Both the position numbers and the translations under genes were made by a program. Below are positions 1 to 64,000 of a DNA stretch of 64,000 bases, one piece after another (position 1 is the stretch's first letter; every line of letters begins with the position of its first letter). The stretch covers positions 1,683,030 to 1,747,029 of the forward strand of contig AP017308.1 of assembly GCA_001548435.1 (NCBI GenBank), written 5' to 3'. The stretch comes from Leptolyngbya sp. NIES-3755 (GTDB taxonomy: Bacteria; Cyanobacteriota; Cyanobacteriia; Leptolyngbyales; Leptolyngbyaceae). Under the pieces are notes generated by a model, which was given only the letters and a program-made list of their open reading frames with translations, had not been told where the DNA came from and made no database searches.

Positions 1-135
1 TTTAAACCCACGATCGTGCAATTTCCCCAACGCCACCTCAGCAAAATCCGCCAGCGTAATCTTACTAGGCTCTACATTGTAAGGAATATCAGGAATCAGC
101 GTCCCATCTTTATCGAGAAACACAGCCGGAACCAT
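1..135 (-). CDS. D-glycero-D-manno-heptose-1,7-bisphosphate 7-phosphatase-like HAD protein, 3' part cut by window edge
   Basis: Only the first 45 codons lie in the window; the gene runs off the left edge. Reading leftwards from the ATG at 135, the protein opens with MVPAVFLDKDGTLIPD, the HAD motif I (DxDGT) with the two catalytic aspartates, followed by IPYNVEPSKI. This is typical of the GmhB/histidinol-phosphatase HAD-IIIA group. Such enzymes remove the C7 phosphate from heptose bisphosphate in LPS core precursor synthesis. A GGAG ribosome binding site lies just upstream of the ATG. Other sugar-phosphate HAD phosphatases are possible because the diagnostic cap residues are not visible. Confidence 0.75.
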   Translation of the reverse strand, partial: MVPAVFLDKDGTLIPDIPYNVEPSKITLADFAEVALGKLHDRGFK

Positions 136-344
136 GACCCAACTCCAAAAAAATTCTGCGAAAGTTACCGATTTGCCCTTGAAGTTTTTAAACTATAAAG
201 AAGCTGCCCGATTTGCATATCTGACGTGACTCCGACCCTACTTTAAAGGGAAACTGAGTCAAACCTACTGCAAACTCAGCGGTGTGGGCTAACGTATAAA
301 GCAACGGCAACTGAACCTCTAAGAAACGCCAGAAGGAAAGAACT

Positions 345-1127
345 ATGGGATTATTTGACCGCATCAGCCGCGTTGTCCGCTCCAACGTGAATGACATGGT
401 AAGCAAGGCAGAAGATCCAGAGAAGATTCTGGAACAAGCTGTCATCGATATGCAGGAAGATTTGGTGCAGCTTCGTCAAGCCGTGGCGCAAGCGATCGCG
501 TCTCAAAAACGCACCCAGCAGCAGTACAATCAAGCCCAAACGGAATCGAATAACTGGCAACAACGGGCACAATTGGCACTGACTAAGGGTGACGAAAATC
601 TGGCACGTGAAGCGCTGACCCGCAAGAAAACCCACACCGAGACGGCAACCGCGCTCAAAACGCAACTCGATACCCAAACCAGCCAAGTGGACACGCTCAA
701 GCGCAGTCTGATTGCTCTTGAGGGTAAGATCTCGGAAGCCAAGACCAAGAAGGATATGCTCAAGGCGCGTGCTAGTGCAGCGAAGGCACAAGAGCAGCTT
801 CAAGGGATGGTGAACAATATGGGAACCAGTACTGCGATGGCAGCCTTTGAGCGCATGGAAGATAAAGTCTTACAGCTTGAAGCGCGATCGCAAGCCGCAG
901 CAGAATTGGCAGGAGCCGATCTCGAAGCGCAGTTTCGATCCCTTGAGTCGGGCGATGTCGATCTCGAACTCGAAGCGATGAAGCAGCAAATGTTGGCAGG
1001 TTCGAGTCAGCCGCAACAGACGTTACCAGGAACGGCAGCACCCCAGTCGCAGGCAACGCAGGCTCCTAAAGATGCCGCGATCGATTCGGAGTTGGAAGAT
1101 CTCAAGAAGCAGTTGGATAATCTGTAG
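345..1127 (+). CDS. vipp1: Vipp1/IM30, PspA-family thylakoid membrane remodelling protein
   Basis: A 260-residue, almost wholly helical PspA/IM30 protein. It starts MGLFDRISRVVRSNVNDMVSKAEDP, shown here in part as the amphipathic helix 0 and the start of helix 1 (residues 1 to 25), and continues as a long coiled-coil hairpin to about residue 220. A low-complexity Gln/Pro/Ala linker and a short C-terminal helix ending DLKKQLDNL follow. That tail is the extension that separates Vipp1 from the shorter PspA. Vipp1 forms ESCRT-III-like rings on thylakoid and plasma membranes and is needed for thylakoid upkeep. The gene stands alone and ends at a strong terminator. Confidence 0.93.
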   Translation: MGLFDRISRVVRSNVNDMVSKAEDPEKILEQAVIDMQEDLVQLRQAVAQAIASQKRTQQQYNQAQTESNNWQQRAQLALTKGDENLAREALTRKKTHTETATALKTQLDTQTSQVDTLKRSLIALEGKISEAKTKKDMLKARASAAKAQEQLQGMVNNMGTSTAMAAFERMEDKVLQLEARSQAAAELAGADLEAQFRSLESGDVDLELEAMKQQMLAGSSQPQQTLPGTAAPQSQATQAPKDAAIDSELEDLKKQLDNL

Positions 1128-1143
1128 ATTGAATTATCAAAAG

Positions 1144-1174
1144 CGCGATCGTATTTTTTGCGATCGCGTTTTTT
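1144..1174 (+). terminator. Rho-independent terminator of vipp1 built from GCGATCGC-type arms
   Basis: CGCGATCG (1144-1151) pairs with CGATCGCG (1161-1168) around a T-rich 9-base loop and is followed by six T (1169-1174). Both arms are made from the HIP1-like core GCGATCG. It lies 17 bases after the vipp1 stop codon. Confidence 0.85.
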
Positions 1175-1176
1175 GT

Positions 1177-1389
1177 TCAATACCGGGGTTTACAATCAGT
1201 AAAACTAAGCGCTTCACTATCTAAAAAACTCGCAAACGCCATCTCAACTACCGCTTCAATCGGATACTCAATTTGTTGAGCGCGTCTTTCCAGTGCCTCT
1301 CGAATTGGATCGGGCAAAGCTGCCAACATCATTCGAGCCGCAACGGGGCTAAGATGTTCTAGCGTTTCGATTTCAGTAGAAGGTTGCAT
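1177..1389 (-). CDS. Conserved small hypothetical protein (70 aa)
   Basis: A 70-residue protein I cannot assign to a named family. The middle (about residues 12 to 60) is helical and rich in Ala, Leu and Glu, with a proline-broken segment ALPDPIREALERRAQQIEYP and a second amphipathic helix, a shape seen in small DNA-binding or antitoxin-like proteins. Its start lies 3 bases after the stop codon of the GIY-YIG gene, so the two are very likely one transcription unit. It shares its 3' side with the vipp1 terminator, which could serve both strands. Confidence 0.6.
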   Translation of the reverse strand: MQPSTEIETLEHLSPVAARMMLAALPDPIREALERRAQQIEYPIEAVVEMAFASFLDSEALSFTDCKPRY

Positions 1390-1392
1390 CGC

Positions 1393-1758
1393 TCATTCCC
1401 TCATTGGTATGCGGACATTGAAAGGGGGTTCGGTGATTTGAAGGATTATTCGCTCTAGCTCTGATGATAGCGTTCGCCATCTGAGGAAGTCGATAGGATA
1501 GGTTGCAATGGCAACTTCTCGATGATTATAGTCTGCGATCCATGCCCAAGTGAGGGCTTTGTGTCCGCCTCTAAAGCGTTCTCGAATATCTTGTGCCTTG
1601 CCAATATAGAGGAGTCCATCGACTTGATGCCGGACTGCATAGATTCCTGGATTCGGGGTTAAGTTGGTGAGATCTCTTGCGATCGGGACGCATTCAGAGA
1701 ACGGCGTTTCGATGAGAGCGGTTAATATCGATCGCGCTTGTTTCTCGGTCTCAGTCAT
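1393..1758 (-). CDS. GIY-YIG nuclease family protein
   Basis: A 121-residue single-domain GIY-YIG protein. The name-giving motifs are at residues 38-40 (GIY in NPGIYAVRH) and 51-53 (YIG in LLYIGKAQDIRERF), with the expected Arg on the following helix and a late Glu in LSSELERIIL. Such domains cut DNA in repair, restriction or homing enzymes; small stand-alone members in cyanobacteria have no known role. There is no DNA-binding extension, so target choice may rely on the 70-residue partner encoded 3 bases downstream. Confidence 0.8.
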   Translation of the reverse strand: MTETEKQARSILTALIETPFSECVPIARDLTNLTPNPGIYAVRHQVDGLLYIGKAQDIRERFRGGHKALTWAWIADYNHREVAIATYPIDFLRWRTLSSELERIILQITEPPFNVRIPMRE

Positions 1759-1875
1759 TTCTGTTGGGGTCCTCTAAAATCATCTGAGTTCGAGTTGGGC
1801 GATCGCTTGAATAAGCGGTATCGTGTTGAACTTGCAGCAGTGCGAAGTATAACGCCGTGTCGAATAGAATTTGTA

Positions 1876-3618
1876 TTAAATATTCCTGGGGCAAGAAAGA
1901 GCAAGGCGAAATCCCCACCTGTAGTTGGAGTTGACGCGCCTGATCCTGACGCGAAACGCAGAACGGCAGCACCACGGAATGTTGAACCAAGAGCCGCCGC
2001 GCAGTACTCTATAGATATTTTCTCGATCGCTTTCGATTTCCCATACGCGACTATCATCAGGCGCATTCTTGTAACTCTCATGCCACGGATCTGCACACCA
2101 TTCCCACACATTTCCGTGCATCTGATACAAGCCAAACGCATTCGGTGAAAGGCTCTCTACATCGATCGTCTGTCCTCGATAAGTTCCTTTGGCTGCATTT
2201 GCATAAGTGTAGTTGCCGTCGAAATTGACCAGTTCAGGCGTAATCGTTTTGCCAAAATGAAATGGTGTTGTTGTTCCAGCCCGACAAGCGTATTCCCACT
2301 CCGCCTCGCTCGGTAGTCGATATTGATTTCCAGTTTTCCGAGATAAGCGATCGCAAAACTCGATCGCATCGTCCCAAGTTACACATTCCACAGGTCGATT
2401 CGCACCTTCAAAGTCAGAAGGATCTGGTTTAAGGTTACGATTAATTCTTGGCAGAGTTGCGACCGCGCTCCATTGCGCCTGAGTTACAGCAAACTTACCT
2501 ATGTAAAATGGCTTGATCGTTACTTGACGTTGAGGTTTTTCGTTATCTCCTGCTTTTAATTCTCCCTCTGCTGCTCCCATCCAAAACGTTCCGCCAGGAA
2601 TCGCAACCATATCGAGAAAAACATTTTTTGCTAGTTCTTCTCTGAAATAGCTAGCTTCACCCGGACGACGATCGATTTCTTTTCCTTGATCGTTCACCGT
2701 AATGATTTCAAAGTTGAACGTTGGCAGAGATGGCTTTGACGGAACAACGATCGCGGGTTGTGGAGGCGAGATCGTAGATAAAACGCTTTTGACGATTGCG
2801 ATCGCATCATCATCGCTGAGTTTCAAGGATTGCTGTAAACGAACCAGTCGAGCTTGAATTTCAGGTGTAGCGGATCGAATCTTCAGATCAATCACAGCTT
2901 TGCGGAAAATCCTGAACGGACGAGTAATTTCGTTTTCGATTTGCGTTGCTTGATCATCTGGAAGTTCCAAGCTTTCTTGTAATCCCTTGAGAATCACTCG
3001 GCTAATGTCCGCAATCTCCCCACCATCCTGTTTTAGACAGAACAAGACTTCATCTCGATATTGCGCTTCACCTTGTCCTGATGTCTTAATCTCATTCGTA
3101 ATCGCTTCGGTTTCTCGAATGCTTTGGGTATCGAGACTTTCCTCCGCTGGTGTCGGTTCTACAGGTTGATTCAACAAAGCGGTCACTGCTCTACGAATTC
3201 CACGCACTACATCCAAAAAGGCTTCGTCTCGATCGCTCCAAGTCACAATCGGTTTTGCATTCTTGGGTAACGCCTGCAATGCTGCAAAGGGTTCATCGTG
3301 CCAATCCGCATGGCGCAAAATTACTGGAATCACACAAGCTTTTCCCGCATTGTGACGTTCCATTGCTTGATTCAGTTCTATGACTGAACAATAGTCAGAA
3401 TTGAGAAAATCTGGACTGATGAGCAGCAGAATAACATCCGCCGAATTGAGATTGTCATCGATATCTTGTGCCCATTGTGCACCCGCGATTATCTTGCGAT
3501 CGTGCCAAGACTCAATGACTTTTTTGCGCTGCAACGTCGCCAAGTGAGCCGCTAACTGATCACGCAGTTCCTCATCTCGATGGGAGTACGAGAAAAATAG
3601 CTTAATCGATCGTGACAT
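1876..3618 (-). CDS. TIR domain - helical linker - formylglycine-generating-enzyme (FGE/SUMF1) fold fusion protein
   Basis: A 580-residue three-part protein. Residues 1 to about 150 are a bacterial TIR domain (IKLFFSYSHRDEELRDQL, then SDYCSVIELNQAM with the Glu expected at the NADase site). Residues about 180 to 290 are helical with two similar segments (LPDDQATQIE and LSDDDAIAIV). From about 330 to the end is an FGE-sulfatase/SUMF1 fold: FLDMVAIPGGTFWMG, RLPSEAEWEYACRAG, HGNVWEWCAD, VLRGGSW and GFRLAL. In bacteria FGE folds often act as binding modules rather than enzymes, and the C-terminal part here looks like a retroelement-diversified variable region. A signalling or defence role for the TIR part is inference. 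No partner effector gene is adjacent. Confidence 0.85.
   Translation of the reverse strand: MSRSIKLFFSYSHRDEELRDQLAAHLATLQRKKVIESWHDRKIIAGAQWAQDIDDNLNSADVILLLISPDFLNSDYCSVIELNQAMERHNAGKACVIPVILRHADWHDEPFAALQALPKNAKPIVTWSDRDEAFLDVVRGIRRAVTALLNQPVEPTPAEESLDTQSIRETEAITNEIKTSGQGEAQYRDEVLFCLKQDGGEIADISRVILKGLQESLELPDDQATQIENEITRPFRIFRKAVIDLKIRSATPEIQARLVRLQQSLKLSDDDAIAIVKSVLSTISPPQPAIVVPSKPSLPTFNFEIITVNDQGKEIDRRPGEASYFREELAKNVFLDMVAIPGGTFWMGAAEGELKAGDNEKPQRQVTIKPFYIGKFAVTQAQWSAVATLPRINRNLKPDPSDFEGANRPVECVTWDDAIEFCDRLSRKTGNQYRLPSEAEWEYACRAGTTTPFHFGKTITPELVNFDGNYTYANAAKGTYRGQTIDVESLSPNAFGLYQMHGNVWEWCADPWHESYKNAPDDSRVWEIESDRENIYRVLRGGSWFNIPWCCRSAFRVRIRRVNSNYRWGFRLALSCPRNI
1903..2007 (-). other. DGR-like variable region in the FGE C-terminus (candidate)
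   Basis: The last 35 or so codons before the C-terminus follow the RGGSW...CRSA.R...GFR frame used by diversity-generating retroelement targets. At the exposed positions they carry Phe, Asn, Ile, Trp, Cys, Val and Tyr instead of the usual DPD-type residues. Most of these codons end in C (ttc, aac, tgc, gtc, atc, tcc, tac), as expected if A-specific mutagenesis acted on AAC codons of a template repeat. No reverse transcriptase, avd or template repeat lies in the window. Confidence 0.4.
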
Positions 3619-3784
3619 TCAAACGATTTTTTGGTGGGGGATTGACTGTATTGTAATCGTCTCATTGTTTAAACCGTTACGCGATCGACCTTATCCCAAA
3701 TCAACGATTCGGATTGAATCGGATGGTCTCTACAAGAATCGTTACAATTGGAGAAAGCGTATCGGAATTGGAACAAGATTTTTC

Positions 3785-4678
3785 ATGGCAGACCAGTTAA
3801 TTCGAGCCACTGCCGCTGAGGGTGGAATCCGGGCAGTTGGCGTGATCACGACCCGCCTCAGCGAAGAAGCAAGACAACGACACAAATTATCTTATGTTGC
3901 CACCGCTGCACTCGGTCGAACGATGTCGGCAGGACTGTTGCTAGCATCGAGTATGAAGCGATCGGAATCCCGCGTGAATATCCGCATCCGAGGCAATGGA
4001 CCCATGAGCGGATTGATGGTCGATGCGGGAACAGATGGAACCGTGCGCGGATATGTTGATAATCCTGGTGTCGAATTGCCCCCAAACGACAAAGGAAAGC
4101 TCGATGTTGGAGGCGCGATCGGAACAGATGGATATGTTTATGTCGTCCGAGATGTAGGTTACGGATACCCGTATAGCTCCACCGTAGAACTCGTTTCAGG
4201 CGAAATCGGGGACGATATCACAAACTATTTGGTGACTTCAGAACAAACACCCTCTGCCTTATTCTTGGGTGTATTCGTTGATCCGAATGGGGTACAAGCA
4301 GCAGGCGGTCTCTTGATTCAAATTCTGCCAAAAGCTGCGAGTGATCCAGCATTGGTTGAACTTTTAGAGTCTCGGTTATCAACACTTCAAGGATTTACCC
4401 CTTTGCTGCAAGCAGGTAAGACATTGCCGAGCATTTTCGAGGAATTACTCGGAGATTTGGGATTAGAAATCTTCCCGTCTCAGATTGTGCGGTTCCACTG
4501 TGGATGTTCCTTCGATCGTGTTCTTGGTGCGCTCAAACTTCTAGGAGAAACTGAACTACGAGACATGATCGAAACCGATAAAGGTGCAGAAGCGACTTGC
4601 CATTTCTGTGGAGAGGTCTATAAAGCAAACATCGACCAACTCGAACAGTTGATCGATGAATTAAAAGAAGCACAATAG
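3785..4678 (+). CDS. hslO: Hsp33 redox-regulated chaperone
   Basis: The protein from the ATG at 3785 (MADQLIRATAAEGGIRAV) is 297 residues, the usual Hsp33 length; the frame stays open upstream but that part has no family similarity. It has the N-terminal substrate-binding fold (LGRTMSAGLLLASSMK, MSGLMVDAGTDGTVRGYV) and the C-terminal zinc switch with CxC (FHCGCSFDRV) and CxxC (CHFCGEVY). In the family these four cysteines bind zinc when reduced and form disulfides under oxidative stress, switching on holdase activity. It stands alone, divergent from the TIR-FGE gene. Confidence 0.95.
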   Translation: MADQLIRATAAEGGIRAVGVITTRLSEEARQRHKLSYVATAALGRTMSAGLLLASSMKRSESRVNIRIRGNGPMSGLMVDAGTDGTVRGYVDNPGVELPPNDKGKLDVGGAIGTDGYVYVVRDVGYGYPYSSTVELVSGEIGDDITNYLVTSEQTPSALFLGVFVDPNGVQAAGGLLIQILPKAASDPALVELLESRLSTLQGFTPLLQAGKTLPSIFEELLGDLGLEIFPSQIVRFHCGCSFDRVLGALKLLGETELRDMIETDKGAEATCHFCGEVYKANIDQLEQLIDELKEAQ

Positions 4679-4684
4679 TTAGCT

Positions 4685-5329
4685 TTACTGTGGGCGGCTC
4701 GAAACGGGTTGCCCAGTTTGCTCAGCGTACATCGCTCGAAGCACTAAAGCTGGATCGACCCATTGACTTGAATATTTCAATCCCCAGTGCAGGTGTGGTC
4801 CCGTTGTTCGTCCAGTCATGCCGACCCGACCAATCCGATCACCAGCCCCGATCGTCTGACCTTCGTAAATTTTGACATCGCCCGATCGCACAAATTTGCC
4901 CTGACCATCACGACCCGCTGATCCTTGCATGTGGCAATAGATATGCTGCCAGTCACCGGATTGAATCACGATCGAGGTTCCACAAGCACTGCCGTCGGAG
5001 ACTTCAACGACTCTTCCCGCCCACCAGTTGCGGATATAGCTCCCTTCTGGGGCTGCTAAATCCAATCCGCGATGGAACTCTCTGGTATATCCCCCGTCCG
5101 GTGATGTCCGATAGCCAAACGGAGACGTATAACCCTGAAAGTTCTCCACTGGGAAGGATGCCCCTTGCCAAGCGCTTCCGGTAGCCTGCAAGTTAGCTTC
5201 GATCGCGAGTAATCCGTGCTGTCCCCAAGAAAGCGCGATCGCACCGAGTAGCCCAAGCGCCATCACGACTAAAAATCGCTTCAGGGTAAAGCGCGATCGA
5301 ATCACGAATGACCTCCATAATTGCCGCAT
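4685..5329 (-). CDS. M23 family metallopeptidase (LytM/peptidoglycan endopeptidase), membrane-anchored or secreted
   Basis: A 214-residue protein with a basic N-terminus and one hydrophobic segment (about residues 18 to 36), so it is exported or anchored. The peptidase M23 core follows: SPFGYRTSP, then zinc ligands His86 and Asp90 in EFHRGLDLA, and His179 and His181 in GPHLHWG. All ligands are present, so an active cell-wall endopeptidase is likely. It converges on hslO with 6 bases between the stop codons. Confidence 0.92.
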   Translation of the reverse strand: MRQLWRSFVIRSRFTLKRFLVVMALGLLGAIALSWGQHGLLAIEANLQATGSAWQGASFPVENFQGYTSPFGYRTSPDGGYTREFHRGLDLAAPEGSYIRNWWAGRVVEVSDGSACGTSIVIQSGDWQHIYCHMQGSAGRDGQGKFVRSGDVKIYEGQTIGAGDRIGRVGMTGRTTGPHLHWGLKYSSQWVDPALVLRAMYAEQTGQPVSSRPQ

Positions 5330-5752
5330 TCAGTTCTCCTTGTGTGTGAAGAGTTGTTGGCAGACGCAAACCGACTAAATGCCCACCGAACTCTGGGAGC
5401 GACACTCAGAGCGCAGTGCGGTTAGTCACAGGTCATTTAATCACAAAAATTCTTCACGAACCTCGTGATTTCCTGCAAAACTACTTGAAATCTTTCCGTT
5501 ATTTTGCGGTTGCCTCATAAAAACTTCATGTTTCTCTATGCAGCTTACGCAGTCGTAAAACGAGATTCTGCCATTTCAACGACTGGTACGGAGATAATCT
5601 GGTTTAAATTTGTAAAACTTTCGTGAGGCTTTCTGAATTCTTACAGATTTAGAAATTCGACCTGATTGTTTGCATTTGAACTGTTTGTGTGTTATCTTAA
5701 ATTTCATAAGGTACGAATCCAAACAATTACATCTCAAACCAAGGAGGGTTTT
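5330..5752. other. Intergenic region between M23 peptidase and pirin genes
   Basis: About 420 bases with no convincing gene. It must hold the divergent promoters of the peptidase gene (left) and the pirin gene (right). The open frame just before the pirin start (from 5666) is an extension without family similarity. An AAGGAGG ribosome binding site at 5741-5747 sets the pirin start. Confidence 0.6.
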
Positions 5753-6451
5753 ATGTTGACGCTTCGGAAAGCTAACGATCGTGGACACGCAGATCACGGC
5801 TGGTTGAACTCGTATCACACCTTTTCCTTCGCAAGCTATTACGATCCGGCACAGATGGGATTTCGCAAATTGCGCGTGATCAACGAAGATCGGGTCGCTG
5901 GTGGTGGTGGATTCGCACCCCACTCGCATCGAGACATGGAAATTATCTCTTACGTGCTGGAAGGCGGATTAGAGCACAAAGACAGCATGGGCAATCAATC
6001 CGTCATCCGACCGGGTGAAGTTCAGCGTATGACCGCAGGAACCGGAGTCACCCACAGCGAATACAACGCTTCTAAAACGGATACGGCTCACTTTCTGCAA
6101 ATCTGGGTGCTGCCAGAGCGATCGAACTTAACGCCTGGATATGAGCAGAAGTTTTACACCCCAGAAGAGAAGCAAGGAAAACTGCGATTAATTGCTTCAC
6201 CCGATGGACGAGATGGCGCTGTGACGGTGCATCAAGATCTGAACTTGTATGCAACGGTGTTAGGCAACGGTGAAAAGATCACGCATGAAATTGCTCCGAA
6301 TCGTTATCTGTGGGTACAAATTGCGCGGGGAAGCGCGATCGTAAACGGTGAAGTTCTCAATGCTGGAGATGCAGCCGCGATTCAAGCCGAACCCAAGTTA
6401 GAGTTGATCGGACAAGAAGAGACTGAAATTCTTGTGTTTGATTTAGCTTAG
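5753..6451 (+). CDS. Pirin family protein (bicupin)
   Basis: A 232-residue bicupin. The ATG at 5753 is chosen because a full AAGGAGG site lies 5 bases before it and the protein then opens like other pirins (MLTLRKANDRGHADHGWL). The N-terminal cupin shows FAPHSHRDMEIISYVLEG and GTGVTHSEYN, with the His, His, His and Glu positions that bind the metal. Some pirins have quercetin dioxygenase activity, others act as redox-sensing cofactors; the role in cyanobacteria is not settled. The C-terminal cupin lacks the ligands, as usual. A strong terminator follows. Confidence 0.93.
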   Translation: MLTLRKANDRGHADHGWLNSYHTFSFASYYDPAQMGFRKLRVINEDRVAGGGGFAPHSHRDMEIISYVLEGGLEHKDSMGNQSVIRPGEVQRMTAGTGVTHSEYNASKTDTAHFLQIWVLPERSNLTPGYEQKFYTPEEKQGKLRLIASPDGRDGAVTVHQDLNLYATVLGNGEKITHEIAPNRYLWVQIARGSAIVNGEVLNAGDAAAIQAEPKLELIGQEETEILVFDLA

Positions 6452-6458
6452 TGAGAAG

Positions 6459-6491
6459 TGGCATCTGGAGTAGTACACAGATGCCATTTTT
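6459..6491 (+). terminator. Rho-independent terminator of the pirin gene
   Basis: TGGCATCTG (6459-6467) and CAGATGCCA (6478-6486) form a perfect 9-bp stem with a 10-base loop, followed by five T. Confidence 0.9.
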
Positions 6492-6769
6492 CTATAAAGA
6501 TTACAGTTTGTGAAAAATCTGAGTCAAATAGCTGAAATTTTCGTCTTATTTCCTGACAGTTTGGACACTAAAACTAGAAAAATCCCACTTAAGTTGTATG
6601 CCACTGGTTATACATTAGAACAGTGGTTTTACGACTATGTTTAAAACAGCTTAAAATTGACTATCTTTGTATGGATTTCTAATAGTGGTCGCTTACAAAA
6701 CTGTACGGCGTATCAACATATTCCTATGCAATTCTGATATTTTCTAAACACTGTGGGAGTTCTGCGATT
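6492..6769 (+). other. Upstream region of the NarL-type response regulator gene
   Basis: About 280 AT-rich bases after the pirin terminator with no gene seen. It should contain the promoter and a long leader of the response regulator gene. I saw no clear operator. Confidence 0.5.
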
Positions 6770-7495
6770 ATGACAACTGACATTCGGATCACGCTAATTG
6801 AGGATCACGATTTAACTAGGGTCGGCATGAAAACGGCGTTGCAGCAAAGACCCGGTTTCCAAGTTGTCGGAGAAGCGGCAAATGGAACAGACGGACTGAA
6901 GATGTTGACGAATTTGAAGCCGGATGTCGCGATCGTAGATATTGGTTTGCCGGATATCGATGGCATTGAACTCACTCGCAGATTTCGGCAGGCACAAGCC
7001 ACAATGGAAGACCAGCCTGATACAAAAGTTTTAATCTTAACACTACAAGATCAAGAAGATACAGTTCTAGCGGCGTTTGCGGCGGGTGCGGATTCTTACT
7101 GTATGAAAGATGTGAGTTTGGATCAACTGGTCGATGCGTTGCGTGTGACTAATGAAGGCAACTCTTGGATTGATCCCGCGATCGCACGGGTGGTACTGCG
7201 CCAAACTCAATCGACTGCACCTCGAATGGATGCAGTATCTGAAGCGCAGCAAGTAGCAATTACCGCAACTGAACCAGAATACAACCAAATCATTGAAGCC
7301 TATCCATTGACTGAGCGCGAATTAGAAGTGCTGCAACTGATTGTAGATGGATGTAGCAATGCCGCGATCGCAGAAAAGCTCTACATTACAGTGGGAACGG
7401 TCAAAACGCACGTTCGGAACATTTTGAATAAGCTGTGTGCAGACGATCGAACACAGGCAGCAGTCAGAGCATTGCGATCGGGTTTGGTGGGTTAG
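6770..7495 (+). CDS. NarL/FixJ (LuxR-type) two-component response regulator
   Basis: A 241-residue response regulator. The receiver domain (residues about 5 to 130) has the acidic pair ED at 11-12, phospho-acceptor Asp57 in VAIVDIGLPDIDG, Thr in LILTLQD and Lys in YCMKDVS. A linker of about 45 residues leads to a LuxR-type helix-turn-helix (about 175 to 238: LTERELEVLQLIVDGCSN..., VGTVKTHVRNIL). Phosphorylation is expected to drive dimerisation and DNA binding. No histidine kinase gene is adjacent, so the partner kinase is unknown. A bidirectional terminator follows. Confidence 0.93.
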   Translation: MTTDIRITLIEDHDLTRVGMKTALQQRPGFQVVGEAANGTDGLKMLTNLKPDVAIVDIGLPDIDGIELTRRFRQAQATMEDQPDTKVLILTLQDQEDTVLAAFAAGADSYCMKDVSLDQLVDALRVTNEGNSWIDPAIARVVLRQTQSTAPRMDAVSEAQQVAITATEPEYNQIIEAYPLTERELEVLQLIVDGCSNAAIAEKLYITVGTVKTHVRNILNKLCADDRTQAAVRALRSGLVG

Positions 7496-7503
7496 TGATT
7501 CAG

Positions 7504-7553
7504 ATAGAATTCGCAGTTAACTTTCACAGATTTTGCTTAACCGCGAATTCTAT
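7504..7553. terminator. Bidirectional terminator between converging response regulator and hibernation factor genes
   Basis: A 17-bp inverted repeat (7504-7520 with 7537-7553) with a single A/C mismatch and a 16-base loop. It lies between the stop codon at 7495 and the opposing stop codon at 7560. Confidence 0.8.
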
Positions 7554-7559
7554 TGCGTT

Positions 7560-7913
7560 CTAACTGTTATCTTTACCTTGATCAAACTCGTGCTGTTGTT
7601 TTGACAAATCTCTAAGTTGCCGCCATGCCTTGTCAAACGCATCTCGAACTACTGTATCCAACTCAACATAGCGGCTTTGATTGCTCATCGTGCTTTCTGC
7701 TGCAAGTTCATGATTTGGGGGAACCGTGATGTCGAGCCGAACTCGGTAAGGAGAGCGATCGCGGGGACGGTCTTGCTCTTTTTCGAGCACGATATGACAA
7801 CTATTGATATGGTCGCAAGCGCGTTCTAGCTTCGCAATTTTCTCTTGAATCAACGTCTCGATCGCATTCGATTTCTCAATCCCGCGATAAGTAATTTCTG
7901 GTGGAATTTTCAC
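7560..7913 (-). CDS. Ribosome hibernation / ribosome-associated inhibitor, short HPF/RaiA type
   Basis: A 117-residue protein of the S30AE (HPF/RaiA) fold: MKIPPEITYRGIEKSNAIE, EKIAKLERACDHINSCHIVLE, then a beta-rich part (YRVRLDITVPPNHELAAES) and a helix (VVRDAFDKAWRQL). Family members bind the small subunit and stop translation in stress or darkness. It lacks the C-terminal dimerisation domain of the long HPF that most cyanobacteria use, so it is a second, short paralog. Some relatives carry similar domains with unknown ribosome activity. Confidence 0.8.
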   Translation of the reverse strand: MKIPPEITYRGIEKSNAIETLIQEKIAKLERACDHINSCHIVLEKEQDRPRDRSPYRVRLDITVPPNHELAAESTMSNQSRYVELDTVVRDAFDKAWRQLRDLSKQQHEFDQGKDNS

Positions 7914-8093
7914 AGTAACTTTCTCCGGTCTCTAGCAGTGCTATACAAAGTACAACAATCTCAGCAGCAGCTTTAAAGATACGTGAGGTAGATTTTGGCG
8001 GTGATCATTTGCACTGAAATAAGCCCTTTGAGACATTCATCGTTAATCTGTTGCGTTCAGAATAAACGCAGTGAAGTTAAAAGGAACAAGACA

Positions 8094-8498
8094 ATGGCAC
8101 AACAGCAAAAAGTCGGACGACCGAATGATCAAAAAGCGGATGAGTGGCAACAGGATCTCAATCCGAATCCGATGGCAGGTCAAAATCACGGAATGCAGCA
8201 ATCCGATGCAGTCAATGACTATCTAACGGCTGAACAAATTAAAGAGCTTCATAGCTATCTGAGCGACTATACAACGGATGAACTGACGCAGATCGTCATT
8301 CTGCCTGAGGGTTCTCGTCTAGAGCAAGGTGCAAAGTACATTGACTTGAAAGACCCGGAGCGCAAGGAAATTACCGCAATGGGCAATATGGAGGCAACCT
8401 CGAACAATTGGTACGTGCCAAAGACTGAAATCGAGTATCCATTGTGGAATCGCTTGAGAGGCGTAGACAATCCAGAACGAACTGATAGGGGCAATTAA
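8094..8498 (+). CDS. Conserved hypothetical protein (134 aa), stress-protein-like composition
   Basis: The start is placed at the ATG at 8094, just after AAGGAACAAG. The N-terminal 40 residues are polar and rich in Gln and Asn, with no hydrophobic stretch, so the protein is soluble. The rest (LTAEQIKELHSYLSDYTTDEL, LPEGSRLEQGAKYIDL) looks folded. I do not recognise a named domain. It is a single-gene unit, transcribed away from the hpf-like gene, and ends at a perfect hairpin. Confidence 0.7.
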   Translation: MAQQQKVGRPNDQKADEWQQDLNPNPMAGQNHGMQQSDAVNDYLTAEQIKELHSYLSDYTTDELTQIVILPEGSRLEQGAKYIDLKDPERKEITAMGNMEATSNNWYVPKTEIEYPLWNRLRGVDNPERTDRGN

Positions 8499-8504
8499 AG
8501 TACA

Positions 8505-8540
8505 AATCCCCTTCATTGCCACGATCGGTAGAAGGGGATT
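8505..8540. terminator. Hairpin terminator between converging genes
   Basis: AATCCCCTTC (8505-8514) pairs perfectly with GAAGGGGATT (8531-8540). There is no long T-run on either side, but it sits between two opposing stop codons (8498 and 8547), so a bidirectional terminator is likely. Confidence 0.7.
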
Positions 8541-8546
8541 CCACTA

Positions 8547-9176
8547 TTAAATCAGGGGTGAAGATTGTTGCCAGTTGCCAGTAAATACAAAGTCTTTTAG
8601 AGGTTTGCGCGATCGAGGAGCAGCGAGTCTTTGTTGCAATCGATCTGATAATTGATGTGGATCACCCAGATAACCGAGTGCGATCGCATCGACAGGTTCA
8701 TAGCCTTGAGGAATATTGTAGAGTTCTTTTGCTTTCTGAACATCAAATCCTGCCATCTGATGAACATACAATCCGAGCGCGGTTGCTTGAGTGGCTAAGT
8801 TTGCCTCTGCTGCTCCCACATCATGAAACGCATGACGATTCTCGGTTCCATTTTTCTCAAAATTCATCTTAGCGACCGAAATCATCAAAACTGAAGCGCC
8901 CTTCGCCCATTCTTGATTACCTTCTGCTAAGCATCCTAATAAGCGATCGAACTCTTCTGGATTGTCTTTCGTCGCAACAATAAAACTCCACGGTTGCTCA
9001 TTATACGAAGAGGCTGCCCATCTTGCCGCTTCGAGAACACTGCCAAGTTTTTCAGGTTCCACAGGGCGATCAGAAAAAGCCAACGGACTCCAACGTTCTT
9101 GAAGCATGGATTCGATCGGGTACTGAGTCTCGACCACTTTATCAACGAGTGGATCAGTGCTAGTTATTTGACTCAT
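8547..9176 (-). CDS. Nitroreductase family FMN oxidoreductase
   Basis: The protein from the ATG at 9176 (MSQITSTDPLVDKVVETQYP) is 209 residues, the usual length for a nitroreductase. It shows the family pattern: RWSPLAFSDRPVEPEKLGSVLEAARWAASSYNEQPW in two visible parts (FMN-phosphate Arg and the SxNxQPW element), EANLATQATALGLYVHQMAGFD, and the late ALGYLGDPHQL element. Such enzymes use FMN and NAD(P)H to reduce nitro or quinone compounds; the substrate is unknown. The frame is open 18 codons upstream but without similarity. Confidence 0.92.
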   Translation of the reverse strand: MSQITSTDPLVDKVVETQYPIESMLQERWSPLAFSDRPVEPEKLGSVLEAARWAASSYNEQPWSFIVATKDNPEEFDRLLGCLAEGNQEWAKGASVLMISVAKMNFEKNGTENRHAFHDVGAAEANLATQATALGLYVHQMAGFDVQKAKELYNIPQGYEPVDAIALGYLGDPHQLSDRLQQRLAAPRSRKPLKDFVFTGNWQQSSPLI

Positions 9177-9249
9177 CTCAGTTCGCTTCCCAACGATACG
9201 ATCGCTTGATCGTGCTCGAATTCCCCTCAAATACCCTCACTCTTTGGAA

Positions 9250-9594
9250 TCATTTGGAGAGCGTATCTAATCGATCGCTTAATCCGCCTAACTGCTCGTT
9301 CAGTTCTCTTTGGCGTTGAACTAATCGATCGAACTCTTCTTTGGTCGCAAGTTGTTCGCGATTGAGGCGAATGTTTTGATCGATTTGCTGAAAACAGGCA
9401 TTCAGACCTGCGGCAAATTCGTATCGCGTCATCGGTCGATCGCCCCGAAAGGTTCCGTCTGGATAGCCAGAAAGACAGCCAGCGGGTGAATTAGGCTGAT
9501 TTGAGGGCAGAGGGGATTGGGCGACTGCTTTTGTGCCTGAAATCACCACACCAGAGAGCAACGAGGCGGCGAGAGTAAAAGACCAGAATTTCAT
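9250..9594 (-). CDS. Secreted SLH-domain protein without a porin barrel (114 aa)
   Basis: A signal peptide (about residues 1 to 25, ending AVAQS) is followed by a single S-layer homology motif (CLSGYPDGTFRGDRPMTRYEF, AAGLNACF) and a short coiled coil (QIDQNIRLNREQL to DRLDTLSK). This is the N-terminal layout of cyanobacterial SLH-OprB porins, whose SLH part binds peptidoglycan, but the beta-barrel is missing. It looks like a natural short form, since the frame ends cleanly. A periplasmic wall-binding role is likely. Confidence 0.75.
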   Translation of the reverse strand: MKFWSFTLAASLLSGVVISGTKAVAQSPLPSNQPNSPAGCLSGYPDGTFRGDRPMTRYEFAAGLNACFQQIDQNIRLNREQLATKEEFDRLVQRQRELNEQLGGLSDRLDTLSK

Positions 9595-9633
9595 AGAAAT
9601 GACATCAATAGACTCTGATGTTCTTATCGTAGC

Positions 9634-10326
9634 TTAGGATTTGGTTGGCGAAGTTGAATCAGAATTGCCTTCAGCCTCTAAGTGTTCAAAATTTGGATAG
9701 TCTAAAATCGGCGCTTGCACTATGGCAGAAGGATCGATCGCGTCTTTAATTGCCCCGATCGTCGTCGCCATAAATATATTCTGAGAACTAAGCGCTGCGG
9801 TTAGCTCAAACAAATCACGAGTGTTCCAATAGTTGCCTTCATCATCCACCTCACAGTGAACACCTAATTTCTGAGCTTCATCGAGCATCTTGATCAGAGC
9901 TAAGTGGCATCGAATAAAGTGCTCTCGACCGCCATACTCAGGATTACTCGCATACTGGGTTTTGCAGAATCCCGTCCACATCCAATCATTCACTGCCTGA
10001 ATTTCGCCATGCGTTGCCAATCCAAAGGCAGCCGTTTCACACCCTTGTCCTGGTAAAGTATCAAATGCGATCAAATAGGTCGAATCTTTCCAGGACATGC
10101 CATTCATGGCGATCGAGGTCGGCTTGAGTCCGCGCAGTTTCAAAAAGATATTGGGATCTTCGCGATCGTTCATGTCAAAATAACACGCTTCTCCCTGCAA
10201 TTCGACGAATTCATCGACCTGAGCAAAAGAGAGATCAAGTGCTATCTGACGAAGCGCCAAGACAATTTTACGCACTTGATCAACGCTGGCGGTTAGGCTC
10301 AAGTTATAAGAGAGATTGAGTCCCAT
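9634..10326 (-). CDS. Conserved hypothetical protein (230 aa)
   Basis: A 230-residue soluble protein starting MGLNLSYNLSLTASVDQV. No signal peptide or membrane segment. The central part, including FDTLPGQGCETAAFGLATHG and WTGFCKTQYASNPEYGG, suggests a folded enzyme-like or structural domain conserved in cyanobacteria, but I cannot name it. The end (from about 205) is polar and disordered. It lies about 40 bases before the SLH gene on the same strand and about 55 bases after the 80-residue gene, so the three may be one unit. Confidence 0.65.
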   Translation of the reverse strand: MGLNLSYNLSLTASVDQVRKIVLALRQIALDLSFAQVDEFVELQGEACYFDMNDREDPNIFLKLRGLKPTSIAMNGMSWKDSTYLIAFDTLPGQGCETAAFGLATHGEIQAVNDWMWTGFCKTQYASNPEYGGREHFIRCHLALIKMLDEAQKLGVHCEVDDEGNYWNTRDLFELTAALSSQNIFMATTIGAIKDAIDPSAIVQAPILDYPNFEHLEAEGNSDSTSPTKS

Positions 10327-10380
10327 TGTTTGCTGAGAGTTGGTTTCCTTCAGCTTATCTGATTGGGAGCAAAATTCTAT

Positions 10381-10623
10381 CTATCGTGACTTTTCGGCAA
10401 TTTCTTGCAGCAGTGCTTCATCCGAATAATCATTCTGCCAATCGCCCGATAGCTTCAGTCGAACAGATTGCGCTCCACCACTGGGTGTACAAACTACCCA
10501 ATAGGTATCTTCTTTCCCTTTAACTTGCGCTGCTTCTGAGTGTTCGGTGTCCTCTGATAATCCAGTAAATGCCTCAATACAGGACCAAGTAATGCCGTCC
10601 TGATCGCTAACCGTCCGCTCCAT
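10381..10623 (-). CDS. Conserved small hypothetical protein (80 aa)
   Basis: An 80-residue acidic protein (MERTVSDQDGITWSCIEAF at the start) with a pattern WVVCTPSGGAQSVRLKLSGDW in the second half. It looks like a small single-fold cyanobacterial protein of unknown role. The start is supported by an AAGGAG site just upstream on the minus strand. Same strand and close spacing to the next two genes. Confidence 0.6.
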   Translation of the reverse strand: MERTVSDQDGITWSCIEAFTGLSEDTEHSEAAQVKGKEDTYWVVCTPSGGAQSVRLKLSGDWQNDYSDEALLQEIAEKSR

Positions 10624-10740
10624 TCAAATTCTCCTTAACTTTGTCTGCTAAACTTCTAGAATTGTGGCAAATTATCGAACAGCGAACATCAGCCTGTGAG
10701 CGGAAACAAACCTGCGAGGAGATGGGCAAATAGTCCCTAC

Positions 10741-11442
10741 TTACTTCACGGCGATCGCACTTTTTCCATCGCTGACAAGTCGCCCATCCTCCATATAAAC
10801 AATGCGATCAGCAATATCTAAAATTCGATTGTCATGGGTTACAAGCAAAATCGTACAATCCTGCTCTTTTGCAAGTTTCTGCATCAATTCCACAACATCC
10901 CGACCAGATTTTTTATCGAGTGCCGCAGTCGGTTCATCCGCAAGAACAATCTTTGGGTGAGTGATTAATGCACGTGCGATCGCAACTCTTTGTTTCTGTC
11001 CCCCAGACAACCCGTCCGGGTAATAGTCTGCTCGATGCCCTAATCCAACGGTCTCCAACATTGAAACCGCCATTGCATCCATATCTTGATTGAGATATCG
11101 ATCGTGCAATTCCAGAGACATTCTGACATTCTGCTTTGCAGTGAGAAACGTCATTAAGTTATGCGCCTGAAAGATGTACCCAATGTTTTTCCGAAGTTGG
11201 GTCAATTGTTGTTTCTTTGCTCCTCGGATCTCTCGATCGAGAATGGTTAAACTTCCTTCTTGAGCCGATCGCAATCCACCTAGCAGCGTGAGCAATGTTG
11301 TTTTACCAGAGCCAGAAGGTCCTGTCATGATTACAATCTCGCCTGGATGAATGTCGAGACTGACATCAAACAAGACTTGCTTTTTTAGATTGCCTTGACC
11401 AAAATAATGGTTCAGGTTTTGCACAGAAATAACTGGTTTCAT
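10741..11442 (-). CDS. devA: DevA-type ABC exporter ATPase
   Basis: A 233-residue ABC ATPase of the MacB/LolD/DevA group. Walker A is at residues 41-48 (GPSGSGKT), followed by a Q-loop in IGYIFQAHNL, the signature LSGGQKQR, Walker B VLADEPTAALD and the switch His in LLVTHDNR. The N-terminus ISVQNLNHYFG is characteristic of DevA. With DevC and DevB it forms an export complex; in heterocyst formers DevBCA exports glycolipids through TolC, but many non-heterocystous cyanobacteria have paralogs of other function. Its start is 2 bases after the devC stop codon. Last gene of the unit. Confidence 0.92.
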   Translation of the reverse strand: MKPVISVQNLNHYFGQGNLKKQVLFDVSLDIHPGEIVIMTGPSGSGKTTLLTLLGGLRSAQEGSLTILDREIRGAKKQQLTQLRKNIGYIFQAHNLMTFLTAKQNVRMSLELHDRYLNQDMDAMAVSMLETVGLGHRADYYPDGLSGGQKQRVAIARALITHPKIVLADEPTAALDKKSGRDVVELMQKLAKEQDCTILLVTHDNRILDIADRIVYMEDGRLVSDGKSAIAVK

Positions 11443-11444
11443 AG

Positions 11445-12596
11445 TTAGAAGATATCCGCAGGATCAGCAGCTTGAAGTTTACGCATCGCGATCGCACCCG
11501 AAATTGAGCACATTGCAACCGTCAGAACAAAGACCGTAATTGCTCGATTCGTAGTCATTGCGATCGGTAATAAAGTTGCAGCATAAGTTAATTGGTACAG
11601 TCCAACTGCAACCGCAAAACCGGGAATAAACCCAAGCACAGCAAGAATGAGCGCTTCTTGAAGTAGAACATTGAGAAGAAATCGATCGCTATATCCCATC
11701 GCCTTCAACGTCGCATACTCAGGCAAGTGATTTGCCACATCGGTGTAGAGAATCTGATAAACAATCACGGTTCCAACAATAAAACCAACAATCACACCAA
11801 TTCCGAAGATAAATCCGATCGTTCCTTGACTTTCCCAATAGTTCCGTTCAATTGCTGCAAACTCTTCGGGTGTTAGTACTTTGACATTTGGTAAGTTCGC
11901 ACTCAATTGAGCTTGTACTGCTTTGATATCTGAGCCTGGTTTGAGTTGGATCAATCCGATATCGACTTGGCTGGCTTGTCGATCGCGAAACAATTTCAAA
12001 AAAGTCGAATCACTCATGAACACATTGCCATCTGCCGTAAATGACGCGCCCATCGTGACTAGACCGCTGATATTGATGACTTGCTGATTGAGTTCAGTAG
12101 TAACGCTTCCCTGCTTCTCGAATGTTTCTGCGATCGCGCCAAATTCAGGACGACCGACTCGATCAAAAACCACATTGTTTAATAACTTCAGTGGTTCTAA
12201 GTTCTCTTGCAATCCAGGTAACTTAAAGCTCGGTGCATCTGGCTCAATTCCCCAAATCAGAATACTTCGAGTCAAACGAGTTTCAGGATTTTTCCATTGT
12301 CCCATTGCAATCCGAATCGAACTGACAGATTGAACTCGATCGCTAGATTTCGTCTGGTAAAGCTGCTCACGTGAGAACGGCGTAAATGCAGCTAAACTCT
12401 TGAATTGCGGATCAATCATCACCAAATCTGCTTGCAACATTCGATGAGGTACTGTTGCACTGTCATAGAGCGAATCTTGAAAGCCCAATTGCATAAACAT
12501 CAACATATCGGCAAAACCGATTCCTGCGATCGCAACAACCAATCGCGCTTTCTCTTTCATCAACTGGAACCATGCCAGCGGCGTTTTACGAGGCAT
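11445..12596 (-). CDS. devC: DevC-type ABC exporter permease (FtsX-like)
   Basis: A 383-residue permease of the MacB/FtsX type: an N-terminal membrane segment (about residues 18 to 38, IAGIGFADMLMFMQLGFQDSL), a large periplasmic loop (about 40 to 255), and three C-terminal segments (about 258-283, 305-330, 345-365). The start PRKTPLAWFQLMKEKARL is typical of DevC. It forms the membrane channel with DevA and contacts DevB in the periplasm. It is preceded by an AGGAGCG ribosome site and by 199 bases without a clear gene. Confidence 0.92.
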   Translation of the reverse strand: MPRKTPLAWFQLMKEKARLVVAIAGIGFADMLMFMQLGFQDSLYDSATVPHRMLQADLVMIDPQFKSLAAFTPFSREQLYQTKSSDRVQSVSSIRIAMGQWKNPETRLTRSILIWGIEPDAPSFKLPGLQENLEPLKLLNNVVFDRVGRPEFGAIAETFEKQGSVTTELNQQVINISGLVTMGASFTADGNVFMSDSTFLKLFRDRQASQVDIGLIQLKPGSDIKAVQAQLSANLPNVKVLTPEEFAAIERNYWESQGTIGFIFGIGVIVGFIVGTVIVYQILYTDVANHLPEYATLKAMGYSDRFLLNVLLQEALILAVLGFIPGFAVAVGLYQLTYAATLLPIAMTTNRAITVFVLTVAMCSISGAIAMRKLQAADPADIF

Positions 12597-12795
12597 ATCA
12601 CGCTCCTAATACGGTGGATAACGAATCAAATCGTCAAGCAAATCGTAGATAGCAAGAAGATTGAGCTTTGTGAGAGAAATCATGAAGCGCGATCGACCTT
12701 TGGGACAGCCTTGAATCGCACGATGACTGGATTGAATCAAAGCTAACCAGGGAGAAAGCTGCATTCGTGCGAATCGTCCCCACACAGTCAAGGAT
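12597..12795 (-). other. Gap inside the dev operon with a half operator
   Basis: No convincing gene. It contains GGATAACGAA (12616-12625), a 10-base match to one half of the candidate TetR operator at 14714-14729 extended outwards. The stretch may carry an internal promoter for devCA. Confidence 0.4.
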
Positions 12796-13164
12796 TTACA
12801 GTTCATTTGCGGATAGAAAGCTAGTGGCTAGAATTGATGAATATCCCCATAACATCAATCCAGCAAACAGAATATTTGCACTTGGATCAATGTTGGGAAA
12901 CACGGTTGGAAAATACAAAACACTCGCAACATCTAGAAGCATTCCAGGCAGGGCAATGAGCAATGCAGCTTTGGGACGTTCGATCGCTTTCACTTGTTGC
13001 CAAACGTAGAGACCTAACATCACAATGATCAATACTAGAGGTGTTGCTAAAAACACTCCGATCGATAAGGTTAGATTAGTTGGGTCAAGAAGATATTGAC
13101 CGATAAGACGAAATGCAAGGGTCGCAATCAACCAACCTAAAAATCCAATTCCTAGAAAGAGCAT
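12796..13164 (-). CDS. DUF5367-like four-helix membrane protein
   Basis: A 122-residue, very hydrophobic protein with four predicted membrane segments (about residues 3-23, 32-54, 64-84, 93-115), resembling small DUF5367 membrane proteins found next to sigma factor and regulator genes. Function unknown. Its start is 16 bases after the sigma factor stop codon. A role in the exporter system is inference from position. Confidence 0.7.
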   Translation of the reverse strand: MLFLGIGFLGWLIATLAFRLIGQYLLDPTNLTLSIGVFLATPLVLIIVMLGLYVWQQVKAIERPKAALLIALPGMLLDVASVLYFPTVFPNIDPSANILFAGLMLWGYSSILATSFLSANEL

Positions 13165-13180
13165 AAGAATTCCTCACAAT

Positions 13181-14086
13181 CTAGATTAGAACGTATTCCT
13201 GCAATCGCATTTTGTACTGTTGCAATGTTTTCATCGCGGCTTTTTCAAGCGATCGCACTGTTTCCCGACTACAATTCATTCTTCGACCTGCTTGAGCCAA
13301 ACTCAATGCTTCCCCATCTTGTAAGCCAAATCGCAAAGACATGACTTCACGTTGTCTAGTAGGCAATAGTCCCAGTAAATTCAATAAATCTTCTCGGAGC
13401 ATCGATTTCACAACCGTTTCATCTGGTAACTCTGCCTCATCTGGCAACAGATCGCCCAAATTCGTGTCCTGATCATTGATTGAAACATCTAACGAGACTG
13501 AGCGGCGAACTGCTAATAGTGCTTCTCGAACTTCGATTGAACTCATTGATAGTTCTTGAGCAATTTCAGAAATCGTTGCAGTTCTGCCTAATGATTGAGA
13601 GAGCGATCGCTGAGTTTTATGAATCAAATTTAGCTTCTCAGTCAGGTGAGTTGGAATTCGGATCGTTCGACTTTTAAGTGCGATCGCTCGACTCATTGCC
13701 TGACGAATCCACCAATACGCATAAGTCGAAAATCGATAGCCTTTTGAGGGATCAAACTTTTCCACACTCCGTTGCAATCCCAAGTTACCTTCCTGGATTA
13801 AATCTGAGAGTTCTAGATTGCGATTCTTGAAGCGTTGGGCGATCGAAACGACTAATCGTAGGTTCGCTTCGATCATCTTGCGTTTAGCGCGTTCTCCTTG
13901 TGCGATCGCACTTTGCAATTCTGAGGCTGAAAGATTCGCTGCTTTCTGCCATTGTTCCAGCGTCGGTTGCCGAACTTCATAGAGCGTTTGTAACCTTTGA
14001 ACCTGCCGACCGAGTTCAATCTCTTGTTCTGGTGTCAAACGTGGAATTCGACCAATTTGATCCAAATAGACTTTCATCGTGTCCAT
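13181..14086 (-). CDS. Group 2 sigma-70 factor (RpoD/SigA-related, non-essential)
   Basis: A 301-residue sigma factor with region 1.2 (VYLDQIGRIPRLTPEQEIEL), region 2 with the -10 recognition and melting helix (DLIQEGNLGLQRSVEKF, GYRFSTYAYWWIRQAMSRAI), region 3 (IRIPTHLTEKLN) and region 4 with the -35 helix-turn-helix (LSLAQAGRRMNCSRETVRSLEK). Region 1.1 is missing, as in group 2 factors that control stress and nutrient responses in cyanobacteria. Its start is 2 bases after the GNAT stop codon. Presence inside a transporter operon is unusual. Confidence 0.93.
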   Translation of the reverse strand: MDTMKVYLDQIGRIPRLTPEQEIELGRQVQRLQTLYEVRQPTLEQWQKAANLSASELQSAIAQGERAKRKMIEANLRLVVSIAQRFKNRNLELSDLIQEGNLGLQRSVEKFDPSKGYRFSTYAYWWIRQAMSRAIALKSRTIRIPTHLTEKLNLIHKTQRSLSQSLGRTATISEIAQELSMSSIEVREALLAVRRSVSLDVSINDQDTNLGDLLPDEAELPDETVVKSMLREDLLNLLGLLPTRQREVMSLRFGLQDGEALSLAQAGRRMNCSRETVRSLEKAAMKTLQQYKMRLQEYVLI

Positions 14087-14088
14087 TG

Positions 14089-14697
14089 TTATGCTCCTTG
14101 CGGCTCACGTTTCATCGCCCAATATTCACGCCCCACAAAGGTTCCGTGATGAACAATCTCGAACCCTTGTCTCTGATAGAACCGTACTGCGCCCGTCGTA
14201 GAAGTTTCGAGATAGCAAGGTGTACTTGTTCGATCGGCTTCTTGCAACACAGGCTGAAGTAACTTTCCCCCAATGCCTTGACCCTGACATTCAGGTGACA
14301 CTCCTAACATTGCTAGATACCAATGCGGCTCTGGAGCAGTTTTGTCATGCAATCGAATTTCTGTGCTGATGAATGACGCAAAATCAAGAATTCGCTCCCA
14401 TCGTAGATAAAACGGAACAGTGAGCAATCCTGATGTTACGACTTGCCAGAGTTGCGATAGATTGAACTGAGATGCCTCTGGAGGCAGCCAAACTGCAACA
14501 CCTTTTAGAGTTTCAGCAGTAGTGTAGGTGCGATCGTAAGGCTGGGCAAAGTTCAGTAAAGCGCGGCTCATCTGTTTGAGCGCGATCGCGTTGTGATCAG
14601 TCAAAAAATGACCAATGAGCGGATCTTGACTGAAAGCAGCCGCAAGTTGATCGGATGCCTTCTCAAAATCTGACGAATTCAGCTTAACAATTTCCAT
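14089..14697 (-). CDS. GNAT family N-acetyltransferase
   Basis: A 202-residue GNAT protein. The acetyl-CoA binding motif A is LAMLGVSPECQGQGIGGKLL (about residues 128 to 147), followed by CYLETSTTGAVRFYQRQGFE (motif B). The N-terminal part is like that of other single-domain cyanobacterial and streptomycete members that modify small molecules. Substrate unknown. It has a strong AAGGAG site (14707-14712), directly next to the palindrome at 14714-14729. Confidence 0.88.
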   Translation of the reverse strand: MEIVKLNSSDFEKASDQLAAAFSQDPLIGHFLTDHNAIALKQMSRALLNFAQPYDRTYTTAETLKGVAVWLPPEASQFNLSQLWQVVTSGLLTVPFYLRWERILDFASFISTEIRLHDKTAPEPHWYLAMLGVSPECQGQGIGGKLLQPVLQEADRTSTPCYLETSTTGAVRFYQRQGFEIVHHGTFVGREYWAMKREPQGA

Positions 14698-14713
14698 GTC
14701 TCACACTCCTTAA

Positions 14714-14729
14714 ATCGAACGTTCGTTAT
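14714..14729. promoter_or_regulatory. Candidate TetR operator in the devB-GNAT gap
   Basis: ATCGAACGTTCGTTAT contains the perfect 10-bp palindrome CGAACGTTCG. It shares 14 of 16 bases with the site at 16580-16595 upstream of the TetR gene. It lies between the devB stop codon and the GNAT ribosome binding site, so it could control an internal promoter. Confidence 0.55.
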
Positions 14730-14732
14730 CCT

Positions 14733-15911
14733 TTAGTTCAGCGAAATCGCAGTCTGAACTTGTAAATTGGTCAATCCTGAAACTCGTTTGCTTGCTTCCG
14801 GTGTCAGTCGAATTCTCACTTCCACCACTCGTCGATCGAGGTTTTCTCCCGGTTGATTACTAAATACATTCTGCTGATCGACTAACAATCCAACTGCCGA
14901 AACCGTTCCCTGCAATTCTCCTTCAAACGCTTGCCCGGTAATGATTGCATTCTGTCCGACTTTCACATTCGCAATGTCGCTTTGATAAACTTCAGCGATC
15001 GCAACCATTTGATCATTCTGTGCTAAATCCGCAATTCCAGAGGTGCTAATTTTCTCACCTGCACGAGTGTGAATTTTAAGAATTTGACCTGCGATCGGCG
15101 CACGAATGTAAGCTTGTTCGAGTTCCGTTTCTGCCCGTTTCATCGCAGCGATCGCACTTCTCACTTCAGTTGCAACCGTTTCCACATCGACCGGACGAAC
15201 TTCTGCAATTCGATCTAAAGTCGCTCGTGCTTCATTCAGTTGCGCTTCTAGAGAATTCGCAGATTGATTCTGTTTGACTTGTGCTTGTCTGAGTTGCGAT
15301 CGCGCTGTATCTAATGCAAGTCGTTTACCATCCAAATTAGAAGCCGCGATCGCACCTTGTTGATACAGTTTGTTAAATCGATCGAACTCTGATTGTGCAG
15401 TTCTCACTTCTGCTTCCCAGCGATTGATTTCAGCGGCTTGAGCAGCAATTTCACCTTGTCGATCGGCTTGCAATCTCGTAATGGCTGCTTGCTGAGCTTC
15501 AATCTCTCCAGACTTCGCGCCCGCTCTCACTTGTGCAAGTTTCGCTTCAGCCACTCGAACTTGCTCACGAGCTTGATTCAGCGCATCTTGAAGCTTATCT
15601 CGTGAATCTAAGACTGCAATCACTTGACCTTTTTGAACGCGATCGCCTTGTTTAACCAGAATTTGAGAAACGCGATCGCCATCTAATGCGACCGGAGCAG
15701 AGAGTTTAATAATTTCAGAAGCAGGCTCTAATCGTCCTAGTGCAGCAATCCTTCTAACAGTCGGAGCAGTTTCGGCAGGTTGAGCAGCAGGTTTCGGACT
15801 AAATTGCGAAACAACATAGAACGAAGTTCCACCTGTAACGAGAGTTGCAAATGCGATCGCAAGCCAAAGGCGATTCTTAGGTTTCGTGAAAACAGCAAGA
15901 TTCATAATCAC
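14733..15911 (-). CDS. devB: DevB-type HlyD membrane fusion protein
   Basis: A 392-residue periplasmic adaptor: one N-terminal membrane anchor (about residues 14 to 34), a lipoyl half (VSQILVKQGDRVQKGQVIAVLD), a long coiled-coil hairpin (about 105 to 270) and the second lipoyl half (AYIRAPIAGQILKIHTRAGE), then a beta-barrel part. The start MNLAVFTKPKNRL and RRIAALGRLEP are typical of DevB. It would link DevCA to a TolC-type outer membrane channel. Its start overlaps the TetR stop codon by 4 bases. Confidence 0.92.
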   Translation of the reverse strand: MIMNLAVFTKPKNRLWLAIAFATLVTGGTSFYVVSQFSPKPAAQPAETAPTVRRIAALGRLEPASEIIKLSAPVALDGDRVSQILVKQGDRVQKGQVIAVLDSRDKLQDALNQAREQVRVAEAKLAQVRAGAKSGEIEAQQAAITRLQADRQGEIAAQAAEINRWEAEVRTAQSEFDRFNKLYQQGAIAASNLDGKRLALDTARSQLRQAQVKQNQSANSLEAQLNEARATLDRIAEVRPVDVETVATEVRSAIAAMKRAETELEQAYIRAPIAGQILKIHTRAGEKISTSGIADLAQNDQMVAIAEVYQSDIANVKVGQNAIITGQAFEGELQGTVSAVGLLVDQQNVFSNQPGENLDRRVVEVRIRLTPEASKRVSGLTNLQVQTAISLN

Positions 15912-16492
15912 CTACATTTCAGATTGTGTTTTTCGAGATACATCATCAACATCTCTGAGAGTAATCGCGCCTGTGTTTCGTAGTTCACTCGCTTATGTCC
16001 ATACATTTCTTGCAAAATCAGTCCATCTGTCAAACTGGTAATAAATACGATCAAGTCAGGATCATCGATTCCCAAGAGCGTGAACATAGCAGCTTCAGAT
16101 CGTTCGCAAACTTGCTTAAATAAGTGACTCACCTCTTTACCACTGATTCTTTGGTATTGATAGTAATCAATCATCAATAATGTTTGTTTGAAAAAGAATT
16201 CTCGGTGCTGCTCCATCAACCGAAAGCCCATTTCAGTCTGTTCTGCCAAAGTTTTTCCTGCTTCAAGTTGACTTGAGAAACTGAGAATATTTAGCTCTGT
16301 CATCTCCTCAAGCAGTTGTTCAAACAATGCCTCCTTACTGGGGAAGTAGTGATACAGCGTTCCGGTTGAAACTTCCAGCCCTTGAGCAATTTGCCTCATG
16401 GTGATCGCGGCATAGCCCTTCTCAGCAAACAGATCAAATGATTTAACTAACAGTTCTTTGCGATAGCGATCGTGGTCAACAATCTTAGGCAT
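15908..16492 (-). CDS. TetR family transcriptional regulator
   Basis: A 194-residue TetR protein. The N-terminal helix-turn-helix is clear (ELLVKSFDLFAEKGYAAITM, GTLYHYFPSKEALFEQL); the C-terminal ligand domain (about residues 60 to 190) is family-typical but variable, so the ligand is unknown. It is the first gene of the dev unit and overlaps devB by 4 bases, so it most likely controls this exporter. Candidate operators lie upstream (16580) and inside the unit (14714). Confidence 0.92.
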   Translation of the reverse strand: MPKIVDHDRYRKELLVKSFDLFAEKGYAAITMRQIAQGLEVSTGTLYHYFPSKEALFEQLLEEMTELNILSFSSQLEAGKTLAEQTEMGFRLMEQHREFFFKQTLLMIDYYQYQRISGKEVSHLFKQVCERSEAAMFTLLGIDDPDLIVFITSLTDGLILQEMYGHKRVNYETQARLLSEMLMMYLEKHNLKCR

Positions 16493-16579
16493 ACAGGTGA
16501 TTTGAGATACCCATTGGTCGATTTATTTTATCGTCCAATCTTGAAGAAACTCCTCCTCGGATTTGAGTCATCTATTTAT

Positions 16580-16595
16580 ATCGAACGCTTGTTAT
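16580..16595. promoter_or_regulatory. Candidate TetR operator upstream of the dev unit
   Basis: ATCGAACGCTTGTTAT differs from the palindromic site at 14714-14729 at two of 16 positions. It lies 87 bases before the TetR start and within AT-rich sequence with TATA-like hexamers, where the promoter is expected. Confidence 0.55.
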
Positions 16596-16711
16596 AAATT
16601 CTGCCCCACAAATTTCGATTTGTAAACCCCTTTTGAAAAAAAGCTGTTTTTCGTAGCAATCAAGCCAATCTATGATTGCTACAATGATATAGCCTGATTG
16701 AGGCTCCGAAT

Positions 16712-16975
16712 ATGACTCCTCAAGTTATGACCCCTGTGCTGATGATTGAGCCATCATCCTGGCTTCGATCCGGCATTACGATCGAGCAGGTCGATGATGT
16801 CAATTTAGTAAAATTCACCGCTGATTTACACCTCCGCCTAGAGGAACTGCTAGAGCAGAAAAAAGCAGGGACATTGACTGCTGAAGAAGAAGCTGAATAT
16901 GCTGGGATCTCTGAACTGGAGCGAATTATGAGCTTTGTGAACGCCAAACTGATTGCGAATCGTGGCGGTAAATGA
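16712..16975 (+). CDS. Small acidic helical protein paired with HNH protein (87 aa)
   Basis: An 87-residue protein with a helical second half (LHLRLEELLEQKKAGTLTA, then EAEYAGISELERIMSF). It resembles small proteins encoded directly before HNH nuclease genes in cyanobacteria, but I know no function. Its 3' end overlaps the HNH gene by about 14 bases, so the two are translated together. An immunity or partner role is a guess. Confidence 0.7.
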   Translation: MTPQVMTPVLMIEPSSWLRSGITIEQVDDVNLVKFTADLHLRLEELLEQKKAGTLTAEEEAEYAGISELERIMSFVNAKLIANRGGK

Positions 16976-17417
16976 TCGAACCCGACAACAGGTTCGGATT
17001 CGGGCAAACTATCTCTGTGAATACTGTCACTCTCCAGAGCGCTCTAGCTCTGACATTTTCACGGTCGATCATCTCATTCCACGCTCACTAGGCGGTTCGG
17101 ATGAGCTTGATAATTTGGCTTTGGCTTGTCGCCGATGCAATGAACGTCGCTACAACTTCACAACTGCGATCGATCCGAAGACTCAGCAAGAAGTTCCTAT
17201 TTTTAATCCTCGTCGGCAAGATTGGGCAACCCATTTCATGTGGAGTGCAGACGGACTTAAGATCATTGGAACAACTACGATCGGTCGGGCAACCAGTGAC
17301 CGATTAGATTTCAATGATGAATTTCACAATCAAGGATTTATTCAAGAATCCAGACAGCTATGGCTACAAGGAGGATGGCATCCCCCTTCAGCTGATCCGC
17401 GTAAACCATCAGATTGA
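16962..17417 (+). CDS. HNH endonuclease family protein
   Basis: A protein of about 151 residues with an HNH fold: a first zinc pair CEYC, the [20 protein letters not shown] core with the catalytic His, and a second pair CRRC. The best start is the GTG at 16962, since relatives begin a few residues before [12 protein letters not shown]; a TTG at 16953 is the alternative. It overlaps the 87-residue gene and converges on cysA, where the two coding ends overlap by 9 bases. Confidence 0.85.
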
Positions 17418-18425
17418 GTAGTACAGCGGAAAGGATTTGGCATCTTTGGGCTTAACATAGACGCGCTGATCTGGGGAAAGCTTTAATTCATCAAAGCGAT
17501 CGCGAGTTAAATGCGCTGTCACGACCTGACCATCATCCAGCGTTAATTCCGCCTGAATTTCCCACCCCAAGTGAATCAAGCGTGTCACTCGTGCCGACAC
17601 CGTTGAACCATTGGGAGAAGTTTCGACTAAGACATCATGCGGACGCAAGAACATTTCAGGATGAGCCGAATCAAAGCCATTATTTTGGAAAATCCGTGAC
17701 GAACTGGGCAACACATTCACCGGACCAATAAAGCTCATTACAAATGCAGTCTCTGGATGATCATAAACATCCGCAGGTGCGCCCACTTGTTCCACTTTGC
17801 CTTTATTCATCACAACAATTTCGTCTGCCACTTCCATCGCTTCTTCCTGGTCGTGGGTGACAAACACCGTCGTGACATGCACCTCATCATGCAAGCGACG
17901 TAACCAAGCCCGCAGATCTTTCCGCACTTTCGCATCCAACGCCCCAAACGGTTCATCCAGCAGTAAGACTTTTGGTTCGACTGCCAATGCTCTCGCGAGT
18001 GCAACTCGTTGCCGTTGACCGCCAGAAAGTTGAGACGGATATCGATCGCCTAATCCCCCCAGTTGCACCAGATCCAATAATTCATCGACTCGCTTTTTCG
18101 CTTTGTCGGGTGGATATTTGCGAATCTGCATCCCAAAGGCAATGTTTTTCCGAACGGTGAGATGTTTAAACAGAGCGTAGTGCTGGAATACGAATCCGAT
18201 GTTGCGATCTTGCACACTCCGATCGGTCGCATCTTCGCCAGTCAGAAAAATTCGACCTGAATCCGGACTTTCTAGCCCTGAGATCAATCGCAGCAGCGTC
18301 GATTTTCCTGATCCTGATGGTCCCAACAATGCAACCAGCGAACCACTTTTAATTTCTAGGCTGACCTGCTCGACTGCCTGAAAATTCCCGAAGCGCTTAG
18401 AAACGTCTTGTACTACGATACCCAC
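17409..18425 (-). CDS. cysA: Sulfate/thiosulfate ABC transporter ATPase
   Basis: A 338-residue importer ATPase. Walker A at residues 35-43 (GPSGSGKST), Q-loop FVFQHYALF, signature [15 protein letters not shown], Walker [13 protein letters not shown] and the switch His in [15 protein letters not shown]. After about residue 235 a C-terminal TOBE-like regulatory part begins ([23 protein letters not shown]), the arrangement of CysA. The permease and binding protein genes are not in the window, so here cysA stands alone, as is common in cyanobacteria. Confidence 0.9.
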
Positions 18426-18510
18426 AGTGATGACCTCGAAGAAGCCCGGTTTCCCGATGAGATTACTGTAGTTTTATAGCACAAACTCGCGATCGTTTTC
18501 TCAGTTGCTT

Positions 18511-18540
18511 CAATAAAAAAGGCATCTCGGCAGAGACACC
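18511..18540 (-). terminator. Terminator of ribH
   Basis: Read on the minus strand, GGTGTCTC and GAGATGCC form a stem (with one G-T pair) around TGCC, followed by six T. It lies 26 bases after the ribH stop codon. Confidence 0.85.
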
Positions 18541-18566
18541 TTAAGCCAAGTTCAACCACAAACAAT

Positions 18567-19136
18567 TTAATGGTGCTCTTCGGAATGAGCCACCGGAAGT
18601 GAATGGTGCGGAATCGAAGCCGAGGTGAGCGTACCACTGAAGCCATTCGTTTCTGTACCACTCCGGACTTGTCGCATCAAGCTTGCCATTTCGATCGCGC
18701 TCATGCCGTATTCCCAGCCAAGATTGCTCTTGATGCCTGCACGTTCGAGGGCTTGCTGCATATTATCGGTCGTCAGCACTCCGAAAATGACCGGAACCCC
18801 GGTCTGAAAGCTTGCATTCGCGATCCCTTTCGAGACCTCAGACGAAACATGCTCAAAATGAGGCGTTTGTCCTTTGATCACTGCACCTAAGCAAATCACC
18901 GCATCGTATCGATTAGACAGCGCAAGTTGACGAGCGACCATTGGCAACTCGAACGCACCAGGAACCCAAGCATAATCTACCTGTGTTCCTTGCGGATCGA
19001 CGTTGATGCCATGTCGCTTCAAACAGTCCTGACACGCTTCGAGCAGGCGCGTTGTGACTAAATCATTAAAGCGACCGACGACGATCGCAAATCGCAGAGA
19101 ATCGGTTTGAGAAAATGTTCCTTCAAATATAGTCAT
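18567..19136 (-). CDS. ribH: 6,7-dimethyl-8-ribityllumazine synthase
   Basis: A 189-residue lumazine synthase, the step before last in riboflavin synthesis, which joins 5-amino-6-ribitylaminouracil with dihydroxybutanone phosphate. Family motifs are [44 protein letters not shown] (with the catalytic His) and [17 protein letters not shown]-terminal extension of about 30 residues rich in Ser and His (ending HSEEHH) goes beyond the usual 155 to 160 residues; its role is unknown and could involve metal binding. Confidence 0.95.
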
Positions 19137-19404
19137 TGTTTCGGTCTGAGTATCAACACAGTCACAGCTACTAAATTATTTCAGCAGAGATTTCCACCGA
19201 ATCCCGGAAATTTTCTCCGAGAATTCACTTAAATCTAACTTGATAATTCAGGTTTTGGATCGTGAGGATGACTCGATTTATTTAGAATTTACAGTTGCGA
19301 TCGCAAAATTTAGGATAACTTCTACGCGTTAACACGTAAAAACTTCCGGACGAACGCAAGAAACCGGGGATGAATCCGAATTTCCTCCCCAGTATAAGCA
19401 CGAA

Positions 19405-19593
19405 TTAGATCACGAGATAATTTAAAACGCCCACAGTGATCACTAGAATGAACCAAATACCTGAACCCAAATAGAGCAGTTTTTTGGACGTGTCCCAATT
19501 TTGCGGGGACGCATAAGCGACGGGAACCCCAATTACCATCACGAACGAAAATAAAACCAGTGCCAACAGTGCCAGTTGGAAAATGAAGGTCAT
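19405..19593 (-). CDS. psbZ: Photosystem II protein Z
   Basis: A 62-residue protein with two membrane helices (about residues 3-23 and 41-60) joined by the conserved loop [15 protein letters not shown], exactly the PsbZ/Ycf9 pattern and length. PsbZ is a peripheral PSII core subunit next to CP43 that stabilises supercomplexes. The 268 bases between it and ribH hold no gene; they include a weak GGGGA/TCCCC hairpin at about 19368-19395. Confidence 0.96.
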
Positions 19594-19699
19594 GTTTCTC
19601 TCCCTAAAACAGCGTTTTTAGTGTCTCAATGTTCTTAAATAACCGAGACGCGATCGAAGTCCTGAATAGTACGTTATCAGAAAAGGCGGACGCGATTCT

Positions 19700-21391
19700 A
19701 TGCCTCATATCAATCCAGAACAATCCGCTCGTGAGTTGATGTCGTCGCCTGTCCGTACGGTTCGACCGGAGACAACGATCAAGGAAGCCCAAAAGATTTT
19801 GTTGCGCTACGGACATTCCGGTTTGCCGATCGTGCATCAGGGGCAATTAGTCGGGATCGTGTCTCGCCGCGATCTGGATCTAGCTGCGTATCACGGTTTG
19901 AAAGATACACCTGTGGAAAAAGTGATGGCAACGCACGTGAGAACGATCGAGCCTTCTACACCGCTTTCAGAGATTCGATCGATCATGGGAACGTATGATA
20001 TTGGGCGACTTCCGGTGATCGATCGTGGTCAACTGGTTGGAATTGTGACGCGCACTGATGTGTTACGGAAACTTCAGCCTGTCCCCGAATCGTTACGATT
20101 AGAGCGGTTTGCTGAACCGTTTCAGAAGATTTTTGCGATCGCGTCTCAAGCCGCAGAAGATCGAGGCTGGCATCTTTATCTGGTCGGGGGAGCCGTCAGA
20201 GATTTACTCTTAGCTAATCCGAACGCTGAAGTGAGTTTGAGCGATATTGATTTTGTTGTGGATGGATTTCACAAATCTGCCGAGGTTGGCGCAGGTGTGG
20301 AATTAGCGAAATGTCTTCAGGAGATTTACCCACAGGCGCGGCTCGAAATTCATGGAAAGTTTCAAACAGCGGCGTTACTTTGGCACAACGATCCGGAATT
20401 GGGATCGCTTTGGATTGATATTGCAACGGCGCGGACTGAATTCTATCTCTATCCAGCCGCAAATCCTGAAGTAGAAGCAAGTTCGATTCGACAAGATTTG
20501 TATCGTCGGGATTTTACGGTGAATGCGCTGGCATTGAGATTGACTGATCCGAGAGCGGGTGAACTGCTCGATTTTTTTGGCGGCTTGTCTGATTTACGAT
20601 CGCATCAAGTCCGCGTTTTACATCCCAATAGTTTCATCGAAGATCCAACTCGAATTTACCGAGCCGTTCGATTTGCAGTGCGTTTGGGATTCGAGATTGA
20701 GCCGCAAACAGAAGCGTATATTCGACATGCGATCGCGTCAGGGGTTTATAACTTACGAGATCGCCCCGTTCCCGCACTTCAAAGTCGGCTGAGATCTGAA
20801 TTGAAATACATTTTGCAAGCTCGATACTGGAAAGCGGCAATTCAAAAGTTAGCGGATCTTGACGCGCTCGTGTGTGTTCATCCGAATTTGAAACTCGATC
20901 GAGAACTTTGGCAACAGTTGAAATGGGCAGATCGCTTTCAACAATTGGATCTCACAATTCCGCATTGGCAATTACTTTTAGAGGTTCTGATTGCAAAACT
21001 TGACGATCGAGCTACTGTTGCCAAAACGCTCCAACTTCCGCATGATGCGATCGTTCGTTTAACTAAACTTCCTGAAATCGAGGCGACTCTTCAACTGTCT
21101 GGAAAGCCGAGCGAAATTGTTCAATCTCTAAAACCGTTCAATTCGGAAACATTGGCGTTGATTGCTGCGAGAGGAACGAGTTCAATTCGTCGATCGATTT
21201 GGCAATATTTCCAAGTTTGGTCACAAGTCCAATCGCCGCTTGATGGTTCTGATCTCAAAGCACTCGGTTACAAACCGGGCAAACAGTTCAAACAGATACT
21301 CAAAGAGCTTCTAACTTTAACTCTGGATGGCAAGATTCGCGATCGCTCTGAAGCCGAACATTATTTAGCTGAACATTACCCGTTAAACTGA
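19700..21391 (+). CDS. tRNA nucleotidyltransferase (CCA- or A-adding) with N-terminal CBS pair
   Basis: A 563-residue fusion. Residues about 8 to 130 hold two CBS motifs ([21 protein letters not shown] and a second starting near [13 protein letters not shown]). From about 150 the class II nucleotidyltransferase head follows: [13 protein letters not shown] (GG and DxxxD region), SDIDFVV (catalytic DxD), [14 protein letters not shown] and [17 protein letters not shown]. It repairs tRNA 3' ends. CBS-bearing forms in other bacteria are A-adding enzymes that work with a separate CC-adding enzyme; which activity this one has cannot be told from motifs alone. CBS domains suggest adenine nucleotide sensing. 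Confidence 0.88.
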
Positions 21392-21418
21392 AAAATGCCC
21401 TGATTGCAGAACTCTTTT

Positions 21419-22063
21419 ATGGCTTCGATCGAACTGGTTTCTCCCGATTCAATTCCCACCGATGCGATCAAATATGACGATCGTGGTTTAGTGCCTGCAA
21501 TTGTTCAGGATTATCTCGATGGCACAGTCTTGATGATGGCGTGGATGAACCAAGAATCTCTAGGAAAAACGCTTGCCACCGGAGAAACCTGGTTTTGGAG
21601 TCGATCGCGTCAGGAGTTCTGGCACAAAGGCGCAACTTCAGGACATACCCAAAAAGTAAAAGCGATTCGATACGACTGTGATAGTGATGCGTTGTTAGTA
21701 ACCGTTGAGCAAATTGGCGATATTGCTTGTCATACGGGAGAACGAAGCTGTTTTCATCAAGTCGATAGCAAAATCGCGCCACCTCCCGCTGATACATTAT
21801 CCCAAGTCTTTTCTGTAGTCTGCGATCGACGTGATAATCCAATCGAAGGCTCCTACACCCGAACGCTATTTGCAGGTGGCGATAATAAGATTCTCAAAAA
21901 AATCGGAGAAGAAGCCGCAGAAGTTGTGATGGCTTGCAAAGATGATGATAAAACTGCGATCGCAGGAGAAGCCGCAGATTTGTTCTATCACACCTTGGTT
22001 GCACTCGCTCATCACAAAGTAGATCTCAAAGATGTCTATCGAAAGCTTCAGGAACGACGTTAG
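21419..22063 (+). CDS. hisIE: Bifunctional phosphoribosyl-AMP cyclohydrolase / phosphoribosyl-ATP pyrophosphatase
   Basis: A 214-residue fusion catalysing steps 2 and 3 of histidine synthesis. Residues 1 to about 115 are the HisI cyclohydrolase ([31 protein letters not shown], and the metal-binding DCDSDALL and CHTGERSCF). Residues about 125 to 214 are the MazG-like HisE part ([34 protein letters not shown]). The ATG at 21419 is preferred over an upstream TTG. Its stop codon overlaps the opposing kinase stop codon in a TTAG tetramer. Confidence 0.96.
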
Positions 22064-23415
22064 ATCGGAATGGCGATCGTAAATTCGGTTCCTTCTCCCA
22101 TCACAGAATGGCAGTCAAGCTTTCCACCATGTTTTTCCATCACAATTTGGCGACTGATTGCAAGTCCTAATCCAGTTCCTTTACCCACAGGTTTGGTCGT
22201 AAAACTGGGTTCAAAAATCTGTGATTGAATCTCAGGTGAAATTCCAGAGCCATTATCTTTGATCCGAATCGTTGCGGTTTCCGTTGAAGTATCGATCGCG
22301 GTCGAAATCCAAATCGTATTGGGACGAGCAGAAATTTCCTCATACGATCGTGCTGCATTTTGTTCTTCAAAAACATCCAGTGCATTGGCAATCAGATTCA
22401 TAAACACCTGATTTAACTGCCCTGGATAACATCGAACAGGAGGCAAATCGCCATAGTTTCGATGAATTTGAATTTCAGGATGTTGTTCGCTTGCTTTAAT
22501 GCGATGTTTCAACAACATGATCGTGCTCTCAATCCCTTCGTGAATCTGACACTCGACTTTCGAGGAAATGTCCGATCGAGCAAATGACCGCAGCGAAAAA
22601 CTGATATCTCTTAAGCGATCGACTCCTTCATGGATCGATCGGATTAATTTCGGCATATCTTCGGTGAGATACTCTAAATCAACTTCCTCAATGAACTCCT
22701 CGATTTCATCCTCTGGTTGCTTGGTTTGATATAGCTCAATCAATCGAAAAAGATCCTGCGTGTAGTTCTCAATATGTTTAAGATTGCCACTGACAAAGTT
22801 AATCGGATTGTTAATTTCATGACCAATTCCCGCGACTAATTGACCGAGCGTAGACATTTTCTCGCTTTGAATCAGTTGGAGTTGCGTCGTCTTAAGTTGC
22901 TGAATAGAATGTTCTAACTCAATGGTCCGATCGTGAACTCGTTGCTCTAATTGCTGAGTTAGTTCTTCGAGTTCTGCCTGTGTTTGCGATTGTTCTGCAA
23001 CCTTTTCTTTAAGCGATCGATTTAACTGCGACAAGCTCAAATGCAATTTAACTCTAGCAATAACTTCTTCTTGCTGAAAGGGCTTTGTAATATAGTCAAC
23101 GGCTCCAAGCTCTAAGCCTCTGACTTTGTTTACCGCATCAGAAAGCGCTGTCATAAAGATGATCGGAATCGAATGAAGCTGAGGATTCGACTTAAATCGT
23201 TCACAGGTTTCAAATCCGTCAATTCCAGGCATCATCACATCGAGCAAGATCAGATCTGGGTTTGCGTATTCTGCTTGCTCGATCGCAGATTCACCATCGA
23301 CCGCCATTAAAGTTTTCCAGCCCTGTCCCTGAAGCGCTTCTGACAGTACCTTAAGGTTGGTTGGCGTATCATCAACCAGTAAGATGCGAACTGAATCGAA
23401 TGGATTGGGGTTCAT
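22060..23415 (-). CDS. Hybrid REC - histidine kinase (soluble)
   Basis: A 451-residue cytoplasmic kinase. An N-terminal receiver domain (about 8 to 125) has phospho-acceptor Asp59 in [14 protein letters not shown] coiled coil (about 130 to 185) leads to a HisKA-like region with His199 in [17 protein letters not shown] and an HATPase_c domain with [16 protein letters not shown] and [13 protein letters not shown]. This REC-first order is common in cyanobacteria, where such kinases act downstream of another kinase. The gene starts 1 base after the stop codon of the CHASE2 kinase, so the two are one operon and probably one phosphorelay. Confidence 0.92.
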
Positions 23416-23416
23416 T

Positions 23417-26131
23417 TTAGTATGACTCTGCCTTGGCGTAAGACTTGAGGAACTGACGGATTTTTGCAGTTTGGAACGTTGCAGTAAGCTTGTTCAAAGC
23501 CACAACGAATGGCGTGTACTGGGGATTTTCCTTAGCTAGTGATTCTAGAATTCCCTCGATCGCGGCGATATCGCCCATCATTGCAAGGTGATACAGATCA
23601 TCTAAAATTCCTTGTTCAGGGACAATGATTTCTGTTTGCTCGATCGTAGGTTTGACTGCTGATTGGGTCTGATAAACCCACGTTAAGTTGAGCAGTTCTT
23701 TCAAAATAGTCAATAGTTCTTGAATTTGAATGGGCTTCGGCAAGAACGCATTTGCGCCCGCTTGTAGACTCCGTTGACGATTGGAGCCAAACACATTCGC
23801 ACTTGAAACAATAATCGGAATGTTGCAAGTTGTGGAATTCGATCGCAATTGTTCAATCAGTCCCACCCCATCCAATAACGGCATTGCTAAATCAGTAATG
23901 ATCAACTCAGGAATGCGATCGTTCACTGCTAACCAGCCGTCACTTCCGCTATAAGCAACCATGACTTCAAATCCAATCTCCTGTAGCAGTGCTGCGACCA
24001 AACCACATTGAGTCCGATCGTCATCCACAATCAAAATTGAAGGAGTCCGATCGACCATTCCAATCACGGTTTGATTCTCAGTTGCAATCGTTGATTGCCA
24101 TTCAGAAGCCGCTTCAAATTTCAGCGCTAACGAGAAACAACTGCCTTCACCGAGGTGGCTTTGCACTTCGATTCCACTGCCCATCAGATTTGCAATTCGC
24201 TGACTGATCGCCAGTCCCAAGCCTGTTCCTTCCGATTTTCGTCCGTTTTCACCGACTTGCTCAAACGGCATAAAAATCTTTTCGACTTGCTCGATCGACA
24301 TTCCCACACCCGTATCTTCAATTTCAAACCGAAGGGTAGAATCATCGATCAACTTAGCTCGAAATGCGACTTGTCCTTGATCTGTGAATTTAATTGCGTT
24401 GCCCAGAAGATTGATCAAGACTTGGCGTAATCGTTTTTCGTCGGTGACGATCGCAGCAGGGAATCGATCGTCAATTTCCACGTGAAATCCAATGCCTTTC
24501 TGCTCTGCTCGAATTCGGCAAATTTCAGCAACACCATTGAGAAAGCTTTCAAAATGCACACTACCAAAATCGAGTTCTAATTTCCGAGCTTCGATCTTTG
24601 ACAAATCCAAAATGTCATTGATCAACGTCAGCAAGTGAGAACCGCATTGATGAATGATTCGGATACCTTCTTGTTCTTTTTGAGAAACCGATCGCTCTAA
24701 AATCTGTGCATATCCCAAGATTCCATTCAGCGGTGTGCGTAACTCGTGGCTCATATTGGCTAGAAATTCGCTCTTAGCCTGATTTGCCGCGTCCGCTGCC
24801 TGTTTCGCTTCCATCAATTCATGAGTGCGTTCCTCGACTTTCACTTCTAGCGTTTTCGAGTAATCTAATAACTGATTGTTCGCGGATTCCAATTTACGAT
24901 TCGTTTCTTCTAACTTTTCATAGCGATGAGAACTCACGGTTGCAATCACACTCGCAATCAAGGCGGTTAATGCAGGTGTAACCGGAACAATCCAACCTCC
25001 CAAAAAGCTGAGATATGCTCCTACGACGATCGAGCCACTGCTTCCCACTGTTGCCCAAAGAATCTTCCCGCCCGGAAGCCGTCTACGAGTAGACATTCCA
25101 GCTAATTTCCAACTTCCGATTGCCCCAAAGCTAGAACAAGCAAAAATCCAGGCAATAAACTGCTTCAGCGAAAATCCTTGCAGCAAATTATTCTCTGTTA
25201 CACTATCCACAAGTTGCTGAGCAATGTTCGCGTGAATTACCACTCCAGGAGTTGGATCTTCGGCTGAGAACCAGGATGAACTAAACGGTGTCCCAAAAAA
25301 GTCATTGGTACTGGTCGCGATCGAGCCGATAAAAACCATGCGATCGCGCATTAAATTCCCAGGTACTCGACCTGCTAACACATCCCGCATTGGGACAGTC
25401 CGGAAATTTCGCTTTGCTCCATACCAGTTCAGCAAAATCTGATATCCACCGACATCATTCGCGGTATAGCCTGCTCGATGATCATCCAAGGGCAGATAAA
25501 TCGATTGACCCAGCTTAAATTTCTGTTGATCTGGGTTAATGCTCTCTAAAGTAATTTCTTCTGCTTCTAGATACTTTAGTGCGACTCGTGTGGCTAATCC
25601 TGCTTTAACGGTTTGCTCTTTGGTATCTTCAGAAGTTAATAATGCACGGCGAATTTGTCGATCGCCATCCAGTACCAAATCTGCAATTCCAACCCGATCG
25701 CGTTTTTTTAATTCAGGCGGTGGTGCTACTCGATCGCCTGTGATCTTCTCAACACCAATCAAATTCGGTGTACTTTCAAAGACTTTAACAAGCTGCTCAT
25801 GTCCCTCACCTTCAGGCAGATCGCGATACAAATCGAGTCCGATCGCTCTTGGATTCTGTGCCCGAATTTTTTCAATCAATTGAGCCAGCGACCAATCGGG
25901 AATGGGCCAATTTTTCACACTGCGAATGTCTTCCTCATCGATCGTCACAATCACGATCGACTCTGACAAATCATAATGCGATCGCTGTCGAATAAACTGA
26001 TCGCGGGTCTGCCACTCTAACAAATTGAACACACCTAAGAGTTGACCTGCGGTAACGGTTGCAGCAACACTAGGCACAATGATTAAAACACTACGAGTCC
26101 GTTGAAAGAACGCTTGAATTTTTTGCCACAT
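23417..26131 (-). CDS. CHASE2 sensor - histidine kinase - REC hybrid
   Basis: A 904-residue membrane sensor. One N-terminal membrane segment (about 15 to 35) is followed by an extracytoplasmic CHASE2 domain (about 40 to 310: [38 protein letters not shown]). Three more membrane segments (about 323-343, 357-378, 383-401) lead to a coiled coil, HisKA with His462 in [13 protein letters not shown], HATPase_c ([30 protein letters not shown]) and a C-terminal receiver ([13 protein letters not shown]). The last 90 residues are helical and look like a degenerate Hpt-type bundle without a clear phospho-His. Ligand unknown. CHASE2 kinases often sit with CHAT proteins in cyanobacteria. Confidence 0.92.
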
Positions 26132-26149
26132 AGTACTTGCTTCGGAGAG

Positions 26150-26179
26150 GCACTGATCAACCTAGAAAGTGATCAGTGC
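26150..26179 (-). terminator. Perfect hairpin between DUF928 and CHASE2 kinase genes
   Basis: GCACTGATCA (26150-26159) pairs perfectly with TGATCAGTGC (26170-26179). There is no T-run, so it may be a partial terminator or RNA stabiliser inside the operon, adjusting the kinase level against the secreted proteins. Confidence 0.5.
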
Positions 26180-26189
26180 CGATAAAAGG

Positions 26190-27098
26190 TTAGTTGACCA
26201 TCGGAGCTTGATCGATCGCGCTTAACTCGACGGCTGAGAGCAAATCGCTCCACTCCTGAGCCAAGCTTTCACTGTTCGGTTGTCCTGCCCGCAGCGAAGC
26301 CAGAGTCGCTACACAGTCATACCAAACTCCATTTGCACCCAACGCTTTCGCCCGTTCCAGCGGATCGTTTTGTTTCAGAGCCGTCACCAGTTCTGTACTC
26401 GGTCGAATCCGCTGAATCCAACCATCCACGTAAGGCGTACTCGGATTCAATCGTCCATCCACTTTCAATGCCAAGAACCACTGATAGTTCTTATCCACTT
26501 CCAGTGCAGGAGCTTCTTTAGGAAGCGCGATCGTTCTCACGCCTGCTTCTTTGCTGACTGCAATTTCCGTTTCATAAACAGTGTTTCCTACTTCATCTTT
26601 CAGACTGAACACCGCACGATCGGCTCCAGTTGCAGGCAGATAGACCAGAATCGTTGGACGCTCTGAAACTGTAGTTCCGTAGTAAGTTTGCGGCAATAGT
26701 GCCAACATTGCAGCCGGACCCGACGAAGCCACGATCGACGGATCTAACTCTTGTCTTCCGGTTCTAGATGCGCCACCTGCGGTAAATCGGGGAGCGCGAT
26801 TGGCACGAGAAGGCTGGAAGAATCCGCCACGAGAAGCGCCACCCACTGCCCGCTGAGGAGCACGACGATTGGCACGAGGTTGGAAAATGCTGCCACGAGA
26901 AGCTCCCCCTGTAGCTCGTCGAACAGTGCGGTTCCGAGTGTTCACGAACAAACTACCGCGAGAAGCTCCCCCTGTGGCTTGGCTTGGAGCACCATTGCCC
27001 GGAGGTGGGGTAAAGGGAACTGCCTGAACCGGAGTCCACGCACTACTCGCGACGAGGGCAATCACACCCAACGTACTAGAAATCGATTGATAGTTCAT
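26190..27098 (-). CDS. Secreted DUF928 protein with four GGASRG repeats
   Basis: The ATG at 27098 gives a 302-residue protein with a signal peptide (about 1 to 26, ending PVQAV). Residues about 36 to 118 hold four copies of a GGASRG motif at about 43-48, 64-69, 86-91 and 108-113 (the last with SRT), spaced 21 to 22 residues and joined by Arg/Asn/Pro-rich linkers. The rest (about 130 to 300) is a DUF928 domain (MLALLPQTYYGTTVSERPTI, VDKNYQWFLALKVDG). DUF928 function is unknown; it is found almost only in cyanobacteria, commonly beside CHAT and CHASE2 genes, as here. Confidence 0.85.
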   Translation of the reverse strand: MNYQSISSTLGVIALVASSAWTPVQAVPFTPPPGNGAPSQATGGASRGSLFVNTRNRTVRRATGGASRGSIFQPRANRRAPQRAVGGASRGGFFQPSRANRAPRFTAGGASRTGRQELDPSIVASSGPAAMLALLPQTYYGTTVSERPTILVYLPATGADRAVFSLKDEVGNTVYETEIAVSKEAGVRTIALPKEAPALEVDKNYQWFLALKVDGRLNPSTPYVDGWIQRIRPSTELVTALKQNDPLERAKALGANGVWYDCVATLASLRAGQPNSESLAQEWSDLLSAVELSAIDQAPMVN

Positions 27099-27232
27099 AC
27101 TGCAAAATCTGAGTATTATGGGACACGAATTAAAGAGAACACTGTTCTGCGATCGTAAGAAGAAATCAAGCCGTAGCCAGTGGGAACTTTGCGTAACTTT
27201 CAAAAAGCCAAATCCGTGAAATCACTAGATTT

Positions 27233-29770
27233 TTACTGCCAATTTCCAACCATAACGAATCCAGACCAGAAGAATGGATCACGGAAGTCGGTTTCACGAA
27301 TCAGTTTGAGTTGGGCTTGGCGAAGGGCTTCGGCTTTGTTCTGTCCTGGTTTTCGCAGTTCCTCATAGAATTGAGTCATGATTAACGCGGCAGCTTTATC
27401 TTTCACGGGCCACAAAGTTGCCAGCGTCGATCGTGCTCCTGATTTCACGGCTAAGCCTGCCAGTCCCAGAACGGCACGATCGTCGCCACTTGCAGTATCA
27501 CAAGCACTGAGAACCAATAGGTCGATCGCTCTAGAAGAATCCCGACTTTGCAGCAGTTCAGACAGTTCTTTGATGTTGACTTTGCCATCCCAGGTGAGCA
27601 AGAACGTGTCTTCTAAGCGCGAACTAAATTGTCCATGAGTTGCAAGGTGAACCACATTTGCCTGACTGTTTTTTAAGCGATCGGATAACGCCTCGCCAGT
27701 AAATTCAGAGTTCAACAACTTCGAGCCGGGAACGGTTTTGATGATTTGCTGCACTTCCGATTCCACCGCAGGCAGAGCAGCAAAGCCCGATCGAGATTCA
27801 CTAATTCCACCGACTAATGCACCGACTTGAGTTTGCTGTAGCGATCGAGCCGCCATCAACTGAAGCCCAGGAGAAAGCGTCACCGCATATTTTTCGATCA
27901 GATATTGCTTGCCATCATAAAGTGCGGACATGGGAATGTTCCGGAGTTTTCCATCCAGAACGAACACTAAAGTTTTGGTGTTTTTGAGCGCTGATTCTGC
28001 GGGACGAATCAACCAATCATAGACTTGCTGAGATGCACGATCGCGATCGCGAAAATCTGACACAGGATTCAACGAACTCAGCAATTGATCAAGCGTTTCT
28101 TCTACCTCAGCTTGGGATTTTTGCGTGACGTGGTATTGCAAAGGTTGACCAGCCGTAGATAGAATCACCGCTAATCGATCGGGCAAAATAATCGGATAAA
28201 CAACGGTTGCAGTTGGATCAACTTGGTCGATTTGCTGTGTCTTATCCAAGCAAGCTTCGCGGAAGAAGTTATCGAGTTCTGCAACTTGCAGCGATTCAAT
28301 CAATCCGCGAGCTTTAGAGAGTTCTGCTTGTCCCGGTTGACCTTCTAGCAACAGCGCTACGAATTCGCGATACACAGGTTCAACGCTTTCACGAAATGAG
28401 AATTGAACATCAGGATTGATCGCAGCTAAATCGCCTCGAATCGCGCTGAGAGATTTTACAGCCTCGGTGTAGGGCGCGATCGCTTTTTGGGTTTGTCCTT
28501 GTTCGAGGTACAGTCGCCCCATTTGCCAAGCGGATTGAGCAATGATGTCATCGGCTTGAATCTGACGTGCAATTTTCAGTGATTGTTCGGTGACAATTTC
28601 CGCTTCCTTCCATTGTGCAGTTCGTCCATAGAGCTTGCCCCATTGATTCAGTGCGTAAGCTTCTGCACGTGGATCTTGAACAGTTTTTGCAGCTTGAACA
28701 GTCTTCTCTAATAGCTTTGAAACTTCACTTAGTGGAACCAGTTGCTCTTGATCTTCGATCGAGTTCAAGGAGGCTGAAAAGTTGATCGCAGCATACATCG
28801 AAGTCCGACTGGGAGAAAGTTGCTTGAGTTGCGATAACAGTTGAGGAGCCATTGGAGCAGCTTTATCGAACAAATCGTAGTCTACAAGCAATCTGAATTG
28901 ATCGAGTCTCGCTTGTAATTGTTCGATCGGGGTGAGCGCTGCTTGTTCAGATTGTTCAAAATAGCTCAATGCAGCTTCTGGATCATCTAGGTCGATCGCA
29001 GTTTTTCCAAGTCCTGCTAAGATTGCGCTGACTTCAGAATTGAGTTTGAGATCTTTTGCGATCGCTAAACTTTGTTCTAGTACTTCTCGGCTCTGAGTCG
29101 AATCACCAATCATTTGCAGCGTAATTCCAAGCGTTCTGAGTCCGCTGACTTTAATATCAGAGTTGGGAAGTTTTGCGAGTTGTTGAGTGATATCACTCAA
29201 CTGTTGTTTAGCGCGACGATAGTATCCCAAACTCTGTAAGGCTTGCGCCTGATTGATTTGCGTCCCCAGGCTTCCAGTTGTATCCTTTGCTTTTTCATAG
29301 TAAGTTTGCGCCTGCTTCCAGCTTTCTAGAGCGGCTTCTGCCTTTCCAGTATGCAGCAGTAAACTTGCTTGAGTGTTCAATACTTGTGCCCAGAGAACCG
29401 CATCGGCTCCTGGTTTTGCATCTTTGAGCAGGACGATACTTTGCTCGATCGATTTCGTCGCGTCGTTCCACTGGCTCAGTTCTTGTTGCGCCAAAGAAAG
29501 ATAGCTCAAACTGAGGGCTTCATTTAAGCGATCGCCTTTTATGCGGTAGTCTTGGGCAGCGGTTTGCCAAACTGCGATCGCATCTCCAAATCGCCCGGAT
29601 TGAAAGAACTTACGCCCTTGATCGAGGGGAGATAACGATTGGGACACGATGGGAGCGGGAGCGGCTTGAGAGGTCGCCTTTGCAGGAGTGACGGTCGTTA
29701 TCGATAGGGATAAACTGAGAACGCCGAGACAAAAGCAGAACCATCGACGGTGCTTCGATCGAAAAATCAT
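27233..29770 (-). CDS. Secreted TPR - CHAT protease
   Basis: An 845-residue protein: signal peptide (about 1 to 32), TPR repeats (about 45 to 480; for instance GRKFFQSGRFGDAIAVWQTA and QWGKLYGRTAQWKEAEIVTE) and a C-terminal CHAT domain (about 560 to 845). The caspase-like dyad is intact, with His712 in HLATHGQFSS and Cys757 in LVLSACDTASG. CHAT proteins related to separase and caspase cleave protein substrates, often after activation by a partner. Export to the periplasm is inferred from the signal peptide. It is first in order of transcription before DUF928 and the two kinase genes. Confidence 0.92.
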   Translation of the reverse strand: MIFRSKHRRWFCFCLGVLSLSLSITTVTPAKATSQAAPAPIVSQSLSPLDQGRKFFQSGRFGDAIAVWQTAAQDYRIKGDRLNEALSLSYLSLAQQELSQWNDATKSIEQSIVLLKDAKPGADAVLWAQVLNTQASLLLHTGKAEAALESWKQAQTYYEKAKDTTGSLGTQINQAQALQSLGYYRRAKQQLSDITQQLAKLPNSDIKVSGLRTLGITLQMIGDSTQSREVLEQSLAIAKDLKLNSEVSAILAGLGKTAIDLDDPEAALSYFEQSEQAALTPIEQLQARLDQFRLLVDYDLFDKAAPMAPQLLSQLKQLSPSRTSMYAAINFSASLNSIEDQEQLVPLSEVSKLLEKTVQAAKTVQDPRAEAYALNQWGKLYGRTAQWKEAEIVTEQSLKIARQIQADDIIAQSAWQMGRLYLEQGQTQKAIAPYTEAVKSLSAIRGDLAAINPDVQFSFRESVEPVYREFVALLLEGQPGQAELSKARGLIESLQVAELDNFFREACLDKTQQIDQVDPTATVVYPIILPDRLAVILSTAGQPLQYHVTQKSQAEVEETLDQLLSSLNPVSDFRDRDRASQQVYDWLIRPAESALKNTKTLVFVLDGKLRNIPMSALYDGKQYLIEKYAVTLSPGLQLMAARSLQQTQVGALVGGISESRSGFAALPAVESEVQQIIKTVPGSKLLNSEFTGEALSDRLKNSQANVVHLATHGQFSSRLEDTFLLTWDGKVNIKELSELLQSRDSSRAIDLLVLSACDTASGDDRAVLGLAGLAVKSGARSTLATLWPVKDKAAALIMTQFYEELRKPGQNKAEALRQAQLKLIRETDFRDPFFWSGFVMVGNWQ

Positions 29771-29885
29771 AGACGGTTACCTGGGGTCAGTGGTTTGCAA
29801 CAATGCTTCACCGAATCAACACATTTAGTGTTCCCCCAGGTCAGTCGGGCTATCGATAACTCATTTTGCGCGAGTTGACAACAGG

Positions 29886-31514
29886 TTAGTAGCCTTGTCG
29901 ATCGCACGATTCGTGCAGAATATTGCAGTCATATCGCTCGTTTGCGAGTAAAACTTGAATGCCTTTTGCTTCACATTGTTCAGAAAACAGTTTGAGTAGC
30001 GTTTGTTTGTCTTGATTTTTGTCGATCGTTTCTAAGAATTTCTCAAATCCAAGAGAACTTAATCCGTAAATTAAACGGCGACTAAAGTTTGCATCTCTGT
30101 GATAAAGAAATCCTCCATGTCCATCGGCTCCAGAGAGAATTAAAGCAACATAATCTTTGTAGCTGAGAAATGGTTTTCCAAGCGCTTGGCTAACGACTCC
30201 TTTGCCATTTTCCTTGTAGTTCGTGCAATCGAAATAGGTGAATAACTCTGCAATAAAGCGATCGCCTTCGAGTCCAATTTCTGCTTGGCGTTTAGAGAGG
30301 GGAACTCCTTCTCGGATAAATAAACAATCGAGAAAATCCGCTCCTTTTAATGGCAACAGTTTTGCATCATGATTCAGGTTGACAATGCCATTTTTCTCAA
30401 TTCCAAACTTTCCAGGATTTCGCACTATTACATTTCCTAAGCGGTATCCTCCATCTCGCGTACTGGCAGGAAAACTGAAATAATTTGCCACAGTAGAAGC
30501 AATTTTCAGCACCATATCGCCTTCGTTACTAAATAGATAAGCTTCATCAAAACGACGCAGTGAAGATCGTAGAGGATTGCCTCTACCGGAGATAATTGTT
30601 TCTGCTGAAATGTCTGGTGCAACTAATACTAATCGGCTCAATCGAAAGACGTTGCCAATATTAGGAGAGGGACATTTCTTTTGATTACTGATTTCGAGAT
30701 TTCCGATCGAGTCTCGATCAAAGACATCGGACAAGATCCGTACCGTATTCGTGACGACATACGCGCCCATACTGTGACCGATAAAGTTCAGTCGAATTCG
30801 AGTCTGCTTGCCTTCTGGAGACTGCTGAACGATTTGATGATCAAGCTGGCGGATGAATTCAACCAAATCTGCAACGCCATAATTTGCGGCTCGGTAAGTA
30901 TCTCGAAAATATCCAGAGATTCTTAGAATAAAGACCGTCAAAATAATAACAAGAACAAATAATGAAATGGTGAGTACAAAGGAAGATGCCACCAGAATCG
31001 CAACATCACTCACCACTTTGAGTAATGCAATCAGCAGGTTGAAAATGCTGCCAATCCCCCAAAGCGAGAGACCAAAAATTCCTGCGATCGCTAATGGTTT
31101 CGGAAGTGCCTTGAATGATTTCGTCGTGCCTTGAAGAAATTTTAGAACATTCCGAATTTTCTTACCGGGTTCATCAGGGACGACTTTTTCAGAGGACCAT
31201 CGATAGCCAATCACCATGAATTTTGGAGCAACTTGATCAGCAAAATTCTGATTGATATATCTACGGGTTTCTTCATACCACCATCGTGCTCCCGACTCGT
31301 CTGAGTTGTAACCGTGAATCGCAATTAAAATCTCAGCATCATCATTTTCGACGAAGTAATTAGCGATTTCTTTGATGACTTCGTTCGGGTCATGATCGAC
31401 AATAATTTCCTCTTTGTCTTCGACATTAATTGGAGCCGTACTACTGACCATATATCCTGGAAAACGAAATCCATTCATCTCAAATGGTTCGATCGTAAGT
31501 AGATGACGGCTCAT
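29886..31514 (-). CDS. Alpha/beta hydrolase with two internal membrane segments
   Basis: A 542-residue protein with an early strand and oxyanion-type segment (EILIAIHGYNSDESG, residues about 61 to 75), then two hydrophobic helices at about 138-163 and 172-200, then the nucleophile elbow GHSMG (246-250). A catalytic acid and His cannot be fixed by eye. The membrane pair sits inside the hydrolase fold, which would anchor the enzyme at a membrane. The C-terminal 150 residues are unassigned. A lipase or esterase role is likely from the fold; substrate unknown. It lies upstream of the CHAT gene on the same strand, 115 bases away. Confidence 0.75.
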   Translation of the reverse strand: MSRHLLTIEPFEMNGFRFPGYMVSSTAPINVEDKEEIIVDHDPNEVIKEIANYFVENDDAEILIAIHGYNSDESGARWWYEETRRYINQNFADQVAPKFMVIGYRWSSEKVVPDEPGKKIRNVLKFLQGTTKSFKALPKPLAIAGIFGLSLWGIGSIFNLLIALLKVVSDVAILVASSFVLTISLFVLVIILTVFILRISGYFRDTYRAANYGVADLVEFIRQLDHQIVQQSPEGKQTRIRLNFIGHSMGAYVVTNTVRILSDVFDRDSIGNLEISNQKKCPSPNIGNVFRLSRLVLVAPDISAETIISGRGNPLRSSLRRFDEAYLFSNEGDMVLKIASTVANYFSFPASTRDGGYRLGNVIVRNPGKFGIEKNGIVNLNHDAKLLPLKGADFLDCLFIREGVPLSKRQAEIGLEGDRFIAELFTYFDCTNYKENGKGVVSQALGKPFLSYKDYVALILSGADGHGGFLYHRDANFSRRLIYGLSSLGFEKFLETIDKNQDKQTLLKLFSEQCEAKGIQVLLANERYDCNILHESCDRQGY

Positions 31515-31598
31515 GGGGGCATCCTCGCAGTACGGGTATCAATTTGCCGACTTATGATATCCCGCGATCGCACAATTGCGTCCGAATTTTGAGTTGTC

Positions 31599-32783
31599 TT
31601 AATCGTATCGAATGCCTGCTTGCTTCAATCGATTCAGGGCTTCCCCTAAGCGATCGCAGTCTGCAATCAAGCTAATTCGTACATATCCTTCGCCACCTGC
31701 CCCAAACGCATTTCCTGGGGTCACGACTACGCCAGTTTTTTGCAGCACCGTCAAGGCAAAATCGGTCGAACCCATTCTAGGCGGGCAAGGAATCCAGAGA
31801 TACATCGTCGCATTCGGCTTTGGAATCGACCAGCCGAGTTCTGCGAGTCCATTGATCAGGAAATCGCGACGAGTTCGATAGCGTTCTTGCACTTCGACTA
31901 AATATCGATCGGGCAAGTTCAATGCTGTTTCTGCCGCAGTCTGAATCGCTGAGAAAATCCCATAGTCTAAATTCGTTTTCAGCGTTCGTAACCCTTGAAT
32001 GACATGCTGATTGCCGACGACGAATCCAACTCGCCAGCCTGCCATATTGTAGGTTTTGGACAAAGTGTGGAATTCTACGCCGATCTCTTTCGCGCCCGGA
32101 ATTTCTAATAAGCTAGTAGGCTGATATCCGTCAAATGCTAATTCTGCATAAGCCTGATCATGTACCAGTAAGATCTCATGACGACGTGCGAACGCTACTA
32201 TTTCCTCAAAAAATTCGCGTGGAGCCGTTGCAGTCGTTGGATTACTCGGATAGTTGAAATAAAGAATTTTTGCCCGCTTGGCGACTTCATCTGGAATCGC
32301 AGCTAAGTCAATCAACCAGTCCTGCTCAGCCTTCAACACCATCGGATAAAGTGTCGCGCCTGCAATCAAGGGACCTCGAAAGTGTGGTGGATATGAGGGA
32401 CTTGGAACGAGAACAACATCACCTGGATCAAGATATGCCAGCGCTAAATGAGTCAATCCTTCTTTTGATCCCAAGAGCGGCAACGCTTCCCCATCAGGAT
32501 TCAAATCAACTCCGTAGCGGCGACGATACCAATCCGTGATTGCCTTCCGAAAGCTCGCAGTGCCTTCAAATGGCGGATAACCGTGATTCTTTGAATCTTG
32601 AATCGCAGACATCGCGGATTCCACGATCGGACTGGGAGTCGCCCCATCTGGATTTCCCATGCCTAAATCGATCAAATCGACTCCTTGCGCTCTGGCATTG
32701 GCTTTCAGCTCATCAAGACGCGCAAACACATACTGAGGCAGTTTCGTTAAGCGATCGGCAGGAGAAATCCAGGGCAAGTTCAT
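31599..32783 (-). CDS. Class I/II PLP aminotransferase (aspartate/alanine-type)
   Basis: A 394-residue fold-type I aminotransferase. Visible are DLGMGNPDGATP, SKEGLTHLALAYLDPGDVVLVP, YFNYPSNPTTA, the PLP lysine in HTLSKTYNMAGWRVGFVVG and the substrate Arg in GYVRISLIAD. It resembles the AspC/AlaC/LL-diaminopimelate aminotransferase group; the true LL-DAP enzyme of cyanobacteria has a different N-terminus, so aspartate or alanine is the more likely substrate. Single-gene unit, separated from rca by 188 bases without a gene. Confidence 0.85.
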   Translation of the reverse strand: MNLPWISPADRLTKLPQYVFARLDELKANARAQGVDLIDLGMGNPDGATPSPIVESAMSAIQDSKNHGYPPFEGTASFRKAITDWYRRRYGVDLNPDGEALPLLGSKEGLTHLALAYLDPGDVVLVPSPSYPPHFRGPLIAGATLYPMVLKAEQDWLIDLAAIPDEVAKRAKILYFNYPSNPTTATAPREFFEEIVAFARRHEILLVHDQAYAELAFDGYQPTSLLEIPGAKEIGVEFHTLSKTYNMAGWRVGFVVGNQHVIQGLRTLKTNLDYGIFSAIQTAAETALNLPDRYLVEVQERYRTRRDFLINGLAELGWSIPKPNATMYLWIPCPPRMGSTDFALTVLQKTGVVVTPGNAFGAGGEGYVRISLIADCDRLGEALNRLKQAGIRYD

Positions 32784-32971
32784 GAGATTGAAACGGACGA
32801 TGATTGACGGCTGAGTTGGCTATTCTACCGCAGATCTAACGCCTCCGGTATAAGCTGGCGAATCGGTCACAGTAAGCGATTTGAATGAGTCGGTTTCAGT
32901 GAAGTTGTTCGACCGTGCTTTGAGTGTTCCTAACTGCTAACAGATCGATGACAAGTAGCGCGGTTGAACTA

Positions 32972-34237
32972 TTAATTAGGACGATGCACGATCGTTTCAA
33001 TTACCCGTTGTCGATCGCGAATTCCTACAATCCGCACGTAATTCTTTTGATTCTCATCCAAACAAGATTCCAATGCCGAAATTGCCGCCGCTCCATCTCC
33101 TTCAAACATCCCATAACAGTTCCAAGAATTCATTCGGAATCGTCGATCGTCTACCACTTCAATTCCTAACCGCTGTCCCTGTCCCAAAATTCGGTTGACT
33201 TCGCTCACCATCTCAGGAGTCAATCGAGTACTCGAAGGCTGACCGTTATAGCTGCTTGATGCTTGCACCGCACTCCGCATTCGATCAGGCTCCGAAATCT
33301 TTGAACCATTGTGAACGGGTTGCGGTGTCATCTGAACTTCACCGAGTCCACGATTGCGAACCGTCTGATTGTATTCCTCGACTAATCGCAATTCTTGAAG
33401 TCGTTTCTGTTCTTGCTCGATCGCGTTTCCGACTTCGATTAAGTGAGACAAACTGAAATTGGGTCTGCGGAATTCTGGTGGACGATCGGTACTGTTGACG
33501 ACTCTCTGAGAAATTCGATCGATTCCCACATCATCGATCAAGCGGCGAATCTGCTCATCGTAAAGACGCGATCGCAGTGCGCCAAAGAAATCGATCGATT
33601 GAGTGGGAAACTGATCCACTAATTTCTCAACATCGCTTTTCGCCACTTGATCGACTTCAAAAATTCCGCCGACGATACCGATTCGATCTGCTCGATCGGG
33701 TTCCCAGAAAAACTTATCCATCCGCCCATCGCGAGTCAACGGAGCATACAACGTCGAGAAATCATTCCCGGTCAAAATAATTGGAATCCGCCGCGTTGGC
33801 TCAGAATCATAACTACCTGGAAGCTGAACATTCGTCGGATTATCCGCGATATTCATCAATGTTCCATGTACCAACTGCGTATTCACGGTGTACTGAGTGA
33901 ACTGATCGACTCGTCCCGCACCCGCATCAAAATCATTAATCAGTAAAACCGCCATTTTGCCGCGCACTTTGACAAATTCCGCTGCTTCTCGATACCGCAG
34001 TCGAATCAATCGCGCCGGATCTCCCGCATCCGGACTTTCCAACTCTCCAGCCGACATATAAACCGCTTCAATTCCCATCCGTTCAAACACCAGATCGCAC
34101 TGAAACGATTTCCCTTCCCCTTTCCGTCCATGAACTCCCAGAATCAGAGGAGCCTTCACATTCGGCAGAGATAGAAAATTTTTGGTGATATGGACAGCGA
34201 GTTTATCGAGAAAACGTGGAGAAATGTAGTAACTCAT
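32972..34237 (-). CDS. rca: Rubisco activase with RbcS-like (SSUL) C-terminal domain
   Basis: A 421-residue cyanobacterial Rubisco activase. The AAA+ core (about 1 to 290) has Walker A GVHGRKGEGKS (34-44), Walker B AVLLINDFDAG and the family motifs NTQLVHGTLMNIADNPT and RIPIILTGNDFSTLYAPLTR. After a flexible linker (about 295 to 338) comes an RbcS-like domain (339-421), the part that tethers the enzyme to Rubisco inside carboxysomes. Activase pulls inhibitory sugar phosphates off Rubisco. The SSUL domain is complete and single. Confidence 0.95.
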   Translation of the reverse strand: MSYYISPRFLDKLAVHITKNFLSLPNVKAPLILGVHGRKGEGKSFQCDLVFERMGIEAVYMSAGELESPDAGDPARLIRLRYREAAEFVKVRGKMAVLLINDFDAGAGRVDQFTQYTVNTQLVHGTLMNIADNPTNVQLPGSYDSEPTRRIPIILTGNDFSTLYAPLTRDGRMDKFFWEPDRADRIGIVGGIFEVDQVAKSDVEKLVDQFPTQSIDFFGALRSRLYDEQIRRLIDDVGIDRISQRVVNSTDRPPEFRRPNFSLSHLIEVGNAIEQEQKRLQELRLVEEYNQTVRNRGLGEVQMTPQPVHNGSKISEPDRMRSAVQASSSYNGQPSSTRLTPEMVSEVNRILGQGQRLGIEVVDDRRFRMNSWNCYGMFEGDGAAAISALESCLDENQKNYVRIVGIRDRQRVIETIVHRPN

Positions 34238-34308
34238 AGCGGCTCACTAAAAATGGGGCAAGTCTGACTCACCCCATTTGTTAAAAGTTGATGACTATAG
34301 ATCGTATC

Positions 34309-34629
34309 TTATGGCGAAATGTTTCGCACAACTTGAGAAATCGATCGACTTGCCGAAGCACTCATATAAAGCTGGTCTTGTTCTTCGAGATACCGCGCCA
34401 CGGATTCATACGCCTCTTGATTCATTGCTGCCTCTTGAGGAGTGAGATGGCTGAGATATCCCATGTAATTGCCCATCACAAAGTAAACGCCGACAAGTGC
34501 TGTCGCGGACATTGCGACCAATGTACCCGCCAGCATCAGGGAAAACTCTTTTTGCTCGATCGCTTCCTGCATTAAATGAAGCGCCCAAGCCACAAGAGCA
34601 ATGACAATAAATAAGATTGTTATCACCAT
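34309..34629 (-). CDS. Small membrane protein (106 aa), unknown
   Basis: A 106-residue protein with two hydrophobic segments (about 2-20 and 30-57) and a polar tail of about 45 residues (NQEAYESVARYLEEQDQLYM). No family recognised. It lies 72 bases upstream of rca on the same strand, so the two may be co-transcribed; a link to Rubisco is only positional. Confidence 0.6.
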   Translation of the reverse strand: MVITILFIVIALVAWALHLMQEAIEQKEFSLMLAGTLVAMSATALVGVYFVMGNYMGYLSHLTPQEAAMNQEAYESVARYLEEQDQLYMSASASRSISQVVRNISP

Positions 34630-34766
34630 AGTTTACATATTGTAACAGGCGCTCAGAAAAGTAGACCTCGGTAAGAGTGCGATCGCGGAAACAATTTCCT
34701 AATTACGGTGGTAGCAAATTCTTATCAATCGGCTGAGACTGTCCGATTTATCGGAGTTCCGCCATT

Positions 34767-35537
34767 CTAGGTGCGTCTGATCGGGATTTGTCGATCGCTT
34801 AAGTATGTCTTTATCTGCTCCACGCTCAACTGCCCGTAATGTAACAAAGACGCAAGCAACGCCGCTTCCGCTTTACCGTCCGTTAAGGCTTGATAAATAT
34901 GTTCACAATTTCCCGCACCCCCAGAAGCGATCACCGGGATTTCGACTTGATTCGCGATCGTACTCGTCAAATCCAAGTCATATCCCGCCTGAGTCCCATC
35001 CGCATCCATGCTGGTAATCAGTAATTCTCCGGCTCCCCGTTCTGCGACTTCTTTCGCCCATGCGATCGCATCGATTCCCGTATTTTCCCGACCGCCGCGC
35101 ACGTATACATCCCAGCCTGGATTCGTCGGATCTTCTCGTCTGCGGGCATCGATCGCGACTACGATACATTGAACTCCGAATCGATCGCTTGCCCGATTAA
35201 TCAAATCCGGGTCACGCACTGCCGCCGAATTAATACTGACTTTATCGGCTCCCGCTCTCAGTAATTTCTTAATCGTGTCCAAATTCTGAATCCCGCCCCC
35301 AACCGTCAACGGGATAAACACTTGCTCTGCCGTCCGGTACACCACATCGTAAATAATGTCTCGATCTTCATGCGTGGCGGTAATGTCCAAAAACACAAGC
35401 TCATCCGCCCCCGCCTCGTTGTAAGCCTGTGCGAGTTCAACCGGATCGCCTGCATCCCGCAAATCGACGAAATTAATTCCTTTAACCACGCGCCCCGCTT
35501 TCACATCCAGACAAGGCAGAATTCGTTTTGCCAACAT
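34767..35537 (-). CDS. hisF: Imidazole glycerol phosphate synthase cyclase subunit
   Basis: From the ATG at 35537 ([20 protein letters not shown]) the protein is 256 residues, the exact HisF length; the 40 codons upstream in frame have no similarity. The TIM barrel shows catalytic Asp11 in [21 protein letters not shown] (phosphate binding), the second catalytic Asp in [16 protein letters not shown] and [11 protein letters not shown]. It makes imidazole glycerol phosphate and AICAR with HisH. hisIE lies 13 kb away, so the his genes are scattered, as usual in cyanobacteria. Confidence 0.96.
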
Positions 35538-35723
35538 AGCCCAGTTATTTTTCCGATGGGAACAGCATCGTACCGCTAACTTGCAACGGAGTCTATAGGG
35601 ATTTGCTGGGATTTCTAGTGAGGAATATGGGAGCGATCGTAAACTGGACGGTCGCAATCACTGAACATGAACCACTTCTGCGACTAACCGATCAGACTGA
35701 GATGTTCCGGTGCGTTGCGATTG

Positions 35724-36500
35724 CTATACGGTATCCTGAGCAAGCTTGGCGGAAAAACACAATTGATCACCATACAGTTTTGGTTTCATTCCTTCTGTAT
35801 AGTTAGCGCAGAGAGTAACATTCGTGAATCCCTGCTCTTGCAAACACATCATAAATTCTTCTCGCCCAAACCAGTGTAATGGAAGATGCTGTAACTCTGT
35901 ATCAATTAACTTTCCATCTTTCCATTTCTCATATCGAATGAGCGTATGTTCAATTTGCTCTATCCAATCGATCCAAGATGAGGTTTGCATCAAAATGACT
36001 GAGCCATCCAAACATTGAATCGGCTCTCTCTGTTTCACAATGTTCTCAGTTTTAAAGGAATCAATCGGCAATCCTAAATCGATAAAAATTTGTCCATTGG
36101 GTTCTAAATGTCTCGCGAATGCTTGTAAGGCTGCGATCGCTGCGGCTCTATTGCCTAGCAACATGAACGAACCCAGACTCACGATAATTGCACTAAACTT
36201 ACCTGGGACATTCAGGTTCTCGATTGACCCTTCATAGAGGACAGGATTTAAGCCTCTTGCTGCACAATTTTGTCTGCAAGCGCTCAGCATATCAGGGGAT
36301 GTATCAATTCCCTCAACGTTTAATCCTCTCTCTACTAGGGGAATGAGTAAGCGTCCTGTCCCAACCATCGCTTCCAAGATTCTCCCGCCAATCTTGGAAA
36401 GATGTTGAACAAAATAGAGAACATCGGGATACTCTCCACCGATGGGCTTAGTTAATTCATACACTTCTGTGCATAATTTTCCGTATCTGGTTAACCTCAT
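35724..36500 (-). CDS. Class I SAM-dependent methyltransferase
   Basis: A 258-residue methyltransferase. SAM motif I is ILEAMVGTGRLLIPL (about 41 to 55), followed by the acidic end of the second strand in VEGIDTSPDML and motif IV-like IIVSLGSFMLL. The rest is variable and the substrate cannot be told. Motif I has M-V-G-T-G instead of the common G-C-G-T-G. Single gene after hisF in the same direction. Confidence 0.85.
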   Translation of the reverse strand: MRLTRYGKLCTEVYELTKPIGGEYPDVLYFVQHLSKIGGRILEAMVGTGRLLIPLVERGLNVEGIDTSPDMLSACRQNCAARGLNPVLYEGSIENLNVPGKFSAIIVSLGSFMLLGNRAAAIAALQAFARHLEPNGQIFIDLGLPIDSFKTENIVKQREPIQCLDGSVILMQTSSWIDWIEQIEHTLIRYEKWKDGKLIDTELQHLPLHWFGREEFMMCLQEQGFTNVTLCANYTEGMKPKLYGDQLCFSAKLAQDTV

Positions 36501-36588
36501 CTTGATTAGCCGCCCACTGCTCAGTAAACACTACTTTCACAATAGCTTTCCTTCAATCAATACCTGAGTGAGTTTTGCTTGCGCTCAC

Positions 36589-36798
36589 CTACGCCACTGC
36601 AAAACCTGTATGCTGTCGCAGCTTGGGATGACGAAAACCAAGAACGATATCGTCTCTGGAAACACCCGCTTCCATCAAATCACCCGCAATACCCTCTTCA
36701 GTATCATCGTACTGAACCCAAATTTTGCCACCTACCAAACTCGAATGAATGGGTGTCGCATGAAGATATCGATCGACATTCACTTCAACCGAGTCCAT
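36589..36798 (-). pseudogene. Truncated XisI (fdxN element excision controlling factor) remnant
   Basis: The 69 codons match the C-terminal two thirds of XisI: GGKIWVQYDDTEEGIAGDLM, then EAGVSRDDIVLGFRHPKLRQ and TGFAVA at the end. Full XisI is about 110 residues; the usual N-terminal part is missing and the sequence before the motif (VEVNVDRYLHATPIHS) no longer fits the family. The usual partner xisH is absent. Either a decayed gene or a late start that removed half the fold. Confidence 0.7.
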
Positions 36799-36897
36799 AG
36801 AGAGTTGCTGAAATTTGCGATCGCGCTTTGGTGAGAAATATTAAGAGCGATCGTAAACTAAACGAAGAAACTTTATACAATCGACGTACAACCGGAT

Positions 36898-37281
36898 TCA
36901 TGGGTAGACCGTGTTGACTTTGTAGAGTTCGACCCGACCACCCTCAAAAACCTGCATTTTTAGCTCATAACCTTCCATCAGCGACATTCCGACCAGTGGA
37001 TCAGAATCAGCTTCATCTACCGGAATGGTTAGCAAGGTATCATCCCAAACGACAACCGCTTCGTAAACATTGAAAACGCACTCACTCCCATCTCCGAGAA
37101 TTGCCCGTCCTCGCCGTTTCCATTTGAGGTTCAACTCAGCAATCAGATCGGGAGGCAAGGAAAGCCAGCCATTGAAACCTGTGTCTACGATCGCATCTTG
37201 CGTAAAGACTTTTCCATCAGCGCGACGAATTGAAAGTGGAATAATGGGTTCAAACTCGACGTTAACGACTCCCGCGATCAT
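36898..37281 (-). CDS. Clan AA retropepsin-like aspartic protease
   Basis: From the ATG at 37281 the protein is 127 residues, with the single catalytic motif DTG in DAIVDTGFNGWLSLP (about residues 27 to 41) and a second family element SDPLVGMSLMEGYEL. Clan AA members of this size act as dimers, like retroviral proteases. The start overlaps the upstream gene stop by 4 bases (ATGA), so the two are translationally coupled. Substrate unknown. Confidence 0.85.
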   Translation of the reverse strand: MIAGVVNVEFEPIIPLSIRRADGKVFTQDAIVDTGFNGWLSLPPDLIAELNLKWKRRGRAILGDGSECVFNVYEAVVVWDDTLLTIPVDEADSDPLVGMSLMEGYELKMQVFEGGRVELYKVNTVYP

Positions 37282-37550
37282 GCAGTTCTCCGAGTGCGTC
37301 CGCCGAAACGACGAACATGGCGAGAACCAATCCGCACAATCCAGATTTGAGCATTGGGGTGACGAGCTTCGAGGCGATCGCAAGCTTCAATTTCGCTCCT
37401 ATCGACTTCAAATTCCCCGGTTTCAATGTCGATCGCCACAATTTTGCCCTGATTGCCTTCCTCAACTTGAGGACGCACTTGAGATTCGTAAATCTCATCA
37501 CCCCGTCGAGCAAATTCTTCCTTGCTGTAGCGAGGTTGTCGAACTGGCAT
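37278..37550 (-). CDS. Small conserved protein coupled to aspartic protease (90 aa)
   Basis: A 90-residue charged protein. The pattern KEEFARRGDEIYESQVRPQV followed by GNQGKIVAIDIETGEFEVD is shared by many small cyanobacterial proteins encoded right before retropepsin-like genes. The role is unknown; such pairs have been viewed as possible toxin-antitoxin or regulator pairs, which is inference. It overlaps the protease gene by 4 bases. Confidence 0.75.
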   Translation of the reverse strand: MPVRQPRYSKEEFARRGDEIYESQVRPQVEEGNQGKIVAIDIETGEFEVDRSEIEACDRLEARHPNAQIWIVRIGSRHVRRFGGRTRRTA

Positions 37551-37689
37551 AGACTTGACCTCTATTTCAACAGTACATCTGCATTTTAACCCGACAATCG
37601 AGCCTTTCTACAGAGGTTCTTGTTAACCAATGAGTCAATCGCTTAAGCCTTCGCGACAAACTTACTGCTTCTTTGCCACTCTCACCTTT

Positions 37690-37794
37690 CTACTCGGATA
37701 AATCAGCAACGATCGCTTTTAAGTCGTGATTGAACGATCGAGAATATTCCTCGCGAATTCTGTGAATTTCTGCCACAATCTCATCCTGAAACAT
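37690..37794 (-). CDS. Very small protein (34 aa) of a common cyanobacterial family
   Basis: Reading from the ATG at 37794 gives MFQDEIVAEIHRIREEYSRS, then FNHDLKAIVADLSE and a stop. The pattern of an acidic start, EIH.IREE and FN.DLKAI.AD is shared by many tiny cyanobacterial proteins of unknown role, often near toxin-antitoxin or mobile genes. The ribosome binding site is weak. It lies on the same strand as the aspartic protease pair but 140 bases before it. Confidence 0.6.
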   Translation of the reverse strand: MFQDEIVAEIHRIREEYSRSFNHDLKAIVADLSE

Positions 37795-37812
37795 TTGTCT
37801 TCTCGAATAATC

Positions 37813-37959
37813 TCAGTGTTCAAGCCGTAAACAGATACCCATTTTGATGCTGTTCCTAGTAGTCCAGACGCTTCTACCCATCAGAGAACCAACTAGCAGA
37901 CCTGACGAACCAGTGATCAAAGCTGTTGTAATCAATACAACGATGTAACTCGATTTCAT
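37813..37959 (-). CDS. Possible 48-aa membrane peptide
   Basis: A short frame from the ATG at 37959 with one hydrophobic segment (SYIVVLITTALITGSSGLLV) and a basic tail. No clear ribosome binding site and no family known to me. It could be chance. Confidence 0.25.
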   Translation of the reverse strand: MKSSYIVVLITTALITGSSGLLVGSLMGRSVWTTRNSIKMGICLRLEH

Positions 37960-38033
37960 ATTTGAAAAAAGACGAGGACTAATCCGCAGTAGAAACACTT
38001 CAATTGCATCAACTTCGTATCAGGTTTGCTTGA

Positions 38034-38074
38034 AAAAGCTGGAAAACTTCTCTGCATTATGTTTTCCAGCTTTT
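38034..38074 (-). terminator. Terminator of the XRE-ClpN gene
   Basis: A perfect 14-bp inverted repeat (38034-38047 with 38061-38074), AAAAGCTGGAAAAC against its complement, with a 13-base loop and a T-rich end on the minus strand. It lies 15 bases after the stop codon. Confidence 0.85.
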
Positions 38075-38088
38075 CGGCACTCATCAAA

Positions 38089-38778
38089 TTAAACCGCTTC
38101 TGCAAGTTGATTGCTCAAAGTTGCGATGTCAATTTCGTAGTGCTGAAATAGCTCACTCAAAACAGTTGTGTCTGTCTCAGCGAGTCGGACTAATCCCCAT
38201 AGAAGATGCTCAGTTCCGATCGTCTTTTTTCCCTGAAGCCGAACGACTTGCAAGGCAAGCTCCAGTACGAACTTGCTTTGTGAACTAAATTCCAGATGCT
38301 CACCCGACTCAAATGAGTGTTCATTAGTTTCAATTTCTGCCGTGACACCATTGGCACGAAGTAAACGGGCAGAAGTTGTTGCCGGATCAGCTAACAATCC
38401 AGCCAAGAGATGCTTGGGTTCAACCTGAGAACTATATGACCCTCCTCGATGCAGCGAAGCGGTTTGGGCTGCTTCATTACGAGCAAAACTAATTGCACGA
38501 ATCGCCTTTTCAGTGAAGCGCTCAAATCCAAATTCAAACCCGAAGAAATTTTTGACTCGTTCAACCAGTGTCTGCACAGAATTCTTTGCCTCGTAAATAA
38601 AAACGTCTTCGATCGCGACCTGAAACAGACTGGCAATTTTGAACGCCATATCAAGGCTGGGGTCAAACTTACCAGATTCAAACCCATTGACCGCTTGACG
38701 ACTCACTCCTAATTCTCTAGCGAGGTCGGACTGTGACCACTGATGCAGTTGTCGAAGTTCTTTCAGTCGGTTTTTCAT
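38089..38778 (-). CDS. XRE helix-turn-helix - ClpN double-repeat regulator
   Basis: A 229-residue fusion. Residues 1 to about 62 form an XRE/Cro-type helix-turn-helix (WSQSDLARELGVSRQAVNGF, ESGKFDPSLDMAFKIASLF). Residues about 84 to 229 look like a Clp N-terminal domain with two repeats (FTEKAIRAISFARNEA, VEPKHLLAGLLAD; then FVLELALQVVRLQGKK, IGTEHLLWGLVR). Clp_N domains normally recruit adaptors or substrates to ClpA/ClpC, so this protein may tie a promoter to protein quality control. Its own promoter holds two copies of a palindromic site, which suggests autoregulation. Confidence 0.85.
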   Translation of the reverse strand: MKNRLKELRQLHQWSQSDLARELGVSRQAVNGFESGKFDPSLDMAFKIASLFQVAIEDVFIYEAKNSVQTLVERVKNFFGFEFGFERFTEKAIRAISFARNEAAQTASLHRGGSYSSQVEPKHLLAGLLADPATTSARLLRANGVTAEIETNEHSFESGEHLEFSSQSKFVLELALQVVRLQGKKTIGTEHLLWGLVRLAETDTTVLSELFQHYEIDIATLSNQLAEAV

Positions 38779-38794
38779 CGGTTTGTCTGTCCGC

Positions 38795-38813
38795 TGTCAA
38801 GTATTACTTTACA
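38795..38813. promoter_or_regulatory. Operator copy 1 for the XRE-ClpN gene (degenerate)
   Basis: TGTCAAGTATTACTTTACA matches the perfect site at 38830-38848 in 15 of 19 positions. It starts 17 bases before the start codon, where bound repressor would block transcription or translation. Confidence 0.55.
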
Positions 38814-38829
38814 TAATTCTGAGGCGAAG

Positions 38830-38848
38830 TGTCAAGTGATGCTTGACA
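38830..38848. promoter_or_regulatory. Operator copy 2 for the XRE-ClpN gene (perfect palindrome)
   Basis: TGTCAAG - TGATG - CTTGACA, a perfect 7-bp inverted repeat with a 5-base spacer. Its centre is 35 bp from that of copy 1, between three and three and a half helical turns, as for paired dimer sites. Confidence 0.65.
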
Positions 38849-38864
38849 ATAATCAAAGTCTTAT

Positions 38865-39350
38865 CTAATTCGGAACCCGATATCGACTGGCAATAAACGA
38901 GAAAAATCGGAAGTAGTTGCCAAACTGTGAACTCGGAGCCGTACCACGCCAGTAATATTCCACGCCTTTTTGGTCGATCGTTAACGTCATCGTGCTAGTT
39001 TGCGCCTCAACCTTCACCTCCAATCGCCCAGAAATTCCCTGCTCAGTCGTAAAGTTCGGCGTTGGTTTCGGTTGCTTATTTTGCTCCGGTCGCTTCAGTC
39101 TCGCCCAACTCCGAATCTCAAGTCCGTTATTTCTTGGATCACTAAACACAATGCCGTCCTGATTCTCTGGAGGAATCGAATCGACCCAGCCCTCCGGATA
39201 CAAAAACTCAAATCCAAATCGCGGATTCCGGTACGTTTGCCAGCGGTCAGGAAGCCTATCCTGCTGAGGTTCTGAGCGCTCCCAAGGCAACCTGTCACAC
39301 CCCGTCAATCCAATCAATCCCACTAAAATCCAACTCAAGCCGTGCTTCAT
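38865..39350 (-). CDS. Lipoprotein, unknown function (161 aa)
   Basis: The ATG at 39350 gives a 161-residue protein with a lipoprotein signal (MKHGLSWILVGLIGLTGCDR, Cys at residue 18) and a mature part with the pattern YRNPRFGFEFLYPEGW, common to PsbP-like or DUF-type secreted lipoproteins. The mature domain looks compact and beta-rich. Location: membrane-anchored in the periplasm. Partners unknown. Confidence 0.75.
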   Translation of the reverse strand: MKHGLSWILVGLIGLTGCDRLPWERSEPQQDRLPDRWQTYRNPRFGFEFLYPEGWVDSIPPENQDGIVFSDPRNNGLEIRSWARLKRPEQNKQPKPTPNFTTEQGISGRLEVKVEAQTSTMTLTIDQKGVEYYWRGTAPSSQFGNYFRFFSFIASRYRVPN

Positions 39351-39459
39351 AATGTAAATGATTGTAACAATAATGCTGTCATGCAGGCATACCGTCTTGA
39401 CAGCCCCGAATCTGGCAGATATTGTATTTGCATACCCGGGTAAAACGACTGAAAGTTCT

Positions 39460-39777
39460 ATGCAAGACAAGCAGAAAGTTACGCTGTATCTCCCGCCCGA
39501 ATTGCACCGCAAGCTAAAAATCCAAGCGGCGATGAGTTCAGAGGCGATGTCAATCCTCGCAGAGAGGGCGCTCAATTTTTACCTCACTTACCCGGAGGTA
39601 GTTGAGCAGCAAGAAGAAGCTCATGGACAAACGCATCGGATCTACGACTGTCCCAGTTGTACCACTCCGGTTGTATTACGTAACGGCGAGTTGACTCCAT
39701 TGGGTCAGCAAGGTTCAATCCTCCAGGATGAGCTATCGACCGTCTCGATCGAAGAAAAGGTGGTCGTTCCCTGCTAG
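39460..39777 (+). CDS. Small ribbon-helix-helix-like protein with CxxC tail (105 aa)
   Basis: The N-terminal part (MQDKQKVTLYLPPELHRKLK and IQAAMSSEAMSILAERALNF) has the strand-helix-helix pattern of RHH DNA-binding proteins. The second half has YDCPSCTTPVV, a single CxxC that could bind metal in a dimer, and a Val-rich end. It precedes ycf46 by 72 bases on the same strand, so it may regulate or be co-transcribed with it. Confidence 0.75.
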   Translation: MQDKQKVTLYLPPELHRKLKIQAAMSSEAMSILAERALNFYLTYPEVVEQQEEAHGQTHRIYDCPSCTTPVVLRNGELTPLGQQGSILQDELSTVSIEEKVVVPC

Positions 39778-39849
39778 GGTCATCCCGACTCAGAGTTCGT
39801 CAACCTGGTTCGCTTTACACATCTGCACCGTTTTTAGTGGGTCGCGGTT

Positions 39850-41358
39850 ATGCAAGAAGAGCTAAATATTCTGTTACAGGCTCAATATCCTTTAATTTAT
39901 CTTGTGACATCGGAAGAAGAGCGGGCAGAGCAAGCGATCTCGATTCTTGCTCAAACAAAGCCCCCCAAGCGGTTGTATTTGTGGACGGTGACCCACGGGA
40001 TCGTTGAATATGGTCAACCCCGTAGCGTGACTCAGCACAACACAGTTTCCCCTGAAGCTGCGATCGAATGGGTAATGCGCCAGCGGGAACCGGGTATCTT
40101 TGTTTTCAAGGATTTGCACCCGTTCATCGATTCGCCTGCGGTGACTCGGTGGTTGCGTGACGCGATCGCTAGTTTCAAAGGAACGCAGAAGGCGATTGTG
40201 CTAATGTCCCCTGTGCAAAACATCCCGATCGAGTTGGAGAAAGAGGTGGTCGTCATGGACTTCCCGCTTCCCAACATGACCGAGTTGAATCAAGTTCTTA
40301 CGACTCAATTAGATCAGATTCGCACTCGTCGGATTACGACCGAAACCCGCGAAAAGCTCCTCAAAGCTGCGTTAGGTCTGACTCGCGATGAAGCGGAAAA
40401 AGTTTATCGAAAGGCGCAAGTGACCGCCGGACGTTTAACCGAGGAAGAAGTTGACATTGTTCTATCTGAGAAAAAGCAACTGATTCGGCGGAACGGAATT
40501 CTAGAGTACATCGAAGAAGACGAGACGATCGATTCGGTCGGTGGACTTGAAGAATTAAAGCACTGGTTGAAACAGCGATCGAACGCTTTCACCGAACGTG
40601 CAAGAGAGTATGGATTGCCCCAACCGAAAGGAATGCTGATTCTGGGGGTTCCAGGTTGCGGAAAGTCGCTGATTGCAAAAACGACTTCGCGACTGTGGGG
40701 ATTGCCACTCCTACGGTTGGATATGGGTCGGGTTTATGACGGTTCGATGGTTGGTCGATCGGAAGCGAATCTTCGGAGCGCTTTGAAGACCGCAGAATCA
40801 ATTTCACCCGCGATCCTGTTCATTGATGAAATGGATAAGGCGTTCGCTGGAACAACTGGATCAGCCGACTCCGATGGTGGAACTTCGAGCCGGATCTTCG
40901 GTTCCTTCCTCACCTGGATGCAAGAGAAAACTTCTCCAGTGTTTGTGATGGCGACGGCGAACCGAGTCGAGCGGCTTCCAGGAGAGTTCCTTAGAAAAGG
41001 TCGATTCGATGAAATCTTCTTCGTCGATCTCCCCACTCCTGAAGAGCGCAAAGAGATTTTCAGAATCCACCTGACGAAACGCCGTCGAGAGATCGATCGC
41101 TTCGACCTCGACCAACTCGCAAGCGTTTGCGATGGTTTCTCAGGAGCGGAAATTGAGCAAGCCTTAGTTGCGGCCATGTACGAGGCATTCGCTCAAGATC
41201 GAGAGTTTACCCAATTGGACATCATCGCGGCATCCAGAGCAACCATGCCGTTGTCCAAGACAATGACTGAGCAGGTGACAGCCCTTCGGGATTGGGCTAG
41301 GCAGCGAGCGCGACCTGCGGCAGCCTCAGTTGCTGAATATCAGCGACTTGAGTTCTAA
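39850..41358 (+). CDS. ycf46: Ycf46-type AAA+ ATPase
   Basis: A 502-residue AAA+ protein. The N-terminal 220 residues are the Ycf46-specific part (MQEELNILLQAQYPLIYLVT, GIFVFKDLHPFID). The AAA+ core follows with Walker A GVPGCGKS, Walker B ILFIDEMDKAF, sensor 1 in VMATANRVERLP and the arginine finger region FLRKGRFDEIFFVD. Ycf46 is conserved in cyanobacteria and red-lineage plastids; it has been linked to inorganic carbon use and photosynthesis, but its substrate is not known. Its neighbour downstream is ycf35, as often seen. Confidence 0.9.
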   Translation: MQEELNILLQAQYPLIYLVTSEEERAEQAISILAQTKPPKRLYLWTVTHGIVEYGQPRSVTQHNTVSPEAAIEWVMRQREPGIFVFKDLHPFIDSPAVTRWLRDAIASFKGTQKAIVLMSPVQNIPIELEKEVVVMDFPLPNMTELNQVLTTQLDQIRTRRITTETREKLLKAALGLTRDEAEKVYRKAQVTAGRLTEEEVDIVLSEKKQLIRRNGILEYIEEDETIDSVGGLEELKHWLKQRSNAFTERAREYGLPQPKGMLILGVPGCGKSLIAKTTSRLWGLPLLRLDMGRVYDGSMVGRSEANLRSALKTAESISPAILFIDEMDKAFAGTTGSADSDGGTSSRIFGSFLTWMQEKTSPVFVMATANRVERLPGEFLRKGRFDEIFFVDLPTPEERKEIFRIHLTKRRREIDRFDLDQLASVCDGFSGAEIEQALVAAMYEAFAQDREFTQLDIIAASRATMPLSKTMTEQVTALRDWARQRARPAAASVAEYQRLEF

Positions 41359-41511
41359 CAAGCTTTCTCCTGTCTTCCCAACAGGATGAAGGGCTAGCAT
41401 CATCAGCTAGCAGTCTGATCCGTTTTGAATGCTTGAGTCCACTCTGGGTTCAAAACGTCTTAAACCTAAACGTTGTCGTTGTTATCAACTTTTCCACGGA
41501 GGAAACCCAAT

Positions 41512-41865
41512 ATGTCTCACTTTAGCACTCTTCGCACCAAGATCACCGACGCAGAAATCCTCAAGTCCTCGCTCCGCGATCTGGGCATTTCGGTTAAGAC
41601 TGAAGCTGATGTTCGTGGCTACAACGGACAGCGGGTTCGCTCGGACATCGTTGCAGTTCTCGATGGCGAGTATGATTTGGGCTGGTCGCGCAATGCGGAT
41701 GGTTCGTTTGACTTGATCGCTGACCTCTGGGGTGTGGCGAAGAAGCACAACCAAACCGAACTGATCAACTCGATCAACCAAAAGTATGCTGTCAACAAGA
41801 CCTTGGCTGAAGTCAAGCGTCCTGGCTTGAACAATGCAAACGTGAAATTGGTTGTCCAAAAATAG
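41512..41865 (+). CDS. ycf35: Ycf35 / DUF1257 protein
   Basis: From the ATG at 41512, with a GGAGG site at 41499-41503, the protein is 117 residues: MSHFSTLRTKITDAEILKSS, DVRGYNGQRVRSDIVAVLDG, DLIADLWGVAKKHNQTEL and a C-terminus ending LVVQK. This is the complete DUF1257/Ycf35 domain, found in cyanobacteria and plastids, function unknown. It follows ycf46 and has a strong terminator. Confidence 0.92.
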   Translation: MSHFSTLRTKITDAEILKSSLRDLGISVKTEADVRGYNGQRVRSDIVAVLDGEYDLGWSRNADGSFDLIADLWGVAKKHNQTELINSINQKYAVNKTLAEVKRPGLNNANVKLVVQK

Positions 41866-41889
41866 TTTCTCTGCGCGTTCCCAAGCTGG

Positions 41890-41922
41890 CGGGTTAACTT
41901 CTCACAGTTAACCCGTTTTTTT
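41890..41922 (+). terminator. Terminator of ycf35
   Basis: CGGGTTAACT (41890-41899) and AGTTAACCCG (41906-41915) form a perfect 10-bp stem with a 6-base loop and seven T. Confidence 0.93.
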
Positions 41923-42004
41923 GTGTTTAATTTTTGAGCGTAATCTGTTGGTGCTTGATGCTATGTGTCTAGTAGGGCGGTAGTTTGGGGTAGTCGTGGG
42001 AGCT

Positions 42005-42487
42005 ATGCAAATTGAACTTGCAACCGATGAAGACAGGCGTGTTTTTGCAACGTGGAGCCAGGTTAGCCGTCTTGAAGAGCGAACTTGTCGTCCAATTCTC
42101 AATGGTAAGCGAGTTGCTCGAAATAACGAGGTCATCATGTTCTCGTTTGTGATAGATGGAATCGATGAACTGGTTGGACGATTTGAGTATTTCGATTTCA
42201 ATCCCCGTAATCACTCCGCTGAGTTTGGGTATATGGTCAATCCTAAGCTGAGACGACAAGGAATTGGGACAAAGATGTTGAACATTGCCATTACTCATCT
42301 GTTTTCAACCACAACGCTGAACAAGTTATATTGTCAAACGGCAGCTTTCAATATTGCATCCATCAAGCTGCTTGAGAAGCTCAACTTTCATCAAGATGGT
42401 GTATTACGAGAACACCATGAGCTAGATGGGAAATTGTGGGATGACTTCATTTATAGTGTTCTGAAGCGCGAGTGGAGGGAAATGTAG
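42005..42487 (+). CDS. GNAT acetyltransferase, RimJ/RimL-type
   Basis: A 160-residue protein from the ATG at 42005 (a GTG at 41996 is possible). It has the RimJ/RimL pattern: MVNPKLRRQGIGTKMLNIAI (acetyl-CoA motif), LYCQTAAFNIASIKLLEKLN (motif B) and a late FIYSVLKREW. Family members acetylate N-termini or antibiotics; substrate unknown. It ends about 50 bases before the duplicated phosphoribosyltransferase fragment on the other strand. Confidence 0.85.
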   Translation: MQIELATDEDRRVFATWSQVSRLEERTCRPILNGKRVARNNEVIMFSFVIDGIDELVGRFEYFDFNPRNHSAEFGYMVNPKLRRQGIGTKMLNIAITHLFSTTTLNKLYCQTAAFNIASIKLLEKLNFHQDGVLREHHELDGKLWDDFIYSVLKREWREM

Positions 42488-42539
42488 TTATGGCAATAAG
42501 GCATTTTTAGCTGCGAATTCTACTTGCCGAAGCACAGAA

Positions 42540-42722
42540 TTATTCTGGAAGATTCAAGAGTTCCGCAGGCTCCATCTTCTCGTATTTCTCAAACGGCTGA
42601 TGAATCCAGGGATTATGCTCTAAGTAATCCACGTAATAATCAGGCTTGATTACAGAACAAGCTTTATACCAGAGAACGGCGGTGCGAACTTCCTCGATAT
42701 AGAAACCGTAATGTCGATCGAG
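42540..42722 (-). pseudogene. Duplicated 3' fragment of the phosphoribosyltransferase gene
   Basis: These 183 bases match the last 183 bases of the intact gene (43268-43450) without any gap; I count 22 differences (88% identity). The fragment still encodes LDRHYGFYIEEVRTAVLWYK and on to the end, with only three amino-acid changes (D/E, E/D, L/M), so most differences are silent. It keeps a stop codon but has no start of its own. Together with the intact gene it frames the toxin-antitoxin pair. Confidence 0.9.
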
Positions 42723-42748
42723 AATCAACAAACTAAAACAGAAAGACT

Positions 42749-43253
<505 letters not shown>

Positions 43254-43267
43254 CTAAACCATGCAGA

Positions 43268-43789
43268 TTATTCAGGAAGGTTCATCAGATCCGCAGGTTC
43301 CATCTTCTCGTATTTCTCAAACGGTTGATGAATCCAAGGATTGTGTTCTAGATACTCTACATAGTAATCGGGCTTGATCACAGAACAGGCTTTGTACCAG
43401 AGAACAGCGGTGCGAACTTCCTCGATATAGAACCCGTAATGTCGATCGAGCCAAGGAATCGTCTTCTGCAACGTCACTCCCGAATCCACCAAATCATCGA
43501 CTAACAAAACGTGACTTCCCAAACTCAGCGAAGTCATCGTGAGATCTTTTGAGAATACGAGGGAACTTCTGGACTGACTGCCGCCTCGATATGAAGAAGT
43601 CGATAAGATTGCGAGGGGCAGATCGAAAATTCGAGCCAGAATATCCCCGACTCGTAAGCCGCCTTTCGCTAAGCAGACGATTTGATTAAACTGCCAGTCC
43701 GATCGATAAATTTGGGCAGCGAGTTTTTCGATTAACAGATGGTAATCTGACCAACTGACATGAAGATCGGACTGAGTGGAATCCGGCAT
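43268..43789 (-). CDS. Phosphoribosyltransferase (xanthine/guanine-type)
   Basis: From the ATG at 43789 (MPDSTQSDLHVSWSDYHLLI) the protein is 173 residues. It has the PRPP-binding loop LLVDDLVDSGVTLQ and an N-terminal IVCLAKGGLRVGDILARIFD, as in hypoxanthine/xanthine/guanine phosphoribosyltransferases that salvage purine bases. Its 3' third is duplicated 0.7 kb further along. It faces away from the sugar transporter gene at 43890. Confidence 0.88.
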   Translation of the reverse strand: MPDSTQSDLHVSWSDYHLLIEKLAAQIYRSDWQFNQIVCLAKGGLRVGDILARIFDLPLAILSTSSYRGGSQSRSSLVFSKDLTMTSLSLGSHVLLVDDLVDSGVTLQKTIPWLDRHYGFYIEEVRTAVLWYKACSVIKPDYYVEYLEHNPWIHQPFEKYEKMEPADLMNLPE

Positions 43790-43889
43790 AGTGAAGTCAA
43801 AATAGATAAGTTTTTCTTCAACGTGCGAATCGTGCAGTCGAAGACGATGAAAATAATACAACTGTTACCCCGGATTCTGCGACTTCGTT

Positions 43890-45332
43890 ATGAATAATTC
43901 CGCTGAGGATCGAGCGTTTCTGTCTGAGAAATTAAATCTAAGCACGAAGCTAGCCTACGGTGCTGGTGATCTGGGTCCTGCCATTACCGCAAATATTGTA
44001 GGCGTGTTTCTGCTGATTTTCTTTACTAATGTCGCTGGTCTAAAGCCTGGACTAGCAGGCAGCATTCTGATGATTGGCAAGATTTGGGATGCAATTAATG
44101 ACCCAATCGTGGGAATGTGGAGCGATCGGACTCAGAGCCGATGGGGAAGGCGGCATCCGTGGATGATCTTTGGTGCAATTCCGTTTGGGATTTTCTTTTT
44201 TCTTCAATGGCTTGTTCCCCAATTTAGTCGTAATCCTGAAACAAATCAGTGGGCGCTATTTTGGTACTACATCGCGATCGGGATATTTTTCAATAGTTTT
44301 TATACAGCAGTGAATCTGCCTTACACCGCCATGACAGCGGAACTAACGCAAGATTATGATGAAAGAACTAGCCTCAATAGCTACCGATTTGCGTTTTCGA
44401 TTAGCGGCAGCATTCTTTCACTGGTTCTAGCACTCTTGATTTTAGATGCCTTCAAAGACCCGATTCAGCAATATTTAGTTTTGGGGGGAGTCTGCGCCTT
44501 TATTTCTGTGTTGCCGTTGTACTGGTGCGTATGGGGAACTCGCAAACGGGTTCAAGCACTAGAACGCGAACGCCGTGCCGCTCCCGCTGAAACTCCACTG
44601 CCTTATCTTGAGCAGCTCAAAATTGCCTTTAGCAATATTCCATTTTTGTATGTGATTGGAATTTACTTGTGTTCCTGGCTTGCCGTGCAAAACACCGTGG
44701 CAGTGATTCCCTTTTTTGTTAAAAACTGGATGGGGCTGGGGGATGCAGATTTTACCCAAGTGATTATTGCGGTACAGGTGACGGGCTTAGTGATGCTGTT
44801 TGTTTGGAGCGCGGTGAGTAAACGCTATGGAAAAAAAGCCGTTTACTTTATGGGCATGGTGATTTGGTTGATCGCACAAGTGGGGCTGTTTCTGCTGCAA
44901 CCGAGGCAAGTGGTATTGATGTATGTGTTGGCGATTCTAGCAGGGTTTGGGGTGTCTACTGCGTATCTGATTCCCTGGTCGATGATTCCTGATGTGATTG
45001 AGCTAGATGAATTGCAGACCGGACAGCGGCGTGAAGGGGTGTTCTATGGATTCATGATTTTATTGCAAAAAATTGCTCTGGCAGTGGGCTTGTTCGCGGT
45101 CGGTTGGGTTTTGCAAAAATCTGGTTTTACTGAGACGGTTGCGGGTCAGCCTGTTCCTGTTCAACCTGAATCAGCGCTGTGGGCAATTCGGATTTTAGTG
45201 GGTCCGATACCCCTTGTTGTGCTGTTGATTGGGTTGGTGTTGGCATACTTCTATCCGATTACCAAAGAGAAACATGCTGAGATTCTATTAAAACTGAGTG
45301 AACGGAAACGGCTGGGCGATCGCAATCAGTAA
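43890..45332 (+). CDS. GPH-family (MFS-like) sugar:cation symporter
   Basis: A 480-residue membrane protein with 12 predicted helices of the glycoside-pentoside-hexuronide family: LAYGAGDLGPAITANIVGVF at the start, IWDAINDPIVGMWSDRTQSR (with the cation-site Asp), PYTAMTAELTQDYDERTSLN, and the later IPWSMIPDVIELDELQTGQR. It imports sugars or similar substrates with H+ or Na+; substrate unknown. Single-gene unit. Confidence 0.9.
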   Translation: MNNSAEDRAFLSEKLNLSTKLAYGAGDLGPAITANIVGVFLLIFFTNVAGLKPGLAGSILMIGKIWDAINDPIVGMWSDRTQSRWGRRHPWMIFGAIPFGIFFFLQWLVPQFSRNPETNQWALFWYYIAIGIFFNSFYTAVNLPYTAMTAELTQDYDERTSLNSYRFAFSISGSILSLVLALLILDAFKDPIQQYLVLGGVCAFISVLPLYWCVWGTRKRVQALERERRAAPAETPLPYLEQLKIAFSNIPFLYVIGIYLCSWLAVQNTVAVIPFFVKNWMGLGDADFTQVIIAVQVTGLVMLFVWSAVSKRYGKKAVYFMGMVIWLIAQVGLFLLQPRQVVLMYVLAILAGFGVSTAYLIPWSMIPDVIELDELQTGQRREGVFYGFMILLQKIALAVGLFAVGWVLQKSGFTETVAGQPVPVQPESALWAIRILVGPIPLVVLLIGLVLAYFYPITKEKHAEILLKLSERKRLGDRNQ

Positions 45333-45468
45333 ACCGTGAATTGACGAGAAACGTCAAAGGCGCGATCGAGGACGATTTGCCAAACTTAAGTTGCGAAAAG
45401 CGTAACCGATCGCACCAGTGACCCACTTCGATGGCAGAGTAGGTACATTCTTAAGTACGGCAATTTAG

Positions 45469-46203
45469 ATGATGAGTACCATTCAGAAATCAACCTGGAA
45501 GCGATTCAGTGCAGTTCCCATTGCGCTCGGAATCGTTGGCTGCTCGATGATTAGTCCCGTTTATGCACAGGAGAAACTCGTGCGGACTCTAACTGTGACA
45601 GGTCGAGGATTTGAGGATATTCAAACGACGATCGCACAAGTTCGATTAGGTGTCGAAGTCGAAGGCAAAACCGCGAACGATGTGCAGCGAGAAGTGGCAC
45701 GTCGATCAAATTCGGTCGTGAACTTTTTGCGATCGCGCCAAGTGGATAAACTCGAAACGACTGGAATTAATCTCAATCCCCGCTACGATTACAGCAATAA
45801 TCGCCAAACTTTAGTCGGATATGTTGGCTCGAATAATGTCTCGTTCCGAGTTCCGACTGAGCGAGCTGGAGAAATTATCGATGAAGCGGTGAAATCGGGA
45901 GCAAGTCGGATTGATAGTGTGAGTTTTGTGGCGACTGATGAAGCGACCGCTGCGGCTCAAAAACGTGCTCTTCAGAAGGCAACCCAAGAAGCCAATGCTC
46001 AAGCTGATGCAGTCTTTAGCGCGTTGAATCTCACTCGTAGAGAGATTGTCAACGTTCAAGTCAATGGCGCGTCGGCTCCACCTCCCATTTTTCAAGATGT
46101 GGCTCCACGAGCAAGAATGCAGGCAGCACAAACGGCTCCAAGTCCTGTTGTGGGCGGCGAACAACGGGTTGAAGGTTCAGTAACATTGCAGATTAGTTAC
46201 TAG
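45469..46203 (+). CDS. Secreted SIMPL-domain (DUF541) protein
   Basis: A 244-residue protein with a signal peptide (about 1 to 34, ending PVYAQ) and a SIMPL domain: TLTVTGRGFEDIQTTIAQVR, GVEVEGKTANDVQREVARRS, LETTGINLNPRYDYSNNRQT. SIMPL proteins are periplasmic or surface proteins linked to oxidative stress and channel formation in other bacteria; the role here is unknown. Followed at 13 bases by the hydrolase gene, so the two may be co-transcribed. Confidence 0.88.
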   Translation: MMSTIQKSTWKRFSAVPIALGIVGCSMISPVYAQEKLVRTLTVTGRGFEDIQTTIAQVRLGVEVEGKTANDVQREVARRSNSVVNFLRSRQVDKLETTGINLNPRYDYSNNRQTLVGYVGSNNVSFRVPTERAGEIIDEAVKSGASRIDSVSFVATDEATAAAQKRALQKATQEANAQADAVFSALNLTRREIVNVQVNGASAPPPIFQDVAPRARMQAAQTAPSPVVGGEQRVEGSVTLQISY

Positions 46204-46216
46204 AAGAATCGGAGAG

Positions 46217-46849
46217 ATGAAATATTTCTATCTGCATGGATTTGCATCGAGTCCACGATCGACAAAAGCTCGTCAATTACACGATCGCTTTCAGTCCCTT
46301 CATCTCTCCCTCGATCTGCCCGATCTCAATCAAAACGATTTTCAACATTTGACCCTGACTCGACAAATTCAACAAGTCAAAAACCTATTACCAGAAGAAC
46401 CTGTAACGCTGATTGGATCGAGCTTTGGAGGATTGACAGCAGCTTGGATTGCTCAGGAATGTCAACAAGTCGATCGCATTATTCTCCTCGCACCTGCGTT
46501 CAATTATTTAAATCATTGGCTTCCGACGATCGCGCCTTCTGAATTGGAGAAATGGCGATCGGGGAAGCCAATTTTGATTTATCACTATGGCAAAGGGAAA
46601 CCATTACCTTTGGATTATGGAATCGTTGCGGATTTGGCAAAATATGATGAAACGAAGCTTCAGAAAGCGATTCCAACCCTGATATTACATGGAATTCGTG
46701 ATGAAACTATTCCGATCGAACAAAGTCGATCGTATGCAAAATCTCGATCGTGGGTTGAACTGATCGAACTAGAGAGCGATCATGGTTTAGTCAATCAAGA
46801 GAATGCCATTTGGCAAGCGATTCAGCGATTTTGCCGCATCGAATCGTAA
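46217..46849 (+). CDS. YqiA/YcfP-type alpha/beta hydrolase
   Basis: A 210-residue hydrolase: MKYFYLHGFASSPRSTKARQ at the start, nucleophile elbow GSSFGGL, and late acid and His regions LILHGIRDETIP and LESDHGLVNQ. This small-esterase family acts on unknown esters. It directly follows the SIMPL gene. Confidence 0.88.
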   Translation: MKYFYLHGFASSPRSTKARQLHDRFQSLHLSLDLPDLNQNDFQHLTLTRQIQQVKNLLPEEPVTLIGSSFGGLTAAWIAQECQQVDRIILLAPAFNYLNHWLPTIAPSELEKWRSGKPILIYHYGKGKPLPLDYGIVADLAKYDETKLQKAIPTLILHGIRDETIPIEQSRSYAKSRSWVELIELESDHGLVNQENAIWQAIQRFCRIES

Positions 46850-47134
46850 AGAATTTTGTCGATCGCCGCACACGATGGTAAGCTAATTTCACTAGAACAA
46901 ATAGACTATTTTGACCCCAAAGCTTTCAGATGGAGGTAAATCTACTTAAAGGTAGGGTTTACAGAATTCGGATTTCTGAGTAATTATCTATCTTGCAAGT
47001 GACAAGTTCATTCTTCAACTTTCGCTATGTTTGAAAGATAGCGAAAATCAAATTTGAATTCTGCTACTGTCCAAATGCTGGACATTTCTACGCCAGCAAT
47101 ACACAACTAAGTAATTGTTTCCAAGGTATTTAGC
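46850..47134 (+). promoter_or_regulatory. Long structured leader of the CURT1-like gene
   Basis: About 285 bases without a gene. It contains a perfect 9-bp hairpin, TTTCGCTAT with ATAGCGAAA (47020-47046), and a smaller one, TGTCC with GGACA (47068-47084), before the start codon at 47135. Such a leader suggests promoter plus RNA-level control of a thylakoid protein. Confidence 0.45.
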
Positions 47135-47569
47135 ATGGAACCTGAAGTGAAAGAAATGGAAGCCCCCACCGCCGTTGAATCTCCCTCGACGATCAAAATG
47201 GATCAAGCTGGCTCGTTAGCTCCGATGTCTTCGGATGCGAATAGCGAACAGTGGCGCGAAATTGCAGAGAAAACCTACTCGGTTTTGGCAACGCTGCCTG
47301 AATACATTGGCAAATTTTTCACCGAATATCGCAAGCCGCTCGTTACTGTTGGTCTGATTTTTGGCTCGATCGTGTCGGTCAAGCTTACCCTCGCACTCTT
47401 GGGCGCGATCAACGATGTGCCGCTCTTGCAGCCGACTTTTGAACTCGTTGGACTCGGTTACAGTATTTGGTTCGTGTATCGCTATTTGCTTAAAGCCTCG
47501 AACCGTCAAGAGTTAGGGCAAGAATTCAACAAGCTAAAAGATCAAGTGATCGGGCGTGTCAGCCAGTAG
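47135..47569 (+). CDS. curT: CAAD / CURT1-type thylakoid curvature protein
   Basis: A 144-residue protein: a disordered acidic N-terminus (about 1 to 55), an amphipathic helix (YSVLATLPEYIGKFFTEYRK), two membrane helices (about 68-90 and 98-120) and an amphipathic end (ASNRQELGQEFNKLKDQVIG). This is the CAAD fold of CURT1, which bends thylakoid margins and affects PSII assembly. A terminator follows. Confidence 0.9.
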   Translation: MEPEVKEMEAPTAVESPSTIKMDQAGSLAPMSSDANSEQWREIAEKTYSVLATLPEYIGKFFTEYRKPLVTVGLIFGSIVSVKLTLALLGAINDVPLLQPTFELVGLGYSIWFVYRYLLKASNRQELGQEFNKLKDQVIGRVSQ

Positions 47570-47591
47570 AATTTCTTAAAAATCCAACAAG

Positions 47592-47620
47592 AGAGGGGCA
47601 TCGGTCTGACCCCTCTTTTT
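47592..47620 (+). terminator. Terminator of the CURT1-like gene
   Basis: AGAGGGG (47592-47598) and CCCCTCT (47610-47616) form a 7-bp stem followed by T-rich sequence. Confidence 0.85.
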
Positions 47621-47766
47621 GTTTGAAATACAACCTCGATCGCGCTTCTTTCCTCGCTTGACCTTTGTGCCTTCATCCTTCATAGTTTCTTGATATCAGG
47701 ATCGTTCTATTCCTTGACTCTGAAAATTTGGATCAAAAATAGGTCTACGATCGTATTCTTCATTTA

Positions 47767-48453
47767 ATGCAAAATTTATCCACTATGCAGGTTTGTAAAC
47801 AGTTTTTTGGATCAGCAGTCGCGATCGGCGTTCTGAGTTTGATCGCGCTACCTGCGTTTGCTCAATTGAGTGATACTCAAGTCGATCGCATTGTTGAAGC
47901 GCTGCGTCAAGCCTCAAAGCCAGAGAATCCAAACACCGGATTGTATAGCGATTGGCAAGTGAAGGCTTCCAATATCCCTCGCTGGTCAAAAGCGTGTGGC
48001 GGTCGAGAAATTACTCCGGCTGAATTTCAAGCAAATCCGGGAACGGCTCGATCGATTGTCACTTGTGTGGTGAGAGATGTGCTGAAACGAGATGCAAGAG
48101 CGATCGGGAATAATGACACGATCGCGGTTCAACGAGTTGCAGCTTGGTGGATGACCGGAGATTCTAATCGGTTCGGCTCTCGCGAGATTGCTCCTTACAT
48201 TCAAAGAGCACTGAGCGCTTACCAGACCGCATCAGCAGCAAAGCCAACAAAGACAGACTCTCTTTACGCACGTTACATGAATGCGGGCTATGATGCGGTT
48301 CAGCGAAAAGATCAGAAAACAGCACGGCTCTACTTTCAACGTGCATTAGACGAACGCCCACAAGATCAATTTGCACTCCAAGCCCTTCGCAATCTTGGAA
48401 CTGCTCAAGGCAATCCCAACCGCACTCCAATTACTGAAAAACCCAATCGCTAA
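47767..48453 (+). CDS. Secreted protein with TPR-like end (228 aa)
   Basis: Signal peptide (about 1 to 32, ending PAFAQ), then a domain with SDTQVDRIVEALRQASKPEN and SKACGGREITPAEF and a TPR-like pair of helices near the C-terminus (YMNAGYDAVQRKDQKTARLY, FQRALDERPQDQFALQALRN). Probably periplasmic. No specific function known. Followed after 7 bases by another secreted protein gene, so likely a two-gene unit. Confidence 0.7.
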   Translation: MQNLSTMQVCKQFFGSAVAIGVLSLIALPAFAQLSDTQVDRIVEALRQASKPENPNTGLYSDWQVKASNIPRWSKACGGREITPAEFQANPGTARSIVTCVVRDVLKRDARAIGNNDTIAVQRVAAWWMTGDSNRFGSREIAPYIQRALSAYQTASAAKPTKTDSLYARYMNAGYDAVQRKDQKTARLYFQRALDERPQDQFALQALRNLGTAQGNPNRTPITEKPNR

Positions 48454-48460
48454 TTTATCT

Positions 48461-48895
48461 ATGAACCTGATTAAATACTCGGCTGCACTTTTGAGTAGTG
48501 CTGTTTTACTCACGGCAAATGGCGCGATCGCTCAATCGGCTCAGTGGACAAGAATCACTGAAAATTCTGTCAAAGATCGATTCTTTGTCGATGCGAGTTC
48601 GGTTCAGCGCAATGGCTCGATCGTTTGGTATTGGGAATATCGCGAGTTTCCAGAAGCGAATAATGCGCTGCTTGATGTGAAGGTCGATCAGCCTGTCCAC
48701 GGGGCTGTGATGCGCTGGTCGGCGGATTGCTCGAATGGATCGCAACGGTTGAGAAAAGTGAATGCCTACACCACGAATCGGAAGCTGATTCAAAAGTTTG
48801 ACTATGGCAATGATGGAATGCTGATCCAACCGAAAGCGGGAAGCAGTACTCGCAAAGTGATGGAATACGTTTGTCAATTGCCACAGAAAAGATAA
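48461..48895 (+). CDS. Surface-adhesin E-like secreted protein (144 aa)
   Basis: From the ATG at 48461: a signal peptide (about 1 to 25, ending AIAQS) and a small domain with WTRITENSVKDRFFVDASSV, IVWYWEYREFPEANN and a late CSNGSQRLRKV, as in cyanobacterial proteins annotated surface-adhesin E-like. Function unknown; two cysteines may form a disulfide in the periplasm. Confidence 0.75.
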   Translation: MNLIKYSAALLSSAVLLTANGAIAQSAQWTRITENSVKDRFFVDASSVQRNGSIVWYWEYREFPEANNALLDVKVDQPVHGAVMRWSADCSNGSQRLRKVNAYTTNRKLIQKFDYGNDGMLIQPKAGSSTRKVMEYVCQLPQKR

Positions 48896-48941
48896 TTGCT
48901 TCTGAAATATACTGGAGGGCAAGCTCATCTCACTAAACTAG

Positions 48942-49505
48942 ATGTCTGTTTCTCCGACTCAAGTTCTCACGCTTGAAGCATTTCTTAAACTTCCAAATCT
49001 GGAAGACTCGCCTGCATGGGAATACATCGACGGGGTTGCTCTTCAAAAACCCATGCCCAAAACTCGACACGCCATTCTACAGAAGCGGTTACTATCAGCG
49101 ATCGATAACAGCAGCGATGAGTACACCGCACTGCCTGAACTTCGATGCACGTTTGGAGGTCGATCGATTGTTCCTGATGTCGCGGTGATTGCTTGGAATC
49201 GATTTCAGACCAATGAAGTAGGAGAGCCAGAAGATAATTTTCTAGAGGCTCCAGATTGGTCGGTCGAGATTCTTTCTCCAGATCAAACAGCGACTCGCGT
49301 AATCGACAACATTCTGCACTGTCTACAGCATGGCTGCAAACTAGGGTGGATGCTTGATCCGGATGATTACTCTATTCTCGTCTTTGCTCCACAGCGCGAA
49401 CCTGTTGTTTATCGAGGGAACCGTCAAATTCCTGTGTTGGCAGAGATTAGTCTCACACTTACACCAGCGGAAATCTTTAATTGGTTAAAAATCAATAGGC
49501 GTTAA
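48942..49505 (+). CDS. Uma2 family protein (PD-(D/E)XK nuclease fold)
   Basis: A 187-residue Uma2 protein: [37 protein letters not shown] (with the PD of the nuclease motif), [20 protein letters not shown] (with the E.L pair) and [18 protein letters not shown]. Uma2 families are highly expanded in cyanobacteria; nuclease activity and role are not established. Its stop codon overlaps the crtH stop codon in a TTAA tetramer. Confidence 0.92.
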
Positions 49506-51007
49506 CCGATTCCCAAATCGACTGCAATTCGGTGAGCGCAGGCAAATCCTGAGAAAGCAACTGCATTTAAGCCTTGTCCGGGGAAAGTGCTGTCACCCAC
49601 ACAGTAGAGATTCGCGATCGCAGTTCGATTAAATGGCATTCCAAGCAATCCAAGCAACTTGCGAGAAGGAACAGGTCCATACGTGCCGTTGTCTCGTCCC
49701 AAAAAGCGGCGATGGGTTCTAGGTGTACCGACTTCTTGGAAATCTAAACCTCGATCGAGATCGGGAATGATTTTGGTTAATCGATCGATTAATCGATTCG
49801 CAGCTTGTTCTTTCTTCTGAGCGTATTCACTCGGAGAAAGATTCTCCCATTCTTGTATCCAGCTTGGCGTGAATGTATGAACGATATGATGTCCTTCCGG
49901 TGCAAGACTGGGATCGAGAAGTGTTGGAATAGATACGAAAATCGTTCCTTGTTCTGCTTCCATGTCATCCCAATTTTCCAACAGAATGTGATGGCATTCG
50001 ATTCCTTCGGGTAATGACTCAGCTTTCACTCCTAGATGCAAACTCAGGAAGCTTGGAGATTGTTGATAGCGTTGGCTCCATTTCTTCTCAGAGTTTGGCT
50101 TTTGTGTAGATGGAAGTAATTTCTCGAACGTGTCCCATCGTGTTGCATTTGATACAACTCGTTTCGCTCGGAATGTGTCACCAGAAGCTAGTTTTACGCC
50201 AACTGCACGATTGTTTTCAGTCAGAATTTCTGTAACTCTAGCTTTGTATTTGATGTGACTGCCAGCGTTTTCTAATCCTTCAACTAATTTTTGGGCGATT
50301 TGACCGACTCCGCCTTTAGGATAGTTGATGCCGCCGTAATGTCGATCGCTAAAGACCATTCCTGCATTGATCATCGGAGTACGATTGGCAGGCACAACTG
50401 ACCAGATATAGCACTCTGCATCAATAAACTTTAGAAGTTGCGGGTCTTTGATAGATCGACGGGCAATATCTCCAACATTTTGAGGCAGATATTTCACCAA
50501 TCCTAGACAGGCAAAGGGATGCTGAAAAAAGACGCGAGTCAGATAGCCAATCTCTTCAAGTGACAGCAACTCCATCGCATTCAGGCAGTTAAATACCTTC
50601 CAGCATTCATCGTAAAATTGCCGAATTCCCTTTTCCTCGTGTGGAAAGTACGCGATCAATTCCTGCAAAAACTTTTCGTAATCGCGATGGACTTTGAGAT
50701 CTAAACCATCGGGTAAGTGATAGTGAACTTGAACCGGATCGGGGATTGTTTCGATCGACATTCCCACACCGTCCAGTGCACGAGTTAAGAGATTCGTCGT
50801 TCCCTTATCTCCGAAACCGAAAATCATCGACGCGCCGACATCAAAACGGTAGCCATCGTCTCGATCGAACGATCCTGCACTGCCACCCGGAATTAGATAG
50901 CGCTCTAAAACTAAGACTTTGGCTCCTTTGGCTGCGAGTTGGGTCGCGGTGACTAATCCACCAATCCCAGACCCAATCACAATCACATCGTACTCGGTAG
51001 AACTCAT
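49502..51007 (-). CDS. crtH: Carotenoid (prolycopene) isomerase
   Basis: A 501-residue FAD enzyme: [20 protein letters not shown] (Rossmann motif), [20 protein letters not shown] and the C-terminal [20 protein letters not shown]. This is the CrtISO/CrtH branch that turns poly-cis-lycopene into all-trans-lycopene. Length and motifs fit the family throughout. Single gene. Confidence 0.92.
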
Positions 51008-51148
51008 GAAACCTGCGATCGCTCAACTTCACAGATCCCAGTGTATCGAGATTCGGTCATGATTTGGCAGCGAAATTCTTTCCTGTGGGGGAGACTCGAT
51101 CGCAGGATGATCCCTGAAACTAGAGTTCATCGAATTTAGGAGTTTCGG

Positions 51149-51403
51149 ATGGCTTCTCCCACTCGTTTAACTGGATTAGATTTGGTCGATTGTGCAAGAG
51201 CAAACGCTAAACAAGGAATCGAAACCGCAGCGAATCTCTGTGGCTATGGAACGGATTTGGAAGGGTTTCGATCGGAGTTGAAACAAGCTTGTGATCACAT
51301 GAGAATCGAATTTCATGAACTCAGTGATTTAGTTAAGGATCAGCCTGTTGCAGTGAGTTTAGATGGCGTGACCGTTGAACCGGATTCGCCTGGAGAATTG
51401 TAA
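51149..51403 (+). CDS. Conserved small hypothetical protein (84 aa)
   Basis: An 84-residue acidic protein: MASPTRLTGLDLVDCARANA, NLCGYGTDLEGFRSELKQAC, RIEFHELSDLV. Seen in many cyanobacteria as far as I recall, function unknown. An AGGAG site precedes the ATG. Followed by cpcT after 66 bases on the same strand, so it may be co-transcribed. Confidence 0.7.
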   Translation: MASPTRLTGLDLVDCARANAKQGIETAANLCGYGTDLEGFRSELKQACDHMRIEFHELSDLVKDQPVAVSLDGVTVEPDSPGEL

Positions 51404-51469
51404 AGAACTAGACTTCTTGCCTGAATGTCTTGGAGAATCGATATCAGGTGTTTCTGATAGCATTTTGGT

Positions 51470-52036
51470 ATGTCTCTTGTTTCAGTTCTTGCCGACTACA
51501 TGACGGGCGAATTCGAGAATCAGAGTCAGGCGAGAGAGAGTCCGACTTGGTTTGTGCATCTTCGATTGTGGCAGCGATCGATTCAACTGTTTGAAGATCC
51601 AACCATTTTCGCTGAACAATCGAATGTGTTGAAGTTAGACCAGCCGTATCGACAGCGATTGTTACGACTGCAAGAAACTGAAGATGGATTGAAGGTTCAG
51701 TACTATCAATTCAAAGATCCAAGCTGCGTCAAAGGTGCGGGACAGCGACCAGAATTGCTCGATCGATTAACGCACGAAGAAATCGAACTGCTTCCGGGCT
51801 GTACATTGGATGTCACTGTTAAGTCGATCGCTCAAGGCTATCATTTCGTTGCATCACCGCCACCCGATTCGTGCTGTGTCTTCTCACTCCAAGGCAGTAC
51901 GATTCAGGTTGCTTTGGGATTTGAAGCGATGTCTGAGCGGTTCTTGAGCTATGACAAAGGCATCGATCTTGAAACACAGCAACCGATTTGGGGCGCATTG
52001 ATGGGCGCGTATGAATTTCAGAAAGTTAGTCGGTAA
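51470..52036 (+). CDS. cpcT: CpcT-type phycobiliprotein lyase (CpcT/CpeT family)
   Basis: A 188-residue single-domain CpcT/CpeT protein: MTGEFENQSQARESPTWFVH, LFEDPTIFAEQSNVLKLDQP, YRQRLLRLQE and GCTLDVTVKSIAQGYHF. CpcT attaches phycocyanobilin to Cys155 of the phycocyanin beta subunit. CpeT paralogs act on phycoerythrin, so the exact target is inferred. The 3' end overlaps the opposing MarR gene by 11 bases. Confidence 0.88.
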   Translation: MSLVSVLADYMTGEFENQSQARESPTWFVHLRLWQRSIQLFEDPTIFAEQSNVLKLDQPYRQRLLRLQETEDGLKVQYYQFKDPSCVKGAGQRPELLDRLTHEEIELLPGCTLDVTVKSIAQGYHFVASPPPDSCCVFSLQGSTIQVALGFEAMSERFLSYDKGIDLETQQPIWGALMGAYEFQKVSR

Positions 52037-52487
52037 AAATCGATTTTAAGCGCTGAAGTGCGGTTTTAATTTCGTCGAGTTCGGTTGGAGTTAATCGATC
52101 GAACTTTTGTTTCAAGTAAGCAATATGAACGGGGAATATCTTCTCGAATAATTCCTCACCTTCAGGCGTGAGAACGATTAAGAAACAGCGACGATTTTCG
52201 GGGGGAACTTCTCGGCGGACGAGATTTTTCTGTTCTAATCGATCAATAATTCCGGTCAGTGTTCCTTTTGTCACTAGCGTTTTTTCAGCCAGTTGATTCA
52301 TGAACATACCGGATGTATTGCCCAGCGTACAAATGACATCGAATTGTGGCGGCGTTAAACCCGTCTCTCGGATGTGGGCTTCATCGTAAGCGCAGAATGC
52401 TTGGTAAGTGGTGGCAAGTTCGCGCATCGTTGAAAGAAAGGGTTGTTTTGCAGCGGTTTTTGCATCGAAAGAAGTCTCAATTTTCAC
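52026..52487 (-). CDS. MarR family transcriptional regulator
   Basis: A 153-residue winged-helix protein: LTPPQFDVICTLGNTSGMFM, QLAEKTLVTKGTLTGIIDRL (recognition helix), NLVRREVPPENRRCFLIVLT (wing). MarR proteins repress nearby genes and let go when bound to phenolic or oxidised ligands. The target is unknown; the gene is upstream of nothing obvious and converges on cpcT. Confidence 0.9.
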   Translation of the reverse strand: MKIETSFDAKTAAKQPFLSTMRELATTYQAFCAYDEAHIRETGLTPPQFDVICTLGNTSGMFMNQLAEKTLVTKGTLTGIIDRLEQKNLVRREVPPENRRCFLIVLTPEGEELFEKIFPVHIAYLKQKFDRLTPTELDEIKTALQRLKSIFTD

Positions 52488-52544
52488 AGGCGAATCTCAA
52501 CTGAGGTTTTACTATTGTACATCGAACTGTTTTGATTAGAACTA

Positions 52545-53372
52545 TCATCCTTTCACACCGCTTCCGGCTTCAGTCGGCACAATGTAGCGCTGCATGATCA
52601 GGAAAAAGAGCAAAATTGGCACGATCGAGATCACTGATCCTGCCGCAATCAATCGCCAATCAAGTGTAAAAGTTCCAGCGAGTTTGGAAACACCGAGTGG
52701 CAGGGTGAAAAATTCGGGTCGATCGACCACGAGAAGCGGCCACAGAAAATCACTCCATGAACCAATAAACACAAAGATTGCTAAAGTGACCAGTGCAGGG
52801 CGAATCGATGGAAGCATAACGTACCACCAGATTCCCAGTTCTGAACAACCATCCATTCGAGCAGCTTCTTCGAGTTCTTTTGGCACACCTTGAAAGGCTT
52901 GTCTCAGCAGAAAGATTCCAAACGCAGAAGCAATTCCAGGAAAAATAATGCCGAGATAGCTATTGATTAACTCTAATTTCACCGCAAGAACATACAGGGG
53001 AATCATCACAATCTGAAATGGGATCAGAATTGTTGAAACAATCGCGCTAAAGATAATTTCTCGCCCTGCAAATGTTAATCGCGCTAATGGATAGGCTGCC
53101 AGTGAACAAAAGATTAGATTCAACGCAACGGTTAATCCTGAAACCAATGTGCTGTTAAACAAATATCGCCCAAATGGATTACTTTGCCAAACGGTAACAA
53201 AATTTTCTAACGTGGGTTGGTCTGGAATGAATTGAGGCGGGAATTGAAACAGATCCTCAGTGGGAGATTTGAACGAAGTACTGACAAGCCAGACGAGTGG
53301 AATCAGCATCAAAACCGCGATCGTACTCAGCAAACTATAGGTCAGTATCGATTTAGAGATGCGGTCGCGCAT
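52545..53372 (-). CDS. Sugar ABC transporter permease (MalG-like), orphan
   Basis: A 275-residue permease with six predicted helices and the EAA motif for ATPase contact (VPKELEEAARMDGCSELGIW). The start, VSTSFKSPTEDLFQFPP, and the layout fit MalG/UgpE/LacG-type carbohydrate importers. No partner permease, binding protein or ATPase is in the window, so it works with components encoded elsewhere. Confidence 0.9.
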   Translation of the reverse strand: MRDRISKSILTYSLLSTIAVLMLIPLVWLVSTSFKSPTEDLFQFPPQFIPDQPTLENFVTVWQSNPFGRYLFNSTLVSGLTVALNLIFCSLAAYPLARLTFAGREIIFSAIVSTILIPFQIVMIPLYVLAVKLELINSYLGIIFPGIASAFGIFLLRQAFQGVPKELEEAARMDGCSELGIWWYVMLPSIRPALVTLAIFVFIGSWSDFLWPLLVVDRPEFFTLPLGVSKLAGTFTLDWRLIAAGSVISIVPILLFFLIMQRYIVPTEAGSGVKG

Positions 53373-53422
53373 GAGCTTTCACCCGTCCGTAAACTGATCG
53401 TCAATCTTAGCCGAATTTGATT

Positions 53423-54223
53423 TTACTTCGTTGCGACCACTGCTAAATTCCAAGCCATTCGTTTCATCAGCGGTAGTTTTTTCAGGACTCGATCGAGCTT
53501 TTCCAATCGCAAATAGGTTTTCTCTAATCGCGCCTGTTCAATAATAATTTTCTTCCAATAGCGTTCTTTGTTCGGATTCACTTTCTCAATCAAATAGAAC
53601 TGTAGAAAAATCCAAAGCGTTGCAATCCAGAACGTATCGTAATTTGTTTGAGAATAAAGCGATCGAATAAAATCCACAATCCCAATATCGAGCGGCGTTT
53701 CGTCTTCAGTCCGCACTTCGGTTGCCATGCGTCGATACACATTAATTACTGGATTATGTCGCAACGGGTCCCAAAAACAAGCTTTTCCACCTGGTTTTAG
53801 AATCCGATGTATCTCTTGCAATGTAATCTTCGGATCAGGAATGTGATGGAGCAAATTCGAGGCGTAAACAATATCGAATGTATTGTCAGGAATGTCGATC
53901 GACATTGCATTAATGACTCGCCCTTCAATCTGTACCCCATTTCGCTCTGCCAACTGAAGCGCCACATCCACCATTCCCGGCGAATAATCCGATGCCACAC
54001 ACCGTGCCCCAAGCCGAGCAAAATAGACGCTATTTTCACCTGCTCCACAACCCAAATCGAGCAATAATTTTCCGCGAACATCGCCAAGCTGTTTCAGAAT
54101 AAAGCGATTTTCAGGAGCCGTACACGCTTCAAAATAATCAGACACTCGAATGCCATCAACATCGATCGTGCTTGCCCATTGGTCATGAAACTCCTGTTCT
54201 CGGCGCAGCAAATCATCTTTCAT
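53423..54223 (-). CDS. Class I SAM methyltransferase (ubiE-like)
   Basis: A 266-residue methyltransferase: LLLDLGCGAGENSVYFARLG (motif I), CVASDYSPGMVDVALQLAER (motif II), FDIVYASNLLHHIPDPKITL (motif IV) and ILKPGGKACFWDPLRHNPVI (post-motif). The C-terminal 100 residues (from FIRSLYSQTNYDTFW) are hydrophobic and helical, hinting at a membrane-associated or lipid substrate. Single gene. Confidence 0.88.
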   Translation of the reverse strand: MKDDLLRREQEFHDQWASTIDVDGIRVSDYFEACTAPENRFILKQLGDVRGKLLLDLGCGAGENSVYFARLGARCVASDYSPGMVDVALQLAERNGVQIEGRVINAMSIDIPDNTFDIVYASNLLHHIPDPKITLQEIHRILKPGGKACFWDPLRHNPVINVYRRMATEVRTEDETPLDIGIVDFIRSLYSQTNYDTFWIATLWIFLQFYLIEKVNPNKERYWKKIIIEQARLEKTYLRLEKLDRVLKKLPLMKRMAWNLAVVATK

Positions 54224-54306
54224 TGGTTGAGAAGAATAGCGATCGCGTTCGATCGTAATCTGAAATCACCAAAACAAAAAAACTTACCTAAAATTCTGCG
54301 AAGCTT

Positions 54307-54543
54307 TTAATGAATCTGTTCTTGCACAGCTTGATTCATCTCTTCGATCGAGAGAGCAGGTCTACCAGGTCGATGCAAAATTCCGGCAAGCTTGGCAATA
54401 GGAACATTCAGCGGAAGAATTTTGACTTCTCCGGAGGTGTCAATCACAAATTCAATTCGGCTTCCAGGTTGAAGCTTGAGGTGGGCTTGAATGTCTAGAG
54501 GAATGGTGACTTGTCCTTCACCTGTGAGTCTAGAGATGCTCAT
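54307..54543 (-). CDS. AbrB/MazE-like (SpoVT-AbrB) DNA-binding protein
   Basis: From the ATG at 54543, 78 residues: ISRLTGEGQVTIPLDIQAHL, KLQPGSRIEFVIDTSGEVKI. This is the swapped-hairpin AbrB fold of VapB/MazE-type antitoxins. No PIN or MazF toxin gene follows, so it is an orphan antitoxin or a stand-alone regulator. Confidence 0.85.
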   Translation of the reverse strand: MSISRLTGEGQVTIPLDIQAHLKLQPGSRIEFVIDTSGEVKILPLNVPIAKLAGILHRPGRPALSIEEMNQAVQEQIH

Positions 54544-54627
54544 AATCAAGGTTCAAAGGGATGTGGAATGAGTATATCGTTATGATCCTGTGCGGTAGAG
54601 TAAAACTTAAAGTCAAAGTTCAAAGTT

Positions 54628-54840
54628 ATGAAAGAATTCTCGATCGGTGAAAAAGTTCGCCTCGTTTCCCTGCCACCTTATCTAAAAACGGCTGATCCGA
54701 TGCCGATGTTGCGTCCAGCAGATATTTTGCAGGTAGGGGATGAGGGGACAATTCTCGATCGACGACCCGGCGGATATTGGGGCGTTCGGTTTGTGAAAGG
54801 GGCGTTTTTGCTAGATGACCAGTATTTGGAAGCGCTCTAA
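54628..54840 (+). CDS. sipA: SipA, NblS-interacting protein
   Basis: A 70-residue protein matching SipA: FSIGEKVRLVSLPPYLKTAD, PMPMLRPADILQVGDEGTIL, RRPGGYWGVRFVKGAFLL. SipA is a small SH3-like protein that binds the ATPase domain of the high-light and stress sensor kinase NblS (Hik33) and stimulates it. Full length and clear. Confidence 0.92.
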   Translation: MKEFSIGEKVRLVSLPPYLKTADPMPMLRPADILQVGDEGTILDRRPGGYWGVRFVKGAFLLDDQYLEAL

Positions 54841-54842
54841 AA

Positions 54843-54968
54843 CTATTCCTTCTCCGCGTCATTCTTCTTCCGCGGATTTTTCGTTCCCATTTCGGTAAAA
54901 GCTGAAAAGATGAGGTACAGAATGAGTAGACCTACACCGATCAGAAAAGAGGTCAGTTCATCATTCAT
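54843..54968 (-). CDS. Small single-span membrane protein (41 aa)
   Basis: From the ATG at 54968: MNDELTSFLIGVGLLILYLI, then FSAFTEMGTKNPRKKNDAEK and E before the stop. One membrane helix (about residues 7 to 25) followed by a positively charged tail, the layout of small photosynthetic-complex subunits or regulators. Start overlaps the stop of the upstream Uma2 gene by 8 bases, so it may be translated by coupling. It converges on sipA with 2 bases between them. Confidence 0.6.
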   Translation of the reverse strand: MNDELTSFLIGVGLLILYLIFSAFTEMGTKNPRKKNDAEKE

Positions 54969-55749
54969 TCGATAGCTCCTCTGGATCGATGCCAAGTTCT
55001 CTCAGTTTTGCAGCTAATCGATCTGCACGTTGTGTCTCTTGATCGGCTCGACGTTTTTCCTGTGCTTCCCGTTCTTCTGCCGTTAAGAGTAAGTTGCCTT
55101 GATTATCCCACCAGCGCAGCCAAGGAAGTGTTTGGTGATATTGTTCTCCTTGCCAAATGCCAAGTTCTACGTTCATTGGCTCGATCGCATAATGTCCTCG
55201 CTGATTCGGAGCTAGCTGCTGATACCGATTGCCGATCAATTCATAAACCTCGATCGAGGCTTTCTGCACTTCGTAAATCGCATAGAAAGGAATGCGAATC
55301 GCTTGCTCGTACACCCAGAATTTTCCGGCTTTTGCATCCTCTCCATCGAGCGGTGAAGTGCGATCGCGTTCCTCTGTTCCATCACCTGAGACAAACTCGA
55401 TCGCAATCAGTGGAGCGATGATTTCTTTCCAGATCACATACGATCGACGTACTTCGCCATTGATGAGTGGAGCAACATTTGGCACATAGAACCAATCGGG
55501 CGCTTCGGCTCCGCGTTCAGGGGGATCAGTCAGTCGCCAATAGATGCCGCAGTCTTGCCCGATCGCGTATTGTCCATCTGGGTGCAGTTGATCCAGAACG
55601 GGACGAATTGAACTGGTGAGCAGTAAACTTTGCGGGTGTTCCTGGAAATTTTTCACAAACGTACCATCGGAGTCGGGCAACTGCGTATGATCTGGAAGAG
55701 ATAGCGGGGATGGAACGTTTGGTGAGCGCAACTCAGAGGGAGCCGTCAT
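54961..55749 (-). CDS. Uma2 family protein with coiled-coil tail
   Basis: The start at 55749 is preferred because GGAGAAAG lies 7 bases before it; a start 6 codons upstream is possible. The protein is 262 residues. The Uma2 core shows APDWFYVPNVAPLINGEVRR, APLIAIEFVSGDGTEERDRT and KFWVYEQAIRIPFYAIYEVQ. The last 60 residues are an Arg/Glu-rich coiled coil (EEREAQEKRRADQETQRADR), typical of long Uma2 forms. Role unknown. Confidence 0.9.
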   Translation of the reverse strand: MTAPSELRSPNVPSPLSLPDHTQLPDSDGTFVKNFQEHPQSLLLTSSIRPVLDQLHPDGQYAIGQDCGIYWRLTDPPERGAEAPDWFYVPNVAPLINGEVRRSYVIWKEIIAPLIAIEFVSGDGTEERDRTSPLDGEDAKAGKFWVYEQAIRIPFYAIYEVQKASIEVYELIGNRYQQLAPNQRGHYAIEPMNVELGIWQGEQYHQTLPWLRWWDNQGNLLLTAEEREAQEKRRADQETQRADRLAAKLRELGIDPEELSNE

Positions 55750-55797
55750 AAAACTTTCTCCAGCCATAGAACTTATGTTTTATTATATGGTGCTGTT

Positions 55798-58700
55798 TTA
55801 ATTACAAAGCGTTGAGGATTGCGATCGCAGATAGGACTGAGCGCGATCGCAGCTTTGTTCAAGCAACTCCTCTAAGTTTAGATTCCAGCGCGTTAAGCCT
55901 AGTCGATCACTCGTACTCAAAATCTGATTTGCTTGAAAAACAACACTCGAAACCCGATCCTGAGTGCCCGTTAATGTTTTAAGAAGTTCTCCCGTTTCAG
56001 AGTTCCACAAGCGAATCGTACTATCATCGCTGCCAGAAGCTAAGACTGAACCTTCTGGATTAAAGCTTAGAGTCGTCACACCGCCACTATGTCCGATCAA
56101 CGTTCGCTTTAGTGTTGAATCATCGATCGACCAAAGTTGGATGGTAGTATCCCAGCTTGCAGAAGCGAGAGTTTTACCATTAGGACTAAAAGCAAGCGCA
56201 GAGATAGCCATTCGATGTTTACCTAGAATTGTGGAAGTTCTACGATCGATATCCCACAATCGAACGGTGTTGTCTGCACTTCCTGAAGCGAGTCGTCCCT
56301 CAGAACTGTAAACAATGCTGGTTACTTCATCGGTATGACCTTGCAAAATAGTGCGTAAATCTCCTCCAATTGACCAAATTTTGATTGTTCTATCTGCACT
56401 TGCAGACGCGAAACTTTCTCGATCGGGACTAAAACTTAGAGCAGTGACACGATCGTTATGTCCTGCGATCGTTCTAATCAGTTCTCCGGTGCTAATGTTC
56501 CAAAGTCGAATCGTTTTGTCCGCACTAGCAGAAATTAACAACGAATCATCGGGGCTGATTTGCACTTGAGTTACTGGAGCGGTATGACCTTTGAGAATGC
56601 GAGAATCGGTTGCAGTTTGAAGTTGAATTGTATCGTCTGGAGCCGCGATCGCAATTATGTTTCCATTTGCGCTCACACTCATTGCGGATAGTCCTGTATT
56701 GAGTCGTGGTAGTGGATTAACTTGCCAAATTCGAGCCGTCCGGTCTGCACTGGCACTGAGAAGTTGCGTTCCTGCTGGACTAAAACTGAGATGAGTCACA
56801 GCAGCTCCATGTCCTTGAAGCGTTTCGAGTGGTTCGCCTTTTAGGTTCCAAAGTCGAATCGTTCTATCGATCGAACCTGTTGCAATCAGTTTTCCATCGG
56901 GACTGTAGCTTGCAGTATTCACCTGATCGCGATGTCCTTCAAAGGTTGCAATTTCTTTTCCATTCAGTGTCCAAAGCTTTGCAACATTGTCTCCGCTGGT
57001 GAGAAACGATCGACGATTTGGAGCCATCATTACACTGGTAACGCGCTCTCGATGCACAGTGAAGCTTCTGGTTGCATCTGATTCTCCGACTTGCCAGAAT
57101 TTGACTGTGCCATCTTCGCCAGCCGAGAGAATTTGTCGATCGTTCTGTCCAAAGCTAATCCGATTCACCCAGCCTCTATGTCCTCGAAAGGTCTGAGCCT
57201 CTTTCATTGGGTCAAGCTGCCATAGCCTTACAGTTCCGTCTCTGCTGCTTGAAATCAGCGATCGACCCTTTGAGCTAAATTGCACATCGGTGACCCAGTT
57301 CTGATGTCCGGTCAAGGTTTGAATTAATGTTCCATCTCGATTCCAAAGCTTAATTGTTTTATCTGCACTAGCGGTCGCGATCTGTTGATTGTCTGGGCTG
57401 AATGCGACTGCAAGAACTCGATCGCTATGTCCAGTTAGATTTTGTAGTAACTGTCCTTCTCGCGACCAAAGTTTGATTGAGTTATCATCGCTCACGGTTG
57501 CAATGATTTGACCATCAGAACTCATCCGAACATCATTCACAGATTGAGCGTGACCTGTGAGCCGATTCGATTCTTGAGTCCGATCGAGCGATTGTTGCAA
57601 AGATGCGATCGTTGTAATTTTCACATCGGTTGGAATCTGGTTCCAAGGTCGATCGAGTTGTTTTAATTGTTGTCCTGCTCGAATTGCTGTGGTCAAAGAT
57701 TCTAATTGCTGATTGGAATTTAACAATGCTTCAGACGAGGTAGAAAGCGCTTGAAGTTCTCGGACTTGAGCATTGCGCTGACTCCAGAGTGCTAACCCTC
57801 CAAGACCGAAAGCAGCTAGGGCGATCGCTGCAATTGTTGCGATTCCTTGTTGGGCGCGTCTTAATCGATGTTTGAGTGCGATCTGTTGACCTTGACGTGC
57901 TTCTAAACTAGCAGCAATAAAGGCTTGAGTCTCTAATGTAAGTTCATCGGTGTAGTTTGCATAGAGTTCTTCCGCTGCTGCTAGTCGCATTCCTCGTAAC
58001 AATAAATCGGGCGAACGATTGCTTTTTTTCCACTCGATCGCAGATTGCTCGATCGGTCGTTGAACACTGATCCGCTTTCGGTCTTCATCCAGCCACCAAC
58101 GTAATGTTGACCAATGGCGAATGAGGATTTCGTGGGAAAGCTCGATCGCTTGAGATTCGGTATTGATCACAATTAGCTTTGCAGCACTGAGCGATTGTAA
58201 TGTTCGATCGATTAATTGCTGAGAATACTTTGCAGTCGATAAATCTGATTTTAGAACTCTCCGTCGAGTGCCTTCTGTTCCTTCGCCTAATTGTGCGATC
58301 GACAGAAAAATCCAGCGGGCGCATTGTTGTTCTTCTGGGTCAAGTTCTTCGTAAATCGATTGTGCCTTATGTTCTAATGCGCCTTGCAGTCCACCAATTT
58401 CAGATCGGTATGCTTCTAGTGTTAATGTTCGTTGCTGCCAGAGTTGCTCTAGAACAAATTCTAAAATCGGTAAATCACTGGGAGTTCGATCGAGTTCTTG
58501 CAGCAATGCTTCTACTAATTCGGGTTCGACAGTTAATCCGACCTGTTCTGCTGGACGAACAATCACTTGGCGGTATTCTTCATCATTGAGACAAGGCGGA
58601 ACTAAAATGCTCGATCGCTGTAAAATCGTCGCTAATTGTGGAATTTCCAAGCCCGCTGCGACAAAATCGGCTCTGATCGTGAGAACAAGCTTAAAGCGAT

Positions 58701-60636
58701 CGCTGGTATATTCCAATGCTTCGAGAATGACATTGAGAAAATCTTGTCGAACATACTCAGGACAAAGCGTGAATAGCTCCTCGAACTGATCGATCACAAG
58801 CAAGATCATCGGCTCAGTTCGAGTCCGGAGCCATTGCACCAAGCCTTCAGTTCCTTGATACAACAATCCTTCGATTTCTTCAGGTTGCTCACTCAAACAT
58901 TGAACAAGTGCTTCAAAGGGATGCTCACCTGGACACATTCGCCCAATCCACCATTGTGCACTGCCTGGAATGCGATTTCCCTGCCGCAATTGCGCGATTA
59001 GTCCTGCTTGTACGATCGAGGATTTTCCACTTCCCGATGCACCAATCACAGCGAAACAAGATTGTCGCTGGATCGCTTGTAAAAGCTGCTGAGTTAAAGT
59101 TTCTCGTCCATAAAAGAACTCTGCATCATTTTCTGTGAATGCTTGCAAGCCCCGATAAGGACACACACTGATGTCTGATCTTCGTGTTAAAGATTGGCTT
59201 GGAAAGACTCCGATCGCGGCTTCTCCAGATAGCCAAACATAGAGCGGAATTGTTCCAGCTAAGGTTACTTGAAGCTGAGCGATCCAAGTTGCAACCGAGT
59301 AGTCAGAACCACGATCGTTCAACGTTTCAATCAGCGATCGAGTCAACAATTCCCCCTCATTCCGAGGTGAAGCCGCTGCGATCAAACATTGTCCCTGTTC
59401 TCGCTGCAATTCCTCGATCCAATCCGGTAGATTGTTTGCACCAGGAAAATCGAGAATCACAATTTGATGAGTTGCTGTACTTTGGCGCAAAGTTTGGCGT
59501 AACCACGATCGAGAAATTCGTTCCGTTCCTAAAACTAAACAAGGCTCACCTTCAGAAGTTGTACTAACTTTTGCACGAATATATAGCAAAACCGTTGTTG
59601 CTCCAGAGGTTTGGAGCTTGGACTGAATGCTCGATCGAATCGTTTCCCAATCTTCAAAATGATATGCCAACTCAAATCCAGAACTCAGTAACTTGCTGAA
59701 TTGCAAAGTTAAACGGTGATTTGGAAAAGCATCAATGACGATCGCTTGACGAGACGGAAGCGCGATCGACTTTGATTTCACGCCGATTATGAACTGTCCA
59801 GATCCTTCTACAATCCGCTTTGGAGTCTGTAATGGGTATTCTGGTTGAATTTGAGTTTCACCTCGTCTGCGCTTTTGTTGATTGATCAATCGTAACTGCT
59901 GATTCAGCTTATCAATGTACTGAAGCGTGTGGTGATACACATACTTGTACAATCCATTCGCATCGATCGTTCCCGTCGAATCGGCTGCCGCTCCTCGAAG
60001 TCCTTGCATTAGAAAATAGGTAAATACGCCATGTCCTAACTCTGGAAACTCCCAAGATTGCTGAGCGCGATCGCAAGATAACAATGCGTAAAAGCCTTCA
60101 TTTAGAAAAGCTTGTCGCCCTAACAATCCCATCATCTGTACCGTTGGATTAGGCAATGTTTCTTTACTATGACAGGCATCTAACCATACGATTTGTTGCT
60201 TTGCTGAACAATGATTTAACTGTTCTAAAAGTTCAGTTACACTCAGTCCTGTGTTGAGCAAATCTGCTTTCTGAGTATCACTCAAACACAGAATCGGTTC
60301 TTGTGTAGTCAGATCTAGGACTCCATGACCCGAAAAATAGATTAAAACCGTATCCGCAGGTTGAGCCGATTGGACAATAGAGAGCAAACTATCGCGCACT
60401 TGACTCAACGTTGCAGGCACTCCAAAATCATGGCGAATCTGCATCGATCGTTGCGGCAAGGCTTGAGTCGCATCAATCAGAGCTTCAGATAAACCCTGAC
60501 AATCGATCGCGGAATATTGCAGCGAAGGCAGTTCCGGATCTTTGTATCGATTCACACCAATTAGTAAGATCCAGAGTTTAGATTGTCCCGTCTCCAAGAC
60601 GGTGGAACGGTTCACAGCGCGGAGCATATAAGTCAT
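55798..60636 (-). CDS. Caspase-like - pseudo-caspase - nSTAND NTPase - WD40 protein (1612 aa)
   Basis: A very large effector-like protein. Residues about 20 to 225 are a metacaspase/caspase p20 fold with the dyad His104 (YFSGHG) and Cys155 (WLDACHS). Residues about 297 to 475 repeat this fold without the dyad: TVLLYIRAKVS and IVILDFPGANN stand where YFSGHG and LDACHS should be. From about 490 (CPYRGLQAFTENDAEFFYGR) an nSTAND module follows with Walker A GASGSGKSS (532-540) and Walker B MILLVIDQFEELF. A membrane segment lies near residue 945 (ATIAAIALAAFGLGGLALW). The last 580 residues hold 13 or 14 WD40 repeats (GH....V, ..KLW). Such architectures are seen in bacterial immune and cell-death proteins; the role here is inference. 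Confidence 0.9.
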   Translation of the reverse strand: MTYMLRAVNRSTVLETGQSKLWILLIGVNRYKDPELPSLQYSAIDCQGLSEALIDATQALPQRSMQIRHDFGVPATLSQVRDSLLSIVQSAQPADTVLIYFSGHGVLDLTTQEPILCLSDTQKADLLNTGLSVTELLEQLNHCSAKQQIVWLDACHSKETLPNPTVQMMGLLGRQAFLNEGFYALLSCDRAQQSWEFPELGHGVFTYFLMQGLRGAAADSTGTIDANGLYKYVYHHTLQYIDKLNQQLRLINQQKRRRGETQIQPEYPLQTPKRIVEGSGQFIIGVKSKSIALPSRQAIVIDAFPNHRLTLQFSKLLSSGFELAYHFEDWETIRSSIQSKLQTSGATTVLLYIRAKVSTTSEGEPCLVLGTERISRSWLRQTLRQSTATHQIVILDFPGANNLPDWIEELQREQGQCLIAAASPRNEGELLTRSLIETLNDRGSDYSVATWIAQLQVTLAGTIPLYVWLSGEAAIGVFPSQSLTRRSDISVCPYRGLQAFTENDAEFFYGRETLTQQLLQAIQRQSCFAVIGASGSGKSSIVQAGLIAQLRQGNRIPGSAQWWIGRMCPGEHPFEALVQCLSEQPEEIEGLLYQGTEGLVQWLRTRTEPMILLVIDQFEELFTLCPEYVRQDFLNVILEALEYTSDRFKLVLTIRADFVAAGLEIPQLATILQRSSILVPPCLNDEEYRQVIVRPAEQVGLTVEPELVEALLQELDRTPSDLPILEFVLEQLWQQRTLTLEAYRSEIGGLQGALEHKAQSIYEELDPEEQQCARWIFLSIAQLGEGTEGTRRRVLKSDLSTAKYSQQLIDRTLQSLSAAKLIVINTESQAIELSHEILIRHWSTLRWWLDEDRKRISVQRPIEQSAIEWKKSNRSPDLLLRGMRLAAAEELYANYTDELTLETQAFIAASLEARQGQQIALKHRLRRAQQGIATIAAIALAAFGLGGLALWSQRNAQVRELQALSTSSEALLNSNQQLESLTTAIRAGQQLKQLDRPWNQIPTDVKITTIASLQQSLDRTQESNRLTGHAQSVNDVRMSSDGQIIATVSDDNSIKLWSREGQLLQNLTGHSDRVLAVAFSPDNQQIATASADKTIKLWNRDGTLIQTLTGHQNWVTDVQFSSKGRSLISSSRDGTVRLWQLDPMKEAQTFRGHRGWVNRISFGQNDRQILSAGEDGTVKFWQVGESDATRSFTVHRERVTSVMMAPNRRSFLTSGDNVAKLWTLNGKEIATFEGHRDQVNTASYSPDGKLIATGSIDRTIRLWNLKGEPLETLQGHGAAVTHLSFSPAGTQLLSASADRTARIWQVNPLPRLNTGLSAMSVSANGNIIAIAAPDDTIQLQTATDSRILKGHTAPVTQVQISPDDSLLISASADKTIRLWNISTGELIRTIAGHNDRVTALSFSPDRESFASASADRTIKIWSIGGDLRTILQGHTDEVTSIVYSSEGRLASGSADNTVRLWDIDRRTSTILGKHRMAISALAFSPNGKTLASASWDTTIQLWSIDDSTLKRTLIGHSGGVTTLSFNPEGSVLASGSDDSTIRLWNSETGELLKTLTGTQDRVSSVVFQANQILSTSDRLGLTRWNLNLEELLEQSCDRAQSYLRSQSSTLCN

Positions 60637-60790
60637 TCAACGAGATAGCACAGCAGACACAGCACCTGATCGTTTTCGATCGATGGCGTAAGTATAATCG
60701 AACAATTGTCCCACCTGGTAATGCTCGATCGATTGTCGATCGTTAAGATTCGCCAGTAACCCGTCAGGATCTTTCTACTACACTGAGCAA

Positions 60791-60799
60791 GTACCGTAA
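60791..60799 (+). repeat. Left target-site duplication of the ISKra4 element
   Basis: GTACCGTAA, repeated at 63279-63287 directly after the other end of the element. A 9-bp duplication fits transposition of this family. Confidence 0.9.
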
Positions 60800-60867
60800 G
60801 GGAGCGTGTCACCTTCTGAGGAGAAAAATGAGAATAAAGGAAACCGATTCCTGAAGAGGTTCCCGCG

Positions 60868-61077
60868 ATGACTCCTGAAGACCAACAAGCGCTGAATGCC
60901 CATGTTCAAGCGATTGCAAAAATCTTGTACAACGATGCTGACAAAAGCCAGATAACGAATTTGGCAGAAATCGAAGCGATGGTGCGAACTCAAGTGCAAC
61001 AGCACGTCACACCAGGATTAGGGAGTTTTTTATCACAGCAGTTACCGCCACAACTGAAGGCTACCCGCGACGGTTGA
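60868..61077 (+). CDS. ISKra4-family transposase, N-terminal frame
   Basis: A 69-residue frame (MTPEDQQALNAHVQAIAKIL, then TNLAEIEAMVRTQVQQHVTP) that forms the start of the transposase. Its stop overlaps the beginning of the next frame at 61074 in a TTGA; the second frame is reached by a -1 shift or by reinitiation at TTG. Two-frame organisation is known in part of this family. Confidence 0.8.
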   Translation: MTPEDQQALNAHVQAIAKILYNDADKSQITNLAEIEAMVRTQVQQHVTPGLGSFLSQQLPPQLKATRDG

Positions 61078-61946
61078 AAAGTATCTTAGGAGAACTGCAA
61101 TTGACGAGTGAACAAGCGACACGATTAGGGGTATCTGCGAGAAGCCAAATGAGTCCTTACTTGGAAGCGTGCTGTTTGAGAGCGAGTGCAACGGTTTCCT
61201 ATGCCCGCGCAGAACGAGACATCGCGGTGTATACAGGAATGCGCGTCAGCGCCAAAACGCAACAACGATTAGTCCAGCGACAACCGTGGGAAGAACTTGA
61301 ACCCGAAGCGCCAGAGCCGATTCTGGAAATCAGTATTGATGGCGGCAATGTGAAGTTAACCAGTGGCACTCAAGACGAACCGGACTGGCGACAGTACAAA
61401 GCCGTTCGCATCAATGGCAAGGGAGAAAGTCGAGCTTGGTTTCAGGACAATGAGGCATTGGTCGCAACAGTGAGCGCGCGTCCGATGGCAGAGGTCGTTG
61501 TCTGTCTGGGCGATGGACACGACGGCATCTGGAACTTGCATCAGCAGATCGTCGCGTTGAGCGAGCAACGGATTGAGATTCTCGATTGGTATCATCTCAA
61601 GGAGAACTTGTTCAAGTTATCGAGCGACGAAATCGACCGAGAACAGATAGAAGCTCAGTTATGGAAAGGAGATGTGAGCGCTGCTCTAGCCCAATTAGCG
61701 GCGTGTCCCTCCGATGAGGCAGAGCGGTTTTGCAACTATCTGCTGAAGCATCAACATCGGATTGTGAACTACGACTACTACGCGGCTGAGGAGCTATGTT
61801 CGATTGGGTCAGGAGCCGTGGAATCGTTGGTCAAACAAATTGATCAACGGTTGCAGATTGTTGGAGGTCGGTGGAAAGCGGAGCATATTCCGAAAGTGCT
61901 GGCACAACGCTGTGCTTATCTCAATGAGCAACTGAATCTGAAATGA
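61074..61946 (+). CDS. ISKra4-family transposase, catalytic frame, C-terminus replaced by IS3 insertion
   Basis: A 290-residue frame with the DDE elements ILEISIDGGNVKLTSG (first Asp), VVVCLGDGHDGIWNLHQQ (second Asp) and CSIGSGAVESLVKQIDQRLQ (Glu). The stop codon at 61944-61946 belongs to the inserted IS3 element. Without the IS3, the frame would run on for nine more residues (PTTSILSRR) and stop inside the right inverted repeat. Only the very end is changed, so the enzyme may still work. Confidence 0.88.
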   Translation: MKSILGELQLTSEQATRLGVSARSQMSPYLEACCLRASATVSYARAERDIAVYTGMRVSAKTQQRLVQRQPWEELEPEAPEPILEISIDGGNVKLTSGTQDEPDWRQYKAVRINGKGESRAWFQDNEALVATVSARPMAEVVVCLGDGHDGIWNLHQQIVALSEQRIEILDWYHLKENLFKLSSDEIDREQIEAQLWKGDVSAALAQLAACPSDEAERFCNYLLKHQHRIVNYDYYAAEELCSIGSGAVESLVKQIDQRLQIVGGRWKAEHIPKVLAQRCAYLNEQLNLK

Positions 61947-62008
61947 CCCCAAAAATCTAGACCACTCCAAAAGCAACAAAGAACCGTTTAAGGAGTAGGA
62001 TCAAGTGC

Positions 62009-62314
62009 ATGTCAAATCAAGCGAAGAAATACAGCCCCCAATTCAAAGCCAAAGTCGTCCTCGAACTGCTGCGTGGCGAAAAGACGCAAACCGAGATCAG
62101 TCGAGCGCATGGCGTGCATCGCAGTGTGTTAACGCGATGGCAAAACGAATTCGTCGAACGAGCGCCCGTGGTGTTTGGGGAGACTGGACAAGTTTCAGAA
62201 ACCGAAGCACGCATTGCAGAACTCGAACAAATGGTGGGGAAATTGACGATGCAATTAGAAGTCGCAAAAAAAGCATCGAGCATCTCAGCGACGAAGAAAA
62301 GCGGTGCATTGTAG
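62009..62314 (+). CDS. IS3-family OrfA (helix-turn-helix part)
   Basis: A 101-residue protein with HTH (YSPQFKAKVVLELLRGEKTQ, TEISRAHGVHRSVLTRWQNE) and leucine-zipper part (ARIAELEQMVGKLTMQLEVA). An AGGAG site precedes the ATG. The A7 run at 62266-62272 lies within its 3' end and allows -1 slippage to make the OrfAB transposase. Confidence 0.92.
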   Translation: MSNQAKKYSPQFKAKVVLELLRGEKTQTEISRAHGVHRSVLTRWQNEFVERAPVVFGETGQVSETEARIAELEQMVGKLTMQLEVAKKASSISATKKSGAL

Positions 62315-63138
62315 CTGAGCTACAACCGAGCTATTCTGTGCGTTTGGTGTGTGAAGTACTATTGGTGAATCGAAGTAGCTTGTACTATCAGCCCGTTGAG
62401 GAAGATTTTGAAGCAGAGACAGAACTGAAATCAGCGATCGACAAAATTGCAGGCGAGTTTCCGCGCTATGGCTATCGGCGAATTACTCAGCAATTGAAAC
62501 GGCAAGGGATTGTCGTCAACCATAAACGGGTTGCTCGATTGATGAAAGAAATGGGGCTTGCCGGAAAAGCTCCAAAACGGCGAGTTCGCACGACCAATAG
62601 CAATCATAGCTTTGCACGTTATCCGAATCGAGTTGCAGGACTGAGGATTGAACGACCGAACCAAGTCTGGGTTGGAGATATCACATACATTCGATTAGGA
62701 GAAGGCTTTGTTTATCTGGCTGTCTTGATGGATGTATTTACTCGCTGTATTCGGGGGTGGCACTTAGGGCGAGGACTGGATCACAGTCTGACCTTAACCG
62801 CATTGAACAAGGCTTTAGAACATTACCAGCCAGAGATTCATCATTCTGACCAAGGGGTGCAGTATGCAGCGACAGGCTATGTTGAGGCACTAAAGCAACG
62901 AAACATTGAAATCAGCATGGCAGAGGTGGGAGAGCCAACGCAGAATGGCTATGCGGAACGACTGATGCGAACGATTAAAGAGGAGGAAGTCGATTTATCC
63001 GAGTATCGTAACTTTGCGGAAGCGTACATGCAGATCAAAGTGTTTTTGGAGGATGTGTACATGAGGAAGAGGATACATTCATCAATTGGATATTTAACAC
63101 CAATTGAATTTGAAAGTGAATGGAGGAACAATCACTAA
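62266..63138 (+). CDS. IS3-family OrfB (DDE integrase part), made as OrfAB by -1 frameshift
   Basis: About 290 codons in the -1 frame, joined to OrfA at the A7 run (62266-62272). The rve/DDE core is complete: PNQVWVGDITYIRLGEGF (first Asp), HHSDQGVQYAATGYVE (second Asp), TQNGYAERLMRTIKEEEVDL (Glu). The first part (SYSVRLVCEVLLVNRSSLYY, GYRRITQQLKRQG) is the HTH_21 region. Looks intact and able to move the element. Confidence 0.92.
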   Translation, partial: KKSIEHLSDEEKRCIVAELQPSYSVRLVCEVLLVNRSSLYYQPVEEDFEAETELKSAIDKIAGEFPRYGYRRITQQLKRQGIVVNHKRVARLMKEMGLAGKAPKRRVRTTNSNHSFARYPNRVAGLRIERPNQVWVGDITYIRLGEGFVYLAVLMDVFTRCIRGWHLGRGLDHSLTLTALNKALEHYQPEIHHSDQGVQYAATGYVEALKQRNIEISMAEVGEPTQNGYAERLMRTIKEEEVDLSEYRNFAEAYMQIKVFLEDVYMRKRIHSSIGYLTPIEFESEWRNNH

Positions 63139-63278
63139 AACAAACATGAAAAAGAATGAGAGATAGCAGTATACTAGCTATGAGCTAATGTTGCTTTTCT
63201 CTCGAAGGAAGTGGTCTAGTTTCGAGGGGTCATTTCAATCCCACGACATCTATTCTCTCAAGAAGGTGACACGCTCCC

Positions 63279-63287
63279 GTACCGTAA
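63279..63287 (+). repeat. Right target-site duplication of the ISKra4 element
   Basis: GTACCGTAA, the partner of 60791-60799. Confidence 0.9.
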
Positions 63288-63300
63288 GAGATTGTTTTTC

Positions 63301-64000
63301 ATGGGGTTTTTGCCGCGTCTACAGCATCAGGTTTGGTTACTCGCATTCGGGCGATTGTTGTCGCAGATTGGCACTGGGTTCACGTTGTTCTATGCACCAA
63401 TTTTCTTTGTGAATCAAGTGGGATTGTCGGCGACAGCGGTAGGAGTTGGGATTGGCAGTGCTTCGATTTCTGGGGTGATTGGTCGGGCATTGGGTGGATC
63501 GTTCTCGGATTCTAAGTTTTGGGGACGCAGAAGGACGCTGTTGCTGTCGGCAATGATTAGTTCGATCGCATCGTTTGCATTAGCGATCGCATACAATTTT
63601 CCGACGTTTGTGATCGGGAATCTCTTAATGGGATTGGGCACAGGAATCTATTGGCCCGCCACGGAAGCAGTCGTCGCAGATCTCACCACAGCAGAACAGC
63701 GAAATGAAGCTTATTCGATCACTAGACTGTCGGATGCGTTGGGACTGGGAATCGGAGTCGTTTTGGGCGGATTGTTGATTAGCAAGACTGGACTGTATCG
63801 CGCCTTGTTTGTGATTGATGGCATTTCATTTCTGGTGTTCTTTGGAGTGATTTACTTGCTGATTCAGGAAACGAATCGATCGATCAATTCTGAATCGCAG
63901 TGGAGCGGATGGAACGTGGCACTGAACGATCGACGATTGATGATTTTCGCGATCGTCAATACGATGTTCACGACCTACATTGTGCAAATTGATAGTACTT
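63301..64000 (+). CDS. MFS transporter, 3' part cut by window edge
   Basis: From the ATG at 63301 the frame stays open for 233 codons to the end of the window. The protein shows MFS features: LPRLQHQVWLLAFGRLLSQI, SGVIGRALGGSFSDSKFWGR (the G..sD..gRR loop 2-3 motif), MGLGTGIYWPATEAVVADLT. It is like drug or metabolite exporters of the DHA type. The right end of the ISKra4 element lies only 22 bases before the ATG, so the native promoter is displaced. Confidence 0.85.
   Translation, partial: MGFLPRLQHQVWLLAFGRLLSQIGTGFTLFYAPIFFVNQVGLSATAVGVGIGSASISGVIGRALGGSFSDSKFWGRRRTLLLSAMISSIASFALAIAYNFPTFVIGNLLMGLGTGIYWPATEAVVADLTTAEQRNEAYSITRLSDALGLGIGVVLGGLLISKTGLYRALFVIDGISFLVFFGVIYLLIQETNRSINSESQWSGWNVALNDRRLMIFAIVNTMFTTYIVQIDST

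Follow-up and report, generated by a model that had tools for sequence, protein, structure and literature searches.

A cyanobacterial XRE-ClpN fusion protein as a candidate self-repressing sensor of ClpC ligands

The mycobacterial protein ClpC2 represses its own gene via the palindrome CGTCAAC-n5-GTTGACG, as described by Taylor et al. (2023, PMC10030653), who report that in many actinobacteria the palindrome is repeated further upstream, with the sites overlapping the -35 and -10 boxes. The same work assigns the DNA contact to the ClpN arginines R185 and R189, and reports that cyclomarin, held by two Phe residues of ClpC2, hinders DNA binding, lifts the repression and is soaked up by ClpC2. 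A 2026 paper (PMC12913811) reports that ClpC2 is bound, yet not induced, by two other ClpC1 peptides, so that a bound ligand does not necessarily lift the repression. ClpN repeats are also found in ClpT, which associates with the ClpP ring according to a 2021 review that expects further ClpC adaptors to be found in photosynthetic bacteria (PMC7966870). Here we describe a gene of Leptolyngbya sp. NIES-3755 in which ClpN repeats are joined to an XRE DNA-binding domain, and compare it with these systems.

The XRE-ClpN gene and its promoter

The gene lies in a 64,000-nucleotide stretch of the Leptolyngbya genome, referred to below as the window. Its features are as follows.

38089..38778, minus strand: XRE-ClpN gene, 229 aa, ATG start, stop codon counted in the coordinates
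38593..38778, minus strand: XRE helix-turn-helix (HTH_3, CylR2-like), residues 1-62
38092..38526, minus strand: double ClpN domain (ClpC N-domain fold), residues 85-229
38033..38075, minus strand: terminator-like hairpin just 3' of the stop codon, 15-bp stem, 13-nt loop, T-run within the 3' arm
38795..38813, palindromic: proximal predicted operator, TGTAAAG-n5-CTTGACA on the gene strand, -35 to -17 of the start codon
38811-38806, minus strand: -10-like hexamer TAAAGT within the proximal predicted operator, 18-bp spacer to the -35 hexamer
38830..38848, palindromic: distal predicted operator, perfect TGTCAAG-n5-CTTGACA, -70 to -52 of the start codon
38835-38830, minus strand: -35 hexamer TTGACA within the distal predicted operator

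Residues 5-58 of the protein match HTH_3 (E 1.6e-15, 57.3 bits against a Pfam cut-off of 23), and Clp_N (PF02861) is matched in two stretches (E 5.6e-10, 39.7 bits against a cut-off of 20.7); at the nucleotide level the first ClpN repeat gave a weaker match to Clp_N (24.6 bits), above the cut-off. The AAA+ modules of the ClpC, ClpA and ClpB chaperones are absent from the Pfam matches. An AlphaFold2 model of the 229-aa protein, computed from an alignment of 38 relatives, had a mean pLDDT of 79.5. Its first 65 residues superposed on DR_2454 (9K3W; Z 13.2, rmsd 0.8, 62 aligned) and on CylR2 (Z 11.9, rmsd 1.3, 65 aligned), while residues from about 83 to 229 matched ClpC N-domains best (Z 16.3, rmsd 2.4, 126 aligned), with further matches to ClpT2 (Z 14.7), ClpT1 (Z 14.4) and ClpC2 (8AD9, Z 14.4). 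The linker between the HTH and the ClpN part is modelled at low confidence (pLDDT below 50 for residues 62-82), and the route by which a ligand signal might reach the HTH is not evident from the model.

The initial annotation, made from the letters of the window, had read this gene as an XRE domain joined to ClpN repeats and had placed two 19-bp sites, 35 bp apart and starting at 38795 and 38830, in the gene's own promoter, the second being a perfect TGTCAAG palindrome. The open reading frame and both domains were confirmed, the sites lie where it had placed them and are conserved in relatives, and the ClpN domain is genuine. That the C-terminal part is some other helical domain is contradicted by Pfam, Foldseek and the structure and profile comparisons, all of which point to a ClpN/ClpC N-domain, and we give that option practically no credence.

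The proximal site departs from TGTCAAG-n5-CTTGACA at one position, and the two sites start 35 bp apart. TTGACA-18-TAAAGT is the one promoter found on the gene strand by a consensus scan, which yields 1.4 by chance in shuffles; for this reason it is the conservation of the sites, rather than the scan, that bears the promoter argument. Loose matches to the palindrome are likewise not evidential: with at most three mismatches the window has 4 where shuffles have 3.14, and with at most two mismatches the whole genome (6.76 Mb) has 53 matches to the palindrome and 98 to a control pattern. The genome-wide total, being below that of the control, gives no hint of a larger set of weaker sites. With fewer than two mismatches, only the two promoter sites were found among the matches listed best first.

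Downstream of the gene, the hairpin has a folding energy of -21.8 kcal/mol (z -4.64), and none of 200 shuffles was equally stable; a consensus terminator scan with a loop limit of 8 omits it and has its only match on the gene strand inside the gene. A small ORF lies next upstream (38865-39365, minus strand) and matches PsbP below the threshold (E 0.0035). Elsewhere in the same genome, at about 6.057 Mb, lies a gene for a 304-aa double-ClpN protein in which Pfam recognises nothing else at E 0.01 (locus L004, 1009-1923, minus strand).

Relatives, operator conservation and targets

A search of genomes for XRE-ClpN fusions, proposed in the initial annotation, revealed a real family with at least 37 near full-length loci. 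Relatives were collected in one scan of the contigs of 84,980 species with two HTH peptides as query, the best 80 of 141 being kept; among these 80, 37 loci (L039-L075) match almost the whole protein and 36 of the 37 are labelled cyanobacteria. Given the two query peptides and the retention of 80 relatives, more XRE-ClpN fusions may exist beyond cyanobacteria. One full-length copy (L049), sister in the tree to a Chroococcus copy (L054), is on a contig labelled as a Tatlockia MAG, which is probably mis-binned. Reading frames are open in 35 of the 37 loci. The two broken copies are L056, in which a stop follows 13 codons and the predicted operator pair is retained, and L059 (also L012), which is broken by an internal TAG; a further copy, L076, is interrupted by N. 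In another 41 relatives (L078-L118), proteins of 62-67 aa, the match is confined to the HTH.

The XRE-ClpN gene is rare and patchy in the phylum: among 386 genomes sampled, the HTH was found at E 1e-9 in nine, seven of which carry a ClpN fusion, five of the short type (one broken) and two of a longer type with Uma2:

886-2094 of locus L014, minus strand: XRE-double ClpN-Uma2 protein, 402 aa
1501-2754 of locus L015, plus strand: XRE-double ClpN-Uma2 protein, 417 aa

This patchiness (7 of 386 genomes) and the broken copies, one among the seven and L056 in addition, suggest that the gene is dispensable. A prophage, plasmid or viral origin was also considered and rejected, as no relative spanning 80% of the protein was found in phages or plasmids and none matching the two peptide patterns used was found in viral contigs. 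Among the open-licence PMC papers listed by literature searches, and judged on titles and the openings of abstracts, none was recognised as dealing with an XRE-ClpN protein.

Upstream regions were compared for the window gene and L039-L077 (n = 40), leaving 39 once L059, with 2 nt upstream, had been set aside. Of these 39 regions, 38 retain the predicted operator pair; since the upstream sequences are related, these are not independent cases. Mismatches over both sites together number at most three in 37 regions and five, all in the distal site, in L076; at L054 the gene is open and the pair is absent upstream. Not one of 7800 mononucleotide shuffles had a pair with five or fewer mismatches. 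The sites mostly start 70 and 35 nt ahead of the start codon, with a pair spacing of 35 in 31 regions, 34 in six and 33 in one.

Across the 31 regions with spacing 35, the arms carry a mean of 1.83 and 1.85 bits per column against 0.51 in the intervening 16 bp. In the proximal site, position 4, for which the palindrome calls for C, is A in 97%, and position 8 is always T, a feature particular to this site; both fit a -10 box, TAnnnT, within the proximal site. T is also invariant at position 11, a base for which the -10 box does not account. Pair spacings of 35, 34 and 33 correspond to promoter spacers of 18, 17 and 16 bp, and spacers of 16-18 bp are the usual range. Two bound dimers would be expected to hide both the -35 and the -10 box.

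The HTH, rather than the ClpN part, likely reads the DNA. Residues 26-38 (SRQAVNGFESGKF) are identical in all 36 aligned short-type proteins, apart from V30 (34 of 36), and mean pairwise identity is 86% in the HTH against 67% in the ClpN part. A protein encoded in an Aphanocapsa MAG (L077, 6001-6717) retains the HTH (SRQSVNGFESGKY) with pentapeptide repeats in place of ClpN, and has a diverged operator pair upstream (three mismatches), so that the predicted operators go with the HTH. The short HTH-only relatives have recognition helices that differ from that of XRE-ClpN, and in upstream stretches of at most 200 nt a site with at most three mismatches was found for none of the 41, which is weak evidence as their genes may sit inside operons; with the same reservation, inheritance of the operator from such short XRE relatives was rejected. 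The retained pair at L077, the higher conservation of the HTH and the lack of sites in short relatives with other recognition helices together support the HTH as reader, and suggest that HTH and promoter may behave as a module with an exchangeable partner domain.

The survey of exact sites covered 26 carrier genomes, drawn from the 39 loci L039-L077. Such sites occur at 49 distinct places, and 43 of these are the own promoter of the XRE-ClpN gene, as checked by coordinates. The remaining six are stray sites in four genomes (two each in L050 and L068, one each in L051 and L071), against two matches of a control pattern in the same 26 genomes, and a few further targets are therefore possible. 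Three of the 26 genomes are without exact sites, their own-promoter sites carrying mismatches. Among the 386 phylum genomes, the tandem pattern (spacing 35, at most three mismatches) picked out just two, both of them short-type carriers. The remaining three of the five short-type carriers escape it, two because their spacing is 34 and one because its contig ends there.

No neighbouring gene is common to more than five of the 40 loci compared, several of which have short flanks. Clusters of neighbours span three to five loci only, some being close kin (the Scytonema and Fischerella groups), some large families, in scattered places; a partner gene was accordingly rejected for want of a widely common neighbour. 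At one locus of a Myxosarcina MAG (L013, 1486-3637, on the same contig as L074), the XRE-ClpN gene is directly downstream of clpB (ClpB model, E 1.6e-185 over 448 aa), with the predicted operators between. The scarcity of other sites, the absence of a common neighbour and the strong hairpin after the gene make it seem that the regulatory circuit consists mainly of the XRE-ClpN gene itself.

A candidate ligand sensor and its alternatives

The ligand groove of the ClpN part appears to be kept, best in the second repeat. T189-E190-H191-L192-L193 are invariant in all 36 short-type proteins. F85 and F164 are aligned with the cyclomarin-holding Phe pair of ClpC2; they are kept in 31 and 29 of the 36, respectively, and are otherwise replaced by L or I. 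In the first repeat, E122 is present in 32 of 36 proteins, but the window protein has Lys there; Glu residues of this kind read phospho-arginine in Bacillus ClpC.

The initial annotation had proposed a repressor with a level or activity governed by Clp adaptors or substrates. The XRE-ClpN fusion, the true ClpN fold and the paired operators in the gene's own promoter indicate that the protein is likely a self-repressor, and we consider autorepression of the gene very probable on these comparative grounds. That Clp adaptors or substrates might exert such control is plausible by analogy, since release by a ClpN ligand has a precedent in mycobacterial ClpC2 as described by Taylor et al. (PMC10030653). 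Because almost no sites occur elsewhere, the protein would probably act as its own effector, a sponge or decoy, rather than regulate other genes.

The best explanation, to which we incline with modest confidence, is a stand-alone autorepressor-sensor akin to ClpC2, the ClpN part being both sensor and effector. XRE domains would pair and occupy the two tandem 19-bp palindromes over the -35 and -10 boxes, and the occupied promoter would keep the level of the protein low. The ClpN part would serve as a copy of that part of ClpC which receives adaptors, substrates and inhibitors. Such a ligand, or unfolded client in excess, might then bind ClpN and lift the repression; the level of the protein would rise, and the additional copies of ClpN could soak up the ligand and spare ClpC. 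These latter steps follow the example of ClpC2 and the near absence of other sites, and we regard the chances of such a ligand-released sensor and sponge as evenly balanced. Candidate ligands are the cyanobacterial ClpC adaptors (ClpS1/2, NblA), unfolded proteins, and foreign attackers of ClpC such as a peptide or a phage protein; naming NblA or ClpS is a guess.

Other readings were weighed against this one. The protein could be a homeostatic autorepressor only, its ClpN part being a docking piece to the Clp machine that modulates Clp or delivers substrates, much as ClpT1/T2 sit on the ClpP ring (PMC7966870). Autoregulation by the HTH would by itself be enough for a constant dose, ClpT1 and ClpT2 match the model well (see their Z scores above), and the Aphanocapsa protein pairs HTH and operators with another partner domain; profile and structure nevertheless rank ClpC N-domains first, and we hold this reading to be unlikely. 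The conservation of the HTH relative to the ClpN part, the adjacency to clpB in the Myxosarcina MAG and the excess of stray exact sites over the control would suit a conventional transcription factor that senses Clp status and governs a wider regulon. Such a regulon is quite improbable, however, given that the Leptolyngbya genome has no further site with fewer than two mismatches among the matches listed, that no neighbour is widely common, and that the exact sites are for the most part own-promoter sites, a survey that sites much weaker than the consensus would escape.

The XRE domain might also be a repressor of antitoxin or prophage type, with the ClpN tail making the protein a Clp client whose level is set by degradation. 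Antitoxin models, RstR and HipB among them, gave matches below the cut-off, and the patchy distribution and changing neighbourhoods fit mobility. Yet the searches of phages, plasmids and viral contigs returned no relatives at the coverage and with the patterns given above, no partner gene is widely common, and ClpN domains receive ligands, none being known to us as a degron. We rate this option as very improbable.

Returning to the autorepressor-sensor, a wider proposal may be put forward tentatively, as possible rather than probable: cyanobacteria could have evolved, separately from actinobacterial ClpC2, an alarm for Clp ligands in which a portable self-repressing cassette of XRE domain and two operators is joined to ClpN (elsewhere to pentapeptide repeats or ClpN-Uma2), the attached domain acting as the sensor and also as the effector that is induced, in this case a sponge that guards ClpC from inhibitors, phage proteins or an excess of adaptors. 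If true, the principle of ClpC2, by which a copy of the ligand-binding domain of the protease represses its own gene until the ligand comes, would have arisen more than once, here in photosynthetic bacteria, and the gene could be used as both bait and reporter for ligands of cyanobacterial ClpC. The promoter with its two predicted operators would form a compact self-repressing switch that can be tested.

Comparison with known systems

The HTH resembles CylR2 and DR_2454 (PDB 1UTX, 9K3W) in its length of 62-66 residues, with 55% identity to DR_2454, but those are short stand-alone proteins. The plant proteins ClpT1 and ClpT2 share a double ClpN without an ATPase; to our knowledge they have no DNA-binding domain. 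The XRE-ClpN-Uma2 proteins have the same type of HTH, a double ClpN and, by eye, a single similar inverted repeat upstream (GTAAA...CTTGACA-like, spacer 4). They differ in the extra Uma2 and in a ClpN part that groups with cyanobacterial ClpC (0.758), outside the short-type clade (1.00), and are perhaps a further, separate fusion.

Cyanobacterial ClpC shares with XRE-ClpN the fold and groove of its N-domain and differs in its AAA+ modules, the ClpN part of XRE-ClpN being joined to an HTH instead. With a profile built from the ClpN parts of the 36 short-type proteins it scored highest (84 bits), ahead of plastid ClpC1 (77), ClpC2 (68, 62 and 49) and mycobacterial ClpC1 (64), the scores of the PDB pieces being depressed by their shorter length (114-121 aa against 146). 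Although the best match of the window protein alone among ClpN chains was ClpC2, a special kinship with ClpC2 was rejected in view of this ranking, with the same reservation about the PDB pieces. One FastTree run with 25 sequences (unrooted; L003, L007 and L175, three of ten loci considered, gave no ClpN start and were left out) set the short-type ClpN parts apart from all others (1.00), hence outside the group of the three ClpC2 sequences (0.965); the order of the rest was poorly supported, with 0.244 for ClpC1 plus cyanobacterial ClpC. At one ClpC locus of the phylum (L016, 1474-3636, genome G287), a separate 70-aa XRE gene lies just ahead of clpC in the same frame, an arrangement that gives a possible picture of how XRE-ClpN fusions could begin; by eye, no such XRE frame was seen at eight other ClpC-bearing loci of the phylum sample (L022, L028, L176-L179, L184 and L185).

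The closest parallel is ClpC2 (PDB 8AD9, 8ADA). Both are small proteins with a C-terminal domain like the ClpC N-domain and an N-terminal part that dimerises in ClpC2 and is predicted to do so in XRE-ClpN. Both have in their own promoters a 7-n5-7 palindrome with the common core GTCAA-n7-TTGAC, doubled over the -35 and -10 boxes here and in many ClpC2 members, a TTGAC core that also tends to be expected from any palindrome over a -35 box. They differ in the N-terminal part, a four-helix bundle in ClpC2 and a CylR2-like XRE HTH here; the absence of 8ADA, the ClpC2 bundle, from the matches listed (the best 50, 50 and 60 of longer lists) carries no weight. At the places of the DNA-contacting R185 and R189 of ClpC2, an ungapped alignment has Q177 and L181 in XRE-ClpN, so that the switch may differ in detail; R180, one place off a ClpC2 contact arginine, is kept in 30 of 36 short-type proteins. 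The two proteins belong to different phyla and their ClpN parts to separate clades, and it is best to regard them as two separate solutions of the same kind.
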